DNA of 64,000 nt from Sporocytophaga sp. (GTDB lineage Bacteria > Bacteroidota > Bacteroidia > Cytophagales > Cytophagaceae). The notes below the pieces were generated by a model, which searched no databases, was not told the DNA's origin, and was given only the letters and a program-made list of their open reading frames with translations. A program made the position numbers and the translations under genes. Location: positions 124,001 through 188,000 of the forward strand of contig NZ_JAGHZZ010000006.1 in the NCBI RefSeq assembly GCF_017745095.1, in the 5' to 3' direction. Below are positions 1 to 64,000 of this stretch, piece by piece (the stretch's first letter is position 1; each line of letters opens with the position of its first letter).

Positions 1-615
1 TCTATCATTGCAATAAAGCAAAAAGACTTCAAGAGGCTGATTGCTTATGTTTCAATCGCGCACGTAGGTTTGATAGCAGCAGGAATATTCACTCTAGGAG
101 AAGAAAGTCTTCAAGGAGGTATCATTCAAATGCTTTCTCATGGTATCAACGTAGTAGGATTGTTCTTTGTGATTGATGTTCTATTTGATAGAACCAAAAC
201 TCTTGAATTATCTTCTTTAGGTGGTATAAGAAATGTTGCGCCTTTCTTCACTGTTACATTTATTATTTTGCTTTTCAGCAGCATAGCACTACCATTTACA
301 GGAGGTTTTCCTGGTGAGTTTCTTCTATTCGTTGGAATATTCCAGTACAATCCATGGATAGCTGCAGTAGCAGGAGTTTCTGTAATTCTTGGTGCAGTAT
401 ATATGTTGTCAAGCTTCCAGAAGATCATGTTGGGAGAAACCAACAACTTAACTTCAGGATTTGCAGATCTGTTTACAAGCGAAAAACTGGTATTAATACC
501 AATAATCATTTTAATATTCTGGATGGGGATCTACCCTGATACATTCCTTGAAATTTCGGGACCAGCAGTTAAAGCATTAATCAAAGGAACAGGGACATCT
601 TTAAGTTTGAAATAA
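1..615 (+). CDS. nuoM: NADH-quinone oxidoreductase subunit M, 3' part
   Basis: Antiporter-like membrane subunit of proton-pumping complex I in the inner membrane. The reading frame is open from base 1, so the 5' part of the gene lies outside the window; the TTG at 70 is an internal leucine codon, not the start. The 204 visible residues open with QKDFKRLIAYVSIAHVG, the lysine-containing helix typical of the NuoL/M/N family, followed by roughly five hydrophobic segments and a short polar tail. It stops three bases before nuoN, so the two are co-transcribed as the end of the nuo operon. M rather than L or N is inferred from sequence and from its place just before nuoN, the usual last genes of the operon. 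Confidence 0.93.
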   Translation, partial: SIIAIKQKDFKRLIAYVSIAHVGLIAAGIFTLGEESLQGGIIQMLSHGINVVGLFFVIDVLFDRTKTLELSSLGGIRNVAPFFTVTFIILLFSSIALPFTGGFPGEFLLFVGIFQYNPWIAAVAGVSVILGAVYMLSSFQKIMLGETNNLTSGFADLFTSEKLVLIPIIILIFWMGIYPDTFLEISGPAVKALIKGTGTSLSLK

Positions 616-618
616 CCG

Positions 619-2007
619 ATGAAAACATTAATTCTAACAGCATTACTTGGCATCGTTTCAATGTTATCCGAGATATTCGGATTCAGAAAATACCTTTGGA
701 CAATTTTAGTTCTTGGCCTTACAGGTGTATTTTGTGTAAACCTATCTGAGTTAACTTCTGCATATCAGTATTTCCCGAATATGGTTGTATTCGATCATTA
801 TGCAGGAGTATTTTCTGGTTTGATAATCCTGATGGCTCTTGTTTGGTTTTTTATTTCAAAAGATCAGTATGATTCAAATGAATTCAATCAGGCAGATCAT
901 TACTCACTGATAATGTTTGCATTAACCGGTACAATTGTACTGGTATCATTTACCCATCTGGCAATGCTTTTCCTTGGAATCGAAATCCTTTCTATTCCAA
1001 TGTTTATCCTTGCAGGTAGCAGAAAACATGAATTGTCTTCGAATGAAGCTTCTTTAAAGTACTTTATCATGGGTGCTTTTGCATCAGGTATATTATTGTT
1101 TGGTATTGCTCTTTTATATGGAGCAACCGGAACATTCAATATCCACGAAATTGCGCTAATTGCATCTAATAATTCAGGTTCTGTATCTATCTTATTTTAT
1201 ACTGGTATATTTATGGTGATGATTGGTCTTGCATTCAAAGTTTCTGCAGTACCATTCCACTTCTGGACACCTGATGTTTATGAAGGATCGCCACTTGTGA
1301 TTACCGCTTTCATGGCAACCATTGTAAAAACGGCAGCATTTGCAGCTTTCTATAGATTATTCAATACAACATTTGCTCCTCTAATTCACCAATGGGGATC
1401 TACACTGTCTGTTATTATTATCTTTACAATTTTAACAGGAAACATTCTTGCTGTATATCAGACCAGTGTAAAAAGAATGCTTGCATACTCCGGTATCGCT
1501 CAGGCGGGTTACATGTTAATGACTATCCTTCTTACAACTTACGAAAGTCAGAATGCATTGATACTTTATACATCCTCTTATGCACTATCAACACTTTGTG
1601 CTTTTGCAGTTCTTCATTATGTAGTTAAGATAAAAGGCAGTGATACATTCGAATCATTCAGTGGTTTAGGAAAATCACATCCTCTACTTGCTGTAATAAT
1701 GGTGATTTCTATGCTTTCATTGGCAGGAATTCCTCCAGCTGTCGGGTTCTTTGCTAAATTTTATCTGTTCTCAGCTGTTCTGCAACAAGGGTATTTGGCA
1801 TTGGTAATTGTAGCTGTACTAGGTTCTTTAATAAGCGTTTACTATTATTTCAGAGTAATTATTTCAATGTATTCTGGAGAATCTGAAACAGAATCAATAC
1901 AACTTACTGTTATAAATAAAGCTGTATTAGTATTAATTGGGTGCCTAATAATTCTTCTTGGAGTTACTCCTGGCCTGTTTATTGATGCTATAAAGTCTTT
2001 AACCTAA
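619..2007 (+). CDS. nuoN: NADH-quinone oxidoreductase subunit N
   Basis: Second antiporter-like complex I subunit in the window, 462 residues, the usual length for NuoN. It is highly hydrophobic, with about 13-14 predicted membrane helices. Family hallmarks are visible: KVSAVPFHFWTPDVYEGSP (about residues 205-223), the helix with TSVKRMLAYSGIAQAGY (about 285), and SLAGIPPAVGFFAKFYLF (about 372). Polar Lys and Glu residues within these helices belong to the proton path in this family. The ATG lies three bases after the nuoM stop. No hairpin follows; the next gene (DedA family) starts 33 bases downstream on the same strand and may be read from the same transcript. Confidence 0.95.
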   Translation: MKTLILTALLGIVSMLSEIFGFRKYLWTILVLGLTGVFCVNLSELTSAYQYFPNMVVFDHYAGVFSGLIILMALVWFFISKDQYDSNEFNQADHYSLIMFALTGTIVLVSFTHLAMLFLGIEILSIPMFILAGSRKHELSSNEASLKYFIMGAFASGILLFGIALLYGATGTFNIHEIALIASNNSGSVSILFYTGIFMVMIGLAFKVSAVPFHFWTPDVYEGSPLVITAFMATIVKTAAFAAFYRLFNTTFAPLIHQWGSTLSVIIIFTILTGNILAVYQTSVKRMLAYSGIAQAGYMLMTILLTTYESQNALILYTSSYALSTLCAFAVLHYVVKIKGSDTFESFSGLGKSHPLLAVIMVISMLSLAGIPPAVGFFAKFYLFSAVLQQGYLALVIVAVLGSLISVYYYFRVIISMYSGESETESIQLTVINKAVLVLIGCLIILLGVTPGLFIDAIKSLT

Positions 2008-2040
2008 AGACAGAAGTTTAATCAAATAGTTTATTAATAC

Positions 2041-2688
2041 ATGGATTCTATAGTACACCTCTTTCAGCAATTGATCGATCCCGAGAAACTGATTCTGTTT
2101 GGAGGTGTAACTTTAATCCTGTTAGTTGTATTTATAGAAAACGGTTTGTTTTTTGGTTTTTTTCTTCCAGGAGACACACTACTTTTTACAACAGGAATAT
2201 TCTGTGCAACAGGCATCTTGAATACATCTATTCTCCTGCTCTTAGGTACGATATCACTATCTGCAGTACTTGGTAATTTAGCGGGATATGCCTTTGGGAA
2301 AAAAATGGGAGAAGCATTACTTTCCCGAAAAGATACTCTCCTTTTTAAAAAGAAATATGTTATGGCTGCTGAAGCCTTCTTTATTAAATATGGAGGTTTG
2401 GCTTTAGTGATGGGAAGATTCTTACCAATTATCAGAACTTTCGCACCCATTTTCGCGGGAGTTGTAAAATTCGACTTCAAAAAGTTTCTTACATATAATA
2501 TAATAGGTGGAATACTTTGGGTCTTTTCAATGCTTTTACTAGGTTATTTTTTAGGTAGAATGTTCCCTCAAATTAAAGAGCATCTTGAATTATTTATAGG
2601 AGGAATTGTAGTCATTACCTGGATTCCTGTTATAAAAACCTACCTTACAGAAAGAAGAAAAGTTAAGAAAGCTAACGAACAGGTCTGA
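2041..2688 (+). CDS. DedA family membrane protein
   Basis: A 215-residue polytopic inner-membrane protein of the DedA/SNARE-associated (VTT domain) family. The diagnostic stretch FIENGLFFGFFLPGDTLLF is at about residues 31-49, with the conserved acidic residue and PGD motif. A second conserved block, YGGLALVMGRFLPIIRTFAP (about 116-135), carries the G-x-R-F-x-P-x-x-R motif of the family. DedA proteins affect membrane homeostasis, proton-motive-force-linked export and lipid flipping; the substrate of this one cannot be read from the sequence. It starts 33 bases after nuoN with no terminator between, so it may ride on the nuo transcript. The C-terminus is short and basic. Confidence 0.9.
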   Translation: MDSIVHLFQQLIDPEKLILFGGVTLILLVVFIENGLFFGFFLPGDTLLFTTGIFCATGILNTSILLLLGTISLSAVLGNLAGYAFGKKMGEALLSRKDTLLFKKKYVMAAEAFFIKYGGLALVMGRFLPIIRTFAPIFAGVVKFDFKKFLTYNIIGGILWVFSMLLLGYFLGRMFPQIKEHLELFIGGIVVITWIPVIKTYLTERRKVKKANEQV

Positions 2689-2777
2689 AAAAATTTTTAA
2701 TTATTTTACTTTCAATGTCTGTTCTTTTGGTTAATTTTATTGGATTTTATTAGGGTATTTGCTGACCAATCAACTTA

Positions 2778-3752
2778 ATGGATAACATTTATTTTTGGGT
2801 AATCTTTAATGTTTTTGTACTGGGCCTTCTGATTCTGGACCTGTTTGTTCTGAATAAAAAAACCCAGACAGTGAGTGTTAAATCTGCTTTGTGGTGGTCT
2901 GCATTTTGGATAGGTCTAGCTGTAGCATTTAATATATTTGTATATTGGTGGAAGGGTAAAAATGCTGCTTTTGAATTCCTTACGGGTTATCTGCTTGAGG
3001 AATCTTTAAGCGTTGACAATCTTTTCGTATTTATGCTGATATTTAACTACTTCAGAGTCCCTGCAGAATATCAGAGAAAAGTTTTGTTTTGGGGAATCAT
3101 TGGAGCCTTGGTACTCAGAGCATTTTTTATAGTTGTCGGAGTTTCTCTCATTAATCAATTTCACTGGATGGGGTTCATTCTTGGAGGATTTTTAATTTTT
3201 ACCGGTGCTAAAATGGCCCTTGAAAAAGATGAAGAAATCAATCCGGAAAAAAATCCTATTATATTATTGGTTAACAAATTCTTGAGAGTAACCAAGAATT
3301 ATCATGGCAGCGATTTCTTTACGAGAATAAATGGTCAATTATATGCAACTCCTTTATTCATAGTAGTCCTTGTGGTAGAAACAACTGATGTTGTATTTGC
3401 AGTTGATTCAATTCCAGCAATCCTTGCTGTAAGTAAAGATCCTTTCATCGTTTATACTTCTAACGTTTTTGCATTATTAGGTCTAAGATCTCTCTACTTT
3501 GCCCTTGCAGGAATAATGCAGCTTTTCCATTATATCAATTATGGACTTTCATTGATTTTAGTATTTATAGGTATAAAGCTTGTCGGTGATTCTGGCGGAT
3601 GGTTTGAAATTGATATGAAGTATGCCCTGATGATAGTTGCAGGAATACTGACTCTTTCAATTCTTTTTTCAATTTGGTTCCCTAAAAAAGAAGAGGACCA
3701 TAATGATGAAGAGCCTAAAGATGAATCTGTTGAAGCCAATGAAAATAAGTAA
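2778..3752 (+). CDS. TerC/Alx family integral membrane protein
   Basis: A 324-residue TerC-family protein with about eight or nine membrane segments. The core motif EESLSVDNLFVFMLIF (about residues 74-89) with its membrane-embedded Glu and Asp, and the second motif VVETTDVVFAVDSIPA (about 199-214), are the characteristic repeated acidic helices. Known relatives include Alx and MeeF/MeeY-type manganese exporters and TerC of tellurite resistance; metal export, probably manganese, is the likeliest role but is inferred from the family. The last 25 residues are very acidic (EEDHNDEEPKDESVEANE). It has an 89-base leader in which I see no yybP-ykoY manganese riboswitch. Confidence 0.9.
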   Translation: MDNIYFWVIFNVFVLGLLILDLFVLNKKTQTVSVKSALWWSAFWIGLAVAFNIFVYWWKGKNAAFEFLTGYLLEESLSVDNLFVFMLIFNYFRVPAEYQRKVLFWGIIGALVLRAFFIVVGVSLINQFHWMGFILGGFLIFTGAKMALEKDEEINPEKNPIILLVNKFLRVTKNYHGSDFFTRINGQLYATPLFIVVLVVETTDVVFAVDSIPAILAVSKDPFIVYTSNVFALLGLRSLYFALAGIMQLFHYINYGLSLILVFIGIKLVGDSGGWFEIDMKYALMIVAGILTLSILFSIWFPKKEEDHNDEEPKDESVEANENK

Positions 3753-3966
3753 GCCGACTGTAAAAACAGTTATATATTTTATAGTTTTCCAGAAGTTATA
3801 TCTATTTGATAGATCTATATCTAAGATTTGACTGATGTATCTTGGCTTAGCCCCTTCCTTTCATTATTCTTCTTGAAATTCCTTTGATAAAATTACTTAG
3901 TCAAGAATCTTTTGTTTTTCATTAAGATCTTTGACTCATATAATCATTATTCTATTCAGATCAAGA

Positions 3967-5436
3967 TTAATTATATTGACCAGCCTGAAGTAATAGAAGA
4001 ATTTTTTCAAGTTTTGGTATTAAAGCAGAAGCAGTACATTCAAAATTATTCACCATTACTGAAAATGAATATTCCTTTCCGGTTTCTGGATTTCTAATGT
4101 AGCCTGAGTAACAGAGGACCCTTTTCATACTACCGCTTTTGGCCCTCATATTATTTTCCAGTTTAGTACCTTTCCCAACTCTTTTCAAAGTACCACTCAC
4201 TCCTGAAACAGGAAGCGAGTTATAAAAATCAGCATAGTACTTTTCTTTACTCATTTGTAAAAGCGCTTGACTGAATGCTTCTGAACATACCCAATTGAAT
4301 GTAGAAAGTCCGCTTCCATCGAATATAACAATTGAAGATGGATCTATTCCTTTCGAATTCCAAAACTCCTGCAATGCCTTTATTCCGGCTTTAGTAGAAC
4401 CTTCATTATATAACTTTTTACCAATCGTCTTTAATAATGATTCAGCATAAAGATTAAGACTATTGACATTGGTTTCCTTTATTATATCTTTCAAAGGAGA
4501 GGAAATAAATGTGTGTATAACCTTTCTTTCTGCTATTGGCCGGCCATTAAAAGTATATATAGACCTTTCGGGTTGGGTTACTTCTATTTTACTTTTCACT
4601 AGAGCATCCTTTATACCTGAAGCCACAAAATATGCAGGATCGGGCATTGATCCTTTAATTGAAAAATTTAAACCTTTAGGTATAGTCCCCGATACTACCC
4701 TCAGACTGGTAAACGGTGCTCCATAAATGTAACCATTATCGCCGCTTCCCTCTGTTGCAGTTTTAATAGAATTGAGAAAATGAATGTTAGGTATTACCGG
4801 ATCTGTTCCCAAAATTTCGACAGAATCCCCAATTGCTTTTCCTGGTTTTAATAAAAGCTTATAAGTATTCTCATTTACATTCACACCATAGGCCCCCGTA
4901 CCATAATAATTGCCGATATCTGTCCATATCCAATAGTCAGGGATAGAATTATATTCAAACCACGATGCATCTCCAATAATACTACCGTTGATCTGTTTAA
5001 TGCCTGCTTCAGATAAAATTTTACAAATTTTATTCAGTACTTCACTCCATGCTTCCGATGAAGAAATCCTACCGCTTCCAAATGTTGGATCACCTTCTCC
5101 CCTAATGTAAATATTTCCATCAAGTACTCCTTTATTACTAATATGACCATCGTATTCCAGATAAGTTTTAAATGTAAAGTCAGGTCCAAGAATACTCAAT
5201 GCAGCAGCTGTCGTCAGTAATTTCTGATTAGATGCAGGTATCAAGAGTTTATTACCATAATAATTGAGAATCGTTTTAGATGTAGATAACTCATGAGCAT
5301 AAAAAGAAATACTCCCCCTCCTCAAATCATTTGTCTCAGACAATTTCTTCAATTCTGTCAATGCGCCCTGGCCTGATGCACAGCTTAAAATAAAAAACAA
5401 ACCAATTGTTAATACTGGAAATATTCTTGCAATCAT
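3967..5436 (-). CDS. dacB: D-alanyl-D-alanine carboxypeptidase/endopeptidase, PBP4 (DacB) type
   Basis: Class C penicillin-binding protein (peptidase family S13) acting on peptidoglycan stem peptides and cross-links in the periplasm. All three active-site motifs are visible: SxxK as SNQK (S69-K72 within IPASNQKLLTTAAAL), SxN as SLN in NVNSLNLYAESLLK (about 328-330), and KxG as KSG in RAKSGSMKRV. The 489-residue length fits the family, which has an inserted domain between the first two motifs. The N-terminus is a signal sequence ending FILSCASG, so Cys19 suggests a lipoprotein. It is divergent from the histidine kinase at 5514 with 77 bases between them, and convergent with terC. Confidence 0.92.
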   Translation of the reverse strand: MIARIFPVLTIGLFFILSCASGQGALTELKKLSETNDLRRGSISFYAHELSTSKTILNYYGNKLLIPASNQKLLTTAAALSILGPDFTFKTYLEYDGHISNKGVLDGNIYIRGEGDPTFGSGRISSSEAWSEVLNKICKILSEAGIKQINGSIIGDASWFEYNSIPDYWIWTDIGNYYGTGAYGVNVNENTYKLLLKPGKAIGDSVEILGTDPVIPNIHFLNSIKTATEGSGDNGYIYGAPFTSLRVVSGTIPKGLNFSIKGSMPDPAYFVASGIKDALVKSKIEVTQPERSIYTFNGRPIAERKVIHTFISSPLKDIIKETNVNSLNLYAESLLKTIGKKLYNEGSTKAGIKALQEFWNSKGIDPSSIVIFDGSGLSTFNWVCSEAFSQALLQMSKEKYYADFYNSLPVSGVSGTLKRVGKGTKLENNMRAKSGSMKRVLCYSGYIRNPETGKEYSFSVMVNNFECTASALIPKLEKILLLLQAGQYN

Positions 5437-5513
5437 TTATCTTAACGATTAATTGAGTTAATTCAAATATTATTAAACAAGTTACAAACTGAAGAGTTTC
5501 CCTTTTACCGCAT

Positions 5514-6857
5514 ATGGAAAAATCTAACGGACATATAGAACAGACGAGGCTCTCTTGCCTGATAGACGTCAACGGAACATTTCTGAAAGTTGATGACGCA
5601 TGCAGAACTATCTTATTGGAAGGCAATCTCCAAACCTCTTCAAACTTCTTTAGTTCATGTCTGGATAAATATGCTAAACTTTTTACTTCCTTTCTTTCAA
5701 TAGTTGAAAAAAATGATCCTTCTGTTATAATCCTCAAACATAAATATAGCAAAGACATACTTGAGATTGAATGGACAGTTACCTTAAACGATAATGGAAA
5801 TTCCTTTTCACTTAATGGTTTGATAAGACCAGATTTTACCGCTTCCGAAGTTCAGAATAAAATTCAGGAATACATTTATCCCATCATCATAACTGACTCA
5901 TCTCTTAAGATTACATCTTACAACAAAGCATTTGAGAAGGTAAACCCTGCATTATCCAGAACAATAATAGGAATGGATTTAAAAGATGTATTAATAGATA
6001 AAGATGGTAATTTTATCCATGAAGGTATCTTTTCTACTGGGAATTGTTTCCTAATAGCACTTCAACTAAAGCTCAATGGACAGAATACTGATTATATAGT
6101 GTCCATACTTTCTGTATCTGATCATAATATTATTACCCTATTGCCTCAGGCTAATAGTTCCTTAAAGGAGAATGAGCTAAAGAAGAAAGAAGAGGATATA
6201 AATAACTTCATATATAAGGTCTCACATGACTTCAAAGGACCTCTTACTAGTTTGAATGGTGTACTTGATATTGCAGCAGATGAATTGAAAGACAGTGCAT
6301 TCATTCCTTTTTTAAACATGATCCGAACATGTTCTGATAAGCTTGAAGCACTTATTACCACCTTACTCGAGCTATCACGGGTTCAGGCTACTCCAATAGT
6401 TGAAGAAGCAACAGAGCTTTATCAGCTTATTTCCGAATTAAAAAATGAAATCAGGAAACAAGTACCAGTGTTGTATGACAATGTTCAACTATCCATTCCT
6501 GATGCATTTCCAACCTTTACTACCGATGTTAGAGTGTTCCGAATCGCACTAAAGCATTTGTTGCTGAATGCATTTGTATTTCAAAAGAAGACAAGGCAAC
6601 AACCAATAGTTGAGCTTAAGATAAGTAAAAACAACTCTGCTATTGAATTTGAAGTTATAGACAATGGACTTGGAATTGCTGAAAATAAAATGGAAAGAGT
6701 ATTCGAAATGTTTTATAAAGGATCAGACTATTCCGTTGGAACTGGTATGGGGTTATACCTTGCAAAAGTAGCCATTCAGAGATTGTCTGGAGAGTTGATT
6801 CTGAAAAGTAAACTAGATGAAGGAACAAGAGCTATCATAAAATTACCTCAGAGTTGA
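5514..6857 (+). CDS. PAS-domain sensor histidine kinase
   Basis: Cytoplasmic two-component sensor kinase of 447 residues; no membrane segment is apparent. The first 110 residues and residues about 115-215 look like two PAS-like sensor folds (SLKITSYNKAFEKVNPAL is typical). The HisKA dimerisation domain begins near 230 with the H-box VSHDFKGPLTSLNG, giving H238 as the phosphorylation site. The HATPase_c domain follows: N-box ALKHLLLNAFVF, G1 box VIDNGLGIAE and G2 box GTGMGLYLAK are present, although the N-box has Leu-Asn-Ala in place of the usual Asn-Asn. No response regulator gene lies next to it, so its partner is elsewhere. It is divergent from dacB. Confidence 0.9.
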   Translation: MEKSNGHIEQTRLSCLIDVNGTFLKVDDACRTILLEGNLQTSSNFFSSCLDKYAKLFTSFLSIVEKNDPSVIILKHKYSKDILEIEWTVTLNDNGNSFSLNGLIRPDFTASEVQNKIQEYIYPIIITDSSLKITSYNKAFEKVNPALSRTIIGMDLKDVLIDKDGNFIHEGIFSTGNCFLIALQLKLNGQNTDYIVSILSVSDHNIITLLPQANSSLKENELKKKEEDINNFIYKVSHDFKGPLTSLNGVLDIAADELKDSAFIPFLNMIRTCSDKLEALITTLLELSRVQATPIVEEATELYQLISELKNEIRKQVPVLYDNVQLSIPDAFPTFTTDVRVFRIALKHLLLNAFVFQKKTRQQPIVELKISKNNSAIEFEVIDNGLGIAENKMERVFEMFYKGSDYSVGTGMGLYLAKVAIQRLSGELILKSKLDEGTRAIIKLPQS

Positions 6858-7203
6858 TATTAATACATAATTTTTTTTCAAGCTTTAACTTTTTTTATTT
6901 GATATATAGAAAGGTCATGATGAGATGAACTCTATGATCATATTCAAAACACAAGATACTCTGAAGGCATTGATATCAAAGGGAGACAGAAGGTCAATAA
7001 AAAACATATTTAAAAAATTATTTAAGTAATTAAGTCAAAAATTTTCACTTGATGTGTAATCTTATAGATAGAAAAATTATTTTTTTTAAAAAGTATATTG
7101 CTATATATTTGTAAAAAAAAAAACTTTTTTATTATTTTTAAGTATAAATACAATAAAGTAATAAGAAACTGTTATTTTATTTTTTACTCAGACTATATAA
7201 CTA
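6858..7203. other. AT-rich intergenic region before the histone-like gene
   Basis: A 346-base stretch between the histidine kinase and the H1-like gene. It has long A and T tracts, for example around 7081-7140. It contains one short basic open frame at 6925-7029, listed separately. The T-rich stretch just after the kinase stop has no convincing hairpin. I found no TAnnTTTG promoter match close to the 7204 start, although the A/T tracts are suggestive of intrinsically bent DNA. Confidence 0.5.
6925..7029 (+). CDS. possible small basic protein (34 aa)
   Basis: A short frame starts with ATG at 6925, about ten bases after a purine-rich AAAGG, and encodes 34 residues ending DRRSIKNIFKKLFK before TAA. 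The product would be strongly basic (ten Lys or Arg, two Asp and no Glu) and could form an amphipathic helix. I do not recognise it. It sits between the histidine kinase and the lysine-rich histone-like gene, on the same strand. In DNA this AT-rich such a frame can arise by chance, so the call is tentative; conservation in relatives would be needed to accept it. Confidence 0.22.
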   Translation: MNSMIIFKTQDTLKALISKGDRRSIKNIFKKLFK

Positions 7204-7581
7204 ATGTCAAAATATAGTAACAAAGAACTTTTCAAGATCATAGAGGACGGGTTCCTCAAATCACTTGAAGATGTTTTAAAATCAGTAGACACCAAAACCC
7301 TAAAAAAAGTGAAAAAAGTAGTTAAAGCCGCTGCTAAAAAAGTAGCAAAGAAAGCCGCTTCTAAGAAAGCAGCTTCTAAAAAAGCCGCTTCTAAGAAAGC
7401 AGCTTCTAAAAAAGTAGCATCTAAGAAAGCAGCTTCTAAAAAAGCAGCTTCTAAGAAAGTAGCTTCTAAAAAAGCAGCTTCTAAAAAAGCAGCTTCTAAG
7501 AAAGTAGCTTCTAAAAAAGGAGCTTCTAAGAAAGCAGCTTCTAAGAAGACTGCAGCTAAGAAAGCAGCTGCAAAACAATAA
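7204..7581 (+). CDS. histone H1-like, lysine/alanine-rich repeat protein
   Basis: A 125-residue DNA-binding protein of the bacterial histone H1-like class. Residues 1-40 form a short head with mixed charge (FKIIEDGFLKSLEDVLKSV). From residue 41 the chain is almost only Ala, Lys, Ser and Val. Residues 51-115 are 13 pentapeptides of the form xASKK, where x runs A A A A V A A V A A V G A. The tail TAAKKAAAKQ resembles the eukaryotic H1 C-terminus. Such proteins coat and compact DNA without sequence preference; that role is inferred from composition. A strong terminator follows 20 bases downstream, so it is a single-gene unit. The repeat invites copy-number change between strains. Confidence 0.85.
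   Translation: MSKYSNKELFKIIEDGFLKSLEDVLKSVDTKTLKKVKKVVKAAAKKVAKKAASKKAASKKAASKKAASKKVASKKAASKKAASKKVASKKAASKKAASKKVASKKGASKKAASKKTAAKKAAAKQ
7354..7548 (+). repeat. 15-bp tandem repeat array coding xASKK, 13 units
   Basis: Thirteen in-frame 15-base units lie inside the histone-like gene. Units differ mainly in the first codon (GCC, GCA, GTA or GGA) and in AAA/AAG choice for the two lysines. In the middle the units fall into a 45-base higher-order period (V-A-A), which suggests growth by duplication of triplets of units as well as single units. It is a coding minisatellite, not a CRISPR array, because there are no unique spacers. Confidence 0.9.
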
Positions 7582-7601
7582 GGAGCTTAATCTTAAAAAA
7601 T

Positions 7602-7630
7602 AAAAAGACATCAGAGATGATGTCTTTTTT
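7602..7630 (+). terminator. rho-independent terminator after the histone-like gene
   Basis: A perfect 12-bp stem (7602-7613 with 7618-7629) closes a GAGA tetraloop and runs into a T tract. The A tract on the other side makes it usable from both directions, so it could also end the minus-strand ABC operon that stops at 7704. Confidence 0.88.
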
Positions 7631-7703
7631 ATTTTATACCTGCATCACATTTACTAAATGTAATTCTGTCTTCTCTGAAGAGATCTTTAATTATCTATAT
7701 TTC

Positions 7704-8483
7704 TTAAGAAAAAATTAACTGCGTTGGAGCATCATCCTGATGTTTAACTTTTACTTTAACCTTATAGAGGTCATACAGGGTTTCACTCGTTATAGCAACA
7801 TCCGGTGGCCCCTGCATCACTATCTTTCCATTCTTCATTAATATCAGATTATCGGCAAACTGAGCTGCTAAGTTTAGATCATGTACTACTCCTACAATAA
7901 CCAGGTTCGGTCTTAATATCTCACGAAGCTTGGTCATAAAATGCCATTGATAATAAATGTCAAGATAGGTAAGTGGTTCATCCAGAATAAGGTATTTTAC
8001 AGAAGAATCTTCTGACAATAAGTCGATCTGAGACATAACTCGTACAAATTGGACTCTCTGTTTTTCTCCTCCACTTAAGGTATGATAGTTTCTTTCTGCC
8101 AATTCATAAAGCTCAAAGAACTTCATTAGCTCTTCGCAAACTTGGAAGTCCCTCTTGGTAGCTTTGCTATGAAAATGAGGATACCTACCCATCATTACCA
8201 CATCCCACACTTTTAAAGAAAAAGGCAACTCTATCTGCTGAGACAAAACTGCCCTCATTTTTGCAAGATCGTTGTTGACATAAGTCTTCAATGCTTGATT
8301 TCCAATACTTACTTCTCCTGTTGTTGGCTTTATAAACCCTGAAAATATTTTGACTAAAGTAGACTTGCCAGCGCCATTAGGCCCCAATATTAAGTTCAAT
8401 TTACCCGACTCCAGGCTTAAAGAAACATCTTGTAAAATTTTTTTACCTGCTGCTTCGTAACTTACATTATGAACTTTCAACAT
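7704..8483 (-). CDS. hmuV: haem/iron-chelate ABC transporter ATP-binding protein
   Basis: Cytoplasmic ATPase of a FecCD-type importer, 259 residues. Walker A GPNGAGKST is near residue 35, the ABC signature LSGGEKQRV near 137, Walker B YLILDEPLTYLD near 162, and the switch histidine in VVHDLNLA near 197. The sequence between signature and Walker B is slightly long (MSQIDLLSEDSSVK), a feature I associate with HmuV-type haem transporters. It is the last gene of a minus-strand operon; the permease gene ends two bases before its ATG. HmuV is chosen over a general siderophore ATPase because of its HmuT-like neighbour; the substrate is inferred, not shown. Confidence 0.85.
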   Translation of the reverse strand: MLKVHNVSYEAAGKKILQDVSLSLESGKLNLILGPNGAGKSTLVKIFSGFIKPTTGEVSIGNQALKTYVNNDLAKMRAVLSQQIELPFSLKVWDVVMMGRYPHFHSKATKRDFQVCEELMKFFELYELAERNYHTLSGGEKQRVQFVRVMSQIDLLSEDSSVKYLILDEPLTYLDIYYQWHFMTKLREILRPNLVIVGVVHDLNLAAQFADNLILMKNGKIVMQGPPDVAITSETLYDLYKVKVKVKHQDDAPTQLIFS

Positions 8484-8485
8484 AA

Positions 8486-9526
8486 TTAGAAGAAGTATTG
8501 ATTTCTTTTTTTTAATAAGTATAAAAAAATAGGAACTCCAACAAATGAAGTAACTACCCCTATTGGGAGTTCAGCCGGAGCAAGTAAAAGTCTTGCGATA
8601 AGGTCAGCACTTGTAAGTAAAATTGCACCCATCATTGCACTACCAATTATAAGATACCTGTTATCTGACCCTATCAAAATTCTAATTAGATGAGGAGCGA
8701 TTAATCCGACAAAACCGATGACTCCGACAAAAGCTGTAGTCACTGCTACCAGAAGGACATTCAAAGCCATAACATTTTTCTTAAGCATTGTGATGTTTGC
8801 GCCCAGCATTAAGGCATCTTCTTCACCCAACATTAGAGCATTCAAGGCTTTTGAATAACGAAGGGCTATTAAAAAACATAATCCACAAATAGCACTAACA
8901 ACCCATACTGCACTCCAACTCGCTCCAGATAAAGTTCCAAGATTCCAAAATGTAACAGACCTTGCCTGTGGATCTCTTGCAATGTATGATAAGAAACCAA
9001 CCCCACTCATAAACAAAGAGTTAATTGCGATACCGGTAAGTAATAAAACAACCACAGAAGATTTAGCCATCTCATTCGAATTGGCAAACATCATTACTAA
9101 AAGTGTCGCAATTATTCCCCCTATACAAGCAGCTATGGACAAGGTCCATTCTCCTGCATTGATTTCCATTGATGATCCAAGTACAAGGTATAACGCTGCT
9201 CCAAAAGCTGCGCCGCTTGAAGTACCAATCAGCCCAGGTTCAACAATTGGATTACGAAATAACGCCTGCATCAATACTCCGGCAATTGCCAGCGACGCTC
9301 CTGTCGCAATGCAAAGAATGGCTCTTGGGAATCTTATTTGAAGAAATATATTTTCCCTCAAACTAAGTGTTGCTTCTTCTGATTTAATCCACTTTTGAAT
9401 TGAACTTAAGATTTCGATCCAAGAGATATTCACTGCTCCAAACCTTACAGAAGTCATTGCCAGCATGATTAGAATCAACAGAAGAAATAAAAATACTGGT
9501 CTGTGTTGCTGATCAAATCTATTCAT
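8486..9526 (-). CDS. hmuU: FecCD-family permease of the haem/iron-chelate ABC transporter
   Basis: Inner-membrane permease, 346 residues with about nine or ten helices. Family marks include LRFPRAILCIATGASLAIAG-type sequence (here QIRFPRAILCIATGASLAIA, about residues 67-86), AGVLMQALFRNPIVEPGLIG and the coupling region GFVGLIAPHLIRILIG (about 270-285). It moves a metal chelate received from the binding lipoprotein into the cytoplasm with energy from the ATPase downstream. Its first eight bases overlap the end of the binding-protein gene (9519-9526), indicating translational coupling. BtuC-type vitamin B12 permeases share this fold, so the substrate rests on context. Confidence 0.88.
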   Translation of the reverse strand: MNRFDQQHRPVFLFLLLILIMLAMTSVRFGAVNISWIEILSSIQKWIKSEEATLSLRENIFLQIRFPRAILCIATGASLAIAGVLMQALFRNPIVEPGLIGTSSGAAFGAALYLVLGSSMEINAGEWTLSIAACIGGIIATLLVMMFANSNEMAKSSVVVLLLTGIAINSLFMSGVGFLSYIARDPQARSVTFWNLGTLSGASWSAVWVVSAICGLCFLIALRYSKALNALMLGEEDALMLGANITMLKKNVMALNVLLVAVTTAFVGVIGFVGLIAPHLIRILIGSDNRYLIIGSAMMGAILLTSADLIARLLLAPAELPIGVVTSFVGVPIFLYLLKKRNQYFF

Positions 9527-10385
9527 CAGGATGAATTAACTTTTTCATTTTTAGAACATTTTCACCTGTACGAGGACCAAAATAAACTAGATCATGCTCT
9601 TCGAATCTGTATATTTTATTGTTTTTTGCGGCCTTTGTAGTTGCAATACCTGGAAGTTCCTTGATCTTCTCGGGAGTACCTAAACGATCGTATCCGAAGT
9701 CAGTAAGCAGAATAATATCAGGATTTGCATCAGCTATAATTTCCGCCGAAATATTTTGCATACCTTTTCCTCCTGTTATAGGTATTCTTCCCCCAGCCCA
9801 CGTAACCATTTGAGCGGCATTGCTTAGCTTGGTCATCACCAGGTAAACATTCGAAGCTCTTCCATAATGAATAATGACAACATTGGGTGTATCCACAATT
9901 GGCTTTTCATCCTTTAGAGCTGCATTCAAGTCATTTTCAATTTTTCTACAGAGTGAATCAGCTTGAATTTCCTTATGAAAGTAAGCGCCCATTTCCTTAA
10001 TCAAAGTTTTTGTTTCTTCAATGTCTTTGGCTTTTGAAAACGTTTTCATAGGAATCTGTAGTTTTTCCATTTGAGACATGACATGCTCAGGACCAACATT
10101 GTTATCATGAATGATCAACGTTGGCTGGGCTGCAATCATTCCTTCTGCACTTAATGCTCGGTGGTAGCCAACTGTAGGAAGGCTTTTTATTTCAGCGGGA
10201 TAGGTACTTGAAACATCTACAGCAATAAGATTTTCTTGAGCCCCTAATGCGTAAATAATCTCACTATATTGTTTGGCAATACAAACAATACGCTCCTTTT
10301 TCCCTTCAATTTTTGCTTCATTTCCAAAACGTCCGCAAGAAAAGAGAACCAATAAAACTAAAACTGGTAAAATCAGTTGCTTCAT
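9519..10385 (-). CDS. hmuT: haem/iron-chelate ABC transporter substrate-binding lipoprotein, HmuT-like
   Basis: Periplasmic binding protein anchored as a lipoprotein: the N-terminus MKQLILPVLVLLVLFSCGRF ends in a lipobox with Cys17. At 288 residues it has the two-lobe helical-backbone fold of cluster A binding proteins. The stretch LPTVGYHRALSAEGMIAAQ followed by PTLIIHDNNVGPE matches the HmuT/ShuT haem-binding family (VGYxRxLSAEG), which is why haem is favoured over siderophores. It passes ligand from the TonB-dependent receptor at 10441-12855 to the HmuU permease, whose gene it overlaps by eight bases. A hairpin lies between the receptor gene and this one. Confidence 0.85.
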   Translation of the reverse strand: MKQLILPVLVLLVLFSCGRFGNEAKIEGKKERIVCIAKQYSEIIYALGAQENLIAVDVSSTYPAEIKSLPTVGYHRALSAEGMIAAQPTLIIHDNNVGPEHVMSQMEKLQIPMKTFSKAKDIEETKTLIKEMGAYFHKEIQADSLCRKIENDLNAALKDEKPIVDTPNVVIIHYGRASNVYLVMTKLSNAAQMVTWAGGRIPITGGKGMQNISAEIIADANPDIILLTDFGYDRLGTPEKIKELPGIATTKAAKNNKIYRFEEHDLVYFGPRTGENVLKMKKLIHPDE

Positions 10386-10403
10386 ATTTTATATCAATTA
10401 TAA

Positions 10404-10428
10404 GAGGCATCCATAAAATGAATGCCTC
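10404..10428 (-). terminator. intercistronic hairpin between receptor and binding-protein genes
   Basis: GAGGCAT (10404-10410) and ATGCCTC (10422-10428) form a 7-bp stem that can extend inward with one mismatch. The minus-strand RNA continues into a weak U-rich stretch. The position, just after the receptor stop and just before the lipoprotein start, fits a leaky terminator or RNA stabiliser that sets receptor expression above that of the ABC genes. Confidence 0.5.
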
Positions 10429-10440
10429 GTTTTGAATTTA

Positions 10441-12855
10441 TCAGAATGAATAATTAAGATTTAAGCCTCCGAAGTAATTGATTTTATAAGGGGCTGGAAG
10501 ATAAGCGTCAGGTAATTGATTGAGGAAAATCATATAATAGTACTGTGTACTTGTAATATTATTAGCTCCAATATAGACTCCAACATTCAAATGGTCGAAA
10601 AATTTATGTTGATATCCTACTTTTGCATTCAACAAACTATAACCTGAAGTTTTATTTTTCCCATCAGAAGTAAAAGGCATCTGATCTCTGTATGAATAAT
10701 TTATATTACCATAAACTCCATATTTTGTAAGAAAATCAATTCCTGCATTTAAAGTAACCGGAGGAACACCTGCCACTGCGTTTCCGCTATAATCAACAGT
10801 TACCAAGCTATCCTTGTTAGCTTTGGTTTTCGCTACAGATTGATATTTGATATTATCATACTTAAAATGAGAATAAGTAAAATTAGCAAATGGACGGATT
10901 GAAGTAAAGGTACTATTCTTTGACCTATATGCTGTATACATGAGTGTTACTTCTAGGCCTTTATTGTTAAGGCTTCCGCTATTTACTAGATAGGTGTATA
11001 GAGTGGCAGTATTTGCCGGGTTTTGAACCGCAACAGTTGTCATTTTATTGGAAAATACAGTGTTAAAAGCAGCTATTTGGAACTGCAATCTTTCGTCCAG
11101 TAAATTTCCTTTGGAACCAATTTCATATTGAGTTCCTATTTCAGGTTTCAATCCGAGGTTTAACTCTCCAGTTGTTGGTATATAAAAATAAGAGCTAACA
11201 GGAGCTTTGTATCCCTTGGTAAAGGAAGCATAAACAGAAAGTTGTTTGCTAAACACCTTATTAACAGCAAACCTAGGAGAAACCATGTCTATGTACGAAG
11301 CCTTGTATGAGGTCGGTACATGTTTCACTTTCGTATTTGACGGATTATTATTTGCAACAAGATAATTTCTGTCATCCAGTTTTATATTCATGGTACTCCA
11401 GCCCAGACCAGCAGTCAATGATACATCATGTGGTAAAGTCAGTGTCCATTCTGAAAATATGGATGAAGTCGAAGTTACTGTTGACTGATTGCTTCTTTGC
11501 GCTCCTATAATGTTATATCCTTTCAGATTAAAACTATCCGCAACCATTCCATAACCGATGGTTTGAGCTTGCTGACTTTGAAATTCAATTCCGGTAATTC
11601 CTGATAAACTGAATTTACTACCAAGCGAAAATCTGGTATCTAAGGTAGAACGTAATCCATAATTTACAGGTCTTTTATCGGTCCATCCACCTGCTGAACT
11701 AGCATTGCTATTTAACCCCGAACCAAAAACTGCAGTATTATTAGTAATATTTCTGTTTATCTTATAGGTATGTCCGATGCCAGCTCTGAAGCTTATTATT
11801 TCCGAATGAGCATTATTTTTAATATAAACCTGATTCCCGGAATAGTCTTTATTTTTGTATTGAGCAATAGTAAGCTCTCCACCTCTTTCATCGTAACTAT
11901 TGCTATATCCAAAGTATGTAGTTATTGCCTGTCTCGCATTAATATTAAAATCTCCCATTACATTAACAAAATCCTTATGAGAAGCAGTATGCGCCATGAA
12001 CCCATCCGATTTTTGCTTACCATAATTGATCATTAAAGAAGATTTCTCTCCTCCTATTTCAAGCGTGGTCGTATACCTTTGCAATCCATAGCTCCCTATC
12101 ATAGCATTCTGGCTGACAGACGTTTTTCCTTTCTCTGCTTTTCTAGTTTGAAGGTTTACCACTCCTGCAATTGCCAATCCATATAAAGATCCGGAAGGAC
12201 CTTTGATAACTTCCACATTGCTCACTGATCCAAAGTCAATATCATCCATGAGCGTGATTCCTTCTGCATCAGTAATTGGAATATTATTAAGGTAAACCTT
12301 GGATCCTTGAGTATCAAAATTGCTATTTATTCCATTAGTTCCCCGTGCGCCATTGCCATATCCTCTAATATTGAATTGTTGACCTGCAGATACTGTCCTT
12401 CGTTCCATATATACTCCCGGTACATTAGTATTAATGGCATCATCAAGAAAAAGTCCTGTGCCTCTTTTCAATTCTATTTCACTTAATTTAACTATAGATT
12501 GAGGCTGATTCAGAATGGCTTTATTAGAATTGGAAGTTGCTGAAATTTCAATTTCTTCCAAATGTGAAGCTGACTGAATCAATTCAATTAGAACTTCGCG
12601 ACAACCAACTACATTTAACTGATAATCTTCATAACCGATATAAGATGCAATAATCTTAAGAGAGTCATTGCACGCAATTTCAAATTGCCCCTGCTCATCA
12701 GTCATAGTTGCAGTTTGGCCTTTAACAAAAATATTTGCTCCGGATAAAGGAGACTTAGTTTGTTTATCTATTACTTTTCCTTTTAACATTTCTTGCCCTA
12801 AAGACATAGAAATAGTAGCCCAAAGGAAAAGATTTAAGAGTAAAAATCTTTTCAT
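10441..12855 (-). CDS. TonB-dependent receptor for haem or iron chelate
   Basis: Outer-membrane ligand-gated channel of 804 residues. A signal peptide ends near residue 20. Residues about 21-100 form a carboxypeptidase-regulatory-like (CarboxypepD_reg-like) domain (GKVIDKQTKSPLSGANIFVK), common in Bacteroidota receptors. The plug follows, with the signature VEVIKGPSGSLYGLAIAGVV (about 211-230), then a 22-strand barrel ending in aromatic residues (GGLNLNYSF). The motif FTKGYKAPVSSYF then LGLKPEIGTQYEIG corresponds to the conserved FxxGYxxP...NxxLKPE region of siderophore and haem receptors. It is the first gene of the minus-strand uptake operon and feeds the HmuT-like protein. Confidence 0.9.
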   Translation of the reverse strand: MKRFLLLNLFLWATISMSLGQEMLKGKVIDKQTKSPLSGANIFVKGQTATMTDEQGQFEIACNDSLKIIASYIGYEDYQLNVVGCREVLIELIQSASHLEEIEISATSNSNKAILNQPQSIVKLSEIELKRGTGLFLDDAINTNVPGVYMERRTVSAGQQFNIRGYGNGARGTNGINSNFDTQGSKVYLNNIPITDAEGITLMDDIDFGSVSNVEVIKGPSGSLYGLAIAGVVNLQTRKAEKGKTSVSQNAMIGSYGLQRYTTTLEIGGEKSSLMINYGKQKSDGFMAHTASHKDFVNVMGDFNINARQAITTYFGYSNSYDERGGELTIAQYKNKDYSGNQVYIKNNAHSEIISFRAGIGHTYKINRNITNNTAVFGSGLNSNASSAGGWTDKRPVNYGLRSTLDTRFSLGSKFSLSGITGIEFQSQQAQTIGYGMVADSFNLKGYNIIGAQRSNQSTVTSTSSIFSEWTLTLPHDVSLTAGLGWSTMNIKLDDRNYLVANNNPSNTKVKHVPTSYKASYIDMVSPRFAVNKVFSKQLSVYASFTKGYKAPVSSYFYIPTTGELNLGLKPEIGTQYEIGSKGNLLDERLQFQIAAFNTVFSNKMTTVAVQNPANTATLYTYLVNSGSLNNKGLEVTLMYTAYRSKNSTFTSIRPFANFTYSHFKYDNIKYQSVAKTKANKDSLVTVDYSGNAVAGVPPVTLNAGIDFLTKYGVYGNINYSYRDQMPFTSDGKNKTSGYSLLNAKVGYQHKFFDHLNVGVYIGANNITSTQYYYMIFLNQLPDAYLPAPYKINYFGGLNLNYSF

Positions 12856-12904
12856 TATTGAGTGATGTTTAATTTTTAATAGAATTACTGATGTTACAAA
12901 TAAT

Positions 12905-12935
12905 ATCTTTTATTGAGGTACATATAATAAAAGAT
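12905..12935 (-). terminator. AT-rich hairpin after the 12939-13460 gene
   Basis: A perfect 10-bp inverted repeat (12905-12914 with 12926-12935, 11-base loop) lies just downstream of the minus-strand gene that stops at 12939. The stem is AT-rich and is followed by a weak U-rich run, so termination is plausible but not certain. It also lies in the leader of the TonB-dependent receptor gene. Confidence 0.35.
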
Positions 12936-12938
12936 TCA

Positions 12939-13460
12939 TTAGGATTTAAACTCCGGAGGTACAAATGGAGCGTTCACAATCATCAGCTGATAATGAAAGA
13001 TATAGTCAATATTGAATTTATAATGTTTTAAAAAAATTCTATCTTCTAAGCCAATTTCCAAAACCTGTATTAACTTTTTAACAGCATATTTACCATAAAA
13101 ATTATGCTTTTTCTTTTGCCCAGACTTTCCAAAGAAATTACTAATACATTTCTCAACTTCTCTTTCAATCCAGGTTTCATTTATATCTTGAAAACACAAA
13201 AATACAATACTGTCTTTATTGATCTCTGATGAAACAACATCATACATCATTCCATTGTGTAAAAATTCCTTTGACTTATTCCAGCCTGAGGTAAAGTTAT
13301 CTTTTTTTACAGCAATGCACACGAATGGTTCACTATTGCTTTCAATTGCAGAGATTGCATCTTCTTTGGCTTCAAATCTCCTGTTCTCCCAATACAGATA
13401 TCCGACTAATTCGGCAAACGAAAAAGAAAATAGAATAACGAATATGACAAGAGCTCTCAC
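12939..13460 (-). CDS. small membrane-anchored or secreted protein of unknown function
   Basis: A 173-residue protein that I do not recognise. Translation appears to begin at GTG (13460). Residues 1-24 form one hydrophobic segment (LVIFVILFSFSFAELVGYLY) that could be a signal sequence or an anchor; no lipobox is visible. The rest is mixed and charged, with FVCIAVKKDNFTSGWNKS near 48-65 and an aromatic C-terminal part (HYKFNIDYIFHYQLMIVN). A decayed partial copy of the same gene lies 130 bases upstream at 13588-13832, which shows that this locus was duplicated. It precedes the haem receptor on the same strand, but a hairpin separates them. Confidence 0.6.
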   Translation of the reverse strand: MRALVIFVILFSFSFAELVGYLYWENRRFEAKEDAISAIESNSEPFVCIAVKKDNFTSGWNKSKEFLHNGMMYDVVSSEINKDSIVFLCFQDINETWIEREVEKCISNFFGKSGQKKKHNFYGKYAVKKLIQVLEIGLEDRIFLKHYKFNIDYIFHYQLMIVNAPFVPPEFKS

Positions 13461-13587
13461 CTTTGAGTTTAGAAAAACTGTTTATAAAACCAAACCCCTA
13501 TTATCTATGGGACTTATTTATAGTAGTCGAAAGTAAAAGATTCTATAGAAATACATGGTAACAAAAGATACATTAGGATTTAAAATC

Positions 13588-13832
13588 CTATGAGATTAAT
13601 TGTGTATTTATAATCACCAGCTGATAATGAAAGATATAGTCAATATTGAATTTATAATGTTTTAAAAAAAATTTATCATCTAAACCAATATTAAAAATCT
13701 GACAATATAAAGTAAGGTTATCTTTTTCAATGCAATACTTACATATGGGGCAGTATTGTCAAATCTTCCGTTTCCGAGCAAATCTGCAAAATAGAAAAGG
13801 AAATAAAATAACGATTTGAAAATGGCTTTCAC
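13588..13832 (-). pseudogene. decayed duplicate of the 12939-13460 gene
   Basis: The DNA at 13618-13670 is identical over about 53 bases to 12984-13036 inside the intact gene. Reading the minus strand from GTG at 13832 gives an N-terminus parallel to the intact copy: FYFADLLG against FSFAELVG, and APYVSIALKK against EPFVCIAVKK. One A is missing from the run after ALKK, which shifts the frame. After the shift the sequence reads DNLT, then skips most of the middle and rejoins at FNIGLDDKFFLKHYKFNIDY against LEIGLEDRIFLKHYKFNIDY, and stops at TAG (13588). There are thus at least two in-frame-scale deletions and one frameshift. Upstream flanks are also similar, so a whole unit was duplicated. Confidence 0.85.
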
Positions 13833-13866
13833 CTTTGAGTTATGAAAGACTGTTTATAAATAAAAT

Positions 13867-13904
13867 CCCCTAATTACTTATGGAGTCTTATAGGTAATTA
13901 GGGG
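13867..13904 (-). terminator. terminator after the large sortilin/PA14 gene
   Basis: A perfect 11-bp stem (13867-13877 with 13894-13904) with a 16-base loop lies eight bases after the stop of the 13912-17880 gene. On the minus strand it runs into GATTTTATTT, a U-rich exit. Similar flanking sequence (CCCCTATTATCTATGGG) sits before the intact copy of the duplicated gene at about 13490. Confidence 0.65.
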
Positions 13905-13911
13905 AGCATCT

Positions 13912-16900
13912 TTATTTTTTCAATACTTTAATTGTATTCAACTCTTCATTTATCTCAACCTGAACGAAATAAACTCCGGATGGAAGTTCTTCAGGGACAG
14001 AAATTATATATTGAAATGGAGAAGCAATCAGAGTAGCATCTTCAACAGTTTTACCATCATTGCTTATAAGCTTTACTGATTGAATCTTGTTTTGTGATTT
14101 TATATTTAGCTTGTCTATAAATGGACTTGGGAATACTTCAATATTTCCTTTTCGATTTAATTTTGCTAAAGAAGTTATAATAGCATCTGCATATAATGCA
14201 GACGGAGGGATCACTGTCTTTGCTATTTTCGATGATTCATAACTGACTGTAAGTATCTGACCATTATCATATTCAAAATATTCTAAAGTAAATTCATGAA
14301 CACCTTTTTTTAATCCTATATAACCACTTTGCTCTGCAGTTGTGTGTAAACCATCATTATTGGCAACCATTGTATTACCGATAAAAAATCTACTTCCATC
14401 GTCACTGCTTATATAGAATGTATATTCTCCATCTTCGGGCACTTCAATAAATCCTGTATATCTTATAGCATAATGATCCGCAGGTAAGCCACCTATGTTC
14501 AGATTGATCTGATTTATTCGGTCTGCTTGAGATGAATTTCCTAATGTAGTAAAATCAGGAATTACGCTTCCCCCATAGTCGGGATAAAGATTATAGTTTA
14601 CCCCATTCATTACAGAGACTGGATTTTCCGGGGTTCTGAGAGGTACAATTCTGAATAGGGATGATGTAGGGATTATTCTTTTTGTCAACATAGGGCCTGA
14701 ATAACTCACTTCAAGTCCAATACCACCTGTTCCCTGGAAATACTCTAATGCAATGGCATGCTTTCCTTTTTTAAGTCCTATACTTCCCTGAACTTCAATC
14801 ATACCGTGGATTCCGTCATTTGTAATGATAGCAGTATTTCCTATATACAACTTTGATCCGTCATCTGAATTTGAATAAAACGTATATATACCATCTGTAG
14901 GAATATCAATATATCCCACATATTTGACAGCTATATTGGATGTTGCTCTTTGTGGTAAGCTCAGGTCAAACTGATTGATACGGCCGGATTTATTTACAAC
15001 AAGCGAGTTAAAATCAGGCAATGTAGTATAAGATCCTGTATAATATTTGTAATCTAATCCATTAACTGCAAAACCTGTCGGATTTTCAGGATCACGCAGC
15101 GAAGGCATGTAAAGAACGCTCGAAGGAATGATTTGCTTTGAAATACCAGGACCACTGTAACTTACCTCAAGACCGTCTCCATTATTTCTTTCAAAGTATT
15201 CAAGTGAAATAACATGCTTTCCTTTTTTAAGGAGAATACTCCCTGATTGCTCAGTCATACCATGTATACCATCATTTACAACGATCAGTTGATTTCCTAT
15301 ATAAAGTTTTGTCCCATCATCTGAATTTGTGTAGAAGGTATATTCTCCATCTGAGGGTACATCAATATAACCATAGTATTTTACCGCAAAACTATCTGGA
15401 GTATGTGTAAAAGACGTACTGAATGTGCCAATTACTCCGCCCTTCCAGAGAGGGGTCTCCTGAGAAAAGTCAGGAAGCATATCGTAACCTTTCTGATAAT
15501 AATCAAAGTTCAGTCCACTTACTACATTAAGCGGGTTTTCAGGTTCTCGGTACACTTTTATATCTGAATAAAGATCACATTCCCATACCCCTCTTCCCCA
15601 TGTTCCTACTCTTACTTTCTTTGCTCCGTAAGCAATGCTGATATCATTGACCTCTGTATTCGGAAGTCCTTGTCCATAATAGATCCACTGACTTAATGAA
15701 GCATTTTTATAAAATACACCAATTGGTGATCCAACATATAATCCTTCATTGGTACCTTTTTCATAGGCAATACAAATTGCATTTACATCATTGGGGAAAT
15801 TAAGGGTGATATTTGTCCAACTGTCTCCACCATTGATTGACTTGTAAACGCGTTTACCGTTTCCTCCATTTGTGGTTATATAAACTGTCTTAGCATCTGT
15901 TGGACTTACGGAAATTCTTGTTATATCTCCGGCTGGACTGGCTTTTTTAGTCCAGTTAGCTCCTGTATCAAAGGTTCGATAAAAATTACTTCCGTTAGAA
16001 GTATATATTGTTTTGCCATCATTAGGGGCTATTGTTATGTGTTGCAAATTAGCACCTCCAGTAAGGTTAGTACTTATTTTAGTCCAGGAGTCACCGCGAT
16101 TAGTACTTCTGAGAACATCCTGATAACCTGCAACTAGAATTTGCGGATTGGTGAAGTCTATTTCAAATGGTGTAGCCCAATCGCCACCAACAGCTCCGGC
16201 ATTTCTTAAAGCATCAGTCAATGCAACGGTATTATTCCATGCATTAGTAGTTTTCACAATACCATCACCATTAATATAGGATGCATATTGAATATTTTCA
16301 TTGGTTGGATCAATGATACTCATGGTTGCATCGCCTCCTGCAGTATTTCGCCAGCTTCCGTTAGAAAGCCTGGCATTCCCGCCATTGTCCTGCGTAGCAC
16401 CAGAGACCATCAAATTATTGGTTTGAGCTGATGAAATACGATAATACATTGTAATCACCAAGCCATTAGAGAGGTTTGTCCATTTCTTAGTTGATTCATT
16501 AAATTTATAGACACCACCATCATTACAAAAAACTAATTCAGCAAGATTAGAAGGATTGTGCGTGGCTCCATGAAAATCTGCGTGTACCTCAGTTCTTACC
16601 GCATCATTGCCACAACACCAATTAGTAATTTCGGTCCAGGTATTTCCACCATCTTTGGATTGTTTCATCGTAACCGCAGCACCATACATTATATTTTTAT
16701 CTACCTGAGAGACATAAAAAATATCTGCATCCGGCATTGTATTCGATTTGTAGGTAAAAGAATTACCTCTGTCATTTGAAACATATAAGTCTTTTGTAGA
16801 TCCGTCTGTCTTAAAAACAGCAGCTACAAACTCCTTATCAGAAGCGGAAACTGCGATCCAAATTCTTGTTTTGGTTTTCCCCAAACTGGTTACCCTCGTC

Positions 16901-17880
16901 CATGTGATACCACCATCAACAGAACGTAAGATTTCACTTCCATTATAGTAATCATCGGATGCTGCATATATTGTATTTCCATCTCCGGGACGAAATACAA
17001 CCTCTCCATGTTCTCCTGTCCTGACAACAGTCCAGGTTGTTCCACCATTGGTTGTTCTATAAAGACCTTTATTGGTTGCAGCCAAAATGACTTGCGAATT
17101 GGAAGGACTTATTGCCATTTTCTTTACATTAATACCATTTGCCCTCGTACCTGTCAGACCAGTAGCAGCCCATGTAAGACCGCCATCTGTAGACTTATAA
17201 ACTCCCAATCCAGGAAGCCACCACTCCCCGGTTCCACCAATATTTACATAAACTATATTGGCATCTTGATTATCTACAAGCACAGTTCCACAAAATAATT
17301 GAGGTAAACCATCACCTACCGGAGTGTAGGATGTTCCACCATTAGTAGTTTTCCAAATACCACCACCAACAGTAGTGACATAATAAATACTTGGGTTACC
17401 AGGAAACACTGCTACCGACCTTGCCTGTCCTAAGCCCCAATAGCCTCCGCTATTAGTTTTCATCCCGATGCTTGTCCACTGAGCTGTTGCATTCTTAGAT
17501 CGCTTGATGTGACCTTGCATCCGCTTATAAACTTCAAATGATTTTAAGGGATCAGGAAAACTTCCATCCGGATCAACTCTGGCTCTCCAGAACCATTCCC
17601 ATCTTTTATATCTATGGTATTCGTTGTCTTCTTCTCTTCCACCCATTATATTTTCAGAAGCAAATGAATCTCTGGAAAAAATATCATCTTTTTCTCTAAG
17701 CTTCTTTCGTCTGAAATACCGATCTGCTCTTTTTTGTATTTTATGGAAATTAGGTTTTCGCATTTCCATAAATTCAGGCATCTCTTCATTTTCCTCTTCT
17801 TCATTTTGAGAAAAAGAATAATTGGAAGAAAGCACAACAAGGATAAAGATAAGTAGAAGGTTTTGTAGAGTTAATTTCAT
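13912..17880 (-). CDS. secreted sortilin-type beta-propeller protein with three PA14 domains and T9SS sorting signal
   Basis: A 1322-residue exported protein. I take the ATG at 17880 as start because the signal peptide follows at once (MKLTLQNLLLIFILVVLSS); in-frame ATG (17892) and an alternative upstream start (17907) are less likely. After an acidic/basic spacer, residues about 130-770 contain many BNR/Asp-box motifs (KSTDGGLTWAATG, RTTNGGTTWTVV, RSVDGGITWTRV), as in VPS10/sortilin propellers. Three PA14 modules follow (about 785-925, 930-1080 and 1085-1230), each with DGEYTFY or DGIYTFY, SDDGxxxxIGN and KKGxHxxxLEYF; PA14 usually binds carbohydrate. The last 80 residues form a T9SS type A sorting domain (IEVFPSPFIDKLNI to TIKVLKK). 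It is probably a cell-surface or secreted glycan-binding protein, with no catalytic motif seen. Confidence 0.85.
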   Translation of the reverse strand: MKLTLQNLLLIFILVVLSSNYSFSQNEEEENEEMPEFMEMRKPNFHKIQKRADRYFRRKKLREKDDIFSRDSFASENIMGGREEDNEYHRYKRWEWFWRARVDPDGSFPDPLKSFEVYKRMQGHIKRSKNATAQWTSIGMKTNSGGYWGLGQARSVAVFPGNPSIYYVTTVGGGIWKTTNGGTSYTPVGDGLPQLFCGTVLVDNQDANIVYVNIGGTGEWWLPGLGVYKSTDGGLTWAATGLTGTRANGINVKKMAISPSNSQVILAATNKGLYRTTNGGTTWTVVRTGEHGEVVFRPGDGNTIYAASDDYYNGSEILRSVDGGITWTRVTSLGKTKTRIWIAVSASDKEFVAAVFKTDGSTKDLYVSNDRGNSFTYKSNTMPDADIFYVSQVDKNIMYGAAVTMKQSKDGGNTWTEITNWCCGNDAVRTEVHADFHGATHNPSNLAELVFCNDGGVYKFNESTKKWTNLSNGLVITMYYRISSAQTNNLMVSGATQDNGGNARLSNGSWRNTAGGDATMSIIDPTNENIQYASYINGDGIVKTTNAWNNTVALTDALRNAGAVGGDWATPFEIDFTNPQILVAGYQDVLRSTNRGDSWTKISTNLTGGANLQHITIAPNDGKTIYTSNGSNFYRTFDTGANWTKKASPAGDITRISVSPTDAKTVYITTNGGNGKRVYKSINGGDSWTNITLNFPNDVNAICIAYEKGTNEGLYVGSPIGVFYKNASLSQWIYYGQGLPNTEVNDISIAYGAKKVRVGTWGRGVWECDLYSDIKVYREPENPLNVVSGLNFDYYQKGYDMLPDFSQETPLWKGGVIGTFSTSFTHTPDSFAVKYYGYIDVPSDGEYTFYTNSDDGTKLYIGNQLIVVNDGIHGMTEQSGSILLKKGKHVISLEYFERNNGDGLEVSYSGPGISKQIIPSSVLYMPSLRDPENPTGFAVNGLDYKYYTGSYTTLPDFNSLVVNKSGRINQFDLSLPQRATSNIAVKYVGYIDIPTDGIYTFYSNSDDGSKLYIGNTAIITNDGIHGMIEVQGSIGLKKGKHAIALEYFQGTGGIGLEVSYSGPMLTKRIIPTSSLFRIVPLRTPENPVSVMNGVNYNLYPDYGGSVIPDFTTLGNSSQADRINQINLNIGGLPADHYAIRYTGFIEVPEDGEYTFYISSDDGSRFFIGNTMVANNDGLHTTAEQSGYIGLKKGVHEFTLEYFEYDNGQILTVSYESSKIAKTVIPPSALYADAIITSLAKLNRKGNIEVFPSPFIDKLNIKSQNKIQSVKLISNDGKTVEDATLIASPFQYIISVPEELPSGVYFVQVEINEELNTIKVLKK

Positions 17881-18187
17881 ATTATCTATCATGTTTAATA
17901 CTACCAAATTGAATAGTGAAAGTAAACAATTTGTAATTATACATAGATATACTTGGATATTTTATTGAGATTTAAAATTTGAATCAAAGGGTTTAAAAAT
18001 CGAATCAAATTATCCTCACCATGATTACAGTTTGCTAAAACATGAAACTGTAATCTAAAAAAATGATTTAAAGTTAATTTGAAGTCTACTTTCTCAAAGG
18101 GAGTAATAACAAAATCGATTAGATAAAACTACCTCAAGACAATGCGGGAGTCTTAAATTTGAATAAAAATTAAAAAAGGTAGCTTTC
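17881..18187. other. intergenic region upstream of the sortilin/PA14 gene, with an inverted repeat
   Basis: This AT-rich stretch of about 300 bases carries the promoter side of the large minus-strand gene. The one clear structure is a perfect 11-bp inverted repeat, GATTACAGTTT (18023-18033) and AAACTGTAATC (18045-18055), with an 11-base spacer and no T tract. That makes an operator or RNA hairpin more likely than a terminator. I see no open frame of note. Confidence 0.55.
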
Positions 18188-18196
18188 AAAATAAAA

Positions 18197-18217
18197 AACC
18201 GGAGGGTTACTCCGGTT
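18197..18217 (-). terminator. terminator after the DUF151 gene
   Basis: AACCGGAG (18197-18204) pairs with CTCCGGTT (18210-18217) around a 5-base loop. On the minus strand the stem runs straight into a U tract (the A-rich run 18191-18198 on the given strand), four bases after the DUF151 stop. It ends the etfB-etfA-DUF151 unit. Confidence 0.85.
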
Positions 18218-18221
18218 CTTG

Positions 18222-18830
18222 TTAATTTCTTTTATTTAACTCGTCACGAATACGAGCAGCTTTTTCGTAATCTTCTTTCATTAAAGCCTCATCAAGCATA
18301 ACTTTTAGCTGATCAGATGAAGTATCTTTAATTTGATCAGAAAGATTTTTCGGTTCTGCTTTTTTCGTTTCTTCCTTCTTTTCTTTTTCTGGTTTTACAC
18401 CTGATTCTTCTTCACTAAGGTCGCTAAGAACAATTCCAGCTTCAGAAAGAATATTTTCATAAGTATAGATAGGAACTTCGAATCGCAAGCCTATGGCAAT
18501 AGCATCAGAAGGTCTGGCATCTATCTCAATTGATTTAATACCATCGGTACAAACTATTTTAGCAAAGAAAACTCCTTCCTTTAGGTCTGAGATTACGATT
18601 TCATCAACTGTGAAATTAAATCCGAGTGCAAACGATTTAAAGAGATCATGCGTCATTGGTCTGTTGGGCACAATCTTTTCAATTTCTATGGCAATCGCTT
18701 GTGCTTCAAACATACCGATTATAATTGGTAACCGTCTGTTACCACTTTCTTCACCTAATACTAATGCAAAAGAGCCAGATTGAGACTGGCTCGAAGAGAG
18801 ACCTAATATTTCTAACTTGATCTTATCCAC
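18222..18830 (-). CDS. DUF151 bifunctional nuclease family protein with UvrB/UvrC motif
   Basis: A 202-residue cytoplasmic protein. Residues 1-135 are the DUF151 (bifunctional nuclease) fold, with the conserved RRLPIIIGMFEAQAIAIEIE, RPMTHDLFKS and ARPSDAIAIGLR. A charged Glu/Lys linker follows (about 140-160), and the C-terminus (about 165-200) is a UvrB/UvrC interaction motif (LDEALMKEDYEKAARIRDEL). Relatives in plants have been reported to cleave RNA and DNA; the bacterial role is poorly known. It starts six bases after etfA. The same etfB-etfA-DUF151 order is common in Bacteroidota as I remember it, but the functional reason is unclear. Confidence 0.88.
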   Translation of the reverse strand: MDKIKLEILGLSSSQSQSGSFALVLGEESGNRRLPIIIGMFEAQAIAIEIEKIVPNRPMTHDLFKSFALGFNFTVDEIVISDLKEGVFFAKIVCTDGIKSIEIDARPSDAIAIGLRFEVPIYTYENILSEAGIVLSDLSEEESGVKPEKEKKEETKKAEPKNLSDQIKDTSSDQLKVMLDEALMKEDYEKAARIRDELNKRN

Positions 18831-18836
18831 TTTTTT

Positions 18837-19802
18837 TTATTTTAATGCCTTGGCAGCTTCAATTAATTTAGGCACTACCTCGAAAACATCGCCCACAATA
18901 CCATAATCTGCTGCTTTGAAAAACGGCGCTTCAGGATCTTTGTTAACCACGACGATCACTTTTGAGGAATTCACACCTGCAAGATGCTGAATTGCTCCCG
19001 AGATTCCTAATGCAATATACAAATTTGGACTTACCTTTACACCTGTTTGACCAACATGTTCATGGTGAGGTCTCCAGTCAAGATCAGATACTGGCTTGGA
19101 ACAACCTGTTGCCGCTCCCAGAGCTTTTGCAAGGTCTATCACCAGGTTCCAGTTTTCAGGACCTTTCAGGCCTCTTCCTCCGGATACAACTATATCAGCT
19201 TCAGTTAATAAAACATCACCGGTTGCCTTTTGAGTTTCCTTTATCTGTACTTTGAAATCGCTATCAGCTAATTGAGGATCAAAAGCCTCAACTGTAGCAG
19301 AGCCACTACCCTCTATGGCTGAAAATGCATTTTTTGATATTGTAATTACTTTCTTAGGTGATGTTAAATCATAAAAAGCAAAAGCTTTACCGGTATAAAT
19401 CGATTTTTTTACTTTAAATCCGGAAGAAAGATCGGGAAGATCAACAACGTTAGTTACAATTCCTGCTCCAAGCTTAAGTGCTAATCTGGAAGCAATTGCA
19501 TCTACTACAGAAGATCTAGAAAGGATAATAGTATCTGCATTTTCCTTTTTTGCAGCTTCAGCGATTACAGAAGCATATGGCATGGGTAAAGGCTGAGAAA
19601 GCTTATCATTTTTGCAGGATAAAACTTTTGAAGCACCGAATTTACCCAGTGAGTTTATTTGGTCATCGGAATAATTTCCAATAACTAATGCGACTGCCTG
19701 TGTATTGATTTTTTTGGCAAGAGCTGAAGCATATCCTACAGCCTCTAGAGAAGATTTTTTTATCTCTCCACCTGCGCCTTCTACAAAAACTAAAACTGAC
19801 AT
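18837..19802 (-). CDS. etfA: electron transfer flavoprotein subunit alpha
   Basis: FAD-carrying subunit of the ETF heterodimer, which collects electrons from acyl-CoA and other dehydrogenases and passes them toward quinone. It is 321 residues, the usual size. The C-terminal FAD-binding signature is clear: LYIALGISGAIQHLAGVNSS (about 264-283) and VVNKDPEAPFFKAADYGIVGD just after. The preceding VSGGRGLKGPENW (about 208-220) is also typical. The N-terminal part has the adenine-nucleotide-like fold shared with the beta subunit. It lies 42 bases downstream of etfB and six bases before the DUF151 gene. Confidence 0.95.
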   Translation of the reverse strand: MSVLVFVEGAGGEIKKSSLEAVGYASALAKKINTQAVALVIGNYSDDQINSLGKFGASKVLSCKNDKLSQPLPMPYASVIAEAAKKENADTIILSRSSVVDAIASRLALKLGAGIVTNVVDLPDLSSGFKVKKSIYTGKAFAFYDLTSPKKVITISKNAFSAIEGSGSATVEAFDPQLADSDFKVQIKETQKATGDVLLTEADIVVSGGRGLKGPENWNLVIDLAKALGAATGCSKPVSDLDWRPHHEHVGQTGVKVSPNLYIALGISGAIQHLAGVNSSKVIVVVNKDPEAPFFKAADYGIVGDVFEVVPKLIEAAKALK

Positions 19803-19844
19803 ATATAAATTTAGTTAATGATTTAAAAATTAGATTTTATTTAA

Positions 19845-20582
19845 TTAAAGAACTTTTGCTTCGTTTTTCAACAAATCAAAAAGCTTTTCAGGAGTTGATG
19901 CATCAATCATTTTGCAAGCACCTTTGGGAGCGGGCAATTCATAATTCAGCAACTTTATATTATCAGTTACACTAGCAGGTTCAACAACTTTCAAGGGTTT
20001 TGTCCGTGCAGACATAATTCCTCTCATATTTGGAATCTTCCATTCTGCGATAGGCTCCTGGCAGCCAGCAACCAAAGGAAGAGACGCCTCAACAATTTCT
20101 TTTCCTCCTTCAATCTCCCTAGACATTACAGCCTTTCCGCCCTCAACGTCCAGTTTCATAACTGGAGATACTGAAGGGATTCCGAGCAATTCTCCAACTA
20201 AACCATGGACAAGACCACTATTATAATCAATAGATTCTCTTCCCATTAGTATTAAATCGTAATTTTCAGATTTAGCAATAGCCGCTATCTGACTTGCAAC
20301 ATAGAACGCGTCTTTTGGAAATGCATTGACTCTGATTGCATCATCAGCACCTATTGCCAGAGCTTTTCTTATGGTAGGCTCTGTATCGGCTTCCCCTACA
20401 TTCAAAACTGTAACAGTACCTCCGGCAGCTTCTTTCAGCTCTATAGCTCTTGATAGGGCATATTCATCATATGGTCCTATTATAAACTGAATGCCCGAAG
20501 TATTTAATTTTGTATTGTTATCTGTGAATGATATTTTGGAAGTGGTGTCCGGAACGTTACTGATACAAACTAATATCTTCAT
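19845..20582 (-). CDS. etfB: electron transfer flavoprotein subunit beta
   Basis: AMP-binding partner of EtfA. I place the start at ATG 20582 (MKILVCISNVPDTTSKISF), giving 245 residues, because the ETF fold begins there; the frame stays open upstream to 20645 but that extra sequence is not ETF-like. Conserved marks are IIGPYDEYALSRAIEL (about 37-52), GADDAIRV, DLILMGRESIDYNSG (about 115-129) and SREIEGGKEIVE. With EtfA it forms the electron carrier of fatty-acid and amino-acid oxidation. It is divergent from the TPR gene at 20661, with 78 bases between them. Confidence 0.95.
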   Translation of the reverse strand: MKILVCISNVPDTTSKISFTDNNTKLNTSGIQFIIGPYDEYALSRAIELKEAAGGTVTVLNVGEADTEPTIRKALAIGADDAIRVNAFPKDAFYVASQIAAIAKSENYDLILMGRESIDYNSGLVHGLVGELLGIPSVSPVMKLDVEGGKAVMSREIEGGKEIVEASLPLVAGCQEPIAEWKIPNMRGIMSARTKPLKVVEPASVTDNIKLLNYELPAPKGACKMIDASTPEKLFDLLKNEAKVL

Positions 20583-20613
20583 AAAAATATGTTTAATTCG
20601 TTCTAATAAACTA

Positions 20614-20621
20614 TAAATTTG
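20614..20621 (+). promoter_or_regulatory. candidate -7 element for the TPR gene
   Basis: TAAATTTG matches the Bacteroidota -7 consensus TAnnTTTG and sits about 40 bases before the ATG at 20661. The -33 side (GTTTAA near 20591) is only a weak match to TTTG. Confidence 0.4.
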
Positions 20622-20660
20622 CGATGAAGTTACATATTTCACCAATAAAAATAAAAATTA

Positions 20661-20990
20661 ATGAATATTTCAAGGCTTGAATTACTCTTGCAATATTATA
20701 AGGAAGACCCAAACGATCCATTTACCATATATGCATTAGCTACAGAGTATCTCAAAAGTGATGTTCAAAAATCAGTAAATTATTTTTCTATCCTTCTGGA
20801 CAATCATGAGGATTACACAGGGACTTATTATCATGCTGCCAACCTATTCTTTAAATTAGGTCAATTTGAAAAGGCCGAAGAGATTTATAAGAAAGGCTTG
20901 GAAATTACCCTTAAAGCTAAGGATATGAAAGCTAATCAGGAATTGAGATCTGCTTACAATCAGTTTCTGGACGAGATTTCAGAAGACTAA
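20661..20990 (+). CDS. small tetratricopeptide-repeat protein
   Basis: A 109-residue soluble protein built of two or three TPR-like helical hairpins. NDPFTIYALATEYLKSD (about 18-34) and TYYHAANLFFKLGQFEKAEE (about 56-75), followed by IYKKGLEITLK, fit the TPR pattern of small and aromatic positions. No signal peptide is visible. TPR folds mediate protein-protein contacts; the partner is unknown. It is a single-gene unit with a strong terminator immediately after the stop, divergent from etfB. Homologues of this size are, from memory, widespread hypothetical proteins in Bacteroidota. Confidence 0.75.
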   Translation: MNISRLELLLQYYKEDPNDPFTIYALATEYLKSDVQKSVNYFSILLDNHEDYTGTYYHAANLFFKLGQFEKAEEIYKKGLEITLKAKDMKANQELRSAYNQFLDEISED

Positions 20991-21026
20991 AAAAATAGCC
21001 GGCACTCCAAAGGACCGGCTATTTTT
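20991..21026 (+). terminator. terminator after the TPR gene
   Basis: A perfect 12-bp stem (20991-21002 with 21015-21026), GC-rich at the loop end and with A and T tracts at its base, begins right after the stop codon. It lies between the TPR gene and the opposing tRNA gene and can act in both directions. Confidence 0.92.
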
Positions 21027-21035
21027 CTATATTCG

Positions 21036-21109
21036 TCGGGGTGGCGGGATTTGAACCCACGACCCCTTGCACCCCATACAAGTACGCTACCAGGCTGCGC
21101 TACACCCCG
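21036..21109 (-). tRNA. tRNA-Pro, anticodon GGG
   Basis: The minus strand folds as a full 74-nt cloverleaf. The acceptor stem is CGGGGTG with CACCCCG plus discriminator A. The D-stem GCGC pairs with GCGT, the anticodon stem CTTGT pairs with GCAAG around loop ATGGGGT, and the T-arm is GTGGG-TTCAAAT-CCCGC. The anticodon is GGG at positions 34-36, read as proline. CCA is not encoded, so it is added after transcription. The C1-G72 pair is a bacterial proline identity feature. Confidence 0.95.
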
Positions 21110-21255
21110 AATATTTTTTTGCAAAGATAGATAAAAATATCACTGAACAAAAGAGTATCCTGACTACAGAAATATCAGATAGGAACTATTTTTTTTGATT
21201 ACCGGTTTAGTCTAGTATCCAACAATTAATGATTATTCATCAAAAATTAAAAGCT

Positions 21256-21495
21256 ATGAAAAAACTGTTTGTAATGGCAGCAGCTGCAATGATTTCTCTA
21301 TCTTCTGCATCTTCACTTATGGCTGCTGACAATCACATCAGCCTTGCTGGTCCTGGAAAAGAAGTTAAGAAACTGAAAAAAGAGCGTAAAAAACTAAGAC
21401 ACCAGGATGATATGTATAGCGACAAAATAAAACTTGAAAAGAAAAAGAGTAAGCTCGCTAAACAAGAAAAGCAATTCAAGAAAAAATATAAGTAA
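21256..21495 (+). CDS. small secreted lysine-rich protein
   Basis: The start is taken as ATG 21256 because a clear signal peptide follows (MKKLFVMAAAAMISLSSASS, cleavage likely after MAA near residue 24); the open frame upstream is not needed. The mature part of about 55 residues is dominated by Lys (KKLKKERKKLRH, KLEKKKSKLAKQEKQFKKK) and should form a long charged helix or coiled coil. I do not recognise a family. It is a single-gene unit with its own terminator. A periplasmic role binding acidic polymers or the envelope is possible, but that is only a guess from charge. Confidence 0.65.
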   Translation: MKKLFVMAAAAMISLSSASSLMAADNHISLAGPGKEVKKLKKERKKLRHQDDMYSDKIKLEKKKSKLAKQEKQFKKKYK

Positions 21496-21500
21496 TTTTA

Positions 21501-21525
21501 ATGCCTGTTTAATCAGGCATTTTTT
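21501..21525 (+). terminator. terminator after the lysine-rich protein gene
   Basis: ATGCCTG (21501-21507) pairs with CAGGCAT (21514-21520) around a 6-base loop and is followed by a run of T. It begins six bases after the stop codon. Confidence 0.88.
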
Positions 21526-21567
21526 ATTTTTAGCCAGAATTTAATTTTTAAAAATCGATTGTTAGAT

Positions 21568-22002
21568 ATGACATTTACCAGAATTATAATTTCCTCGCTT
21601 TTACTTTGCTCATTTGCCTGTTCAGGTTCAAAAAAGTTAATGTATAACACAGTGGAGTTTGGCAGTGGAGGCGGATTTACTGGTATGGAAAAAACTTATG
21701 GCTTTACTGAGGATGGAGAAATCTACTCGACAGAAGGCTTTCATGAAAGCAAGTCTCAGGAAAAAATCGGAACACTGAATAAAAATGATATTAAGAATAT
21801 TAATAAAGAGCTTAGAAAGGTAAAGGTTGAATCATTAAAATATAATAAACCCGGAAATCTTTTTCATTTTATAGAAATTGAGAAAGATGGAAAAACATAC
21901 AGATTTGTATGGGGAAGCGGTAGCAAAGATGCACCTTCAGAAATAAAGGAACTCTATTCTTATCTAATGCAACAAATCTCTTCTTATACAAAGAAGGAAT
22001 AA
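21568..22002 (+). CDS. putative lipoprotein of unknown function
   Basis: A 144-residue exported protein. The ATG at 21568 is preferred over an upstream TTG (21559) because the signal sequence begins there (MTFTRIIISSLLLCSFACSG), and Cys18 in SFAC-SG forms a lipobox. The mature part has a glycine-rich start (FGSGGGFTGMEKTYGF), then a pattern of short beta strands and a basic helix (DIKNINKELRKVKVES), and ends with a helix (IKELYSYLMQQISSY). I recognise no domain or catalytic motif. It is transcribed alone, convergent with the methyltransferase gene at 22049. Confidence 0.6.
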   Translation: MTFTRIIISSLLLCSFACSGSKKLMYNTVEFGSGGGFTGMEKTYGFTEDGEIYSTEGFHESKSQEKIGTLNKNDIKNINKELRKVKVESLKYNKPGNLFHFIEIEKDGKTYRFVWGSGSKDAPSEIKELYSYLMQQISSYTKKE

Positions 22003-22048
22003 TAATGATTAAAATATCGGAATAAGTATTTTTGTTTAAATGAGAAGA

Positions 22049-22690
22049 TTATTTTTCACAAATGATTAAATAATGCGGATACCATAAAGTTCTAATATAT
22101 TTTGAACTTTGAATTTTTAATCCATTTCTTTCAAGAAGGTTCTGGGCTTCGGCAGCTCCGATCTCATTCCCAATTTCTTTGGAAAGTACCAGATCGTGTA
22201 ACTTATTAAATAAAACCAGAATCTTTTGAGAAGCATCAATATCTTTGAAAATAAGCTTAGCTCCAGGCTTCATAATATCATAAATCCTTCTCACAAATTC
22301 TTTCTGATTTTCCTTTGGTACATGATGAAAAACATCAATTAAAAATATGTAATCATATTCTCTAATTTCTTCAGGTAAGTTTATTCCATCAAACTTGCTT
22401 AGAAAGAATGGTACATTATATGGCTTTAATAGGTCAATTGCATTTTTAACCAATCCTTCAGCAATTTCGATGCCTCCAATTTTTGCAGGAGCGTTATATT
22501 CTGCTACCAAAGTCAAAAACATTCCTGATCCGCATCCAATATCAAAGACTTTCTTTTCTTTCTCAATTAACATTAATAGTTCGTCAAAAGGACAAATGTA
22601 AGGCCTGTAGGCGATCTTCAATGTATCAATAAAATTTGTTTGAGGGAGATTGGCTTTGAGTTTTTGTGAAAGTTCCTTATTTGAGTACAT
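22049..22690 (-). CDS. class I SAM-dependent methyltransferase
   Basis: A 213-residue Rossmann-fold methyltransferase. Motif I is KVFDIGCGSGMFLTLVAE (about 48-65), which binds S-adenosylmethionine. The acidic residue of motif II is in IGGIEIAEG (about 73-81), and motif post-II/IV is YDYIFLIDVFHHVPKENQ (about 110-127). The HHVP feature is common in small-molecule and lipid methyltransferases. The C-terminal part is basic and hydrophobic but has no obvious membrane helix. Its substrate cannot be told from the sequence. It stands alone between a lipoprotein gene (convergent) and the 22795 gene. Confidence 0.85.
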   Translation of the reverse strand: MYSNKELSQKLKANLPQTNFIDTLKIAYRPYICPFDELLMLIEKEKKVFDIGCGSGMFLTLVAEYNAPAKIGGIEIAEGLVKNAIDLLKPYNVPFFLSKFDGINLPEEIREYDYIFLIDVFHHVPKENQKEFVRRIYDIMKPGAKLIFKDIDASQKILVLFNKLHDLVLSKEIGNEIGAAEAQNLLERNGLKIQSSKYIRTLWYPHYLIICEK

Positions 22691-22794
22691 GAAATCAGAA
22701 AATGATAAATTTTATAAAAAGACTAAACAATATATTGGCTAATATAACCAATTAAAAAATAAATTCATACGACTTAAAGTTCAACATCATAATA

Positions 22795-23334
22795 TCAAAT
22801 TCCTATTAATTGATGGATATCAGGAATAGCATATTCCTTTTTATAATTGATCATCATACTTTCACCACCGGATCCTTTAATGCAAAGGTAATTCATGAAG
22901 TTAAAAGCAAACATTTTTCTGCCTTCAGGATCTGATTCAAATAAATTGCAGTCATAAGAGGAAAACGTATTCCAATCCAGATCTGGCAATGGATTAAAAA
23001 AACGAAGTGATTTAAAAAATGACCAAAGGGCAAAAATTAAACGATGCCTTTCTTTCTCATAAGGTATCCTGCACAAGCAAGCTATATCGTCCACCCTTTC
23101 CAGCTCAACTTCTTTGATATCTCCAAATTCGTAAAATTGTTCCCGAATTAAATCGAAGTCAAAATCATTATTTTCTTTTCCATATGCGATGAAATAAATT
23201 TCATCGCCCGGTTTGAAGAGACATTTAATAATTTTAACAAACAGCTCTTTATCTTTTGGAATTTCAAGGTCCAATGGGTGAATGTAATATCCACAAATGA
23301 CGGGGTTTATTTCCTGATGGGATATAAATTTCAT
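22795..23334 (-). CDS. hypothetical protein in the dnaB unit
   Basis: A 179-residue soluble protein I do not recognise. It is rich in aromatic and acidic residues (KENNDFDFDLIREQFYEFGD, about 53-72), contains RRLIF-like and FFNPLPDLDW stretches, and has no signal peptide or repeats. It begins 17 bases after the dnaB stop on the same strand, with no terminator between, so it is probably co-transcribed with dnaB. That placement alone says little about function. Confidence 0.6.
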   Translation of the reverse strand: MKFISHQEINPVICGYYIHPLDLEIPKDKELFVKIIKCLFKPGDEIYFIAYGKENNDFDFDLIREQFYEFGDIKEVELERVDDIACLCRIPYEKERHRLIFALWSFFKSLRFFNPLPDLDWNTFSSYDCNLFESDPEGRKMFAFNFMNYLCIKGSGGESMMINYKKEYAIPDIHQLIGI

Positions 23335-23351
23335 GAACCTTGTTTTATTTA

Positions 23352-24929
23352 TTAAAAAGGAACCGAATCATCGTCATTACCACCTTCCTGACTATTTTGT
23401 TTTCCGAAGTCATTAATTTTACTACTGAAAGTCTTCGCTCCTCCGGTATCAAAATTATTAGGATTGTAGTTATCTTCGATAGGACTGGCACCTCCGCCAC
23501 CTCCACCTCCGAATGAAGATTTTTCAAGATCGGCAAATTTAGTGTATTTCCCAATAAACTTGAGGAAAACGCTATCAAGACTACCATTTCTGTGCTTGGC
23601 GATAATTACCTCACCCATACCTTTTAATGAATTCCCCATCTCATCTTCATCAATCTTGTAGTATTCAGGACGATAAAGAAAGACTACCATATCGGCATCC
23701 TGCTCAATAGCTCCTGATTCCCTTAAATCTGATAGCTGAGGCTTCTTATCTCCCCCTCTGGTTTCCACGGCCCGGCTTAGCTGAGACAGCGCGATAACCG
23801 GCACATTTATTTCCTTTGCCAGGTTCTTTAAGGCTCTTGATATCTGAGAAATTTCCTGCTCTCTGTTTCCCGGTCCACCTTTTCCACCCTCCGCAGTCAT
23901 TAGCTGAAGGTAATCTATGATAACCATTTGAATATCATTCTTTGCTTTCAACCTTCGACATTTTGTACGAAGCTCTCTAATTGAAAGACCTGGAGTATCA
24001 TCTATAAATATAGGAGCAGAATCCAGTTTTCTGATTTTGTGGTGCAACTGTTGCCACTCGTATTCTTCCAGATTGCCTTTTTTGATTTTTTCACTATCAA
24101 GTTCTGCTTCTGCAGAAATCAACCTGTTCACCAATTGAACAGCAGACATCTCAAGAGAAAAAATTGCAACACCTTTTTTAAAATCAACTGCAGCATTTCT
24201 CATCGCTGATACAACGAATGCAGTTTTACCCATACCTGGACGGGCCGCCAGAATTATAAGGTCACTCCTTTGCCAACCTGAAGTAATTCTATCAAGTTCA
24301 GTGAATCCACTTGGTACTCCGGTAAGTGCATTTTCCTGGTTTCTTCTTGAAACAAGTTCATCTAGAGCTTCTCTCAAAATGGCCCTCATTTCAGCATAAT
24401 TTTTTCTGATATTCGCTTCTGAAACCTGATAAAGAGATTGTTCCGTTCTATTTAACAATTCAAAAACATCCGTAGTATCTTCAAAAGCTTCTCTTTGAAT
24501 TTCAGAAGCTATAGAAATAAGCTCTCTTTTGATAGCCTGTTCAGAAATAATACGGGCATGGGTTTCAATATTGGCAGCGGAGCTGACTCTGGTAGTTAGC
24601 TCTGTAACATAGTATGCCCCTCCCGCAAATTCCAGTTCCCCCTTTGTCCTCAGCTTTTGGGTAACTGTTAAAATATCAACCGGCTCAGATTCATCGAAAA
24701 GTTCCAATATACAGGCGTAAATCTTCTGATGTTTTTCATGATAAAAACTTTCCGGCTTTAAAATATCTATTACAATAGTTAAGGCTTCCTTTTCAATCAT
24801 TAATGCGCCTAACACAGCCTGTTCAAGTTCCGATGCTTGTGGTGGCATTTTCCCTAATGACTGAATTAGACCAGTTTGTGCTAACTTACTCTTACCTGAA
24901 GATTTTCTTACCGATTTTTCTGACTCCAT
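23352..24929 (-). CDS. dnaB: replicative DNA helicase DnaB
   Basis: Hexameric 5'-3' helicase of the replication fork, 525 residues. The N-terminal helical domain starts near residue 32 (PPQASELEQAVLGALMIEKE). The RecA-like motor follows: Walker A AARPGMGKTAF (about 230), Walker B QMVIIDYLQLM (about 333), and the arginine/switch region with ALSQLSRAVETRG and LSDLRESGAIEQDADMVVFL. The C-terminus carries a glycine-rich linker (FGGGGGGGAS) and an acidic end DDDSVPF that resembles the SSB tail, unusual enough to note. The gene is divergent from mpl with about 160 bases between them. Confidence 0.96.
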   Translation of the reverse strand: MESEKSVRKSSGKSKLAQTGLIQSLGKMPPQASELEQAVLGALMIEKEALTIVIDILKPESFYHEKHQKIYACILELFDESEPVDILTVTQKLRTKGELEFAGGAYYVTELTTRVSSAANIETHARIISEQAIKRELISIASEIQREAFEDTTDVFELLNRTEQSLYQVSEANIRKNYAEMRAILREALDELVSRRNQENALTGVPSGFTELDRITSGWQRSDLIILAARPGMGKTAFVVSAMRNAAVDFKKGVAIFSLEMSAVQLVNRLISAEAELDSEKIKKGNLEEYEWQQLHHKIRKLDSAPIFIDDTPGLSIRELRTKCRRLKAKNDIQMVIIDYLQLMTAEGGKGGPGNREQEISQISRALKNLAKEINVPVIALSQLSRAVETRGGDKKPQLSDLRESGAIEQDADMVVFLYRPEYYKIDEDEMGNSLKGMGEVIIAKHRNGSLDSVFLKFIGKYTKFADLEKSSFGGGGGGGASPIEDNYNPNNFDTGGAKTFSSKINDFGKQNSQEGGNDDDSVPF

Positions 24930-25041
24930 ATTGTTAACAAAAATATAATAAGTCAGTAAAACTTCAGGGATAGAACTGTTTTATTTTCCATTAAATTATC
25001 CTCATAGTTATTCACAGGAAAAGTCATATTCTATGCAACTG

Positions 25042-25072
25042 TTTGTTGCTCTCTTAATTTATTTTAATTTTG
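25042..25072 (+). promoter_or_regulatory. promoter for mpl
   Basis: TTTG (25042-25045) and TAATTTTG (25065-25072) match the Bacteroidota -33 and -7 consensus with 19 bases between them. The expected start of transcription is about 7 bases on, leaving a leader of about 15 bases before the ATG at 25093. Confidence 0.6.
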
Positions 25073-25092
25073 CAGTCCCAAAATAGGAATTG

Positions 25093-26469
25093 ATGAACCC
25101 CAAAAGGCAAAAAGTCCATTTTATTGCAATCGGAGGCAGTGCAATGCATAATCTCGCACTCGCTTTGCATCAAAAAGGTTTAATAGTAACAGGATCAGAT
25201 GATGAAATTTTTGAACCTTCCAGAGCCAGACTTGAAAAAGCAGGAATTCTTCCTGAAAAAATTGGTTGGTTTCCTGAAAAAATTTCGACAGAATTAGATG
25301 CTGTCATTCTTGGCATGCACGCCAGAAAGGACAACCCCGAATTGATAAAAGCTCAGGAACTTGGATTAAAAATCTATTCCTATCCTGAATATGTCTATCA
25401 GCAATCTATAGACAAACAGAGAATAGTAGTAGCAGGAAGCCATGGCAAAACCACCATTACTTCCATGATTCTTCATGTTCTGAAGCACTTTAACAGAAAA
25501 TTCGACTATCTGGTTGGAGCTGAAATAGAAGGATTTGACCTAATGGTAAAATTAACTGAGGATGCTCCTATTATTATCATTGAAGGTGATGAATATTTGT
25601 CTTCACCAATAGATAAAACACCTAAATTCCTTCATTACCATCATCATATAGGCTTAATGAGTGGAATAGCATGGGATCACATTAATGTATATCCTACATT
25701 TGATGAATACGTAAAACAATTCGATCTTTTTGCAGATTCTTCACCTAAAGGAGCCACCTTAATTTTCTGTGAAAACGATGATCTTGTTTCTGTAATCTGC
25801 AGAAAAGAAAGAGAAGACGTGCAAGGAATAGCATACTCTGCTCATAAGCATGATATTATTAATGGACAGACTTATTTGCTTGATCATAATAAAAAAATTC
25901 CTGTACAGGTTTTCGGGAAGCATAATATGCGCAATCTGAGCGGTGCTAAAACAGTGCTTTCAAAACTTGGAATAACAGACGATATGTTCTATGAAGCTAT
26001 TCAAAGTTTTAAAGGTGCAGCGAATAGATTGGAAGTGCTTGAGAAAACAAATGATACTACTGTATTCAAAGACTTTGCTCACGCCCCCTCAAAGCTAAAG
26101 GCTACAACTGCAGCTGTAAAAAAACAATTTCCTGACAATGAACTGGTAGCTATCCTTGAATTACACACTTTCAGTTCTTTAAATAAGGAATTTCTAGAAC
26201 AATACAAAGATACTTTTAAGTCGGCAGACTTGCCGGTGGTATATTTTAATCCTCAAACACTTGAGCATAAAAAGCTTGATCCGATTTTACCTGAAGACGT
26301 AATAAAAGCTTTTAATAGTGAAAAATTAAAAGTATTTACTGAAAATCAATCATTAAAAGAGTTTATCTTAAACACCAATTGGAAAGGTAAAAACCTCTTA
26401 CTCATGAGCTCAGGAAACTTTGGAGGCTTTGATCTGAAGAAACTTGCCAAAGAGATAGTACAGCAATAA
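25093..26469 (+). CDS. mpl: UDP-N-acetylmuramate: L-Ala-gamma-D-Glu-meso-DAP ligase (Mpl)
   Basis: Peptidoglycan recycling ligase that joins recovered tripeptide to UDP-MurNAc using ATP. ATG 25093 is taken as the start (MNPKRQKVHFIAIGGSAMHN); a TTG just before it is not needed. The N-terminal Rossmann domain shows VHFIAIGGSAMHNLA, the Mur ligase ATP-binding loop is AGSHGKTTITSM (about 117-128), and EGDEYLSSPIDK and HHHIGLMSGIAWDHINVYPT (about 178-210) are typical of Mpl rather than MurC. The C-terminal domain has FKDFAHAPSKLKATTAA. Its 458 residues match the family. It is a single gene with a promoter upstream and a hairpin downstream. Confidence 0.93.
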   Translation: MNPKRQKVHFIAIGGSAMHNLALALHQKGLIVTGSDDEIFEPSRARLEKAGILPEKIGWFPEKISTELDAVILGMHARKDNPELIKAQELGLKIYSYPEYVYQQSIDKQRIVVAGSHGKTTITSMILHVLKHFNRKFDYLVGAEIEGFDLMVKLTEDAPIIIIEGDEYLSSPIDKTPKFLHYHHHIGLMSGIAWDHINVYPTFDEYVKQFDLFADSSPKGATLIFCENDDLVSVICRKEREDVQGIAYSAHKHDIINGQTYLLDHNKKIPVQVFGKHNMRNLSGAKTVLSKLGITDDMFYEAIQSFKGAANRLEVLEKTNDTTVFKDFAHAPSKLKATTAAVKKQFPDNELVAILELHTFSSLNKEFLEQYKDTFKSADLPVVYFNPQTLEHKKLDPILPEDVIKAFNSEKLKVFTENQSLKEFILNTNWKGKNLLLMSSGNFGGFDLKKLAKEIVQQ

Positions 26470-26473
26470 TTTT

Positions 26474-26513
26474 AATAATAAAGCAATTGGAAACTTTCAA
26501 TTGCTTTATTATT
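26474..26513 (+). terminator. terminator after mpl
   Basis: A perfect 16-bp inverted repeat (26474-26489 with 26498-26513) with an 8-base loop starts four bases after the stop. The T-rich exit (TTTATTATTTTAG) is part of the right arm and flank. Confidence 0.85.
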
Positions 26514-26616
26514 TTAGTCAAATATTTAACATGGTTATTTACTGAAAGAGGAATTATTAACTTCAGTTTGCACTGTGGAAAATCAGAACCAGTTATCAAT
26601 TTTCAGTAAAACATCA

Positions 26617-27426
26617 ATGGGGCTAAATCTAAAAAAACCTCTCGCTTTTTTTGACCTGGAGACAACAGGCACAAACATTACCAACGACAGAATTGTCGAA
26701 ATATCAGTACTAAAGGTAATGCCCAATAATGAGCAAATCATTAAAACCACCAGAATAAACCCCACAATACCAATACCTCTGGAATCCAGTCTCATTCATG
26801 GTATTTATGATGAAGATGTAAAAGATAAACCTACCTTTAAAAGTGTGGCAGCTCAGTTTGCCTCAATGCTTCAGGGCTGTGACCTTGCAGGGTTTAATAT
26901 TCTTCGTTTTGATGTTCCTGTGCTCGTAGAAGAGTTTTTAAGAGCTGGAGTTGATTTCGATATTACCAACAGAAAAATGGTAGATGCACAAAGAATCTAT
27001 CATTTAATGGAACCACGTAACCTTTCTGCCGCATATAAGTACTATTGCAATAAAGATCTTGAGGGAGCTCATAGTGCTGAAGCCGATACCATTGCCACCT
27101 TCGAAGTTCTTAAAGCTCAGATTTTAAAATACGAAGGCTGCACAATTAAAGACGGAGATGGCAAAGAATTCATTCCTGTTAAAAACGATATGAATGCTTT
27201 GCATGACCTCACAGCTTCCCAATTTGTAGATCTAGCCGGCCGAATGGTTCTTAACGACAAAGGTGAAGAAGTATTCAACTTCGGTAAATATAAGAACATG
27301 AAGGTTACAGATGTATTGCAAAAGGATCCATCATACTACGATTGGATGATGAAAGGAGACTTTGCTTTAAGCACTAAGAAGAAACTTACAGAAATAAAAC
27401 TTAGAAAATTTAATCACAAAGTTTAG
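26617..27426 (+). CDS. DEDD-family 3'-5' exonuclease (DNA polymerase III epsilon-like)
   Basis: RNase T/DnaQ-type exonuclease of 269 residues. The preferred start is ATG 26617 (MGLNLKKPLAFFDLETTGTN), because the exonuclease fold begins at once; a GTG at 26575 would add 14 residues of no clear family. ExoI motif is FFDLETTGT (Asp and Glu), ExoII is LAGFNILRFDVPVL, and ExoIII is HSAEADTIATFEVL with the catalytic His and Asp. Residues after about 175 form an extra C-terminal module (FNFGKYKNMKVTDVLQKDPS, then YYDWMMKGDFAL), found in many Bacteroidota exonucleases of this type. It probably acts in DNA repair or RNA processing; it is not part of a polymerase here. Confidence 0.88.
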   Translation: MGLNLKKPLAFFDLETTGTNITNDRIVEISVLKVMPNNEQIIKTTRINPTIPIPLESSLIHGIYDEDVKDKPTFKSVAAQFASMLQGCDLAGFNILRFDVPVLVEEFLRAGVDFDITNRKMVDAQRIYHLMEPRNLSAAYKYYCNKDLEGAHSAEADTIATFEVLKAQILKYEGCTIKDGDGKEFIPVKNDMNALHDLTASQFVDLAGRMVLNDKGEEVFNFGKYKNMKVTDVLQKDPSYYDWMMKGDFALSTKKKLTEIKLRKFNHKV

Positions 27427-27454
27427 TAAAAGCATTTAAGGTTTGAGGTAAAAT

Positions 27455-29860
27455 ATGAGACTGATCACTTTTTCATTTTTAATATTATTACTTTCTTTCA
27501 GAGGACTATTTGCTCAAACACCGATTGATTTTAATAATTTTGACGATAAGCTTCTAACACAGAAAATCTACTTCAAACTTAATGAGGTACGTGATTCTCT
27601 GGGTCTCTCCCCTTTTGTCAAAGACTCGATACTTACAGCTGCAGCCAATAACCAGGCTAAACACATCAAGAAAGTAGACAATCTAGTCCATAATCAGGAT
27701 AATCCTAATATGGCTACAGTTGAACAAAGGGTTGAAAGCTTTAAAGGCACTCATGAGAAAGTAGCTGAAAATGTTGACGTTATTTATACCGACCGTCCGT
27801 TTACTGTTTATAAAGAGAAAGAACCAATCAAAATAAATACCTACGAAAGTGCCGCATTAGCATTTGTAAGGTCTAGTCTGAATACTTCAAGTAATTCGGT
27901 AAACGTTTTAAACCGTGAATTTTCTGCCACAGGAATAGGAATAGGAATTATTCCTGAAAAGAAATGTATTTATATAGCTCAGGTTTTTGGACCTATGGCC
28001 TATAACTTCCCCTCCTCTATTAGGACCAAAGACAAAAAGACATTTTATCCTTCAAAAAAAATAAATATTGAAAATGCTTTCGGCATAGAACCTTCAAATG
28101 AAGTGGTGTGCGGAAAATGTGTAGGTGATTTCAATAAAATTCCGGATTATATAGAAAATAAGATCGTCGTAGAAAATGGAAAGGTTTATTATTCCTTTAG
28201 TGATCTGGGACTTTTCAACAAAACATTTCCGGAAACAGAAGGTGAGTTTTCTTTTTCTGTAGATATTGTTCTCAGAAGTCAATTTCCTTGTTCCAGCGGA
28301 AATATTGTACACAGATCATTTGCTTTTGATGGTATTATGCTTGTTCCGGTTTCTTTAAAAGACATTTTAAAATCCAACTCAAAAGCTTCCTCAAATGCCT
28401 TGTATGCCTACCTCGGCGATATTCCAGGGGAATTAAAAAACGATGAATATGTTTGCAATCTGATGGTCATTAAAGACAATCACCTCTGCACCTATTATGT
28501 GGATTATCCCAGGCTTCCTTCCAGCAGATCTATTATTTCTACGGAGGTTTTCGTTGACACCCTTTTGAAATCAGAGATCACCAAAAAGAAGAATTTAAAA
28601 TTTACTATACCATTTGAAAAAGATAAGTCTGTTTATTCAGAACAAGACATCAGACCTTTTTATGATTCCCTCCATTTAAATAAATTCAATATCACTGAGG
28701 TTGTTGTACTTGCTTATTCATCTATTGAAGGTAGCGCTGAAAGAAATCAGGAATTGCAGAAAAGCAGGGCTGAAAGTATCATCCAAGTATTGCAATCTTT
28801 TCAGCTTAATGATACCATAAAACGTGTCATTAAAGCTCAGGAAAACTGGGACCAGTTCTACCGTGATGTTAAAAATACCCCGTTCAATTATCTTACGACA
28901 TTAAGTAAAGAAAAAATAAAAGAAGCACTCCAGAAAGACAGTCTTTCCAAAGCAATGGAATTTCTTCTTGCAAGGGAACGCAAAGCTATCCTATTCCTTA
29001 AAATTGTTGAACGGATAGACTTAACAAGGAATAAAGATTCCCTGGCTATTCATTACCAGAATGCATTAGCTAAAAAAGATGTTGCTGTAGCCACAACGCT
29101 CCAGACAGCTATATTTGATGCTATTAGTAATAAAGAGCTTTCAGCAGACTTACTAACTTCATTGAATCCTCCTAAGACAAAAGAATTTGCCCAATTGATC
29201 AACAACCAGATCCTATTCAGGCAGGAACTTGGTCAGAAATTTGATTATATAGGAGAGTTAAATCAGGCCTCGGCATTAGACCCGACCAATGTATTTATCA
29301 AATACAATATCTGCGATCTCACTTTAAAAGCCTGGGCTGCAGACTCAGCATTCCTTCAGTCACCTGAAGGCTTTATGAAAAATATAAAAGCCCTTTACAA
29401 TACAAAGATTGATAAGAAACTGGTAAATAAATTATACCTGAACTTTCAGATTCTTATATCCCCTTATTTCCTTACCAATAAAAAATTTAAATATAGAGAC
29501 GACGCTATTAATCTGGTTAAAAAATACTATAAAACAACTGAGTTAAATTCAGACGATTTGCTTACTGTAGCAAAGTTTTTTGCAGAAAACGGTCGCCCAG
29601 CATGGGCGCTGGAAATTTTATTTCCAATTATGCAAAAAGGTGAATATTCGGAAGATATGTTATTTAACTTTCTGGCTATTGCAATTACAAGACCAGATCT
29701 TTTTGAAAAAAAGGAATTTGAATCTTACTTTCTTAAAGCTAAAGATATGAATGCACAAAGGTTCTGTAGTCTTTTCGGTAATGATAAAATTAATTTTATG
29801 CTATTTAAAGAAGAAGAGCTAAAAGTATATTTTTGCAAGGCTTGTAATTTAAAACAATAA
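27455..29860 (+). CDS. secreted CAP-domain protein with OmpA-like region
   Basis: An exported 801-residue protein with signal peptide MRLITFSFLILLLSFRGLFA. Residues about 28-178 are a CAP/SCP (PR-1-like) domain: LTAAANNQAKHIKKVDNLVH, VAENV and a final ATGIGIGI plus KKCIYIAQVFG are recognisable. The middle (about 200-400) is beta-rich and unassigned. Residues about 395-470 look like a divergent OmpA-type peptidoglycan-binding domain (TEVVVLAYSSIEGSAERNQE, then LQKSRAESIIQVLQ). The C-terminal 300 residues are helical, possibly TPR-like. It is likely a periplasmic or outer-membrane-associated protein binding the cell wall. It starts 28 bases after the exonuclease stop and ends at a strong shared terminator. 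Confidence 0.75.
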   Translation: MRLITFSFLILLLSFRGLFAQTPIDFNNFDDKLLTQKIYFKLNEVRDSLGLSPFVKDSILTAAANNQAKHIKKVDNLVHNQDNPNMATVEQRVESFKGTHEKVAENVDVIYTDRPFTVYKEKEPIKINTYESAALAFVRSSLNTSSNSVNVLNREFSATGIGIGIIPEKKCIYIAQVFGPMAYNFPSSIRTKDKKTFYPSKKINIENAFGIEPSNEVVCGKCVGDFNKIPDYIENKIVVENGKVYYSFSDLGLFNKTFPETEGEFSFSVDIVLRSQFPCSSGNIVHRSFAFDGIMLVPVSLKDILKSNSKASSNALYAYLGDIPGELKNDEYVCNLMVIKDNHLCTYYVDYPRLPSSRSIISTEVFVDTLLKSEITKKKNLKFTIPFEKDKSVYSEQDIRPFYDSLHLNKFNITEVVVLAYSSIEGSAERNQELQKSRAESIIQVLQSFQLNDTIKRVIKAQENWDQFYRDVKNTPFNYLTTLSKEKIKEALQKDSLSKAMEFLLARERKAILFLKIVERIDLTRNKDSLAIHYQNALAKKDVAVATTLQTAIFDAISNKELSADLLTSLNPPKTKEFAQLINNQILFRQELGQKFDYIGELNQASALDPTNVFIKYNICDLTLKAWAADSAFLQSPEGFMKNIKALYNTKIDKKLVNKLYLNFQILISPYFLTNKKFKYRDDAINLVKKYYKTTELNSDDLLTVAKFFAENGRPAWALEILFPIMQKGEYSEDMLFNFLAIAITRPDLFEKKEFESYFLKAKDMNAQRFCSLFGNDKINFMLFKEEELKVYFCKACNLKQ

Positions 29861-29873
29861 AATATTTAATAAA

Positions 29874-29913
29874 TAAATGCAGAAAGCTTCCAGATGGAAG
29901 CTTTCTGCATTTA
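29874..29913. terminator. bidirectional terminator between the CAP and M48 genes
   Basis: An 18-bp perfect stem (29874-29891 with 29896-29913) with an AGAT loop lies between two convergent stops. A/T-rich bases at its foot serve both strands. Confidence 0.88.
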
Positions 29914-29919
29914 TACAGT

Positions 29920-30753
29920 TTATCTTTTACTGACGCTTTGGTTATAATATTTAAGCGCTTCCGGAAGTTGTTTTTTCAGTTCCTCAATTCTAGTCTTATG
30001 ACTTGGGTGAGTAGAAAGGAATTCTGGTGGTTGCCCTCCCTGGCTAGCTTTTTCCATCCTTTCCCAAAAGTTTATAGCTTCTGTCGGATCATAACCAGCC
30101 ATTGACATAAATATCAATCCTATACGGTCCGCTTCTGATTCCTGCAAGCGGCTGTAGGGAAGTAAAATTCCCACATTTGCTCCAACTCCATACGCTGCCA
30201 TAAACAAATTCCTGGTTTCATTTGGCTTACTACTCAAAGCAACATCCAATGCAACACCTCCAAGCTGAGCAGTTAACCCCTGGCTCATCCTTTCATTACC
30301 ATGCCTTGCAACGGCGTGTGCAATCTCATGTCCCATTACTGTTGCAAGCCCTGCTTCAGATTGAGCGATTGGCATAATACCAGTAAAAACCACAACCTTC
30401 CCTCCAGGCATACACCAGGCATTGACCTGTTGATCTTCCACCAAGTTAAACTGCCAATTATATCCTTCAAGCAGTTTAGTCTGTTTTTCCCTTTTCAGAT
30501 AAACCTCCACAGCATTCGCTATATTCCGTCCTACCCTTTCTACTTCTTCTGCCTGTGAAGTATTGTTAACGACCTTATTGGTTCTTAAAAACTCATTATA
30601 TTCTGACTTTGCAAGGGCAAGCACCTGCGAATTAGGAACAATATCCAACTGTTTCCTTCCTGTCACGGGAACCTTGCTGCAGCCTATGGCTATGGCCAAT
30701 GACAATAGTATCAACTTCCCTTTGTTTAACATCTTCATCAATCTCATCTCCAT
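29920..30753 (-). CDS. M48 family metalloprotease lipoprotein
   Basis: Zinc peptidase of 277 residues, periplasmic and probably lipid-anchored: the N-terminus KLILLSLAIAIGCSKVPVTG ends in a lipobox (IAIGC). The zinc motif HEIAH is at H142-H146 (VMGHEIAHAVARHGNERM), and the third ligand is the Glu in SRLQESEADRIGLIFMSMAG. The architecture matches the BepA/LoiP/Oma1-like M48B/M48C proteins, which act in outer-membrane protein quality control. The family often carries TPRs after the protease domain; here the protein ends soon after it, as in LoiP. It is convergent with the CAP-domain gene. Confidence 0.9.
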   Translation of the reverse strand: MEMRLMKMLNKGKLILLSLAIAIGCSKVPVTGRKQLDIVPNSQVLALAKSEYNEFLRTNKVVNNTSQAEEVERVGRNIANAVEVYLKREKQTKLLEGYNWQFNLVEDQQVNAWCMPGGKVVVFTGIMPIAQSEAGLATVMGHEIAHAVARHGNERMSQGLTAQLGGVALDVALSSKPNETRNLFMAAYGVGANVGILLPYSRLQESEADRIGLIFMSMAGYDPTEAINFWERMEKASQGGQPPEFLSTHPSHKTRIEELKKQLPEALKYYNQSVSKR

Positions 30754-30804
30754 TTTGGTCCTATATTAGAAACCATTTAGGGAAAAGTATTGTTTTCAAC
30801 ATAC

Positions 30805-30831
30805 TTGCATTGAGATTTTATGCTATTTTTG
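30805..30831 (+). promoter_or_regulatory. candidate promoter for the FAH-family gene
   Basis: TATTTTTG (30824-30831) matches the -7 consensus TAnnTTTG, and TTG (30805-30807) lies 16 bases before it, slightly short of the usual spacing. The ATG at 30846 follows closely. Confidence 0.4.
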
Positions 30832-30845
30832 CGCCAAAATTTTAT

Positions 30846-31457
30846 ATGAAAATTCTTGCTATAGGGAGAAACTATGCAGATCATATTAAGGAACTAAAAA
30901 ATGAGCAGCCTGAAGCGCCTGTAATATTTTTAAAGCCCGACACTGCATTACTCCGAAATAATTCTCCGTTTTATTATCCTGACTTCAGCAATAACATCCA
31001 TTTTGAAGTTGAGTTAGTAATTAAGATTTCAAAAGAAGGGAAGAATATTGAAGAGAGGTTTGCTCATAAGTATTATCAGGAAATTGGCCTTGGAATTGAC
31101 TTTACTGCCCGAGATATCCAGGATAAAGCTAAAGCTGGAGGCTTACCATGGACTCTTGCCAAAGGTTTTAATGGAAGTGCTCCCATCTCTGAATTTGTTC
31201 AGAAAACAAATTTTAAAGATCTGAATAACCTCAGCTTTTCACTAGTAAAAAACGGAGAACTAAAACAGTCTGGAAATTCCGGACAAATGATACATAATTT
31301 TGATGCAATTATAAGTTATATATCAAAATTCATAACATTAAAACAGGGAGACATCATCTTCACTGGTACTCCTGCTGGAGTTGGCCCTGTTAAGATTGGC
31401 GACAGATTAGAAGGTTTTATTGAAAATGAAAAATTTATTGATTTCGAAGTTAAATAA
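30846..31457 (+). CDS. fumarylacetoacetate hydrolase-family protein
   Basis: A 203-residue single-domain FAH-fold enzyme. The ATG at 30846 (MKILAIGRNYADHIKEL) is used; the frame remains open upstream to 30699, but that part lies antisense to the M48 gene. Metal-ligand and core motifs are FEVELVIKISKEG (Glu pair), GIDFTARDIQDKAKAGGLPW (about 92-111), LAKGFNGSAPIS and GDIIFTGTPAGVGPVKIGD. Relatives include acylpyruvate hydrolases, oxaloacetate decarboxylase/tautomerase (FAHD1) and hydratase-type enzymes, so a C-C bond hydrolase, decarboxylase or tautomerase is all that can be said. It overlaps the M23 peptidase gene by 38 bases. Confidence 0.88.
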   Translation: MKILAIGRNYADHIKELKNEQPEAPVIFLKPDTALLRNNSPFYYPDFSNNIHFEVELVIKISKEGKNIEERFAHKYYQEIGLGIDFTARDIQDKAKAGGLPWTLAKGFNGSAPISEFVQKTNFKDLNNLSFSLVKNGELKQSGNSGQMIHNFDAIISYISKFITLKQGDIIFTGTPAGVGPVKIGDRLEGFIENEKFIDFEVK

Positions 31458-33339
31458 GCTGATAAAATATTTATTGGTTATTTTACCTCTTACCTCTTTT
31501 TCTCAAACACAAGTTCCCGTCGGCTACTTCTTGTTTCCGATAAAACCAGGTCAACAAAATTTTCTTGCTGGAAATATGGGGGAATTACGTCCTAACCACT
31601 TTCATGGTGGACTTGATGTAAAGACTGATATGAGAATCGGGCTTCCTGTTTATGCATCTGCCGATGGATATGTATCCAGATTAAAAGTCTCTTCTTTCGG
31701 ATATGGAAATACCGTCTATATCACTCACCCCAATGGTCTGGTCACAGTTTATGCCCACTTGGATAAATTTAATAAAGAAATAGGTGACTTTGTACGCCAG
31801 TACCAATATGAGAATCAGCAATTTGAGGTAGACTTCAATCCGACAGAAGGTAAGCTTCCTATTAAAAAGGGTGACATCATCGCTTTATCAGGAAATTCAG
31901 GTAGTTCGGGAGGTCCTCATCTTCACTATGAAATCAGAGACGTGAAAGAAAACCTTCTCAACCCTTTAGACTTTAAGTTCACAGAGCTGAAAGACAACAT
32001 TGCTCCTTCTTTTGATAAAATAGCGCTCATTGCCACTGATGACAAATCAAGAGTAAACCAGGAATTCGGGAGGTTTGAATTTAAAGCAACAAAAGTTGGG
32101 ACTAATTATACTATTCCTACAAAAATTAACGCCTGGGGAAATGTTGGTCTTCAAGTTAAGGTATTTGACAAAATGAATGGAACAGCAAACTCATATGGTG
32201 TTAAATACATAAGAGTATACGCTGATGGAAAAATAATATTTGACCATGATCTGTCTACTTTCGGTTTTCATGAAAACAGGTATATCAATGTTCACATGGA
32301 CTATGAAGCGCTTCTTGAAAGAGGTGTTAAGTTTCAGAAATGTTATATCAGTGATGGCGATAAGCTTAGTACATACAACAGAAGTCTGGGGAAAGGTCTT
32401 CTTAATCTTACAGATGGTCAGAACCATAAAATAGAAATTGAGATTGAAGATAGTTATGATAATATTTCAAAACTTGCATTCAATATTCAATCAACTGAGC
32501 CTACCAAAGGAGCAATTGTTCCAAATTCAAAAGCAACATGCGATTTCGAAGTTTCGGAAAATGTCTTAAAAATAAGAGGTAAAGCAAGTAACAATGCATC
32601 TGCAAAGCTTTATAGCTCAAAGGGCTTATTTACCCTTACTCCAGATTACTTTAAAAACGGACAAGCTATTTATCTATATGATCTGAGAAAAGGTTTACCT
32701 GATTCTGTAGTCTTAGATAATAAAAATCTCAACTTTAATTTCATTGCATGCATTCCTCCAGGACAAGAAAAGACAATAAGAAAAGGTAATATGACGGTGA
32801 AAATTCCAGCTGATGCCATATTTGATACACTTTATCTGCAAACTAATATTGATACTACATTTGAGGGTAAAGAATCATTTATACTGGGACACTATTCTAC
32901 ACCTCTTTTCAACGGGATAGATGTTTCATATGAAGCAGCCCATCCCGAAGCAATAGACAGAGGATGTTCTTATGTAAATATAAAAAACAAGATGCGTGGC
33001 CAACAGCATGAAAAAGGATGCTGGAATGAAAACACTATTGCATTTAAGACAAAGAGCTTTGGAAAGTTTGTAATTGTAGAAGATTCAATCAAGCCTACAA
33101 TTAAATGTTTGGGAGTATCTGGCAATTGTATAAAATTTTCAATTGGGGATTATAAATCAGGAATCGATTCGTTTAGGGCTACATTAAATGACGAATGGAT
33201 TTTGATGAACTATGACCACAAGAGAAATCTATTGTGGTCTGAAAGATATGATAAAACGGTGCCTCTCAAAGGGGCATTTAAATTAGAAGTAAAAGATCAA
33301 GCAGGAAACATCAGTACATTTTCGACCAATATTCCTTGA
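31420..33339 (+). CDS. M23 family metallopeptidase (LytM-type), secreted
   Basis: A 639-residue exported peptidase. Its start region (MKMKNLLISKLNKLIKYLLV) lies inside the end of the FAH gene, a 38-base overlap that suggests translational coupling; a second ATG at 31426 is equally possible. The signal peptide ends near LTSFSQ. The LytM zinc motifs are HxxxD as H62-GGL-D66 (PNHFHGGLDVKTD) and HxH as H167-L-H169 (GPHLHYEIRD), and GNSGSSGG stands just before it. The 450 residues after the catalytic domain are beta-rich and unassigned. It probably cleaves peptidoglycan cross-links or is a divisome-type activator, with all zinc ligands present. Confidence 0.9.
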   Translation: MKMKNLLISKLNKLIKYLLVILPLTSFSQTQVPVGYFLFPIKPGQQNFLAGNMGELRPNHFHGGLDVKTDMRIGLPVYASADGYVSRLKVSSFGYGNTVYITHPNGLVTVYAHLDKFNKEIGDFVRQYQYENQQFEVDFNPTEGKLPIKKGDIIALSGNSGSSGGPHLHYEIRDVKENLLNPLDFKFTELKDNIAPSFDKIALIATDDKSRVNQEFGRFEFKATKVGTNYTIPTKINAWGNVGLQVKVFDKMNGTANSYGVKYIRVYADGKIIFDHDLSTFGFHENRYINVHMDYEALLERGVKFQKCYISDGDKLSTYNRSLGKGLLNLTDGQNHKIEIEIEDSYDNISKLAFNIQSTEPTKGAIVPNSKATCDFEVSENVLKIRGKASNNASAKLYSSKGLFTLTPDYFKNGQAIYLYDLRKGLPDSVVLDNKNLNFNFIACIPPGQEKTIRKGNMTVKIPADAIFDTLYLQTNIDTTFEGKESFILGHYSTPLFNGIDVSYEAAHPEAIDRGCSYVNIKNKMRGQQHEKGCWNENTIAFKTKSFGKFVIVEDSIKPTIKCLGVSGNCIKFSIGDYKSGIDSFRATLNDEWILMNYDHKRNLLWSERYDKTVPLKGAFKLEVKDQAGNISTFSTNIP

Positions 33340-33391
33340 TTTAGGGTATTTGTTTTAAGATATTGATGCTTCAAAAAATTATCAAACTTCT

Positions 33392-33841
33392 ATGACATTA
33401 AATACAGGAGACAAAGCTCCCCTATTCGAAGGCAAGGATCAAGATGGAAAAGTAGTGAAGCTATCTGATTATAAAGGGAAGAAAGTTGTCCTTTATTTTT
33501 ATCCTAAGGATGATACACCTGGTTGCACAGCTCAGGCCTGCAACCTGAGAGATAATTATGAAGCTCTCCTTAAAGCCAACTATGTGGTATTAGGTGTAAG
33601 CAGCGATGATGAAAAATCGCATCAGAAATTTATTAAGAAATACAATTTGCCCTTTACGTTGATTGCAGATCCTGATAAAATCATCAATGAACAATATGGA
33701 GTATGGCAGGAAAAAACCACTTTTGGTAAAACTTATATGGGCACTGTCAGGACTACTTTTGTAATAGATGAAAATGGTGTAATTGAAGAAATTATCTCCA
33801 AAGTAACGACAGAAAACCATACTGAACAGATATTAAAATAA
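33392..33841 (+). CDS. bcp: thiol peroxidase, Bcp/PrxQ type
   Basis: Thioredoxin-dependent peroxiredoxin of 149 residues that reduces hydrogen peroxide and organic hydroperoxides. The active site is PGCTAQACNLRDNY: the peroxidatic Cys in PGCT (about residue 46) and a second Cys five residues later, as in atypical 2-Cys PrxQ proteins. LYFYPKDDTPGC is the standard lead-in, and the conserved catalytic Arg appears late (VRTTFVIDENG). A thioredoxin gene (36620) and a thioredoxin-reductase-like gene (38019) lie a few kilobases away. A terminator follows. Confidence 0.95.
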   Translation: MTLNTGDKAPLFEGKDQDGKVVKLSDYKGKKVVLYFYPKDDTPGCTAQACNLRDNYEALLKANYVVLGVSSDDEKSHQKFIKKYNLPFTLIADPDKIINEQYGVWQEKTTFGKTYMGTVRTTFVIDENGVIEEIISKVTTENHTEQILK

Positions 33842-33869
33842 ACAATGAGCCTTTTATAGGGTTTTTAAG

Positions 33870-33896
33870 AAAGGAGTAGAGAACTGCTCCTTTTTT
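33870..33896 (+). terminator. terminator after bcp
   Basis: A 10-bp stem with one G-T pair (33870-33879 with 33884-33893), an AGAA loop and a following T run. It ends 13 bases before the next gene, separating the two transcripts. Confidence 0.85.
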
Positions 33897-33909
33897 ATTT
33901 AGATAAAAG

Positions 33910-35301
33910 GTGAAGTATAAAAATTACATCTATTTGCTAGTAGTATTTCTACTTTACGTTCAGCAAACTTTTTGTCAGACCAAAGTAGAAAAAACTCCCC
34001 CTGTTACCCGTATACTATTCATACTGGACGCTTCTGGCAGTATGTCTGACAAATGGGAACGGAGCACCAGAATGACAGTAGCTAAAAAAACGCTTTGCGA
34101 ACTGGTAGATTCTCTTAAAAATATTCCCTATCTGGAGATTGGCCTTAGAGTGTATGGCCATGAATGGGACAAAAGATATAATAACTGCAAGGATACAAAA
34201 CTGGAAGTCCCATTCCGCCCTGGAAATCATGAAGCAATAAAGTTGAGAATTAAAAACATTGAGCCTAAAGGTACTACACTTATTGCTCACAGTCTTAAAG
34301 AAGCAGCTTCTGATTTTCCCATAGATAAAAATTCCAGAAATGTAATCATACTACTTACAGACGGCATTGAATCGTGCGGAGGCGACCCCTGCGATCTTTC
34401 CAGAGAACTGCAAAAAAGAAAGATCTTTCTTAAACCGTTTATTATAGGGATAGGAAACGATGTAAGCTGGGATAAAGCATTTGAATGTATGGGCCAATAC
34501 TTTAATGCTATTAATGAGAATAAATTCAAAAACATGATGAATCTGATCCTGCATCAGACATTATCAGAAACATCTGTGCGAGTAAAAATTCTGGATAGCG
34601 ACAATAAGCCAACAGAGACTAATGTAAATATTACCTTTTTTAATTCCGTAACTCAGGAGCCCGTTTATGATTTTGTACATTATCTTGATGCCAAAGGTGA
34701 ACCAGATAAACTTAAGGTAGATGCTATTCTCACTTATGATCTCGTCGTAAACACCATCCCTAAGGTGGAGAAAAAAAATATAGGCCTTATAGGAGGTAAA
34801 GAAAATATTATTACTATTAAAGCACCACAGGGCTCTTTATATATAAAGGAAAATTCAAAAGAATACAAAACACTCAAAGCTGTAGTAAGAGAAGCAAAAA
34901 AATCCGAAACGTTAAACATTCAGAATGCCGGCATTAAAGAAAAGTACCTCGTTGGGACCTATGACATTGAAGTGCTTACATTGCCAAGAACAATTTTTAA
35001 CGATGTTAAAATCAAACAAAGCGAAACAACAGTTCTAGATATTGTTCAGCCTGGTTCATTAAACATCATTGACCAATTGGTTGGCTATGGCAGTATTTAC
35101 GAAATAAAACCTAATGGAGAACAGGTCCTCATTCATAATCTGGAGAATGAAACCAGCAGAACCATGCTTACCATGCAGCCTGGCAATTACAAACTTATCT
35201 TCAGAACAAAAAAAAGTAATGGGGCAAACTTTACAGACGTTCAAAACTTTTCTATACGCTCCGGAGCTACTACCACTCTAAGATTGTACAATAACAAATA
35301 A
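33910..35301 (+). CDS. secreted von Willebrand factor A (VWA) domain protein
   Basis: A 463-residue exported protein starting at GTG 33910; the signal peptide is KNYIYLLVVFLLYVQQTFC. Residues about 35-220 are a VWA domain with the MIDAS motif DASGSMSD (about 43-50), the Thr of GTTLIAHSL and the Asp of LLTDGIESCGGDPC. The following 240 residues are beta-rich and contain several repeating short sandwiches (VRVKILDSDNKPTETNVNIT, GNYKLIFRTKKSNG) that I cannot assign. It likely binds a partner through a metal at the cell surface or in the periplasm. Its partner is unknown; no AAA+ ATPase such as MoxR is adjacent. Confidence 0.85.
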   Translation: MKYKNYIYLLVVFLLYVQQTFCQTKVEKTPPVTRILFILDASGSMSDKWERSTRMTVAKKTLCELVDSLKNIPYLEIGLRVYGHEWDKRYNNCKDTKLEVPFRPGNHEAIKLRIKNIEPKGTTLIAHSLKEAASDFPIDKNSRNVIILLTDGIESCGGDPCDLSRELQKRKIFLKPFIIGIGNDVSWDKAFECMGQYFNAINENKFKNMMNLILHQTLSETSVRVKILDSDNKPTETNVNITFFNSVTQEPVYDFVHYLDAKGEPDKLKVDAILTYDLVVNTIPKVEKKNIGLIGGKENIITIKAPQGSLYIKENSKEYKTLKAVVREAKKSETLNIQNAGIKEKYLVGTYDIEVLTLPRTIFNDVKIKQSETTVLDIVQPGSLNIIDQLVGYGSIYEIKPNGEQVLIHNLENETSRTMLTMQPGNYKLIFRTKKSNGANFTDVQNFSIRSGATTTLRLYNNK

Positions 35302-35355
35302 TACCCCTACTTTAACTTCATTATTATTTTAACCTTATGCTTAGTAAATTTAAGC

Positions 35356-36549
35356 ATGATTTCACAAAGGCATTTATTTCTTCAATATCTTGCTCAGACC
35401 TCTGATGCCCCTTTGATGCTGGAAATTGAAAAAGCAGAAGGTGTCAAGATGTTTGATAAAAACGGAAAAGCATATATCGACCTAATCTCCGGGATAGGTG
35501 TGAGCAATGTTGGACACAGGCACCCAAAAGTCATTCAGGCTGTTAAGGACCAACTTGACAAATACCTACATCTTATGGTATATGGAGAATTTATTCAATC
35601 TCCCCAAGTAAAACTTGCCGAAGCTTTGGTTAAAACCCTCCCTCCCGGATTAGACAATGTCTATTTTGTAAACTCCGGAAGCGAAGCTGTTGAAGGAGCC
35701 ATTAAACTAGCGAAAAGAGTTACAGGAAGATATGAAATTATATCTTTTAAAAATGCTTATCACGGAAGCACTACAGGTTCGCTGGCATTAAATGGTAATG
35801 AATACTTTAAGCAAGCATTTCGACCATTGATGCCAGGAATAAGACATCTTAATTATAATAAGGAAGAAGATCTTGAATTCATTACCACCAATACCTCTGC
35901 TGTAATAGTAGAAAGTATTCAGGGCGAAGCAGGTGTGAGAGTCCCTGAAAATAACTTTCTTAAAAAACTACGTGTTCGTTGTAGTGAAACGGGAACTCTT
36001 CTCATTGTTGATGAAATACAAGCCGGCTTCGGTCGGACAGGTACTTTTTGGGGATTTGAAAATTTTGACATAATCCCGGACATAGTGGTTTGCGCCAAAG
36101 GTATGGGAGGTGGTATGCCTATAGGTGCCTTTATAGCCCCTAAAGAACTAATGAAAGAACTGTCATTAAATCCGGTATTGGGGCATATTACTACTTTCGG
36201 AGGCCACCCAGTATCTTGTGCTGCCGCCTTGGCAACAGTAAATATAGTACAGGAAGAAAAGCTGTCGGAACAGGTCTCTGAAAAAGAAAAACTCTTTATT
36301 AAACTACTGCAGCATCCTTTGATCCATTCCGTGAGACATAAAGGACTGATGATGGCCGTTGAGATGGAATCTTTTGAAATTCTTAAAAAGACCATTGATA
36401 AAGCAATCATGAAGGGTGTACTCACTGATTGGTTCCTTTTTTGCGATAATGCTATGAGAATAGCGCCACCATTGGTAATTAATGAAGAAGAAATAAAAGT
36501 TTCTTGTAACCTTATACTGGAAACAATGGATGAGATTCAAAAGGACTAA
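35356..36549 (+). CDS. class III aminotransferase (acetylornithine/ornithine/GABA type)
   Basis: PLP-dependent aminotransferase of 397 residues, fold type I class III. GSEAVEGAIKLAKRVTGR is at about 111-128, then SFKNAYHGSTTGSLALNG. The PLP-contacting Asp is in LLIVDEIQAGFGRTGTFWGF (about 216-235), and the Schiff-base Lys is in VVCAKGMGGGMPIGAF (about 250). The start ATG (35356) overlaps the right arm of an inverted repeat. ArgD, RocD, GabT and Lys6-aminotransferase share these motifs; no arginine gene lies nearby, so the substrate is left open. Confidence 0.88.
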   Translation: MISQRHLFLQYLAQTSDAPLMLEIEKAEGVKMFDKNGKAYIDLISGIGVSNVGHRHPKVIQAVKDQLDKYLHLMVYGEFIQSPQVKLAEALVKTLPPGLDNVYFVNSGSEAVEGAIKLAKRVTGRYEIISFKNAYHGSTTGSLALNGNEYFKQAFRPLMPGIRHLNYNKEEDLEFITTNTSAVIVESIQGEAGVRVPENNFLKKLRVRCSETGTLLIVDEIQAGFGRTGTFWGFENFDIIPDIVVCAKGMGGGMPIGAFIAPKELMKELSLNPVLGHITTFGGHPVSCAAALATVNIVQEEKLSEQVSEKEKLFIKLLQHPLIHSVRHKGLMMAVEMESFEILKKTIDKAIMKGVLTDWFLFCDNAMRIAPPLVINEEEIKVSCNLILETMDEIQKD

Positions 36550-36619
36550 CGAATACCAGGGCACTGGAAACAAATCATATTTGATACTGTTGAATTAATA
36601 AGAGGAAACAAATTGATTT

Positions 36620-36934
36620 ATGGAAACAAAGACTAAACTTAATTTTGCAGATTTAATAAGCAATTCAGATAAACCTGTATTAGTTGACTTTTATGCGGAC
36701 TGGTGCGGTCCATGTCAGGCAATGGCCCCTATGATTGCAGAGATTGCTGATGAAATGTCTGAAAAAATTAAAGTTATTAAAGTAGATGTTGAAAAGAATC
36801 CTGCTGTTTCCACAGCTTATAAAATTTCAGGTATTCCTACATTAATATTATTTCATAAAGGACAGATAAAATGGAGACAGTCTGGCCTTATACCAAAACC
36901 TGAACTATTAAGAATGCTCACTATTAATCTTTAA
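36620..36934 (+). CDS. trxA: thioredoxin
   Basis: Classic 104-residue thioredoxin with the WCGPC active site (VDFYADWCGPCQAM, Cys pair near 30 and 33), cis-proline in GIPTLILFHKG (about 73-83) and Lys in VIKVDVEKNPAVS. It gives electrons to peroxiredoxins and reductases; a likely client is the Bcp peroxidase at 33392. It is transcribed alone, downstream of the aminotransferase gene with 70 bases between them. The thioredoxin-reductase-like enzyme at 38019-38966 may reduce it, though that enzyme may instead be a divergent member. Confidence 0.93.
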   Translation: METKTKLNFADLISNSDKPVLVDFYADWCGPCQAMAPMIAEIADEMSEKIKVIKVDVEKNPAVSTAYKISGIPTLILFHKGQIKWRQSGLIPKPELLRMLTINL

Positions 36935-37096
36935 AGATTTAAAAGATTCATTGGAACAAAGTGAGCCAATTACCAATGGGTCTTTAATGATATTATAAGC
37001 ATTTCTCTTTATAACTCAAATTAAAAATTTTCATTATCAAAACAATGCTGCATGTCAGCAGGTTTTAACAGTAATGGTTGAGTAAAGAAAAAAACG

Positions 37097-37354
37097 ATGG
37101 AGATAGAATTAGTGAATGAAATAAATAACACAGAGCTCGCTCTTGCATTGACCCAATTTTACAAAGTATTATACATTGACTTTGGGATAAGTAAATTCAA
37201 TGAAAGAATAAGTGGTTGGTACAACTTGAGCTGGGAAGAATTTAGAAGTGAGTTGGAAAACCATAGTATAAATTTTAACCAATGTCTACTCAGCGACTGG
37301 GAATCTTTTTTTAATATTCATAAAAGAAAGGTGCTTTCTTTGATGAATAGCTAA
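37097..37354 (+). CDS. hypothetical protein (85 aa)
   Basis: A small soluble protein I do not recognise. It is acidic and aromatic, with a likely helical N-terminus (ELALALTQFYKVLYIDFG) and a central WYNLSWEEFRSELE. It has no signal peptide or cysteine motif other than a single Cys. A clear terminator follows 23 bases after the stop, which supports it being a real transcribed gene. Homologues in related species, which I cannot search for, would settle its status. Confidence 0.5.
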   Translation: MEIELVNEINNTELALALTQFYKVLYIDFGISKFNERISGWYNLSWEEFRSELENHSINFNQCLLSDWESFFNIHKRKVLSLMNS

Positions 37355-37376
37355 AAATAAGATGCTAGCAAAGTAC

Positions 37377-37403
37377 AAAGCGAAGAAGATCTTCGCTTTT
37401 TTT
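37377..37403 (+). terminator. terminator after the 85-aa gene
   Basis: AAAGCGAAG (37377-37385) pairs with CTTCGCTTT (37391-37399) around a 5-base loop and continues into a T run. Confidence 0.88.
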
Positions 37404-37501
37404 ATGAATTCCTAAATCGGACTTCATCCTAATTCTTCTCTATTAGAGCGTAGTCATCTTAATATAATTTAAAAGAGGAGAAATAAACAAAAGGTGACAA
37501 A

Positions 37502-37539
37502 AAAAGCCAGAGATTATATTTTAATAACCTCTGGCTTTT
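37502..37539 (-). terminator. terminator after the 37566-37961 membrane gene
   Basis: AAAAGCCAGAG (37502-37512) and CTCTGGCTTTT (37529-37539) form an 11-bp stem with a 16-base loop. On the minus strand the stem exits into seven U residues, complementary to the A run at about 37499-37505. Confidence 0.85.
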
Positions 37540-37565
37540 ATAATTATATAGTTTGATGAATGTTA

Positions 37566-37961
37566 TTATTTTCCTATTACAAACAAAACGAGCAAAATAA
37601 CAGCTACAATTTGAATTCCTGCATGCACTAATGGTAGGAATTTTGGTATTCCCCCTTTTCCGGCAGGATAACCTGCAAGCCAAGTTGGAATACCCTTAGT
37701 AAAGAGCTTATCTTTCATGAGCATGAACACCCCCAGAATGCCACCAATCCAGAACAGCATATAGGAAAAATTAAACAATACATTGCCTTGTCCGATATAG
37801 TCTGCACCTACAAAAGTAAGTGTGCACAGCGTTGCTCCGGCTAAAATTCCATGAAGAGCAACCACAAAGTTTTGCCTTGGTTTATTTGCTCTGACATTGG
37901 CATATAACATAATGCCCAGTATCACGGTAAATGCGATAAATACGAACAACAATACTATCAT
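37566..37961 (-). CDS. small four-helix membrane protein
   Basis: A 131-residue integral membrane protein with about four hydrophobic segments (2-22, 32-55, 65-85 and 108-129). Between them are the loops ANVRANKPRQNF and KGIPTWLAGYPAGKGGIPKF. I know no assigned function. It ends in GK and has no catalytic motif. It lies downstream of the FAD-oxidoreductase gene on the same strand with 57 bases between, and a strong terminator follows, so the two may form a unit. Confidence 0.6.
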   Translation of the reverse strand: MIVLLFVFIAFTVILGIMLYANVRANKPRQNFVVALHGILAGATLCTLTFVGADYIGQGNVLFNFSYMLFWIGGILGVFMLMKDKLFTKGIPTWLAGYPAGKGGIPKFLPLVHAGIQIVAVILLVLFVIGK

Positions 37962-38018
37962 AATAGAATATTTATAAAAATTTATTAAGTTAACCCAACT
38001 TGGAAAAAATTGTTTTTA

Positions 38019-38966
38019 CTACATCGGTCTTAACAATTTAGCTCTGTGAAATTTCTTTTCTTCTTTCTGTAATAGTTTATTAATCACTAAAGCAGCTTTC
38101 GCTCCTTCTGCTGCTGCTATAACTGCAAGCTGCATATCTTTAGCAGCATCACCTGCTGCAAATATTCCTTTGACAGAAGTTTGAAGATATTTGTCAGTAT
38201 AAATAAGTCCATTGTCCGTAAATCTACATCCCAGTTGCACTGCCAGGTCTGATCGTTGAAATTTATCACTGCTGAAGAACAAGGCAAAGCGTTCCAGTGA
38301 ATCTCCATCCTCGAAAATAATTTTTTCCAGTTGCCCGGCCCTACCTTCTAGTCTTGCAATCTTTCTGGTTTCTACTCTTATTTCTTTCATGTCCATCCAC
38401 TCCATCTCATCTCTGCTTACAAACTTACCATTAGTACAAAGAACGATATCATCTGACCAATTGGTTAGTGATACGGCTAATCCCAAACCTGATTTTCCAT
38501 TTCCTCCAACTACCGCAATTGGTTTCAACCGCACTTCCCAGCCATCGCAATATGGGCAATGGTGAACACTTCTTCCATATAAGCGATCTATGCCAGCTAT
38601 TGGTGGCAGTTGATCTACAATGCCTGTTGCAAGCAAAATTTTTCTAGAATAGAATTTTTTCCCTTCCTCATCGGTTACTTCAAATGCATCATTTTCGAAA
38701 AAATCAGCTTTTACTATTCTGCCCTCTTCAAAAGCAACATCATAGTTATTAAGCTCTTCCTTTGCAATACGAAGCAATTCCAAAGGATTTATTCCGTCTC
38801 TTGAGATAAATCCGTGTAGGGCTTGACTCTTATAATTCCTTGGTTTTCCGGAATCGAATAAAAGTACCTTTCTTAAACATCTGGCCAATAACAATGCAGC
38901 ATTTAAGCCTGCTGGCCCTCCCCCTATAATTATTACATCATACAATTTTGAACTTGGTACTTTCAT
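38019..38966 (-). CDS. thioredoxin-reductase-like FAD-dependent oxidoreductase
   Basis: A 315-residue flavoprotein with two nucleotide-binding sites. FAD: VIIIGGGPAGLNAALLLARC (about 10-29). NAD(P)H: PIAVVGGNGKSGLGLAVS (about 149-166); the glycine pattern is GxGxxG-like but reads GGNGKSG, slightly unusual. The redox-active CPYC is in HHCPYCDGWE (about 135-144), as in thioredoxin reductases. FAD-binding end: GIFAAGDAAKDMQLAVIAA. The sequence differs enough from housekeeping TrxB (DSGKPRNYKSQALHG) to suggest the AhpF/TrxR-like or HcaD-like side branch, often linked to thiol or disulfide metabolites. It may reduce the 36620 thioredoxin. Confidence 0.82.
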   Translation of the reverse strand: MKVPSSKLYDVIIIGGGPAGLNAALLLARCLRKVLLFDSGKPRNYKSQALHGFISRDGINPLELLRIAKEELNNYDVAFEEGRIVKADFFENDAFEVTDEEGKKFYSRKILLATGIVDQLPPIAGIDRLYGRSVHHCPYCDGWEVRLKPIAVVGGNGKSGLGLAVSLTNWSDDIVLCTNGKFVSRDEMEWMDMKEIRVETRKIARLEGRAGQLEKIIFEDGDSLERFALFFSSDKFQRSDLAVQLGCRFTDNGLIYTDKYLQTSVKGIFAAGDAAKDMQLAVIAAAEGAKAALVINKLLQKEEKKFHRAKLLRPM

Positions 38967-39355
38967 CTCTGCGCGCTTATTAACAATCTACTATTACAAC
39001 AAGCACTTTTCTTTTAATGTTATCGGGAATGCAAAAACACTTAAGCGATAGGTCAATCACTGAAAAATTCTGATCTTAAAACTTGAAAAATACAAATCAA
39101 AATGGTGAGCTTTAATGAACATCAAGGTATAACTGAGACAATTGGGATGAAAGATTAAAATAAACCAGAAACAGAAATCTGAATTTATAAACTTTAAAAA
39201 TTTCAATTCAAAAAAATAAGACTACTCAGATATAATACTGTTAAAAGAATTTCATTCAGAAAAGTCAGAAAAGTCAAAAATAAAAAGAAGCCAGACCACT
39301 TATCTTAAAAGTTTATTGACCTGACCTCTTTTATATATGATCGACTAAAGCCTCG
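38967..39355. other. intergenic region, nothing decisive
   Basis: A 389-base AT-rich stretch between the FAD-oxidoreductase (leftward) and yajQ stop. It contains a direct repeat of CAGAAAAGT (39258-39275) and otherwise only very short frames, such as an 18-residue one at 39102. It probably contains the promoter of the oxidoreductase gene on the minus strand. Confidence 0.5.
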
Positions 39356-39847
39356 TTAAGATTTCATGTTCGTAAATTGCAGTGGAATGCCCAGGTCTTC
39401 TCTTCTTAGCAGTCCTATTATTTCTTGCAAATCATCTATTTTTTTACCTGTGACCCTGACCATGTCATCCATGATAGCAGGTGTTACTTTTGCTTTAGAG
39501 TCTTTGATGAGCTTTACCACCTTTTTAGATACTTCTTTATCAAGACCCGTTCTTACTTTAAGGTTCTTTTTGATCATGCTTCCTGAAGCATATTCTTCCT
39601 CACTCATATCTAACGACTTACCATCAATACCCTGCTTTACCATACGAGTCAGTATGGCATCAATCATTGCATTGATACGCATTGAGTTTTCACTTACCAG
39701 ATTAATAACATTTTCTTTTTTATCAAGCTCAATGGTACTTTTGGAGTCTCTGAAATCATATCTGTTCAGAATTTCTTTTTTAGCAACATTGATAGCATTG
39801 TCCAATGTTTGCGGATCAACTTTACTTACGATATCGAAAGATGGCAT
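39356..39847 (-). CDS. yajQ: YajQ family cyclic-di-GMP-binding / nucleotide-binding protein
   Basis: A 163-residue soluble protein of the YajQ (DUF520) family. ATG 39847 is chosen since MPSFDIVSKVDPQTLDNAIN is the standard N-terminus; the frame is open further to 39889 without homology. The family has two ferredoxin-like folds that bind RNA or nucleotides. Some members bind cyclic-di-GMP and act as transcription co-factors; others contact ribosomal components. Conserved blocks include EILNRYDFRDSKSTIELDKK and KVTPAIMDDMVRVTGKKIDD. It is divergent from the methyltransferase gene starting near 39882, with only about 34 bases between them. Confidence 0.93.
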   Translation of the reverse strand: MPSFDIVSKVDPQTLDNAINVAKKEILNRYDFRDSKSTIELDKKENVINLVSENSMRINAMIDAILTRMVKQGIDGKSLDMSEEEYASGSMIKKNLKVRTGLDKEVSKKVVKLIKDSKAKVTPAIMDDMVRVTGKKIDDLQEIIGLLRREDLGIPLQFTNMKS

Positions 39848-39881
39848 AGAAATAAAATTAAAATGTAAATTTAATCGGGTT

Positions 39882-40550
39882 TTGGTCAAATTAAAATTGG
39901 AAAGACAAAGAAAAGGTTTTAACCGACTTGCTGCAATTTATGATTATCTACTTTTAATTCCTCCCGGAAGAGGTTTTATAAAAAGTCAGAATGAATTAAT
40001 TCCTCTCCTTCCCCAGAAAAAAAGTTGCTTGATTATTGGGGGAGGTACTGGAACTTTTTTAAGATCACTTATTATTTCTGGCAAGGTTACACGCATTGTG
40101 TATCTGGACATCTCTGAAAAAATGCTTTCTCAAGCATCCAACAAAATCAAAGATTTAAATCAAAAATGTAATGTAGAGTTCAGAAGAGGTAGCTTGGACA
40201 GAATTACTGAAGATGAAAAATTTGATCTTATAGTAACTAATTTTTTTCTGGACCTTTTTAGTCCTGATGAAGTAAAAGCCTGGATCAGGTTAATACATAA
40301 CAAGCTATCTGAAGAAGGTTTATTTTATTTTACCGATCTTCAGATTAGCAGAGGTAAAACCTTCAAAACCTTCATGAATAACATTTATATTAAGATGTTA
40401 TACTTCTTCTTCAGAAATACAACAGCTATCAGCGGCAAAACTCTCATTGACCTGCGAACAGAAATACTTCAATCTGGTTTTAATGTAGTATATGAAAAAG
40501 GCTATCTGAAAGAGCTATTTTATTCAGCCATTTTTAAAAAAAGGTCGTAA
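39882..40550 (+). CDS. class I SAM-dependent methyltransferase, TTG start
   Basis: A methyltransferase of about 222 residues. Motif I is CLIIGGGTGTFLRSLI, motif II acidic residue is in VYLDISEKML and post-II is FDLIVTNFFLDLFSPDE. The frame is open back to 39366, but that part lies antisense to yajQ and reads as no protein family. The first plausible starts are TTG 39882 and TTG 39897, since there is no ATG after yajQ begins; TTG 39897 would give MERQRKGFNRLAAIYDYLLL, the start seen in related enzymes as I recall them. The substrate is unknown. PhoH follows 99 bases later on the same strand. Confidence 0.78.
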   Translation: MVKLKLERQRKGFNRLAAIYDYLLLIPPGRGFIKSQNELIPLLPQKKSCLIIGGGTGTFLRSLIISGKVTRIVYLDISEKMLSQASNKIKDLNQKCNVEFRRGSLDRITEDEKFDLIVTNFFLDLFSPDEVKAWIRLIHNKLSEEGLFYFTDLQISRGKTFKTFMNNIYIKMLYFFFRNTTAISGKTLIDLRTEILQSGFNVVYEKGYLKELFYSAIFKKRS

Positions 40551-40649
40551 ACATATTTTAAATAATAATAGGAATAAAATAAAGTTTTATATCTATATCT
40601 CTTATATTTCAGAGGTACATTTAATATTCATTTTTAATCGTCTTCTAAA

Positions 40650-41990
40650 ATGGCTAAAGCGAAAAAAGATAAAAAGATTTTTGTGCTGGATACTTCAGTC
40701 ATACTGTATGACCACAATGCAGTCAAAAATTTTCAGGAACATGATATAGCGATTCCCATAACTGTTTTGGAGGAGCTTGACAATTTCAAGAAAGGCAACG
40801 ACATTATTAACTTTGAAGCCAGAGAGTTTATCAGATTTCTGGATGACCTTTCCGGAACTTATATGCTGCAGGACTGGATTCAGCTTCCGGGGAGCAACAA
40901 AGGCCGCTTTAAGGTGGTAATGAACACCACCAGCAAAGCTACTCTTGATGCAGAAAGAGTTTTTAATGATAACAAAGCCGATCACAGAATACTGAATGCT
41001 GCTCTGAATCTACAGCATGAGGCTAAAGACGCAAAAGTTGTTCTTGTTACCAAAGACATAAACCTGCGGTTGAAAGCCAAGTCACTGAATTTGCCTGCAG
41101 AAGATTATTCAACTGGAAAGATCAAAGATGTCGACAGTCTCTATACAGGAAGAACATATATTGAAAATGTTCCTTATGAAGATATCAATCAGATCTATGA
41201 AAAAGGATCAATCCCAAGTTCAATAATACCTAAGCAACAGCTGATTCAAAACCATTATTACATTTTAAAAAGTGAGAAGAACTCAGTTCTAGGGTATTAC
41301 AATGCATCCGAGGATCGCATTGAGCATGTAGAGAAAAAGACTGTTTATGGCATAAAGCCAAGAAACGCAGAACAAACTTTTGCCATTCATGCAATCATGA
41401 ATCCGGATATCAAGCTTGTTTCTATGCAAGGAGTAGCTGGTACAGGAAAGACGCTTCTTGCACTTGCTGCAACACTGGAACAAAGGAAAAACTTCAAACA
41501 GATTTACCTTGCAAGACCGATTGTGCCACTAAGCAACAAAGATATTGGATACCTTCCGGGAGATATTAAAAGCAAATTGAATCCATATATGGAACCTCTG
41601 TTTGACAACCTGAAGTTTATTCAAAATCAGTTCAACGAGACCGACAGTGATTATCAGAGAATTACCGAAATGGTAAATAAAGAAAAGCTGGTCATTACAC
41701 CTTTGGCCTATATCAGAGGAAGAAGTCTTTCGAATATATGTTTTATTGTAGACGAAGCTCAGAACCTGACCCCGCATGAAGTAAAAACCATCATTTCAAG
41801 AGCTGGAGAAAACACTAAAATTATTTTCACGGGGGATATTTATCAGATAGATACTCCTTATCTGGACTCTCAAAGTAATGGATTGTCATTCCTGATTGAC
41901 AGGTTGAGAAATCATAAATTATATGCCCACGTAACCTTGGAAAAAGGTGAGCGTTCAGAGCTGGCAAATCTTGCAAACGAGATGCTTTAA
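40650..41990 (+). CDS. PhoH-like protein with N-terminal PIN domain
   Basis: Cytoplasmic 446-residue PIN-PhoH fusion. Residues about 8-150 are a PIN ribonuclease fold, with acidic positions FVLDTSVILYD, VLEELDNFK and DHRILNAA. The PhoH ATPase follows: Walker A VAGTGKTLLALA (about 268-279) and Walker B CFIVDEAQN (about 366). ARPIVPLSNKDIGYLPGD is a typical PhoH block. Relatives (PhoH2) are described as RNA helicase/ribonucleases. Though named for phosphate starvation in E. coli, I see no TGTAAA-type box at its promoter and do not infer a link to the pst genes 2 kb away. Confidence 0.92.
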   Translation: MAKAKKDKKIFVLDTSVILYDHNAVKNFQEHDIAIPITVLEELDNFKKGNDIINFEAREFIRFLDDLSGTYMLQDWIQLPGSNKGRFKVVMNTTSKATLDAERVFNDNKADHRILNAALNLQHEAKDAKVVLVTKDINLRLKAKSLNLPAEDYSTGKIKDVDSLYTGRTYIENVPYEDINQIYEKGSIPSSIIPKQQLIQNHYYILKSEKNSVLGYYNASEDRIEHVEKKTVYGIKPRNAEQTFAIHAIMNPDIKLVSMQGVAGTGKTLLALAATLEQRKNFKQIYLARPIVPLSNKDIGYLPGDIKSKLNPYMEPLFDNLKFIQNQFNETDSDYQRITEMVNKEKLVITPLAYIRGRSLSNICFIVDEAQNLTPHEVKTIISRAGENTKIIFTGDIYQIDTPYLDSQSNGLSFLIDRLRNHKLYAHVTLEKGERSELANLANEML

Positions 41991-42071
41991 TCCCCAATTA
42001 ATTAGTAAGATGTTGTCCGCAAAATAGAATTGAAGTACGAGTTATTCGACAACTTTACTAATCGAATTTTC

Positions 42072-42110
42072 ATAACCATTCATTAAACTTTTAATGAATG
42101 GTTATTTTTT
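42072..42110 (+). terminator. terminator after phoH, overlapping the 42091-42399 gene end
   Basis: A 16-bp perfect inverted repeat (42072-42087 with 42090-42105) runs into six T on the plus strand. The right arm lies in the last codons of the opposing gene, so both genes share this structure. The loop of two bases implies that the innermost pairs open. Confidence 0.78.
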
Positions 42111-42399
42111 CTCCGGTTGTTTCCCCTATTCTTGCCTCCACTTCAAACCTATTATTATAATACCCCTTTCTCATGCTTTCTATTGCATAGATGGCCAAAA
42201 ACGTAAAAAAACCATAGCGCTGAAACTGTCTCACATGCACGAGTTCATGGTTCACCCATTGCTCCACTGACATAAACTCCTTTCTGTTAACACCATGCAA
42301 ATGAATGGTTTTACCGAACACAATAGCTATATTTTTGGAACCCATATACCAGGCTGCCATTTTCGCTATATAAGAGTTTTCTTTGATTTTAACTTTCAT
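42091..42399 (-). CDS. small putative zinc peptidase (HELVH)
   Basis: A 102-residue protein. ATG 42399 is used; a TTG at 42414 is not needed, and the start overlaps the end of the rhomboid gene (42389), showing coupling. It contains VNHELVHVRQFQRYG near residue 54, an HExxH-type zinc-binding motif (HELVH), then a hydrophobic helix (FFTFLAIYAIESMR) and NRFEVEARIGE, whose Glu could be the third ligand (the E-A-x-x pattern of DUF4157-like domains). A membrane-facing metalloprotease or a motif-bearing domain without activity are both possible. Its position with rhomboid and holin-like genes suggests a membrane-protein unit. Confidence 0.65.
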   Translation of the reverse strand: MKVKIKENSYIAKMAAWYMGSKNIAIVFGKTIHLHGVNRKEFMSVEQWVNHELVHVRQFQRYGFFTFLAIYAIESMRKGYYNNRFEVEARIGETTGEKITIH

Positions 42400-43030
42400 T
42401 ATGTTCTTCCCCAATTAAAGAATCATTACCAGGGGCTTCTGGTTCCTTCTCTTTACTTTTCAAATATTCCTCTCCTGTTTTTCTGTAAAAATAGGCTGCC
42501 AGTCCACCTGATAAGCTACCGAAGAAGTGAGTTTCCCAGGAAACACCTCGGGTAAAGGGAAAAATTCCCCAAACCAAACTACCATAGATGAATATAATAA
42601 TCAAGGCAAGGATCATCGATTTTTGATTTTTACGGAAAATTCCACTGAAGAAAAGGAAGCTTACCGCACCATAAATGATACCACTAGATCCAATATGATA
42701 CCCCTGACCTACTGCAGAAATCCATACCCAGATATTTGGAAGGAAATAAATCCAGAGGAAAATTTCAAAAGCAATAGTCCGGTAAAAGAAGAACATTGCC
42801 ATTCCCAAAATGAGCAAGGGAAATGAATTTGATATTAAATGATTGAAATCTCCATGTATTAGGGGAGCAAAAAACACCCCTGTCAACCCCATAAACGTTC
42901 TTGGAAAAATACCAAATCTACTCAGATCATAACCATATCTGAGTTCAAACACCTTCACTCCCCAAAGTACCATTAAGTAAATAAAAGGAAACAGAAAACT
43001 CTGATAAAAACTTCTTCTTTCAACTTCCAT
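42389..43030 (-). CDS. rhomboid family intramembrane serine protease
   Basis: Membrane serine protease of 213 residues with about six helices. The catalytic Ser is in the GxSG motif HIGSSGIIYGAVSFLFF (about residue 119), and the catalytic His is in SWETHFFGSLSGGLAAYF (about residue 172). The N-terminal part includes the HGDFNHLISNSFPLLILG block (about 60), the equivalent of the conserved HxxxxHxxxN region. It cleaves other membrane proteins within the bilayer; its targets are unknown. Four bases separate it from the holin-like gene that precedes it on the minus strand, and its tail overlaps the HELVH-protein start. Confidence 0.88.
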   Translation of the reverse strand: MEVERRSFYQSFLFPFIYLMVLWGVKVFELRYGYDLSRFGIFPRTFMGLTGVFFAPLIHGDFNHLISNSFPLLILGMAMFFFYRTIAFEIFLWIYFLPNIWVWISAVGQGYHIGSSGIIYGAVSFLFFSGIFRKNQKSMILALIIIFIYGSLVWGIFPFTRGVSWETHFFGSLSGGLAAYFYRKTGEEYLKSKEKEPEAPGNDSLIGEEHNES

Positions 43031-43033
43031 GAA

Positions 43034-43372
43034 TTAATCCCCGATTATGAGGTCCGCTATATAATTGACCAACGACACTATCAAACTAAACAAAAGCGCC
43101 CACCAGAAATTTCTGACCTCAAACCCATCAATCATCCAATCTGTCAATAGAATTATCACGGCATTAATTACCAACAAAAATAAACCTAAAGTAAGGATGG
43201 TTACCGGTATTGTTAATAGGATTAAAACAGGACGAAGGATCACATTTAAGATAGACAGAACGAACATTACCAACAATGCAACTCCAAAACTCTTAATCAA
43301 AATTCCTGGTAACAGAAATGCTGCTCCAAGAATTATAGCTGCTGAAATTAAAAGTTTGAATATATACTTCAT
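43034..43372 (-). CDS. phage holin family IV / YvlD-like membrane protein
   Basis: A 112-residue integral membrane protein with about four hydrophobic segments. ATG 43372 (MKYIFKLLISAAIILGAAFL) is the preferred start; the frame runs open to 43414. VLRPVLILLTIPVTILTLGLFLLVINA (shown in part) and WMIDGFEVRNFWWALLFS match the YvlD/DUF360-like family called phage holin superfamily IV in Pfam. Despite the name these are chromosomal genes without a phage context, and no lysis gene is nearby. It is the first gene of the minus-strand rhomboid unit, and the AT-rich region before pstS lies upstream of it. Confidence 0.8.
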   Translation of the reverse strand: MKYIFKLLISAAIILGAAFLLPGILIKSFGVALLVMFVLSILNVILRPVLILLTIPVTILTLGLFLLVINAVIILLTDWMIDGFEVRNFWWALLFSLIVSLVNYIADLIIGD

Positions 43373-43414
43373 CTCTGGTTCTTTTTGATTGTAGGCAATA
43401 TCGTACTTATTCAA

Positions 43415-44122
43415 TGAACACTTTCAAATTCCTCATTGTTAAACTTAGCAAAAAGTACCCCAATCAACAATTGTATTTTTTCATTAATTAAATATCAAAG
43501 CAAGCTATTTACATTTATAAACTTTAGAACAAAACAAATGTAATCTAATACAATTTACATTTATAAATATGTAACTTTTCTAATAAATAAAACTAAATAC
43601 TACAATATTACCCTTATTAATTTCCTTATTAAACCTCAACCGAAACTTCTAAGGAGTGCAATTTATAACTCGTAGCATATTTAAAGTAAAAGTTAAAAAT
43701 AATCACACTTGTAAACTGATTATAAAATAATTATTATTTAAAATTTTAAAAATACTAATATTATTAGCAATAGGTTTAATGTAAATTTCAGGCTATTTAT
43801 AATTGTAAACTCTCAATTTATTTGCCATAAAATGGATTTTATTTACAAAAATAAATAATATCAAAATATAAATAAAAAAGTACAACGTAAATACTTTACA
43901 ATTGTAACAAACATCTTTATTTTGCTATTTTAGTCTATTTACATAATTAAACTGTAAAATAACTTTTTAAAGAAAAACAAGATAAGGAAATCAGGTAAGA
44001 TGAGTTGAACCTGAACAAAAAAATAACTTATCTATTAAAGAAAGAGGAAGCTGAAAATCCTAATTGGAATTGATTCCAGCATTCACTAATTTCATTATTC
44101 AATTTTTATAAATTTATAATCT
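43415..44122. other. AT-rich control region between the rhomboid unit and pstS
   Basis: About 700 bases without a gene, strongly AT-rich. It serves divergent promoters for the rhomboid unit (leftward) and pstS (rightward). It contains a striking cluster of TTTACA/TGTAAA hexamers, described in the next entry, and a perfect 12-bp palindrome TTACAATTGTAA at 43896-43907. No open frame with coding character was found. Confidence 0.6.
43508..43958. promoter_or_regulatory. cluster of TTTACA/TGTAAA boxes upstream of pstS
   Basis: Nine exact hexamers fall in 451 bases: TTTACA at 43508, 43554, 43842, 43895 and 43938, and TGTAAA at 43710, 43780, 43804 and 43953. Near matches (TGTAAT at 43539, TGTAAC at 43570) add to these. 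The last two form an inverted repeat TTTACA-N9-TGTAAA at 43938-43958, 165 bases before the pstS ATG. The density far exceeds chance even in such AT-rich DNA (by my rough composition estimate about one would be expected). It resembles a multi-site operator, perhaps for a phosphate-responsive regulator, but the protein that binds is unknown. Confidence 0.55.
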
Positions 44123-45046
44123 ATGAAGAGGGTCGTTTTATTTTTACTCATTGTTACGCTTTTTTCATCTTGTGGAGACGATGAAAATAATATAACTATT
44201 TCAGGGGCCTTTGCCTTGTACCCTCTTGCTATAAAATGGGCTGAAGAATATAATAAAATTCATCCTGAGGTGAAAATAGACATTACCGCAGGAGGAGCTG
44301 GAAAAGGAATGGCTGATGTCATTTCAGGGAATGTAGATTTAGGAATGGTCTCCAGAGAAATTAATCCAGTGGAACTTGAGAGAGGAGCTTTCGGAATTGC
44401 AGTCACTATAGATGCAGTAATTCCAACCATTAATGACAAAAATCCAAATCTCGCTGAAGTACAAAAAAAAGGAATGACAAAAGAAAATTTTCAAGATATT
44501 TGGATCACGGAAAAATTAAAAACATGGGGAGATGCATTAGGGACAACATCCAAGGATCCTATCAAAGTCTATACCCGTTCGGATGCTGCAGGCGCACCCG
44601 AAACCTGGGCCAAATATCTTGGTAAAAAACAGGAGGACTTAAAAGGTGTTGGAGTGTTCGGAGACCCAGGTCTTGCTCAAGTTGTGAAACAAGACAAGTT
44701 TGCAATTGGATTTAATAACATCGCATATGTATATGATCTCAAAACAAACAAACCATTTCCAGGCATCCAAGTCATTCCAATCGACATTGATGGAAATGGT
44801 AGAATTAGTCCGGAAGAGAATTTTTACGGTACTCTAAGTGAACTTATGGAAGGAATAGCCAAAGGAGTTTTTCCTCATCCTCCTGCCCGTCCACTATATT
44901 TTGTAACTAAAGGTGAACCTACATCAGAAACAATTAAAACCTTCTTAAACTGGGTACTGACGGACGGACAGAAATTTGTGAAAGAAGCAGGATATGTAAA
45001 TCTATCCAAAGATCAACTTGATGCAGAAATTAAAAAATTAAAGTAA
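44123..45046 (+). CDS. pstS: phosphate ABC transporter substrate-binding lipoprotein
   Basis: High-affinity phosphate-binding lipoprotein, 307 residues: signal RVVLFLLIVTLFSSCGDD with lipid-modified Cys17. The binding fold shows ITISGAFALYPLAIKWAEEY (about 24-43), GGAGKGMADVISGNVDLGMVS (phosphate-contacting loop, about 59) and YTRSDAAGAPETWAKYL (about 151). Residues 221-232 (DIDGNGRISPEE) match the EF-hand calcium loop pattern DxDxNGxIxxxE, and lie between the two lobes; the Ca-binding role is inferred. It is first of pstS-pstC-pstA-pstB, but 489 bases separate it from pstC. Confidence 0.9.
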   Translation: MKRVVLFLLIVTLFSSCGDDENNITISGAFALYPLAIKWAEEYNKIHPEVKIDITAGGAGKGMADVISGNVDLGMVSREINPVELERGAFGIAVTIDAVIPTINDKNPNLAEVQKKGMTKENFQDIWITEKLKTWGDALGTTSKDPIKVYTRSDAAGAPETWAKYLGKKQEDLKGVGVFGDPGLAQVVKQDKFAIGFNNIAYVYDLKTNKPFPGIQVIPIDIDGNGRISPEENFYGTLSELMEGIAKGVFPHPPARPLYFVTKGEPTSETIKTFLNWVLTDGQKFVKEAGYVNLSKDQLDAEIKKLK

Positions 45047-45535
45047 GTCAATAAGTATCTATTCTCCTCGGATAAAAAGTTCTTTTTCCCGAAATTCTTA
45101 AAGAAGAATATAAGGCACCTTATATTAATTCAAGGTAGCACCTGCCACCAATGAGTTTCAGGAACTCTCCCCTTCCCAAAACTTTAGTTTAGCTCAATTA
45201 TCCATCTTGCTCAATTTTAATTTTGCATTTTGAATGACTCAAAATTATGTGATTTATGTCGCGTCAAATCTTCAGATAACATTTTGGAGAAAACATCTAA
45301 AGCGGGAAATACCAAAATACAACTAACCTCTTTTCCATATTAACATTTCCGGAAGATGAACTTTTTCAACGAAAATACATCAACTCAACTCCGTAGGAGA
45401 ATCCATCCATCATAAATTTGTATGAAAATGAATTTATTTAAAATTCTTGTTTGCTGACAAACTTTATTTCCACTGAAAGGTAAATAAGATTAATTCATAA
45501 GGTTATACTAAACCACACTACCAAAGGGGGATATC
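45047..45535. other. 489-base gap between pstS and pstC
   Basis: No gene was found. One TAATTTTG (45218-45225) matches the -7 consensus and could start a separate pstCAB transcript, but the -33 side is weak. The end has a purine-rich AAAGGGGG at 45523-45530, a Shine-Dalgarno-like sequence before the pstC TTG. I see no clear terminator after pstS. Confidence 0.45.
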
Positions 45536-46444
45536 TTGGGAAAAATAGATTTATATCATAGGCGGCTCTGGGTAGAGAAGCTTAGCTTCTGGGCAATGAA
45601 AGGACTGACTTACTTTTCAATAGCCCTTCTGTTTTTGATATTAATAGGACTAATATTCAAGTCCATACCCATTTTACAAGAAACTTCATTAGGACATTTA
45701 TTTTTTACCACAGAATGGCAGCCTTTGAAAATGAAATTTGGTCTTCTTCCATTTATTATTAGCACACTCTATGTAACTATAGTTGCTATTATCATTTCAG
45801 TACCACTTTGTCTTCTGAGTGCCATATACCTTTCTGAATATGCTGATAAAAGGATCATAGCCTTTGTTAACCCTTTGATTGATATCCTTGCAGGTATTCC
45901 TTCAGTTATCTTCGGTATCTGGGGGATTATTGAAGTAGTACCACTAGTTAGGGATTTTATTGCCCCTGCTTTCGGAACTACTTCTTCTGGCTATACCATT
46001 CTTACGGGGGGCATTGTCCTTTCCATCATGATTTTTCCTATCATCATTCACGTTCTGCTGGAAGTTTTTGAAACAATCCCGGAAGATCTTAAAAGCGCTT
46101 CGCTTTCTGTAGGAGCTACTAAATGGCAAACTGTGAAATTCGTAATTCTTAGAAAAGCTGCACCGGGAGTAATTTCTGCTATTGTACTGGGACTTTCCAG
46201 AGCTTTTGGAGAAACACTTGCGCTATTAATGGTTGTTGGGAATGTCATTATGATTCCTATCAGCCCTCTAGATCCTGGATATCCCCTTACAGCTTTAATA
46301 GCTAATAATTATGGTGAAATGATGTCTATCCCTCTTTACGATTCAGCATTAATGCTGGCATCCTTTATCCTTTTTGTTATAGTATTGATCTTCAATTTCA
46401 TATCCAGAAGAATTCTTAAAAATATAGAAAGAAAAATTGCCTAA
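45536..46444 (+). CDS. pstC: phosphate ABC transporter permease PstC
   Basis: Inner-membrane permease of 302 residues with about six helices. TTG 45536 is chosen as start because a strong purine-rich site (AAAGGGGG) stands five bases before it and the N-terminal KIDLYHRRLWVEKLSFW is typical of PstC; an ATG at 45596 would lose this. The coupling loop for the ATPase is in EDLKSASLSVGATKWQTV (about 183-200), with AAPGVISAIVLGLSRAFGET just after. It pairs with PstA to pass phosphate from PstS. Its stop lies 4 bases before the pstA ATG. Confidence 0.92.
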   Translation: MGKIDLYHRRLWVEKLSFWAMKGLTYFSIALLFLILIGLIFKSIPILQETSLGHLFFTTEWQPLKMKFGLLPFIISTLYVTIVAIIISVPLCLLSAIYLSEYADKRIIAFVNPLIDILAGIPSVIFGIWGIIEVVPLVRDFIAPAFGTTSSGYTILTGGIVLSIMIFPIIIHVLLEVFETIPEDLKSASLSVGATKWQTVKFVILRKAAPGVISAIVLGLSRAFGETLALLMVVGNVIMIPISPLDPGYPLTALIANNYGEMMSIPLYDSALMLASFILFVIVLIFNFISRRILKNIERKIA

Positions 46445-46448
46445 GACT

Positions 46449-47297
46449 ATGAACATTAATAAAGTGGAAGAAGGGATTTTTAAAGTATTGATGAAGGCAT
46501 CTACTTTACTTGTATTAGCCAGTCTATTTTTAATTATTTACAGTATACTTCGAAAAGGTTTGCCATCCTTATCCTGGGCAATGGTCACTCAAACACCAAA
46601 AGGAGGTTTCTTCCTTGGAAAAGGTGGAGGAATTTTAAATGCTATTGTCGGATCATTATATCTAGCCGGAGGTTCTACAATTCTGGGATTATTCATTAGT
46701 CTACCTGTTGCCCTTTATCTGAATATTTACAGAACAAAAACATCCCGATTTGCAAATTTTACCAGGCTTTGTCTGGATGTTTTGTGGGGAATTCCTTCAA
46801 TTGTGTATGGTGCATTCGGATTTGCAATCATGCTATTGGTCGGTTTAAAAGCTTCATTACTTGCAGGAATTTTTACCCTTACTTTAATGGTTATACCTAT
46901 AATGATAAGAGCTATGGATGAAGTTATAATGACGGTGCCAAAAGGTTTGATAGATGCCTCTTATTCACTTGGTGCAACCAGGTTTGAAACATCTCTGAAG
47001 GTAGTAAGCAAACAGGTATTACCAGGAATTCTCACTGCTATTTTAATTTCTTTTGGAAGAAGTATCGGCGATGCCGCTTCTGTGTTATTTACTTCCGGAT
47101 TTACAGATAGAATTCCAACTTCGTTGATGCAACCCGCCGCAAATCTGCCCCTGGCCATCTTCTTTCAGTTGAGTACACCTATCCCTGAAGTCCAAGACAG
47201 AGCCTATGCATCTGCTTTAGTGCTTACCTTAATCATACTTATAATAAGTATTTTATCCCGAATAGCTACGAAAAAATTCACTAAACATAAAGTTTAG
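46449..47297 (+). CDS. pstA: phosphate ABC transporter permease PstA
   Basis: Partner permease, 282 residues with about six helices. ATG 46449 (MNINKVEEGIFKVLMKAST) is preferred to a TTG at 46437 that overlaps pstC. The coupling loop is PKGLIDASYSLGATRFETSL, and FGRSIGDAASVLFTSG near residue 202 is the typical PstA block. It forms the channel with PstC; the PstB ATPase binds both. The pstB ATG follows 17 bases later. Confidence 0.92.
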   Translation: MNINKVEEGIFKVLMKASTLLVLASLFLIIYSILRKGLPSLSWAMVTQTPKGGFFLGKGGGILNAIVGSLYLAGGSTILGLFISLPVALYLNIYRTKTSRFANFTRLCLDVLWGIPSIVYGAFGFAIMLLVGLKASLLAGIFTLTLMVIPIMIRAMDEVIMTVPKGLIDASYSLGATRFETSLKVVSKQVLPGILTAILISFGRSIGDAASVLFTSGFTDRIPTSLMQPAANLPLAIFFQLSTPIPEVQDRAYASALVLTLIILIISILSRIATKKFTKHKV

Positions 47298-47314
47298 TTT
47301 AAAATTTGAGACAG

Positions 47315-48118
47315 ATGAAAAAGGCAACTGAAATATTCATTCCGCTAATGACTGACGTTTGTGCCGAAGGTAATATTTGTGTGGAGGGGTTAAATGTCCA
47401 CTATGGAGACAGACATGCTCTCAAGGATATTAACATTACCTTACCAGCAAAAAAAATCACGGCAATCATCGGTCCTTCAGGATGCGGAAAAACAACTTTG
47501 CTTAAATGCTTTAACCGTTTGATTGATTCCATTGACGGAACTAAAGTTACAGGTAAAGTAATGTTAAATGGAGAAGACATATTTGACCCTCATGCGGATG
47601 TGATTAATATCAGAAAAAAAATGGGACTTTTGTCTCAGCGACCTTATCCTTTACCTATGTCAATTTTTGATAATGTAGCATACGGGCCAAGAATACATGG
47701 TACAAGGAAAAAATCAGAACTTAATCAGATCGTTGAATATTACCTGAAGGAAGCTAGTTTGTGGGATGAAGTCAAGGACAGACTTTATACTCCAGCATCA
47801 GGACTATCAATAGGACAACAACAAAGGCTTTGTCTTGCAAGAGGTCTTGCAGTGAAACCGGAAATTATTCTTGGAGATGAACCAACATCTGCGCTGGATC
47901 CCATTTCTAGTGCTCACATTGAAGAAAAATTTGTAGAGTTTAAAAATAAGTATACTATTGTAATGGTAACCCACATACTTAGACAGGCTATACGTATAGC
48001 CGACTACATTATATTTATGTATCTCGGCGAAATTATTGAACATGGCCCAGCAGAACAAGTGCTGGAACATCCGAAAGACAAGAGGACTTCAGACTATATT
48101 AAAGGTATAATAAGCTAA
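47315..48118 (+). CDS. pstB: phosphate ABC transporter ATP-binding protein PstB
   Basis: ATPase of the Pst importer, 267 residues from ATG 47315 (MKKATEIFIPLMTDVCAEGN); a TTG at 47306 is ignored. Walker A IIGPSGCGKTTLLKC is near residue 53-67, the signature LSIGQQQRLCLARG near 165-178, Walker B IILGDEPTSALDP near 188-200, and the H-loop VMVTHILRQA near 218. MGLLSQRPYPLPMSIFDNVA is a PstB hallmark (Q-loop). It is the last gene of the operon. No phoU follows, which is unusual as phoU often closes a pst operon; his genes converge instead. Confidence 0.95.
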   Translation: MKKATEIFIPLMTDVCAEGNICVEGLNVHYGDRHALKDINITLPAKKITAIIGPSGCGKTTLLKCFNRLIDSIDGTKVTGKVMLNGEDIFDPHADVINIRKKMGLLSQRPYPLPMSIFDNVAYGPRIHGTRKKSELNQIVEYYLKEASLWDEVKDRLYTPASGLSIGQQQRLCLARGLAVKPEIILGDEPTSALDPISSAHIEEKFVEFKNKYTIVMVTHILRQAIRIADYIIFMYLGEIIEHGPAEQVLEHPKDKRTSDYIKGIIS

Positions 48119-48119
48119 A

Positions 48120-48156
48120 AAGTCCCGACAAAGCATAAATGACTTTGTCGGGACTT
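48120..48156. terminator. terminator between pstB and hisIE
   Basis: A 14-bp GC-containing perfect stem (48120-48133 with 48143-48156) with a 9-base loop lies between two convergent operons. On the minus strand it exits into a U run (the A run at 48117-48121); on the plus strand there is no T run, so it is stronger for the his operon. Confidence 0.82.
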
Positions 48157-48193
48157 CCCTGCTAATTAATTTTCCTACTAATTATTATGACTT

Positions 48194-48805
48194 TTATTTA
48201 TGTCTTTTAATCAGCACATCAAGTACTTCATCTAATCCGATATTCTTTTGTTCAAGGAGTACCAGAAGGTGAAATAGGAGATCTGCGGCCTCATTTTTAA
48301 ATAACTCATCATTATTATCCATAGCTTCAATCACTAACTCTACTGCTTCTTCGCCAACTTTCTGTGCTACTTTATTAGTGCCTTTTGCAAATAATGAGCT
48401 TGTATATGACTTCCCGTCAGGATTATTTTTCCTGCTTTTGATAACCTCACTCAGTTGCTGAAGAAAATAGATCTTACCATGATTTTCTTCGTTCCAGCAT
48501 GTATCAGTTCCGGTATGACAGGTAGGCCCGTCAGGAGTCACTTTAATTAGCAATGAATCCTGATCACAATCAAGCGCAATACTTTTCAAATACAAAAAAT
48601 GGCCAGAGGTTTCTCCTTTAGTCCAAAGTCTGTTTTTCGTCCTGCTGAAAAAAGTAACTTTCTTTTCTTGTAATGTTTTATCAAGTGCTTCCTGATTCAT
48701 ATAGCCCAGCATAAGCACTTTCTGTGTAACCTCGTCCTGAATAATAGCTGGTACCAGTCCATTATTCTTTCCAAAATCTACATTCTTTAACTCAAATTCT
48801 GACAT
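48194..48805 (-). CDS. hisIE: bifunctional phosphoribosyl-AMP cyclohydrolase / phosphoribosyl-ATP pyrophosphatase
   Basis: Histidine pathway steps 2 and 3 in one 203-residue chain. The N-terminal HisI half has the metal-binding residues [20 protein letters not shown] (about 93-112) with Asp and Cys ligands, and a further Cys in TDTCW. The C-terminal HisE half (about 118-203) has [14 protein letters not shown] and [15 protein letters not shown]. HisIE fusion is usual in Bacteroidota. Its start overlaps the hisF end by 14 bases, so the genes are coupled. It is the last gene of the his operon. Confidence 0.95.
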
Positions 48806-49547
48806 TGATTTTGTGATCTTTTAGGTATTGTTTCAACTCAGGTACAGATATTTCCTTAAAGTGGAAAATACTTGCAGCAAGTGCTGCATCTGCCTTTCCT
48901 TCTGTGAATATATTTACAAAGTCTTTCATTGAACCTGCTCCCCCGGAAGCAATTACCGGAATAGAAAGTGAAGATGAAAGTTTTGCTGTAAGTTCGTCTG
49001 CAAAACCTGCTTTGGTGCCATCATGATCCATTGAAGTCAGAAGGATTTCTCCCGCTCCTCTGTTTTCTGCTTCTTTAGCCCAAAGAAAGGTGTCTATCTC
49101 TGTTGGCTTCTTGCCTCCATGTGTATGCACCTTTGATTGATTTTCATATAATTTTGTATCAATCGCAACAACTACAGCCTGACTGCCAAACTCAAGTGCA
49201 AGCTTGTCGATAAGCCCCGGGTCCTTTACTGCTGAAGAATTGATAGAAACTTTCTCTGCTCCTGCATTCAATATTGCAGAAACATCTTCAATACTTGATA
49301 TCCCCCCACCAACGGTAAAAGGGATATTCACATTCTGTGCTACACGCCTAACCAGTTCTACAAGTGTTTTTCTTTTTTCAAGAGTAGCAGTAATATCCAG
49401 AAATACCAGTTCATCTGCGCCCTGCTCAGCATAAAGTTGTCCCAGTTCAACAGGATCTCCGGCATCTCTCAGGTTTTCGAAATTTACGCCTTTTACGGTT
49501 TTCCCATCTTTTACATCAAGACAAGGAATAATTCTTTTTGTAAGCAT
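48792..49547 (-). CDS. hisF: imidazole glycerol phosphate synthase cyclase subunit HisF
   Basis: TIM-barrel cyclase that joins with HisH glutaminase to make imidazole glycerol phosphate and AICAR. At 251 residues it is the normal length. Catalytic Asp is in [19 protein letters not shown] (about 5-23) and the second Asp is in [12 protein letters not shown] (about 172). [14 protein letters not shown] and [15 protein letters not shown] are phosphate-binding loops. It overlaps hisIE by 14 bases and starts one base after the hisA stop. Confidence 0.96.
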
Positions 49548-49548
49548 C

Positions 49549-50268
49549 TTATAAAAACCTTTTTAGGTCTTCAAGTTTTATTCTTCCTTCGTAATAAGCT
49601 TTTCCTATGATTGCGGCATAAACTCCCATTTCATTCAATTTTGCAATGTCTTCAATGGTTGTTACTCCGCCGCTGGCAATAAGCTTTAGTTTAGGAAATT
49701 TATTTCTGATCTCGTTATACAACTCAAATGACGGACCAGCAAGCAACCCATCTTTGGACACATCGGTGCAGAAAAGATATTTTGCACCTAAAGCAGAATA
49801 CTCTCCTGTGAAGTCAAATAAAGAAGTAGCAGTAACCTCCTGCCATCCGCTCACAGCAATCATTTTATTCTTCACATCTGCACCAAGAATAATTTTCTCT
49901 CCTCCATAGTTTTTCAACCAGCTTTTAAAAAGCTCTGGATTCTTAATTGCGATACTTCCACCTGTAACTTGCTTGGCTCCTGCGTTGAAAGCTATCTTTA
50001 TATCTTCTTGGGACTGGATTCCTCCACCAAAGTCAACATGCAATGACGTATTGGTGCAAATTTCTTCAAGTACCTTATGGTTAACCACCTTTTTCTGACG
50101 AGCGCCATCAAGGTCAACCACGTGAAGTCTCTTTATTCCGGCATCTTCAAATCTTTTTGCGACTTCCAGTGGGTTGCTGTGGTACTCAGTTTTTTTATCA
50201 AAATCGCCTTGAACCAGTCTTACGCACTTTCCATCTATCAGGTCAATGGCTGGTATTATTTCAATCAT
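49549..50268 (-). CDS. hisA: phosphoribosylformimino-AICAR ribotide isomerase HisA
   Basis: TIM-barrel isomerase of 239 residues, paralogue of HisF. Catalytic Asp is in [19 protein letters not shown] (about 4-22), second Asp in [18 protein letters not shown] (about 126). [17 protein letters not shown] and [16 protein letters not shown] are the phosphate loops. It overlaps the hisH stop region by four bases (50265-50268), an ATGA-type junction giving translational coupling. The gene order hisH-hisA-hisF-hisIE is the common bacterial one. Confidence 0.96.
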
Positions 50269-50846
50269 AATGAAAGGAAGTTTTTAAGTATTTTTTCTCC
50301 TGTATTTCCGCTTTTCTCAGTGTGAAACTGAACAGCGTAGAAATTATCTTTATTGATAGAAGCACTGAATGGCAATATATATTCGGACTGAGCTATAGTA
50401 TATTCCGACAATTCTGCATAGTAGCTATGAACAAAGTAAACAAACTCTCCTTCATTTACCCCTTTGAACAAAGGATCTTTCAGATTTGAAATAGAGTTCC
50501 ATCCCATGTGAGGTACTTTGTCTTTCGGAGGGAATCTCTTTACGCTCATTGGAAATACTTTCAGACATTCAACGTCATTCTCTTCACTATGCTGACACAT
50601 CAACTGAAGGCCAAGGCATATTCCAAGAAATGGTTGCTTAAATTCAGGAATGAGCTTGTCAAGATTTCTTTGTTTCAGATAAGTCATTGCAGTACTTGCC
50701 TCTCCAACTCCAGGAAAAATGACTTTATCTGCAGCTTTCAGCAATTCCGGCTCATCTGTGATAATAGGATCTACCCCTAGCCTGTTCAGCGCATAACTTA
50801 CAGATTGAGTATTTCCAGCATTGTATTTTATAATAGCAACTTTCAC
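50265..50846 (-). CDS. hisH: imidazole glycerol phosphate synthase glutaminase subunit HisH
   Basis: Class I glutamine amidotransferase subunit, 193 residues from GTG 50846 (MKVAIIKYNAGNTQSVSYAL); the open frame reaches 50891 with another GTG, but the fold begins at 50846. The catalytic Cys is in FLGICLGLQLMCQHSE (about 76-91), the His-Glu pair in AVQFHTEKSGNTGEKIL (about 175-191). Ordinary HisH proteins read QFHPEKS; here the Pro is Thr, a change outside the catalytic His and Glu. It channels ammonia to HisF. Sits between hisB and hisA. Confidence 0.94.
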   Translation of the reverse strand: MKVAIIKYNAGNTQSVSYALNRLGVDPIITDEPELLKAADKVIFPGVGEASTAMTYLKQRNLDKLIPEFKQPFLGICLGLQLMCQHSEENDVECLKVFPMSVKRFPPKDKVPHMGWNSISNLKDPLFKGVNEGEFVYFVHSYYAELSEYTIAQSEYILPFSASINKDNFYAVQFHTEKSGNTGEKILKNFLSL

Positions 50847-50903
50847 TTTTTTGAATTTTGAGTTTGCAATTCCGCTCCTCTTAGGGGACACGAAACCGAA
50901 GCT

Positions 50904-52004
50904 CTAAAGTATCCCCTTGGTACTAGGTATCTGATTATTGTTAAAATCTCTGCGCACTGCCATTTTAATGGACTTTGCGAAGGCTTTGAATATAGCTTCT
51001 ATTTTATGATGCTCGTTATCTCCTTCAACTTTAATGTTGATGTTGGCTTTGGAAGTATCAGAGAAAGATTTGAAGAAATGGTAGAACATTTCAGTTGGCA
51101 TATCTCCGATTTTTTCTCTTTTAAATGAAGCATCCCAAACCAACCAGTTTCTTCCTGAAAAATCGATTGCAACTTGCGCCAGCACATCATCCATGGGCAA
51201 TAAAAAGCCATAACGTTCTATCCCTCTTTTATCTCCCAATGCTTTAAGGTAAGCTTCACCTAAAGCAAGAGCAGTATCTTCAATGGTATGATGTTCGTCA
51301 ATATGCAGGTCGCCGGCCACCTTTACTTTAAGATCTGCGCCGGAATGTTTACCAAGCTGATCCAGCATATGGTCAAAGAAACCAAGCCCTGTATGAATTT
51401 CAGTTTTTCCTGTTCCGTCAAGGTTCAGAAAAATCTCTATATCTGTCTCTTTAGTTGTCCTTCTGATGCTGGCTGTTCTGCTATTCTGTTTTTTCAGAAA
51501 CCAATAAATTTCATCCCAATTATCTGTACTTAAAACAGCCTCATCATTTGTATTTGAAGAAAAATAAATAGCCTTTGTACCCAGATTTTTCGCTAGTTGT
51601 ATATCTGTTTGCCTGTCGCCTATTACAAAGGATTCTGATAGATCATAACCTTCTCCAAAATACTCTGTAAGCATCGCGATGCCAGGCTTCCTTGTCGGAA
51701 GATTTTCATGGTCGAAAGACTTGTCTATATGCACTGCATGAAATGCAACACCTTCCCCTTCCAGTGTTTTAACCATTTTATCCTGAGCAGGCCAAAAGGT
51801 GTTCTCAGGAAAAGAAGACGTACCTAGCCCATCCTGATTGGTAACCATAACAAGTAAGTAATCCATCTCGTTGGCGATTCTTGCAAGGCTTGTAATTGCC
51901 TTCGGTAAGAATTCAAGCTTTTCGAGGGAATCAACCTGTTTATCTACGGGTGGTTCAACGATAATAGTTCCGTCTCTATCTATGAATAAAATCTTCTTCT
52001 TCAT
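50904..52004 (-). CDS. hisB: bifunctional histidinol-phosphatase / imidazoleglycerol-phosphate dehydratase HisB
   Basis: Two-domain 366-residue enzyme for steps 7 and 9 (or 6 and 8 by other numbering) of histidine synthesis. The N-terminal HAD phosphatase (residues 1-165) has the nucleophile motif [13 protein letters not shown] and the second motif [19 protein letters not shown]. The C-terminal IGPD (about 170-366) has [20 protein letters not shown] and [18 protein letters not shown], plus the later [13 protein letters not shown], the usual His/Glu manganese ligands. The fused form is typical of enterobacteria and many Bacteroidota. It starts 24 bases after the hisC stop. Confidence 0.95.
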
Positions 52005-52028
52005 TTTAAACTAATGCTCTCTCTTTAA

Positions 52029-53078
52029 TTATCCCTTCCACTCTGAAAGCTTCTTAATCAAAGCTTCATTTTCCTTTTCGGTACCAACAGAAATTCTGAT
52101 GCTGTCTTCACACAACCTCACTTTAGATCTGTCTCTTGTGATGATTTTATTACCGATTAAAAATTCAAAAATCTTTGGAGCTTTATCCATTTTCACCAGC
52201 AAGAAATTGGCATCTGAAGGATACACTTTTGATACAAAAGGAAGTTTATTCAATTCCTCACCAAGCTTCTCACGCTGTTCAAGGATCTGTGCTACCATTT
52301 TTTCCTTGTTCAGAATATTCATTAACCCCACTTTCACAAATTGCTGAGTAGCAATGTTGATGTTATAAGGATATTTGATTTTATTGTAAACACTGATGAT
52401 CTCCTTTGAAGCGAATGCCATACCTAATCTTAGGCCAGCCATTCCCCAGGCTTTGGAGAGCGTCTGAAGAACTATAAGATTTGGATACTGATCAAGTTCA
52501 CTGAGCATAGATGTAGAGGGTGCAAAATCTATATATGCTTCATCTACCACTACAATTCCATTAAACCCTTTTAGAATTTTCTCCACATCCTTTTTATTCA
52601 TGATGTTTCCGGTCGGATTATTCGGTGAGCAAATGAAAATAATTTTAGTATTCTCATCTACTGCGTTAAGAATTTCTTCTGTTCTTAGCTGATAGTCTTC
52701 AGTAAGAGGTACCTGCCTGATTTCCACATCAGAAATAGCAGCAGATACTTCATACATACCATAAGTCGGAGGTAATATGATGATATTGTCTTTCCCTGGG
52801 CGGCAAACCATTCTGATAATGAGATCAATCGGTTCATCGCTGCCATTTCCAAGGAAAATCTTTTCAGGTTCTACCCTTTTAATTTTAGAAAGAATCTCTT
52901 TTATTTCCCATTGGAGAGGATCAGGGTATCTGTTGAAATCGCCTGCAGCAGCAGATCCGTAAGGATTTTCATTTGCATCTAGGAATATTCCTTCTTTTCC
53001 TTTGTATTCGTCTCTGGCAGAGGAATATGGTTTGGCGTTCTTTATGTTCTCCCTAAGGAGTTTATCTAAGCTGAACAA
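52029..53078 (-). CDS. hisC: histidinol-phosphate aminotransferase HisC
   Basis: PLP aminotransferase of 349 residues (fold type I, class II). Conserved segments are LDANENPYGS (about 32-41), YPDPLQWEIKEIL, FICSPNNPTGNIMNKKDVEK and the Schiff-base Lys in LQTLSKAWGMAGLRLGMAFA (about 218-237). VVVDEAYIDFA and the late RISVGTEKENEALIKKL also fit. It is the first gene of this his run; no hisG or hisD lies upstream, where a divergent ACT-like gene stands instead (233 bases away). The operon promoter should lie in that region, but I saw no clean consensus. Confidence 0.94.
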   Translation of the reverse strand: MFSLDKLLRENIKNAKPYSSARDEYKGKEGIFLDANENPYGSAAAGDFNRYPDPLQWEIKEILSKIKRVEPEKIFLGNGSDEPIDLIIRMVCRPGKDNIIILPPTYGMYEVSAAISDVEIRQVPLTEDYQLRTEEILNAVDENTKIIFICSPNNPTGNIMNKKDVEKILKGFNGIVVVDEAYIDFAPSTSMLSELDQYPNLIVLQTLSKAWGMAGLRLGMAFASKEIISVYNKIKYPYNINIATQQFVKVGLMNILNKEKMVAQILEQREKLGEELNKLPFVSKVYPSDANFLLVKMDKAPKIFEFLIGNKIITRDRSKVRLCEDSIRISVGTEKENEALIKKLSEWKG

Positions 53079-53310
53079 TGTAGTACTAAATTTATTAAGA
53101 GTTGCAAATTAGCTTTTTATTTAATAAGAATTTGTAATTTTTATAAGATTTTTCACCCTGTGACAACAAATTTCCAGCCTCTAAAATTGCACATTCCCTC
53201 AGCTATAATTTGTCGTTGACCGGATTACTTAATATCTTTACTTTTAATTAAAATGTGATTTAGGAACTTTTGAGACCTAATCAGAATTATACAAACCTAA
53301 CACACTACTG

Positions 53311-53544
53311 ATGAAAGAGACATTCTGCTGGCAAATCGAGTGCAAACATACACCAGAAACAATTGACAGGATTTTATTGCCAATCCGTAAAAGAGGAATG
53401 ATGGTGAACAGTCTGAACTATAGGGTTCAGGAAGCTGGATTAGCTATTTGCCTGATTGAAGTTGATATTGACCCTACTGAATCTGAAAGAATTCACAAGA
53501 ATATGCTTAGAATTCAGGATATCAACAACATAGTGAAGCTTTAA
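53311..53544 (+). CDS. ACT-domain-like small protein
   Basis: A 77-residue protein with an ACT-like beta-alpha-beta pattern: FCWQIECKHTPETIDRILLP, then MMVNSLNYRVQEAGLAICLIEV and ESERIHKNMLRIQDINNIVKL. This resembles the small regulatory subunit of acetolactate synthase (IlvN/IlvM), including the placement of the glycine-poor first strand, but the usual ligand-binding glycine loop is not evident. ACT folds bind amino acids; a role in sensing histidine or a branched-chain amino acid is inference. It is divergent from hisC with 233 bases between them and is followed by an AraC gene 107 bases on. Confidence 0.6.
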   Translation: MKETFCWQIECKHTPETIDRILLPIRKRGMMVNSLNYRVQEAGLAICLIEVDIDPTESERIHKNMLRIQDINNIVKL

Positions 53545-53651
53545 ATCAGCATTTCCAAAAGTTCTAAAAGGATTACTCCCTCTTCTAATCTCCCTTTTCT
53601 GAAGCACTTCATTCTGAGGTTTTCAGTTGAGCGTAGAACTATGACCTAGAA

Positions 53652-54536
53652 ATGCATTCACCTGGAAATAATATACCCGTTTATAGTATTGACCGCTTTA
53701 AAAGAAGCGGTCATCACACTTATTTCCAGATAGAAATCTTTGATAAAAACAGAGATTTTAAAGTACAATATCCGCACAGACACGACTTTTACGAAATCCT
53801 TTTTATCACAAAAGGATCAGGAAAACATACCATTGACTTCTTTGAATACGAAATAAAGCCCGGCAGTATTTTCTTCTTATCGCCAGGACAAATTCACGAT
53901 CTGGATCTTTCTGAAGATATTTCAGGATATATATTTCTTTTCACATCTGAGTTTTACCTCATAAACAAAACAGATCAGAATAAACTCCTTGAATTGCCCT
54001 TCTTCTACCCACTGGCACCAGGATCTCCACCTTTGTACATTAATAAAACTGAAGAAGTGAAGACATTCAGTGATATTTTCGTGCAAGCCATTGCAGAAAG
54101 AGAAAAGAACTTCGAAGATTCTCCGGATCTTATTGGAGCACTACTCGACATCCTTTTGATTCACTGCAAAAGACTTTATCCTCAGAATGCAGGAGATAAA
54201 ATGAATAAAGGAAGGCTTCTTGTAAAAAAATTCAAGCAGCTGATTGAAGAGAAATATCAAGATAATCTTTCTGTTAAAGATTATGCTGAACATCTTGCTG
54301 TTACCCCAAATCATCTAAGCGAGACAGTAAAGCAACTAACGGGAAGAACCTCTACTGATCTTATTAATGAAAAATTGCTGGTAGAAATAAAGCGTCTTCT
54401 TATATACTCAGAATTGACTGTTTCTGAAATTGCTTTTCAACTTAATTTTTCAGATCAGTCTTATTTCTCAAAGTATTTTAGAAAGCTTACAGGACAAAGC
54501 CCTGCGGAGTTCAGAAATCTTTCAGGTAAAAAATAA
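53652..54536 (+). CDS. AraC family transcriptional regulator
   Basis: A 294-residue regulator with an N-terminal cupin (AraC-binding) domain (about 35-110: QYPHRHDFYEILFITKGSGK then FFLSPGQIHDLDL) and a C-terminal double helix-turn-helix (about 190-290: LSVKDYAEHLAVTPNHLSET and LTVSEIAFQLNFSDQSYFSK, then YFRKLTGQSPAEFR). The two HTH blocks are complete. The effector is unknown. It is followed 12 bases later by the DUF3052/OmdA gene and then the glycosyltransferase-like gene, so the three are likely one transcript and the regulator may control it. Confidence 0.9.
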   Translation: MHSPGNNIPVYSIDRFKRSGHHTYFQIEIFDKNRDFKVQYPHRHDFYEILFITKGSGKHTIDFFEYEIKPGSIFFLSPGQIHDLDLSEDISGYIFLFTSEFYLINKTDQNKLLELPFFYPLAPGSPPLYINKTEEVKTFSDIFVQAIAEREKNFEDSPDLIGALLDILLIHCKRLYPQNAGDKMNKGRLLVKKFKQLIEEKYQDNLSVKDYAEHLAVTPNHLSETVKQLTGRTSTDLINEKLLVEIKRLLIYSELTVSEIAFQLNFSDQSYFSKYFRKLTGQSPAEFRNLSGKK

Positions 54537-54548
54537 CTTTTTCTCATC

Positions 54549-55193
54549 ATGGAAATAAATGCAATCACCAAAAAGCTGGGAATTAAAAATGATTTTAAAG
54601 TACTAGTCATCAATCAACCTGATAACCTCAAAGATCTTTTACTTCCGCTCCCTGAAAACGCTGAACAGATAAAAAAGGCAGGAAAACAAACTGCTGATGC
54701 TGTACTTCTTTTTGCGTCTAACATCTCTGATCTAAATAAACATTTTGAAAATCTTAAAAATGCTGTAAAACCAAATGGCCTGGTCTGGATCGCTTATCCA
54801 AAAGGAACATCGAAAATTAAAACAGATATCTCACGTGACAAAGGATGGGAGGTAGTAAATAAAGCTGGACTTACTGGTGTAAGCCTTATTTCTCTGGATG
54901 ATATGTGGTCTGCAATGAGATTTAAACCTTTGGAAGAAATAAAAAATAAAGCAAAGCGAGCTAATGCAGAAGAAGATCAATATATTGATCTTGTAAAAAG
55001 AGTTGTTACAGTTCCGGATGATCTAAAAAAGTTATTGAATAAGAATAAAGCGGCTAAAGCCACATTTGAAAATCTTTCTTTTACACACAAAAAAGAATTC
55101 GTCCTTTGGATTATAAGTGCTAAAAAGGAAGAAACAAGAACCAAAAGACTGGAACAGGCTCTAGAAAAGCTCCTTAAGACCTCTTTCCAATAG
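54549..55193 (+). CDS. DUF3052-like / YdeI-OmdA fusion protein
   Basis: A 214-residue cytoplasmic protein with two parts. Residues 1-130 resemble DUF3052 (KLGIKNDFKVLVINQPDNLK, AVKPNGLVWIAYPKGTSKIK and DDMWSAMRFKP near the end). Residues about 148-214 are the bacteriocin-protection YdeI/OmpD-associated (OmdA) domain (VPDDLKKLLNKNKAAKATFE, then LSFTHKKEFVLWIISAKKEE and TRTKRLEQALEKL). Both domains are small and poorly characterised; YdeI members are linked to resistance to antimicrobial peptides. It ends exactly one base before the next ATG. Family naming is from recall of sequence pattern and should be checked. Confidence 0.7.
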   Translation: MEINAITKKLGIKNDFKVLVINQPDNLKDLLLPLPENAEQIKKAGKQTADAVLLFASNISDLNKHFENLKNAVKPNGLVWIAYPKGTSKIKTDISRDKGWEVVNKAGLTGVSLISLDDMWSAMRFKPLEEIKNKAKRANAEEDQYIDLVKRVVTVPDDLKKLLNKNKAAKATFENLSFTHKKEFVLWIISAKKEETRTKRLEQALEKLLKTSFQ

Positions 55194-56747
55194 ATGAGCA
55201 CAACAATTCAGACTCCTCAGCATAAGTTCGTCATCCCGACTTTCAGAGCTTTCATAATCTTATTCTTTCTCTTCGCATGTTTAATAATCACCATAATTAC
55301 TTTTGCAGATTATCAAACAATGGTTACTTGGTTAAAACCTACTGCCTTTAAATTTCCATTTGAAGCAAGGGAATACCATAAAATATATTTTACGCCCGAA
55401 AGATTTGAAATACTCAAAATAGCTTCTGCTGTTTCTATAATCCCCATTACAATTTTATCAATCTTTTTATGGGTACATACTAAAAAGCTATTAACCCAAG
55501 CCCAGCTATTCCTTGCATTTATAAAGAATCAATTACAACTTACAATACACTCTTTTACAAAAATCTCATCAAAAGAAAAGTACATTTTCTATGCATTCTT
55601 TTTAGTGATAATAGTAATTAGACTTATAAATCTCAAAACGTTAAACGGGATACACCTTGATGAAATATGGTCTTATAACTACTTTGTGGCCCAAGGACCT
55701 GTTGTTTGTATAACTTATTATCCAGATACCAATAATCATATATTATTCAATCTTATCTCATCCTTTTTATATAAGCTGTATGCACATCCGGCTTTCTGCA
55801 TGAAGCTTCCCGTTTTTATACAAGGCTTGTTATTAGAGGTTCTTATCTTCTTTAGCATGAACAGGCTTTTCAATTTTAAAACTGCTTTACTTGCAATGGT
55901 TATGACAGGCGCAGCCGCTGAAATATGTGTGTACTCTATTGTAGGAAGAGGGCACTTGCTGTGCAGCTTGTTCGCATTATCGTCTTTATTGAGTATGATA
56001 GGTTACCTTAAACAAAACAAGAAGGAATACCTGACATGCCTGGTAATCTTTTCTGCATTAGGTTTTTACACAGTTCCTACCTATTTATATTTCTTCATTG
56101 CTCTATGTGTCTTTGCATTTGTTATACTTTTAAAAGAAAGAAATTTCAACCAATTATTTCCATTAATAAAAGCATTCTGCCTTACCATTACAGGAGTCTT
56201 CATTCTCTATCTCCCTGTTATAGGCATATCCGGGCTAGAAGCACTCACTAAATCTAAGTGGTTAAAGCCTATGATTCCATGGGATTTTGGATTCAATTAT
56301 TGGTTTAGAATTTATATCCTGGAATATTTTGAAGCTATGGCAGACAGGGTTCCTTTTGGGAACAGAAAATATATTGGAGTTTTTATTGTATTCGGATGTT
56401 ACGTTTGGCTACTCTTCCAATCAAAAAATAAAAACATACAACTATGGATGACCTGGATGTTAATTACAGCCTTTATTCCATTGATTGTATGTTATTATAT
56501 GAAGATATTAGCACCCTACAGAGTATATGTATTTCAGATAGTTTTCTTTTTTATAAGCCTTTCTATTCTTATTGATTTTATACTTCGCAAATTTATCCCA
56601 GGAAACAGAACATATTATTTCATTCTTTCTGCTTTATTGATGTATATGATATATAATCAGGTATTCAACAGAAAGCTTCTTTTTGGAAAAGTATTATTAG
56701 AAAAAACATTAATGACTTCTGACAGGAATATTGACCATCACATTTGA
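55194..56747 (+). CDS. polytopic glycosyltransferase-like membrane protein
   Basis: A 517-residue integral membrane protein with about 10-11 hydrophobic segments. The ATG immediately follows the previous stop codon. The region IRLINLKTLNGIHLDEIWSY (about 140-160) carries the Asp-Glu pair after the first long loop that is typical of GT-C fold lipid-linked glycosyltransferases (ArnT/PMT family GT39/GT83). A lipid-phosphate sugar donor and a periplasmic acceptor would be expected, but the donor and acceptor are not visible. Its last 39 bases overlap the end of the opposing TonB-C gene (56709-56747). It forms a unit with the AraC and DUF3052/OmdA genes. Confidence 0.72.
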   Translation: MSTTIQTPQHKFVIPTFRAFIILFFLFACLIITIITFADYQTMVTWLKPTAFKFPFEAREYHKIYFTPERFEILKIASAVSIIPITILSIFLWVHTKKLLTQAQLFLAFIKNQLQLTIHSFTKISSKEKYIFYAFFLVIIVIRLINLKTLNGIHLDEIWSYNYFVAQGPVVCITYYPDTNNHILFNLISSFLYKLYAHPAFCMKLPVFIQGLLLEVLIFFSMNRLFNFKTALLAMVMTGAAAEICVYSIVGRGHLLCSLFALSSLLSMIGYLKQNKKEYLTCLVIFSALGFYTVPTYLYFFIALCVFAFVILLKERNFNQLFPLIKAFCLTITGVFILYLPVIGISGLEALTKSKWLKPMIPWDFGFNYWFRIYILEYFEAMADRVPFGNRKYIGVFIVFGCYVWLLFQSKNKNIQLWMTWMLITAFIPLIVCYYMKILAPYRVYVFQIVFFFISLSILIDFILRKFIPGNRTYYFILSALLMYMIYNQVFNRKLLFGKVLLEKTLMTSDRNIDHHI

Positions 56748-57095
56748 TCTCACTGCAACACCATTCTCCTGAGCGGGTACATACTTAATAGTTTTGAAAA
56801 GGGCTCTGATACTGTCTCCGCAACCATAACCCATATCTCTGAGTATTTTTATACTTGAGATAGAACTATCTTTCTCTACGAAAAAAGAGACCATTACTTC
56901 ACCTTCGATTTTTTTAGCTTTAGCTTCTTCTGAATATTTCAAATGCTTAAAGATAAAACTATATAAATCATCCTCTCCATTTACATAGGAAGTTTCTTTT
57001 GTCTGACTGACTGCAAAGTTCTTATTGGTAGTCTGACCAAATGAAACAAGAGAGCAAAACACTAAGAATGAGGCTGTAAATACGAATTTAAGCAT
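56709..57095 (-). CDS. TonB-C-domain protein, secreted
   Basis: A 128-residue exported protein with signal peptide MLKFVFTASFLVFCSLVSFG. The C-terminal part (about 60-126) is a TonB C-terminal-like domain: AKKIEGEVMVSFFVEKDSSI, then IKILRDMGYGCGDSIRALF and FKTIKYVPAQENGVAVRS with NVMVNIPV at the end. The YP-like core and aromatic positions fit. It lacks the N-terminal membrane anchor and proline-rich arm of true TonB, so it more likely belongs to the small secreted TonB-like proteins of Bacteroidota than to an energy transducer. Its 3' end overlaps the convergent glycosyltransferase gene by 39 bases. Confidence 0.7.
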   Translation of the reverse strand: MLKFVFTASFLVFCSLVSFGQTTNKNFAVSQTKETSYVNGEDDLYSFIFKHLKYSEEAKAKKIEGEVMVSFFVEKDSSISSIKILRDMGYGCGDSIRALFKTIKYVPAQENGVAVRSNVMVNIPVRSH

Positions 57096-57145
57096 ATCTA
57101 TTATTTTATAACCCTATTAATACGTTTAGGAACCACAAGTGGTTG

Positions 57146-58138
57146 CTACTCTTTAAAAAATCTTACTTCACATTTTTTTTCTGTTTTCCAGGCTCTGAAC
57201 ATTCCGGTAGTATTGTGGTCTATTGAAAAATTTCCGTTTTTATCTACTGCTATAACTCCTCCATTTCCCCCTAACTTAGAAAGCCTATTATGAACAACCT
57301 CATTGACAGCCTGTTCAAGAGGAATCATTTTATACTCCACCAAGGCAGCAATTGATCGGGCTACTGTTAGTCTTATAAAATATTCACCATGTCCAGTGGC
57401 AGATACTGCACAAGTATTATTGTCTGCATAGGTTCCTGCTCCTATTATTGGTGAATCACCTACTCTGCCAGGCAGTTTATTTAAGATTCCTCCAGTTGAA
57501 GTGGCAGCAGCCAGGTTTCCATTTTGATCAAGTGCTACTGCGCCGACAGTCCCGTGCTTATTAATATCTTTAGGTTCTGGAATCAATTCATTTGCTTTTT
57601 TCCATTGTTCCAATGAAGAAGAAGTAATGAAATAGCTTTCATCTTTCATCTCCAGTCCCATAGATTGGGCAAATTCATCAGCACCATTTCCTGCCAACAT
57701 AACATGACTTGATTTTTCCATAACTATCTTTGCTGCTGATATCGGGTTTTTAACATGCCTCACCACTGCGACAGCCCCTGCTTTCAGGTCTTTGCCAGAC
57801 ATAATGGAAGCATCCATTTCTACATGACCTTCTTTATTCAATACTGATCCTTTACCAGCATTAAATAGAGGTGCATCTTCCATAAACTTAACCGAAGCTT
57901 CTACTGCATCAAGGGCAGAACCACCTACTTCAAGAATTTTGTAACCTTCTTCAACTGCTTCACGCAGATACTTTTCATAAATCTTTTGTTGATCCGGGCC
58001 AAGGTCAGACTCTTTAAAATTGCCTGCTCCCCCATGAATAAGTAAAACGATTTTTCCATTTGGTGTTGCAGTCTGCACGTTTTCCATATTGATTAGAACA
58101 GGTGTAAATAAAAGTAAAACATAGAAGGTAATTTTCAT
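57146..58138 (-). CDS. isoaspartyl peptidase / L-asparaginase, exported
   Basis: Plant-type (Ntn-hydrolase) asparaginase of 330 residues that self-cleaves to expose a catalytic Thr. The cleavage site is HGTVGAVALD, giving T197 as the nucleophile. KIVLLIHGGAGNF near residue 29 and FNAGKGSVLNKEGHVEMDAS (about 91) are conserved. VGDSPIIGAGTYADNNTCAV (about 231) and CAVSATGHGEYFIR complete the site. MKITFYVLLLFTPVLIN is a signal sequence, so it acts in the periplasm or outside, perhaps clearing beta-aspartyl peptides. It is transcribed alone, next to the TonB-C gene on the same strand. Confidence 0.9.
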   Translation of the reverse strand: MKITFYVLLLFTPVLINMENVQTATPNGKIVLLIHGGAGNFKESDLGPDQQKIYEKYLREAVEEGYKILEVGGSALDAVEASVKFMEDAPLFNAGKGSVLNKEGHVEMDASIMSGKDLKAGAVAVVRHVKNPISAAKIVMEKSSHVMLAGNGADEFAQSMGLEMKDESYFITSSSLEQWKKANELIPEPKDINKHGTVGAVALDQNGNLAAATSTGGILNKLPGRVGDSPIIGAGTYADNNTCAVSATGHGEYFIRLTVARSIAALVEYKMIPLEQAVNEVVHNRLSKLGGNGGVIAVDKNGNFSIDHNTTGMFRAWKTEKKCEVRFFKE

Positions 58139-58227
58139 AAGTCAGCTTTCGAACTTAATGAGAACTTTTTTTTGAAGGAATTGATTTGGAGAGTAAGAAA
58201 GTAATTGAACAAGATTATTATTTACTC

Positions 58228-59613
58228 TTATCCGTGGTGTGAATTGCTGGCATATTGGACTATTTTCCTGATGATTGAATCCAACTCTTCTGTCATTTCA
58301 AAAAGATAATCTAGAGACATCTCTTTCTCAAAGTCTTTGAGATCCTCTTTTTTTAAAGTATTAACTAACCCTAATATATTTGCAACCGGTCGACGTACTT
58401 CATGAGATTGCTGCCATGCAATTGTTTCCAATCTCCTTAGTTGATTGAGATTTTTTTGCTCTGCCCTAATCCTGTCTGTTACATTCTGAATGATTAACAA
58501 AATAAAATCCTCATTTTTTATCTGAACAATATTGAAATTTACTTCAGCAATCATTTCTTTCCTTCCCCTTTTAAGAGCTGTTGTAAGCCTCTTAGTTCTT
58601 AATCCATATGAAGAAGGTCTCTCTATGTATTGTTTTAAATTTTGAAGATGAAGAGCTCTAAAACGCTCAGGAACTAGTATTTCAACACTCTTTTCCTCCA
58701 ATTCTTCGGGAGAGTAATCAAAAACTTCCTCTGTAGCATAATTGGCAATTCTTATTTTTAAATCTTTATCCAAAATCAAAATTGCCAGAGGTACTGATTC
58801 CAATATCTTTCTGAACTTCTCTTCACTTTCGGCCATTGCAATCTCTGCTTGCTTTCTTTCCGTAATATCAATTGTAAAAAGAGACACTCCCAATAGTTCT
58901 CCACTACGTCTGTATACCGGAAACATTTTTGAAAGCACCCAAAGATCTATATTATATTCCTCATTTAAATCACGTTCTGCGCCACTCCTATATCCTTTAA
59001 GAGCCTTTTCGAAGGCTACCAAAAAACTATTTATATTAGATTCATTTAAGTAATCCTTAAAGTCTGCTCCTATGCAAATTTCCTTACCTGTATAAAAATA
59101 TAGTCTATCTTTTGCTGTTTTATTAAACATTAAGATCTTGTGTTCTCTATCAAACAGCAATATAGATTCGCTTGCATTTTCTACAATTGCCTCAAACATT
59201 TCTGCCAGGTTTTCGATCTCCATCTGCATTCGCTTTTCCTTATCGATGTTTTTGGCAGTAAGAGTAATTCCTAAAAGTATCCCTGCCTGGCTGTAAACTG
59301 GATTCATTTTAAATTCAAACCAGAATGAATTATTTTCTGCTGTAGTTTGATGTACTACTATCTCATTCGTTCCCATAATTGACCTTTTGAAAGTAGTTTG
59401 ATATAATTCCTGTGATCCAGGTGCTACAAAATCTCTAAAGTCGTCTCCCTCCTTTATTTCTCTATTAAAAAATAATTTTAAAATCTCTTTAATGACCTTA
59501 TTAAAAGCTAATACTTTATGCTCAGGAGAAATCAAGACTATACTCTCAGGAGAATTATCCAGAATTGCTTTTAAAATTTCAAAGGTTTCTATCGATTGTT
59601 CTTGACCTTCCAT
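58228..59613 (-). CDS. triple-PAS signalling protein ending in a histidine-kinase dimerisation domain, no ATPase
   Basis: A 461-residue cytoplasmic protein. Three PAS domains follow each other (about 10-125, 135-260 and 265-385): PESIVLISPEHKVLAFNKVI, ESILLFDREHKILMFNKTA and LAILILDKDLKIRIANYATE each start one. The next helix has QQSHEVRRPVANILGLVNTL, a HisKA-type H-box (H about 401) with the conserved proline. The protein stops about 60 residues later (YASNSHHG) with no N, G1 or G2 box. No ATPase domain lies in the 89 bases downstream. It could dimerise with, or be phosphorylated by, another kinase. Such truncated forms are known in Bacteroidota, but this one's partner is unknown. Confidence 0.85.
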   Translation of the reverse strand: MEGQEQSIETFEILKAILDNSPESIVLISPEHKVLAFNKVIKEILKLFFNREIKEGDDFRDFVAPGSQELYQTTFKRSIMGTNEIVVHQTTAENNSFWFEFKMNPVYSQAGILLGITLTAKNIDKEKRMQMEIENLAEMFEAIVENASESILLFDREHKILMFNKTAKDRLYFYTGKEICIGADFKDYLNESNINSFLVAFEKALKGYRSGAERDLNEEYNIDLWVLSKMFPVYRRSGELLGVSLFTIDITERKQAEIAMAESEEKFRKILESVPLAILILDKDLKIRIANYATEEVFDYSPEELEEKSVEILVPERFRALHLQNLKQYIERPSSYGLRTKRLTTALKRGRKEMIAEVNFNIVQIKNEDFILLIIQNVTDRIRAEQKNLNQLRRLETIAWQQSHEVRRPVANILGLVNTLKKEDLKDFEKEMSLDYLFEMTEELDSIIRKIVQYASNSHHG

Positions 59614-59967
59614 TTTGCTTTATTTAAAGCACCATTACATCCATTATCATTTAGCAATACTACCCTCTTCAGCATTCAAGCGTGATAAAATTAATTACCT
59701 AAAAATAACTATATAATACTAACCTTGACCATTGGTTAATGTTAGGAAAAAGCCTCTAATCCCTTTTAGCTCGTACATAAATTTTAGTCAATTTGATTAG
59801 ACGTCTTATCCTTCTAAAGGAATTTACTTGTCACATTTTTGATTCAAATATATTCCTTTAGCAACAACTATTTTTTAAGTAAATGATATGCAGGCAAAAA
59901 CAATCAAAAAGAGGGCTTGAAAGTATTCTTTTCATTTGCTTATATTTGATTTGACAAAATCATTTTT
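59614..59967. other. intergenic region upstream of the first globin
   Basis: A 354-base AT-rich stretch that must carry the divergent promoters of the PAS protein (leftward) and globin 1 (rightward). One good promoter lies at its right end (next entry). It also contains TTTGATTCAAA at about 59839-59849, a short palindrome. Otherwise I see nothing coding. Confidence 0.5.
59917..59948 (+). promoter_or_regulatory. promoter of globin 1
   Basis: TATATTTG (59941-59948) is an exact TAnnTTTG -7 element. TTG (59917-59919) lies 21 bases upstream, in the usual range for the Bacteroidota -33 box. Transcription would start near 59955, leaving a leader of about 13 bases before the ATG at 59968. Confidence 0.55.
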
Positions 59968-60375
59968 ATGAATTCAAATCAGATTAGTTTAATTAAGTCA
60001 ACCTGGGGAGAGGTAATATCATCAGGAGATTCAGTAGGTCAGTCTTTTTATACGATTCTTTTTGAAAAAGACCCTGGTCTAAAAAAATACTTTACCACTG
60101 ATCCAATTGAACAAGCAAGAAAATTCACATCAATGATTACATTTTTTGCTTTCAAACTTGACAATCTTGAATATGTAATATCAGAAGCCAGGGAACTTGG
60201 GAGGAGGCATAAATTTTATAAAACCCCTGAAAGTGCTTATAAAACTGTTCAGAATGCCTTGATTGCCGCACTGGCTGAAAATCTAAGAGATAAGTGGGAT
60301 GCTGAAACTGAGCAGGCCTGGAATCAACTATATCTGACATTGCAAAGCGCAATGCTTGAAGGTGCTCTGGTATAA
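59968..60375 (+). CDS. single-domain globin 1
   Basis: Haem protein of 135 residues, a flavohaemoglobin-like single-domain globin without reductase. The proximal His is H81 (ARELGRRHKFYK), CD1 Phe is F42 (LKKYFTTDPIEQ) and E7 is probably Q49 by alignment with Vitreoscilla globin (IEQ for LEQ). Trp13 and the A-helix (LIKSTWGEV) are typical. It binds O2 or NO and could detoxify NO or store oxygen; the exact role is inferred. The stop at 60375 meets the end of the XRE gene (60376) back to back. A second globin lies 650 bases further on. Confidence 0.9.
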   Translation: MNSNQISLIKSTWGEVISSGDSVGQSFYTILFEKDPGLKKYFTTDPIEQARKFTSMITFFAFKLDNLEYVISEARELGRRHKFYKTPESAYKTVQNALIAALAENLRDKWDAETEQAWNQLYLTLQSAMLEGALV

Positions 60376-60819
60376 TTATTTTCTATTTAAAGACTGGATA
60401 TGGGAGAGATAACTTTTCTCTTTCTCTCTCAAATGTTTTATTATTGTTTCTGAAAGCTCCTGCTGGGTTTTGTATTTGCTTTCCATCAACTGCTTTTCTT
60501 CCTCCCTCATACTAACAATCTTTTTCAGATACTCTATCTCTTTTTTAGCAGATTCCAACTCATCCTTCAATAAAGCTAACTCATTAATACTAATATCTTC
60601 ATTGAATTCTATTGAATTGGCAGTTCCGGGAATTTTATAATAAGTGAAAAAATCATGCCCCAGCACCTCCGAAATTTTGTATAAAAGATCCGTATCCAGG
60701 GATTCTCTCTCAAAAATTCTGTATACATTTTGCCGTACAGTTCCTATCTGATCTGCAAAATCGGTAAGTTTTATACCTTTTTCTTCAAATACGGCCTTAA
60801 TACGTTCCCCAAGCTTCAT
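60376..60819 (-). CDS. XRE-family HTH regulator with coiled coil
   Basis: A 147-residue protein. Residues about 5-60 are a Cro/C1-type helix-turn-helix (LGERIKAVFEEKGIKLTDFA, DQIGTVRQNVYRIFERES, then DTDLLYKISEVLGHDFF). Residues about 80-145 form a heptad-like charged coiled coil (LKDELESAKKEIEYLKKIVS, MREEEKQLMESKYKTQQEL), suited to dimerisation. It lies convergent with globin 1 (stops abut at 60375/60376) and divergent from globin 2, whose promoter region of about 200 bases holds an FNR-like palindrome and TGTTACA/TGTAACA boxes. A role in controlling one or both globins is a natural guess but is not shown. Confidence 0.85.
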   Translation of the reverse strand: MKLGERIKAVFEEKGIKLTDFADQIGTVRQNVYRIFERESLDTDLLYKISEVLGHDFFTYYKIPGTANSIEFNEDISINELALLKDELESAKKEIEYLKKIVSMREEEKQLMESKYKTQQELSETIIKHLREKEKSYLSHIQSLNRK

Positions 60820-60915
60820 ATACTCAAATATACATTTTTTGAAACAGAATAGTTACACATTGTGAATTAAAATTTACTGTGGACAACTTTTTGTAATATT
60901 TTTTTTACTAAAATT

Positions 60916-60929
60916 TTGATTTTAATCAT
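60916..60929 (+). promoter_or_regulatory. FNR/CRP-type palindrome upstream of globin 2
   Basis: TTGAT-TTTA-ATCAT (60916-60929) matches the FNR consensus TTGAT-N4-ATCAA in nine of ten defined positions. It lies 97 bases before the globin 2 ATG and 97 bases before the XRE start on the other strand. FNR-family regulators (DNR, HcpR, FNR) respond to oxygen or NO, fitting a globin gene. Confidence 0.5.
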
Positions 60930-60932
60930 TTT

Positions 60933-60950
60933 TGTTACACTTTTGTAACA
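60933..60950. promoter_or_regulatory. TGTTACA-N4-TGTAACA inverted repeat
   Basis: A perfect 7-bp inverted repeat with CTTT spacer stands 76 bases before globin 2. Half-site copies recur nearby: GTTACA at 60852, GTAACA at 60988 and TGTAACA at 61006. Five boxes in about 160 bases suggest an operator, perhaps for the divergent XRE protein. Confidence 0.5.
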
Positions 60951-61025
60951 CAATACGACAATAGCATTGATTTTTGTCATTCAATCAGTAACAAAACATC
61001 AACACTGTAACAAAATATTAACAAC

Positions 61026-61451
61026 ATGATTAACAATATTCAAATATCCCTGGTAAAGAAAAGTTGGGAATCTGCATATAAAATTCAAGATGTGGCAGGT
61101 CCGCTTTTCTATAATCGCCTTTTCGAAATCGCTCCAGAAGTTCGACGCATGTTTGCTCATACCAATGTACAAGAGCAATCCAAAAAACTATTCCAAATGC
61201 TCAATTATATCATCCGAAAAATAGATGACCTGGATGTACTTATTGATGAAGTAGCTGCACTAGCAGGAAGACACGTGAAATATGGAGTAAAAGAACACCA
61301 CTATCAAATTGTAGGAGAAGCTCTTCTATGGACACTTGAGAAAGGTCTGGGGGACCTATGGACATCTGAGACTAAAGATTCATGGATAAAAACTTATGCT
61401 ATCCTTTCTTCAGCAATGATTGGCGCAAGCAAAATACTACAGGAAAAATAA
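61026..61451 (+). CDS. single-domain globin 2
   Basis: A 141-residue globin, related to but distinct from globin 1. Its A-helix is LVKKSWESAYK (Trp14), CD1 Phe is F43 (VRRMFAHTNVQEQ), E7 is Q51 and the proximal His is H83 (AALAGRHVKYGV). HYQIVGEALLWTLEKGLGD is the G-helix and matches flavohaemoglobin (HYPIVGxxLLxAIKxVLGD) more closely than globin 1 does. It probably reacts with NO or oxygen. It has a complex promoter region shared with the XRE gene. The next gene, a secreted hydrolase, is 155 bases away on the same strand. Confidence 0.92.
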   Translation: MINNIQISLVKKSWESAYKIQDVAGPLFYNRLFEIAPEVRRMFAHTNVQEQSKKLFQMLNYIIRKIDDLDVLIDEVAALAGRHVKYGVKEHHYQIVGEALLWTLEKGLGDLWTSETKDSWIKTYAILSSAMIGASKILQEK

Positions 61452-61606
61452 CAAAGAATCCTTTAAAAACAAGAGAGCATGGAAGCAAATAATAGCCCTT
61501 GATCAATAGTGTTCGATAAAGCATTAACCGTCCTGCTAAGCAGGTGAATTCAAATTAATTTTTAACAACTAAAAACATAACCAAAGCAAAAACATAAAAT
61601 TTTACT

Positions 61607-63784
61607 ATGAAAACATCATACAATTTTTCAAAACTTTTAGCTAAAGCAGGTGTAGCTTTAACACTTGTACCAGGAGTGGTATCAGCACAGGCATGGATTT
61701 CAAAACATGGAATGAGTCCGGCAGAATATCAATCAGCTTTCACCACCAACACAGGAAATGGATACAGACTTACACAAGTAGAGGGTTATACTTCAAATGG
61801 TGCTGAACAATATATAGCATTATGGGAAAAAGTCTCAGGGGGAACTTATGTAACACAGCATTCAATGACTGCATCGGAATTTCAGACAGCCTTTAATACT
61901 TATACTGCACAGGGTTATCGTCTTACTAAAATATCCGGCTATACAGTAAACAATGTTCCTCAGTTTGCTGCAATATGGGAAATAAAATCAGGCGGTGCCT
62001 GGGTAGCAAAGCACAATATGACAGCATCGGAATACCAAACAAATTTTAACACATATACAGCTCAGGGGTATCGCCTCAAAGATATTAGCGGATATGTTGT
62101 AAACGGAACAGAATACTTTGCTGCTATATGGGAAGTGGCCAGCGGTGGCGCTTGGTTAGCTCAACATAACCTTACAGCTGCTCAATACCAAAGCTCATTT
62201 AATACTTATACATCTCAGGGATACTTTTTAAAAGACATCACCGGATACAACAAAAATGGAGTTGATCTTTATGCAGCAGTATGGGAAAAAGTCTCTTCTC
62301 CTCTTTGGGGAGCAAGACATGGAATCAGTTCTTTGAATTATCAAAATGCTTTTGATAACTACTACTATCAAGGCTACAGGCCTAAATACTTAAATGCATT
62401 TGCTTCCGGATCCAGTGCTAAATTCAATTGCGTATGGACCAACTCTAGCTGGTCAGGAACCGAAATAGCTAAAATTGACAACGCTGTAAACGGATACATG
62501 AGCAGCCAGAGCGTAACAGGTTTATCTTTAGCTATCGCTAAAGACGGAAGACTGGTATTTGCAAAAGGATATGGAACCGCCAACAATTCCACAGGAGAAG
62601 AACTTGCTCCAAACCACAGCATGCGTATCATGAGTATATCGAAATCAGTAACCTCTGTCGGAATCATGACTTTGATACAAAAAGGACTGATGTCAAAAGA
62701 TGATGCAGTGTTTGGACCTGGAAGCATTCTTGGATCAAAATACGCTACTCCTGCAGGCAAAGAAAAACTTAACAACATAAGAGTAAGACATTTATTATGG
62801 CATACTTCCGGATTGAAACAATGCAATGGAGAAAGTGTTTTCTGGGATGCTAACAAGACACCTGATGATGCGATGGCAGTGCTTTTAGGAGAATCGAATC
62901 TAATTGTATATGATACAAGTGAACATTACCTATACTCCAACACTAACTTCTTCATTCTTGAAAGAATCATTGAACAAGTAAGCAAACAAAAATACGAAAC
63001 GTATATAAGACAAAATGTTCTTGACAAATGCGGAATCGGATCAAGCATGTTTGTTGGTCAATCTAATGGTAACCCAGTTGCTGGTGAGGCTTCTTATTCT
63101 CCGCTTACTAAAATGAACCTGCAGCTTTGGGGAGCATTTGGTGGCTGGGTAGCTCGTCCAAAAGATTTACTGAAATTGTTAAACAGAGTCGATGGTACTG
63201 CATCTCCTTCAGATATTTTATCTACCACCACACATAACACGATGACAACTATTTCCGGAGTGGATAATCAATCTTATGGATTTGGCTGGATAATAAATGG
63301 TAGCATGCAAGCACACAATGGCTGCCATGGCTCTACTAGATCATTCCTGGTTGAATTAGGTAATGGAGTAAGCTATTCCGTAATCATTAATAACACTCCT
63401 GTAAACGACGATTGCTCATGGGTTCTCAGAGGTGCGATGGATGCCGGCATAAGTACGATTGCATCATACCCTTCTATAAATTTATTTGACAATACCGGCT
63501 CGGGTACACGTGAATATGCAGTAACTTCCGCAGATCAAGGTTTCGATGCAACAATGAATGTGTCTTCTGTGAACAAAGTTGTTGCTTACCCGACATTGAG
63601 TTCAGACGGAATCATCAACTTTAACAATGCTTCCGATATCAAATCAATCATTGTAACCGATGTTCTGGGTAACAGAGAATCTCACAAGGCAGGCGATAAG
63701 ATTCAAACTCAATTGAAAGGCTTATTGATCCTCCACGTTGAGACAGAGCAAGGTAAAGAAACACAAAAAGTAATTGTTGAATAG
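61607..63784 (+). CDS. secreted serine hydrolase, class C beta-lactamase fold with five BTRD1-like repeats and T9SS sorting domain
   Basis: A 725-residue exported protein: signal peptide to about A27 (ALTLVPGVVSAQ). Residues 29-281 are five 51-residue repeats (BTRD1-type), each with AW...H...SxxxYQxxFxxYxxxGYR....GY....xxxxAxxWE, seen as AWVAKHNMTASEYQTNFNTY (131-150). The serine-hydrolase domain (about 285-620) has SxxK as S343-I-S-K346 (RIMSISKSVTSVGIM), YxN as Y443-S-N445 (HYLYSNTNFF) and a third motif HNG at H570 (AHNGCHGSTRS). The last 75 residues are a T9SS sorting domain (VVAYPTLSSDGIINFNN, LLILHVETEQGKETQKVIV). The layout matches polyglycine hydrolase-like S12 peptidases. Glycine-rich or peptidoglycan substrates are both possible. 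Confidence 0.87.
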   Translation: MKTSYNFSKLLAKAGVALTLVPGVVSAQAWISKHGMSPAEYQSAFTTNTGNGYRLTQVEGYTSNGAEQYIALWEKVSGGTYVTQHSMTASEFQTAFNTYTAQGYRLTKISGYTVNNVPQFAAIWEIKSGGAWVAKHNMTASEYQTNFNTYTAQGYRLKDISGYVVNGTEYFAAIWEVASGGAWLAQHNLTAAQYQSSFNTYTSQGYFLKDITGYNKNGVDLYAAVWEKVSSPLWGARHGISSLNYQNAFDNYYYQGYRPKYLNAFASGSSAKFNCVWTNSSWSGTEIAKIDNAVNGYMSSQSVTGLSLAIAKDGRLVFAKGYGTANNSTGEELAPNHSMRIMSISKSVTSVGIMTLIQKGLMSKDDAVFGPGSILGSKYATPAGKEKLNNIRVRHLLWHTSGLKQCNGESVFWDANKTPDDAMAVLLGESNLIVYDTSEHYLYSNTNFFILERIIEQVSKQKYETYIRQNVLDKCGIGSSMFVGQSNGNPVAGEASYSPLTKMNLQLWGAFGGWVARPKDLLKLLNRVDGTASPSDILSTTTHNTMTTISGVDNQSYGFGWIINGSMQAHNGCHGSTRSFLVELGNGVSYSVIINNTPVNDDCSWVLRGAMDAGISTIASYPSINLFDNTGSGTREYAVTSADQGFDATMNVSSVNKVVAYPTLSSDGIINFNNASDIKSIIVTDVLGNRESHKAGDKIQTQLKGLLILHVETEQGKETQKVIVE
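61691..62449 (+). repeat. five tandem 51-codon repeats in the serine hydrolase
   Basis: The repeats cover residues 29-79, 80-130, 131-181, 182-231 and 232-281. Each ends with a Trp-containing strand (ALWEKVSGG, AIWEIKSGG, AIWEVASGG, AVWEKVSS, CVWTNSS). Repeats 2-4 are closest to one another; repeats 1 and 5 are more divergent. The high similarity of neighbours suggests recent internal duplication. Confidence 0.85.
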
Positions 63785-63809
63785 TTTTGAGTTGGTTGAG
63801 TTATTCAGT

Positions 63810-63839
63810 AAAAGGGAAGCCTCAAGCTTCCCTTTTTTT
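63810..63839. terminator. terminator after the serine hydrolase
   Basis: AAAAGGGAAGC (63810-63820) pairs with GCTTCCCTTTT (63826-63836) around CTCAA, followed by more T. It is symmetric enough to also end the minus-strand gene that stops at 63839. Confidence 0.9.
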
Positions 63840-64000
63840 CATTTTATAATTCCATTTAAATCTATTTCGGGATCAGTGCCATTATAGAAATATACTGAGT
63901 CAATACCGTTAGAAATGAAAATTCCCCATTCATTTAAATACTCCGTTGTACTAATAAAATCAGTAGGTTTATCTTTTAATGGGAACTGAAGAATCTTAGA
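63839..64000 (-). CDS. 3' end of a gene on the minus strand, function unknown
   Basis: Reading the minus strand from the window edge gives 53 uninterrupted codons ending in TGA at 63839-63841. The visible C-terminus has FPLKDKPTDFIST, EYLNEWGIFISNGIDSVYF and YNGTDPEIDLNGIIK. The composition looks coding, and it stops at a terminator hairpin that also serves the opposing gene. The start lies outside the window, and I recognise no domain. Confidence 0.55.
   Translation of the reverse strand, partial: SKILQFPLKDKPTDFISTTEYLNEWGIFISNGIDSVYFYNGTDPEIDLNGIIK

Follow-up and report, generated by a model that had tools for sequence, protein, structure and literature searches.

A rare, conserved cassette of two divergent globins, an XRE-type regulator and a hydrolase in Sporocytophaga

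Introduction

Why would a cell keep two divergent single-domain globins, and could the small XRE-type regulator encoded between them be what governs them? The question is raised by a locus in a Sporocytophaga genome (G000), found in the 64-kb stretch of DNA that was analyzed and is referred to here as the window. A sequence-only reading of this DNA had taken the globin-XRE-globin arrangement for a tightly packed, co-evolved oxygen or NO response unit. Most regulators known for bacterial globins belong to the CRP/FNR, NsrR or NorR types, a picture that PMC1274295 supports in part. A search of open-licence papers for a globin associated with an XRE or HTH regulator, and for the DNA motif described below, found none, which does not prove that none exists. 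The comparisons below draw chiefly on three congeners (G016, G017 and G018) and on a Cytophagales MAG from another family (G066).

Results

Three open reading frames were found exactly at the coordinates and on the strands that had been noted: GLB1, a globin of 135 aa (59968..60375, plus strand); an XRE/Cro-C1-type regulator of 147 aa (60376..60819, minus strand); and GLB2, a globin of 141 aa (61026..61451, plus strand). All three are genes under purifying selection, with dN/dS values between G000 and G016 of 0.088 for GLB1, 0.063 for XRE and 0.105 for GLB2. That the globins and XRE form a conserved unit stood up to comparison in so far as the three are kept together in G000, G016 and G066, but the unit also includes a fourth gene, encoding a 725-aa hydrolase with BTRD1 repeats and a beta-lactamase-type domain (61607..63784, plus strand). 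The abutting stop codons of GLB1 and XRE fared less well: they are present in G000 and G016, whereas in G066 the two genes are separated by 310 bp, and hence the tight packing that had been offered as a sign of co-evolution is no evidence of it.

The Bacteroidota -7 promoter consensus is TAnnTTTG, and a candidate element, TATATTTG, lies 5′ of GLB1 (59941..59948, plus strand), aligned in G000, G016 and G066; a second TATATTTG, a few bases 5′ of the ATG of XRE (60825..60832, minus strand), may serve that gene as its -7 element. A terminator-like stem-loop 3′ of the hydrolase gene (63810..63836, plus strand) is a weak feature, as 3 such sites were found against 3.4 expected from shuffles, and the scan found no terminator-like site in the gap between GLB2 and the hydrolase gene, such sites being no commoner than in shuffles. 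The hydrolase itself is probably secreted, to judge from a weak type IX secretion tail that scores just below its cut-off. A second copy of the hydrolase, 69% identical, is located at G000:C61:17106-19283 (L148), with one each in G016, G017 and G018.

The globin-XRE-globin order that the sequence-only reading proposed to look for in related genomes does recur, together with the hydrolase gene, in G016 and G066. Nor are the homologues scattered in close relatives: among the four genus members, the block is complete in 2 and missing in 2. Of 19 genomes of the family, 2 (G000 and G016) combine an adjacent globin pair with a close homologue of XRE. When the 291 genomes sampled from the order were searched with GLB2, 82 had a match of some kind (flavohemoglobins included), and it was this search that showed a globin pair about 1 kb apart in G066. 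The locus there comprises GLB1, XRE on the opposite strand and GLB2, followed by the first part of the hydrolase gene, the remainder of which matches the start of another contig. G066 proteins are 73% (XRE), 62% (GLB1) and 60% (GLB2) identical to those of G000; for comparison, HisD of G066 and G016 share 64% identity. An XRE profile run on the same 291 genomes scored 305 bits in G000, 304 in G016 and 293 in G066, the next score being 107; homologues above 250 bits were thus present in 3 of the 291, always inside this block. Beyond the order, the best score after the own gene among 395 genomes of the class was 82 bits, and among 395 genomes of the phylum nothing besides the own gene was found at E up to 1e-20. 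Two short peptide patterns run against 84,980 species genomes gave 4 loci, with the G066 contig the only full-length relative, in a scan that may miss diverged copies and that excludes the window's own and very near genomes.

Close globin pairs as such are not rare, since they were found in seven more of the genomes fetched (G150, G127, G089, G032, G209, G188 and G046). A further 42 globin loci, amounting to some 35 separate places and picked from the best matches and pairs and not from all 82 genomes, gave no match to the XRE model at E up to 0.1. L062 and L063 have tandem single-domain globins beside what read, from sequence alone, as genes for parts of a cbb3 oxidase.

In G017 and G018 the flanking genes are in place and the block is missing, and the gap of one genome can be aligned with that of the other. 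At the site, both retain the 3′ end of the hydrolase gene in degenerate form, with matches to G000 of 79% over 110 bp and 83% over 167 bp. This relic led us to reject the idea that the block had been inserted in G000 and G016, and indicates deletion from G017 and G018 instead; the common ancestor probably had the block. Next to the cassette lies a gene (58228-59613, minus strand) whose product has several PAS domains and, below cut-off, a HisKA match; it is present in the cassette-less G017 and missing from G018. Around the cassette there are also his genes (window 50907-53108 and G000:C61:190032-191306): what reads from sequence as hisB and hisC is 6-14 kb away from hisD and hisG in each of the four genus members, and in G000 and G016 the cassette occupies the interval.

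A mobile element origin was considered and rejected on phage, plasmid, Rfam and GC evidence. XRE had no match in 50,697 phage records, and the three found among 72,556 plasmid records extend over 37-47% of its length each; no Rfam match was found in 59000-64000; and the GC content of the four cassette genes, 0.34-0.40, is close to the 0.355 of the window.

With its order repeated in a distant relative and all of it lost together in two close ones, the cassette looks like a real, conserved and rare unit. It could be argued that the genes are merely neighbors, kept side by side by inheritance or joint transfer and sharing no function. The block is, after all, confined to three genomes, and its hydrolase has no obvious link to globins and is duplicated elsewhere in the genome. 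Yet order and orientation are identical in two families, the block was lost as such, and dN/dS is low. Because low dN/dS is joined by recurrence in the genome of another family, the order is more than chance, and we regard simple neighborhood as quite unlikely.

Both globins match Pfam Globin over the 22-bit cut-off (E=2e-13 for GLB1, E=6.8e-17 for GLB2) along the span of the protein, and the other listed families stay below their cut-offs. In the alignment, Phe CD1, Gln E7 and the proximal His F8 are present in both, as had been claimed, at F42, Q49 and H81 in GLB1 and, as counted on its own sequence, at F43, Q51 and H83 in GLB2; Tyr B10, Lys E10 and Tyr G5 are likewise in both. Helix names follow comparison with PMC4476040. 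With Globin as their only Pfam family and with His F8, Phe CD1, Tyr B10 and Gln E7 in place, the two classify as single-domain globins of the flavohemoglobin/SDgb lineage. A 3/3 globin fold was predicted for GLB1 only (mean pLDDT 89.1), with 3s1i (HGbI) as the best PDB match at a TM of 0.89.

The nearest solved relatives of both by sequence are HGbRL and HGbI (Hell's gate globin I) of Methylacidiphilum infernorum, with the globin domain of HGbRL nearest to GLB2. Tyr B10, Gln E7, Lys E10 and His F8 are common to all of these proteins (PMC4476040). The Arg B12-Trp G14 pair described there is kept by GLB2 (R31, W102) and lost by GLB1 (I30, A100), consistently in G000, G016 and G066. For both globins the probable ligand is O2 or NO, held in a Tyr B10/Gln E7/Lys E10 haem pocket like that of HGbI and HGbRL. 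Flavohemoglobins, the Hmp-type NO dioxygenases, belong to the same globin family, and NCBIfam PRK13289 matches the globin part, but flavohemoglobins carry a C-terminal FAD/NAD reductase domain that these short proteins do not have. In the whole genome (6.63 Mb, 64 contigs) there are three Pfam Globin matches, namely GLB1, GLB2 and one in a 416-aa frame that is flavohemoglobin-like by its length.

The two globins had been described as clearly different in sequence, and at 35-36% identity they are. In a tree of 44 rows, a fork with support of 99/90 parts GLB1 from GLB2; the GLB1 branch is long (1.58) and could mislead the tree. A recent tandem duplication is not supported by this identity and this fork, with the same caveat on branch length. 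GLB1, on its long branch, is not sister to GLB2, which suggests that the two probably differ in role.

The regulator meets HTH_3 (PF01381) at 27.7 bits (E=2.8e-6, cut-off 23), which places it among proteins with an XRE/Cro-C1 domain. The best of five AlphaFold2 models, with a mean pLDDT of 84.4, has an HTH domain, a disordered linker and a single helix spanning residues 78-146; the alignment behind it held two sequences, the other four models had pLDDT of 55.8-68.4, and the pTM was 0.44. The coiled coil of the sequence-only reading finds backing in this predicted helix. Foldseek matched the model best to CapH, SinR and similar Cro/C1-type HTH proteins at E=0.004 and weaker, with no match at 0.001 or better. 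The HTH fold is common to XRE, SinR and other regulators of this type. The C-terminal part of SinR is short, and XRE has in its place a 69-residue single-helix tail.

How such a protein would receive a signal can be narrowed down. It has no cysteine, and direct sensing of NO through a thiol or an Fe-S center is therefore unlikely. Between G000 and G066, 48 of 62 residues are kept in the HTH domain, 3 of 14 in the linker and 56 of 70 in the long helix. A C-terminal helix conserved as much as the DNA-binding domain suggests that XRE activity may be controlled by protein contact on that helix; in a protein with neither cysteine nor a known ligand domain, the signal would probably come by such contact or through the level of XRE itself.

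One specific form of such contact would make a globin the sensor. GLB1 or GLB2 would hold or free XRE through the helix according to its haem ligand: ligand-driven movement of the Lys E10 region would alter the grip of the globin on the helix, and with it occupancy of the array described below. The globin to which GLB2 is nearest belongs to HGbRL, a putative globin-coupled sensor whose closed form has Lys E10 bound to the haem (PMC4476040), and GLB1 and GLB2 both retain this lysine; the conserved helix and the want of cysteine fit as well. But Lys E10 is also present in 33 of 38 other aligned globins, most with no match to the XRE model nearby, and the helix could equally serve self-assembly of XRE. 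A two-piece gas sensor of this kind strikes us as a long shot. Globin-coupled sensors in the usual sense have globin and output domain in one protein, and here they are separate reading frames on opposite strands; HGbRL is fused to a Roadblock/LC7 domain (PMC4476040), unlike the free-standing GLB1 and GLB2.

The divergent region between XRE and GLB2 (60820..61025, unstranded) is the candidate operator. Its 206 bp contain five GTTAC/GTAAC sites in G000, five in G016 and three in G066, the last at places that match those of the other two. A GTTAC at 60852..60856 and a GTAAC at 61007..61011 (both plus strand) are conserved in position in G016 and G066; an inverted pair, GTTACACTTTTGTAAC, at 60934..60949 (unstranded) is identical in G016 and has two mismatches in G066; and a GTAAC at 60988..60992 (plus strand) is restricted to G000 and G016. 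Shuffles average 0.6-0.7 sites, and the observed count was reached by none of 5000 for G000, none for G016 and 1.5% for G066. When pentamers present 3 or more times in G000 and 2 or more times in G066 are ranked under a simple composition model, it is the most over-represented. Across the 64-kb window, five sites occur in 47 of 63,794 stretches of 206 bp, which is just how many span this array. Neither the spacing nor the orientation of the half-sites in the array is fixed. The uniqueness of the perfect palindrome in the genome was dropped as proof of an operator, a reversed control pattern being equally rare. On these sequence features, 60820-61025 looks like an operator region. In the 354 bp upstream of GLB1, no GTTAC or GTAAC was found, and the notion of a single switch for both globins is accordingly not supported.

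The same pentamer raises the possibility that the globins are governed from elsewhere, by a CRP/FNR-type or other NO or oxygen regulator, with XRE as a linked autoregulator that has no say over them. HcpR2, an NO-linked CRP/FNR regulator that is also found in Bacteroides, has the operator consensus GTAACnnnnGTTAC, which uses this pentamer (PMC1274295), and GLB1 has no GTTAC site upstream. But HcpR2 belongs to another protein family than XRE, a search of the three intergenic regions (G000, G016 and G066) that allowed 2 mismatches found no GTAACnnnnGTTAC, the inverted pair has the opposite polarity to the HcpR2 palindrome, and wherever XRE occurs, in three genomes, the two globins go with it. 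Control from outside seems to us unlikely.

Whether XRE itself is the protein that binds the array can be addressed through its homologues elsewhere. Among 58 homologue rows from other genomes, some of them mutually orthologous, at least 4 sites lie upstream in 3 and at most 2 in the other 55; L124 and L077, close relatives with a nearly identical recognition segment, have one upstream site each. The three site-rich rows (L134, L135 and L137) all came from genus g22, which prompted a test in that genus, where 20 added regions brought the set to 23 of the 32 g22 genomes with an XRE-profile match. Each of the 20 has at least 2 sites, 83 in total. The 23 regions together hold 98, a mean of 4.3 per 230 bp, against 0.17 in a 120-kb background drawn from eight members of the same family, seven of them in g22, where the maximum was 3. 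In AT-richer background (GC under 48%) the figure is about 0.4, with three sites in at most 3 of 388 stretches. The top 7-mer of the 23 regions is TGTAACA/TGTTACA and the top 6-mer GTTACA/TGTAAC, with TGTAA first and GTAAC second among 5-mers, and blastn aligns only 11 of the 253 pairs of regions. These loci (L157-L176, L134, L135 and L137; family f13) have in common a dense, irregular TGTAAC array in an AT-rich stretch 5′ of the XRE homologue. At L134, L135 and L137, some neighbors appear recF- or DUF721-like, a reading made from the letters only.

The correspondence has its limits. TGATACA and other k-mers enriched in the g22 set are missing from the cassette region, where TGTAA is barely enriched (5 against 2.9). 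Six upstream regions outside g22 have 3, 1, 1, 2, 0 and 0 sites, and the link with the motif does not extend to the XRE family at large. The case for tying this XRE to the motif is thus good, though short of proof. Since the array is conserved and the motif enriched in g22, XRE probably binds the array and controls itself and GLB2.

Discussion

The reading we prefer, to which we give a probability of roughly 0.55, is that of a four-gene cassette with two old, divergent globins, in which XRE would bind the GTTAC/GTAAC sites that separate it from GLB2 and from there restrain the promoters of both genes. This control may extend to the hydrolase by read-through from GLB2, and GLB1 would be served by its own promoter-like element, which has no such array. 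XRE would take its signal through protein contact on the conserved helix or from its own level, and the globins would handle a haem ligand, O2 or NO. The explanation is anchored in the observed gene content, order, block loss, selection and motif array; binding, repression, the signal and the haem-ligand function are what we infer. The oxygen or NO response unit of the sequence-only reading did not hold up in its specific form, as none of the findings singles out NO or oxygen as what is sensed, and a possible role of this kind is suggested by the family membership of the globins.

A conserved cassette of two globins and a dedicated XRE regulator offers a small system in which to ask why a cell keeps two divergent globins. 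Confirmation that helix-tailed XRE proteins are linked to TGTAAC arrays would provide a DNA target for a regulator family that is widespread in these bacteria. And were the sensor truly split between globin and regulator, it would constitute a haem-globin transcription switch built from separate genes.
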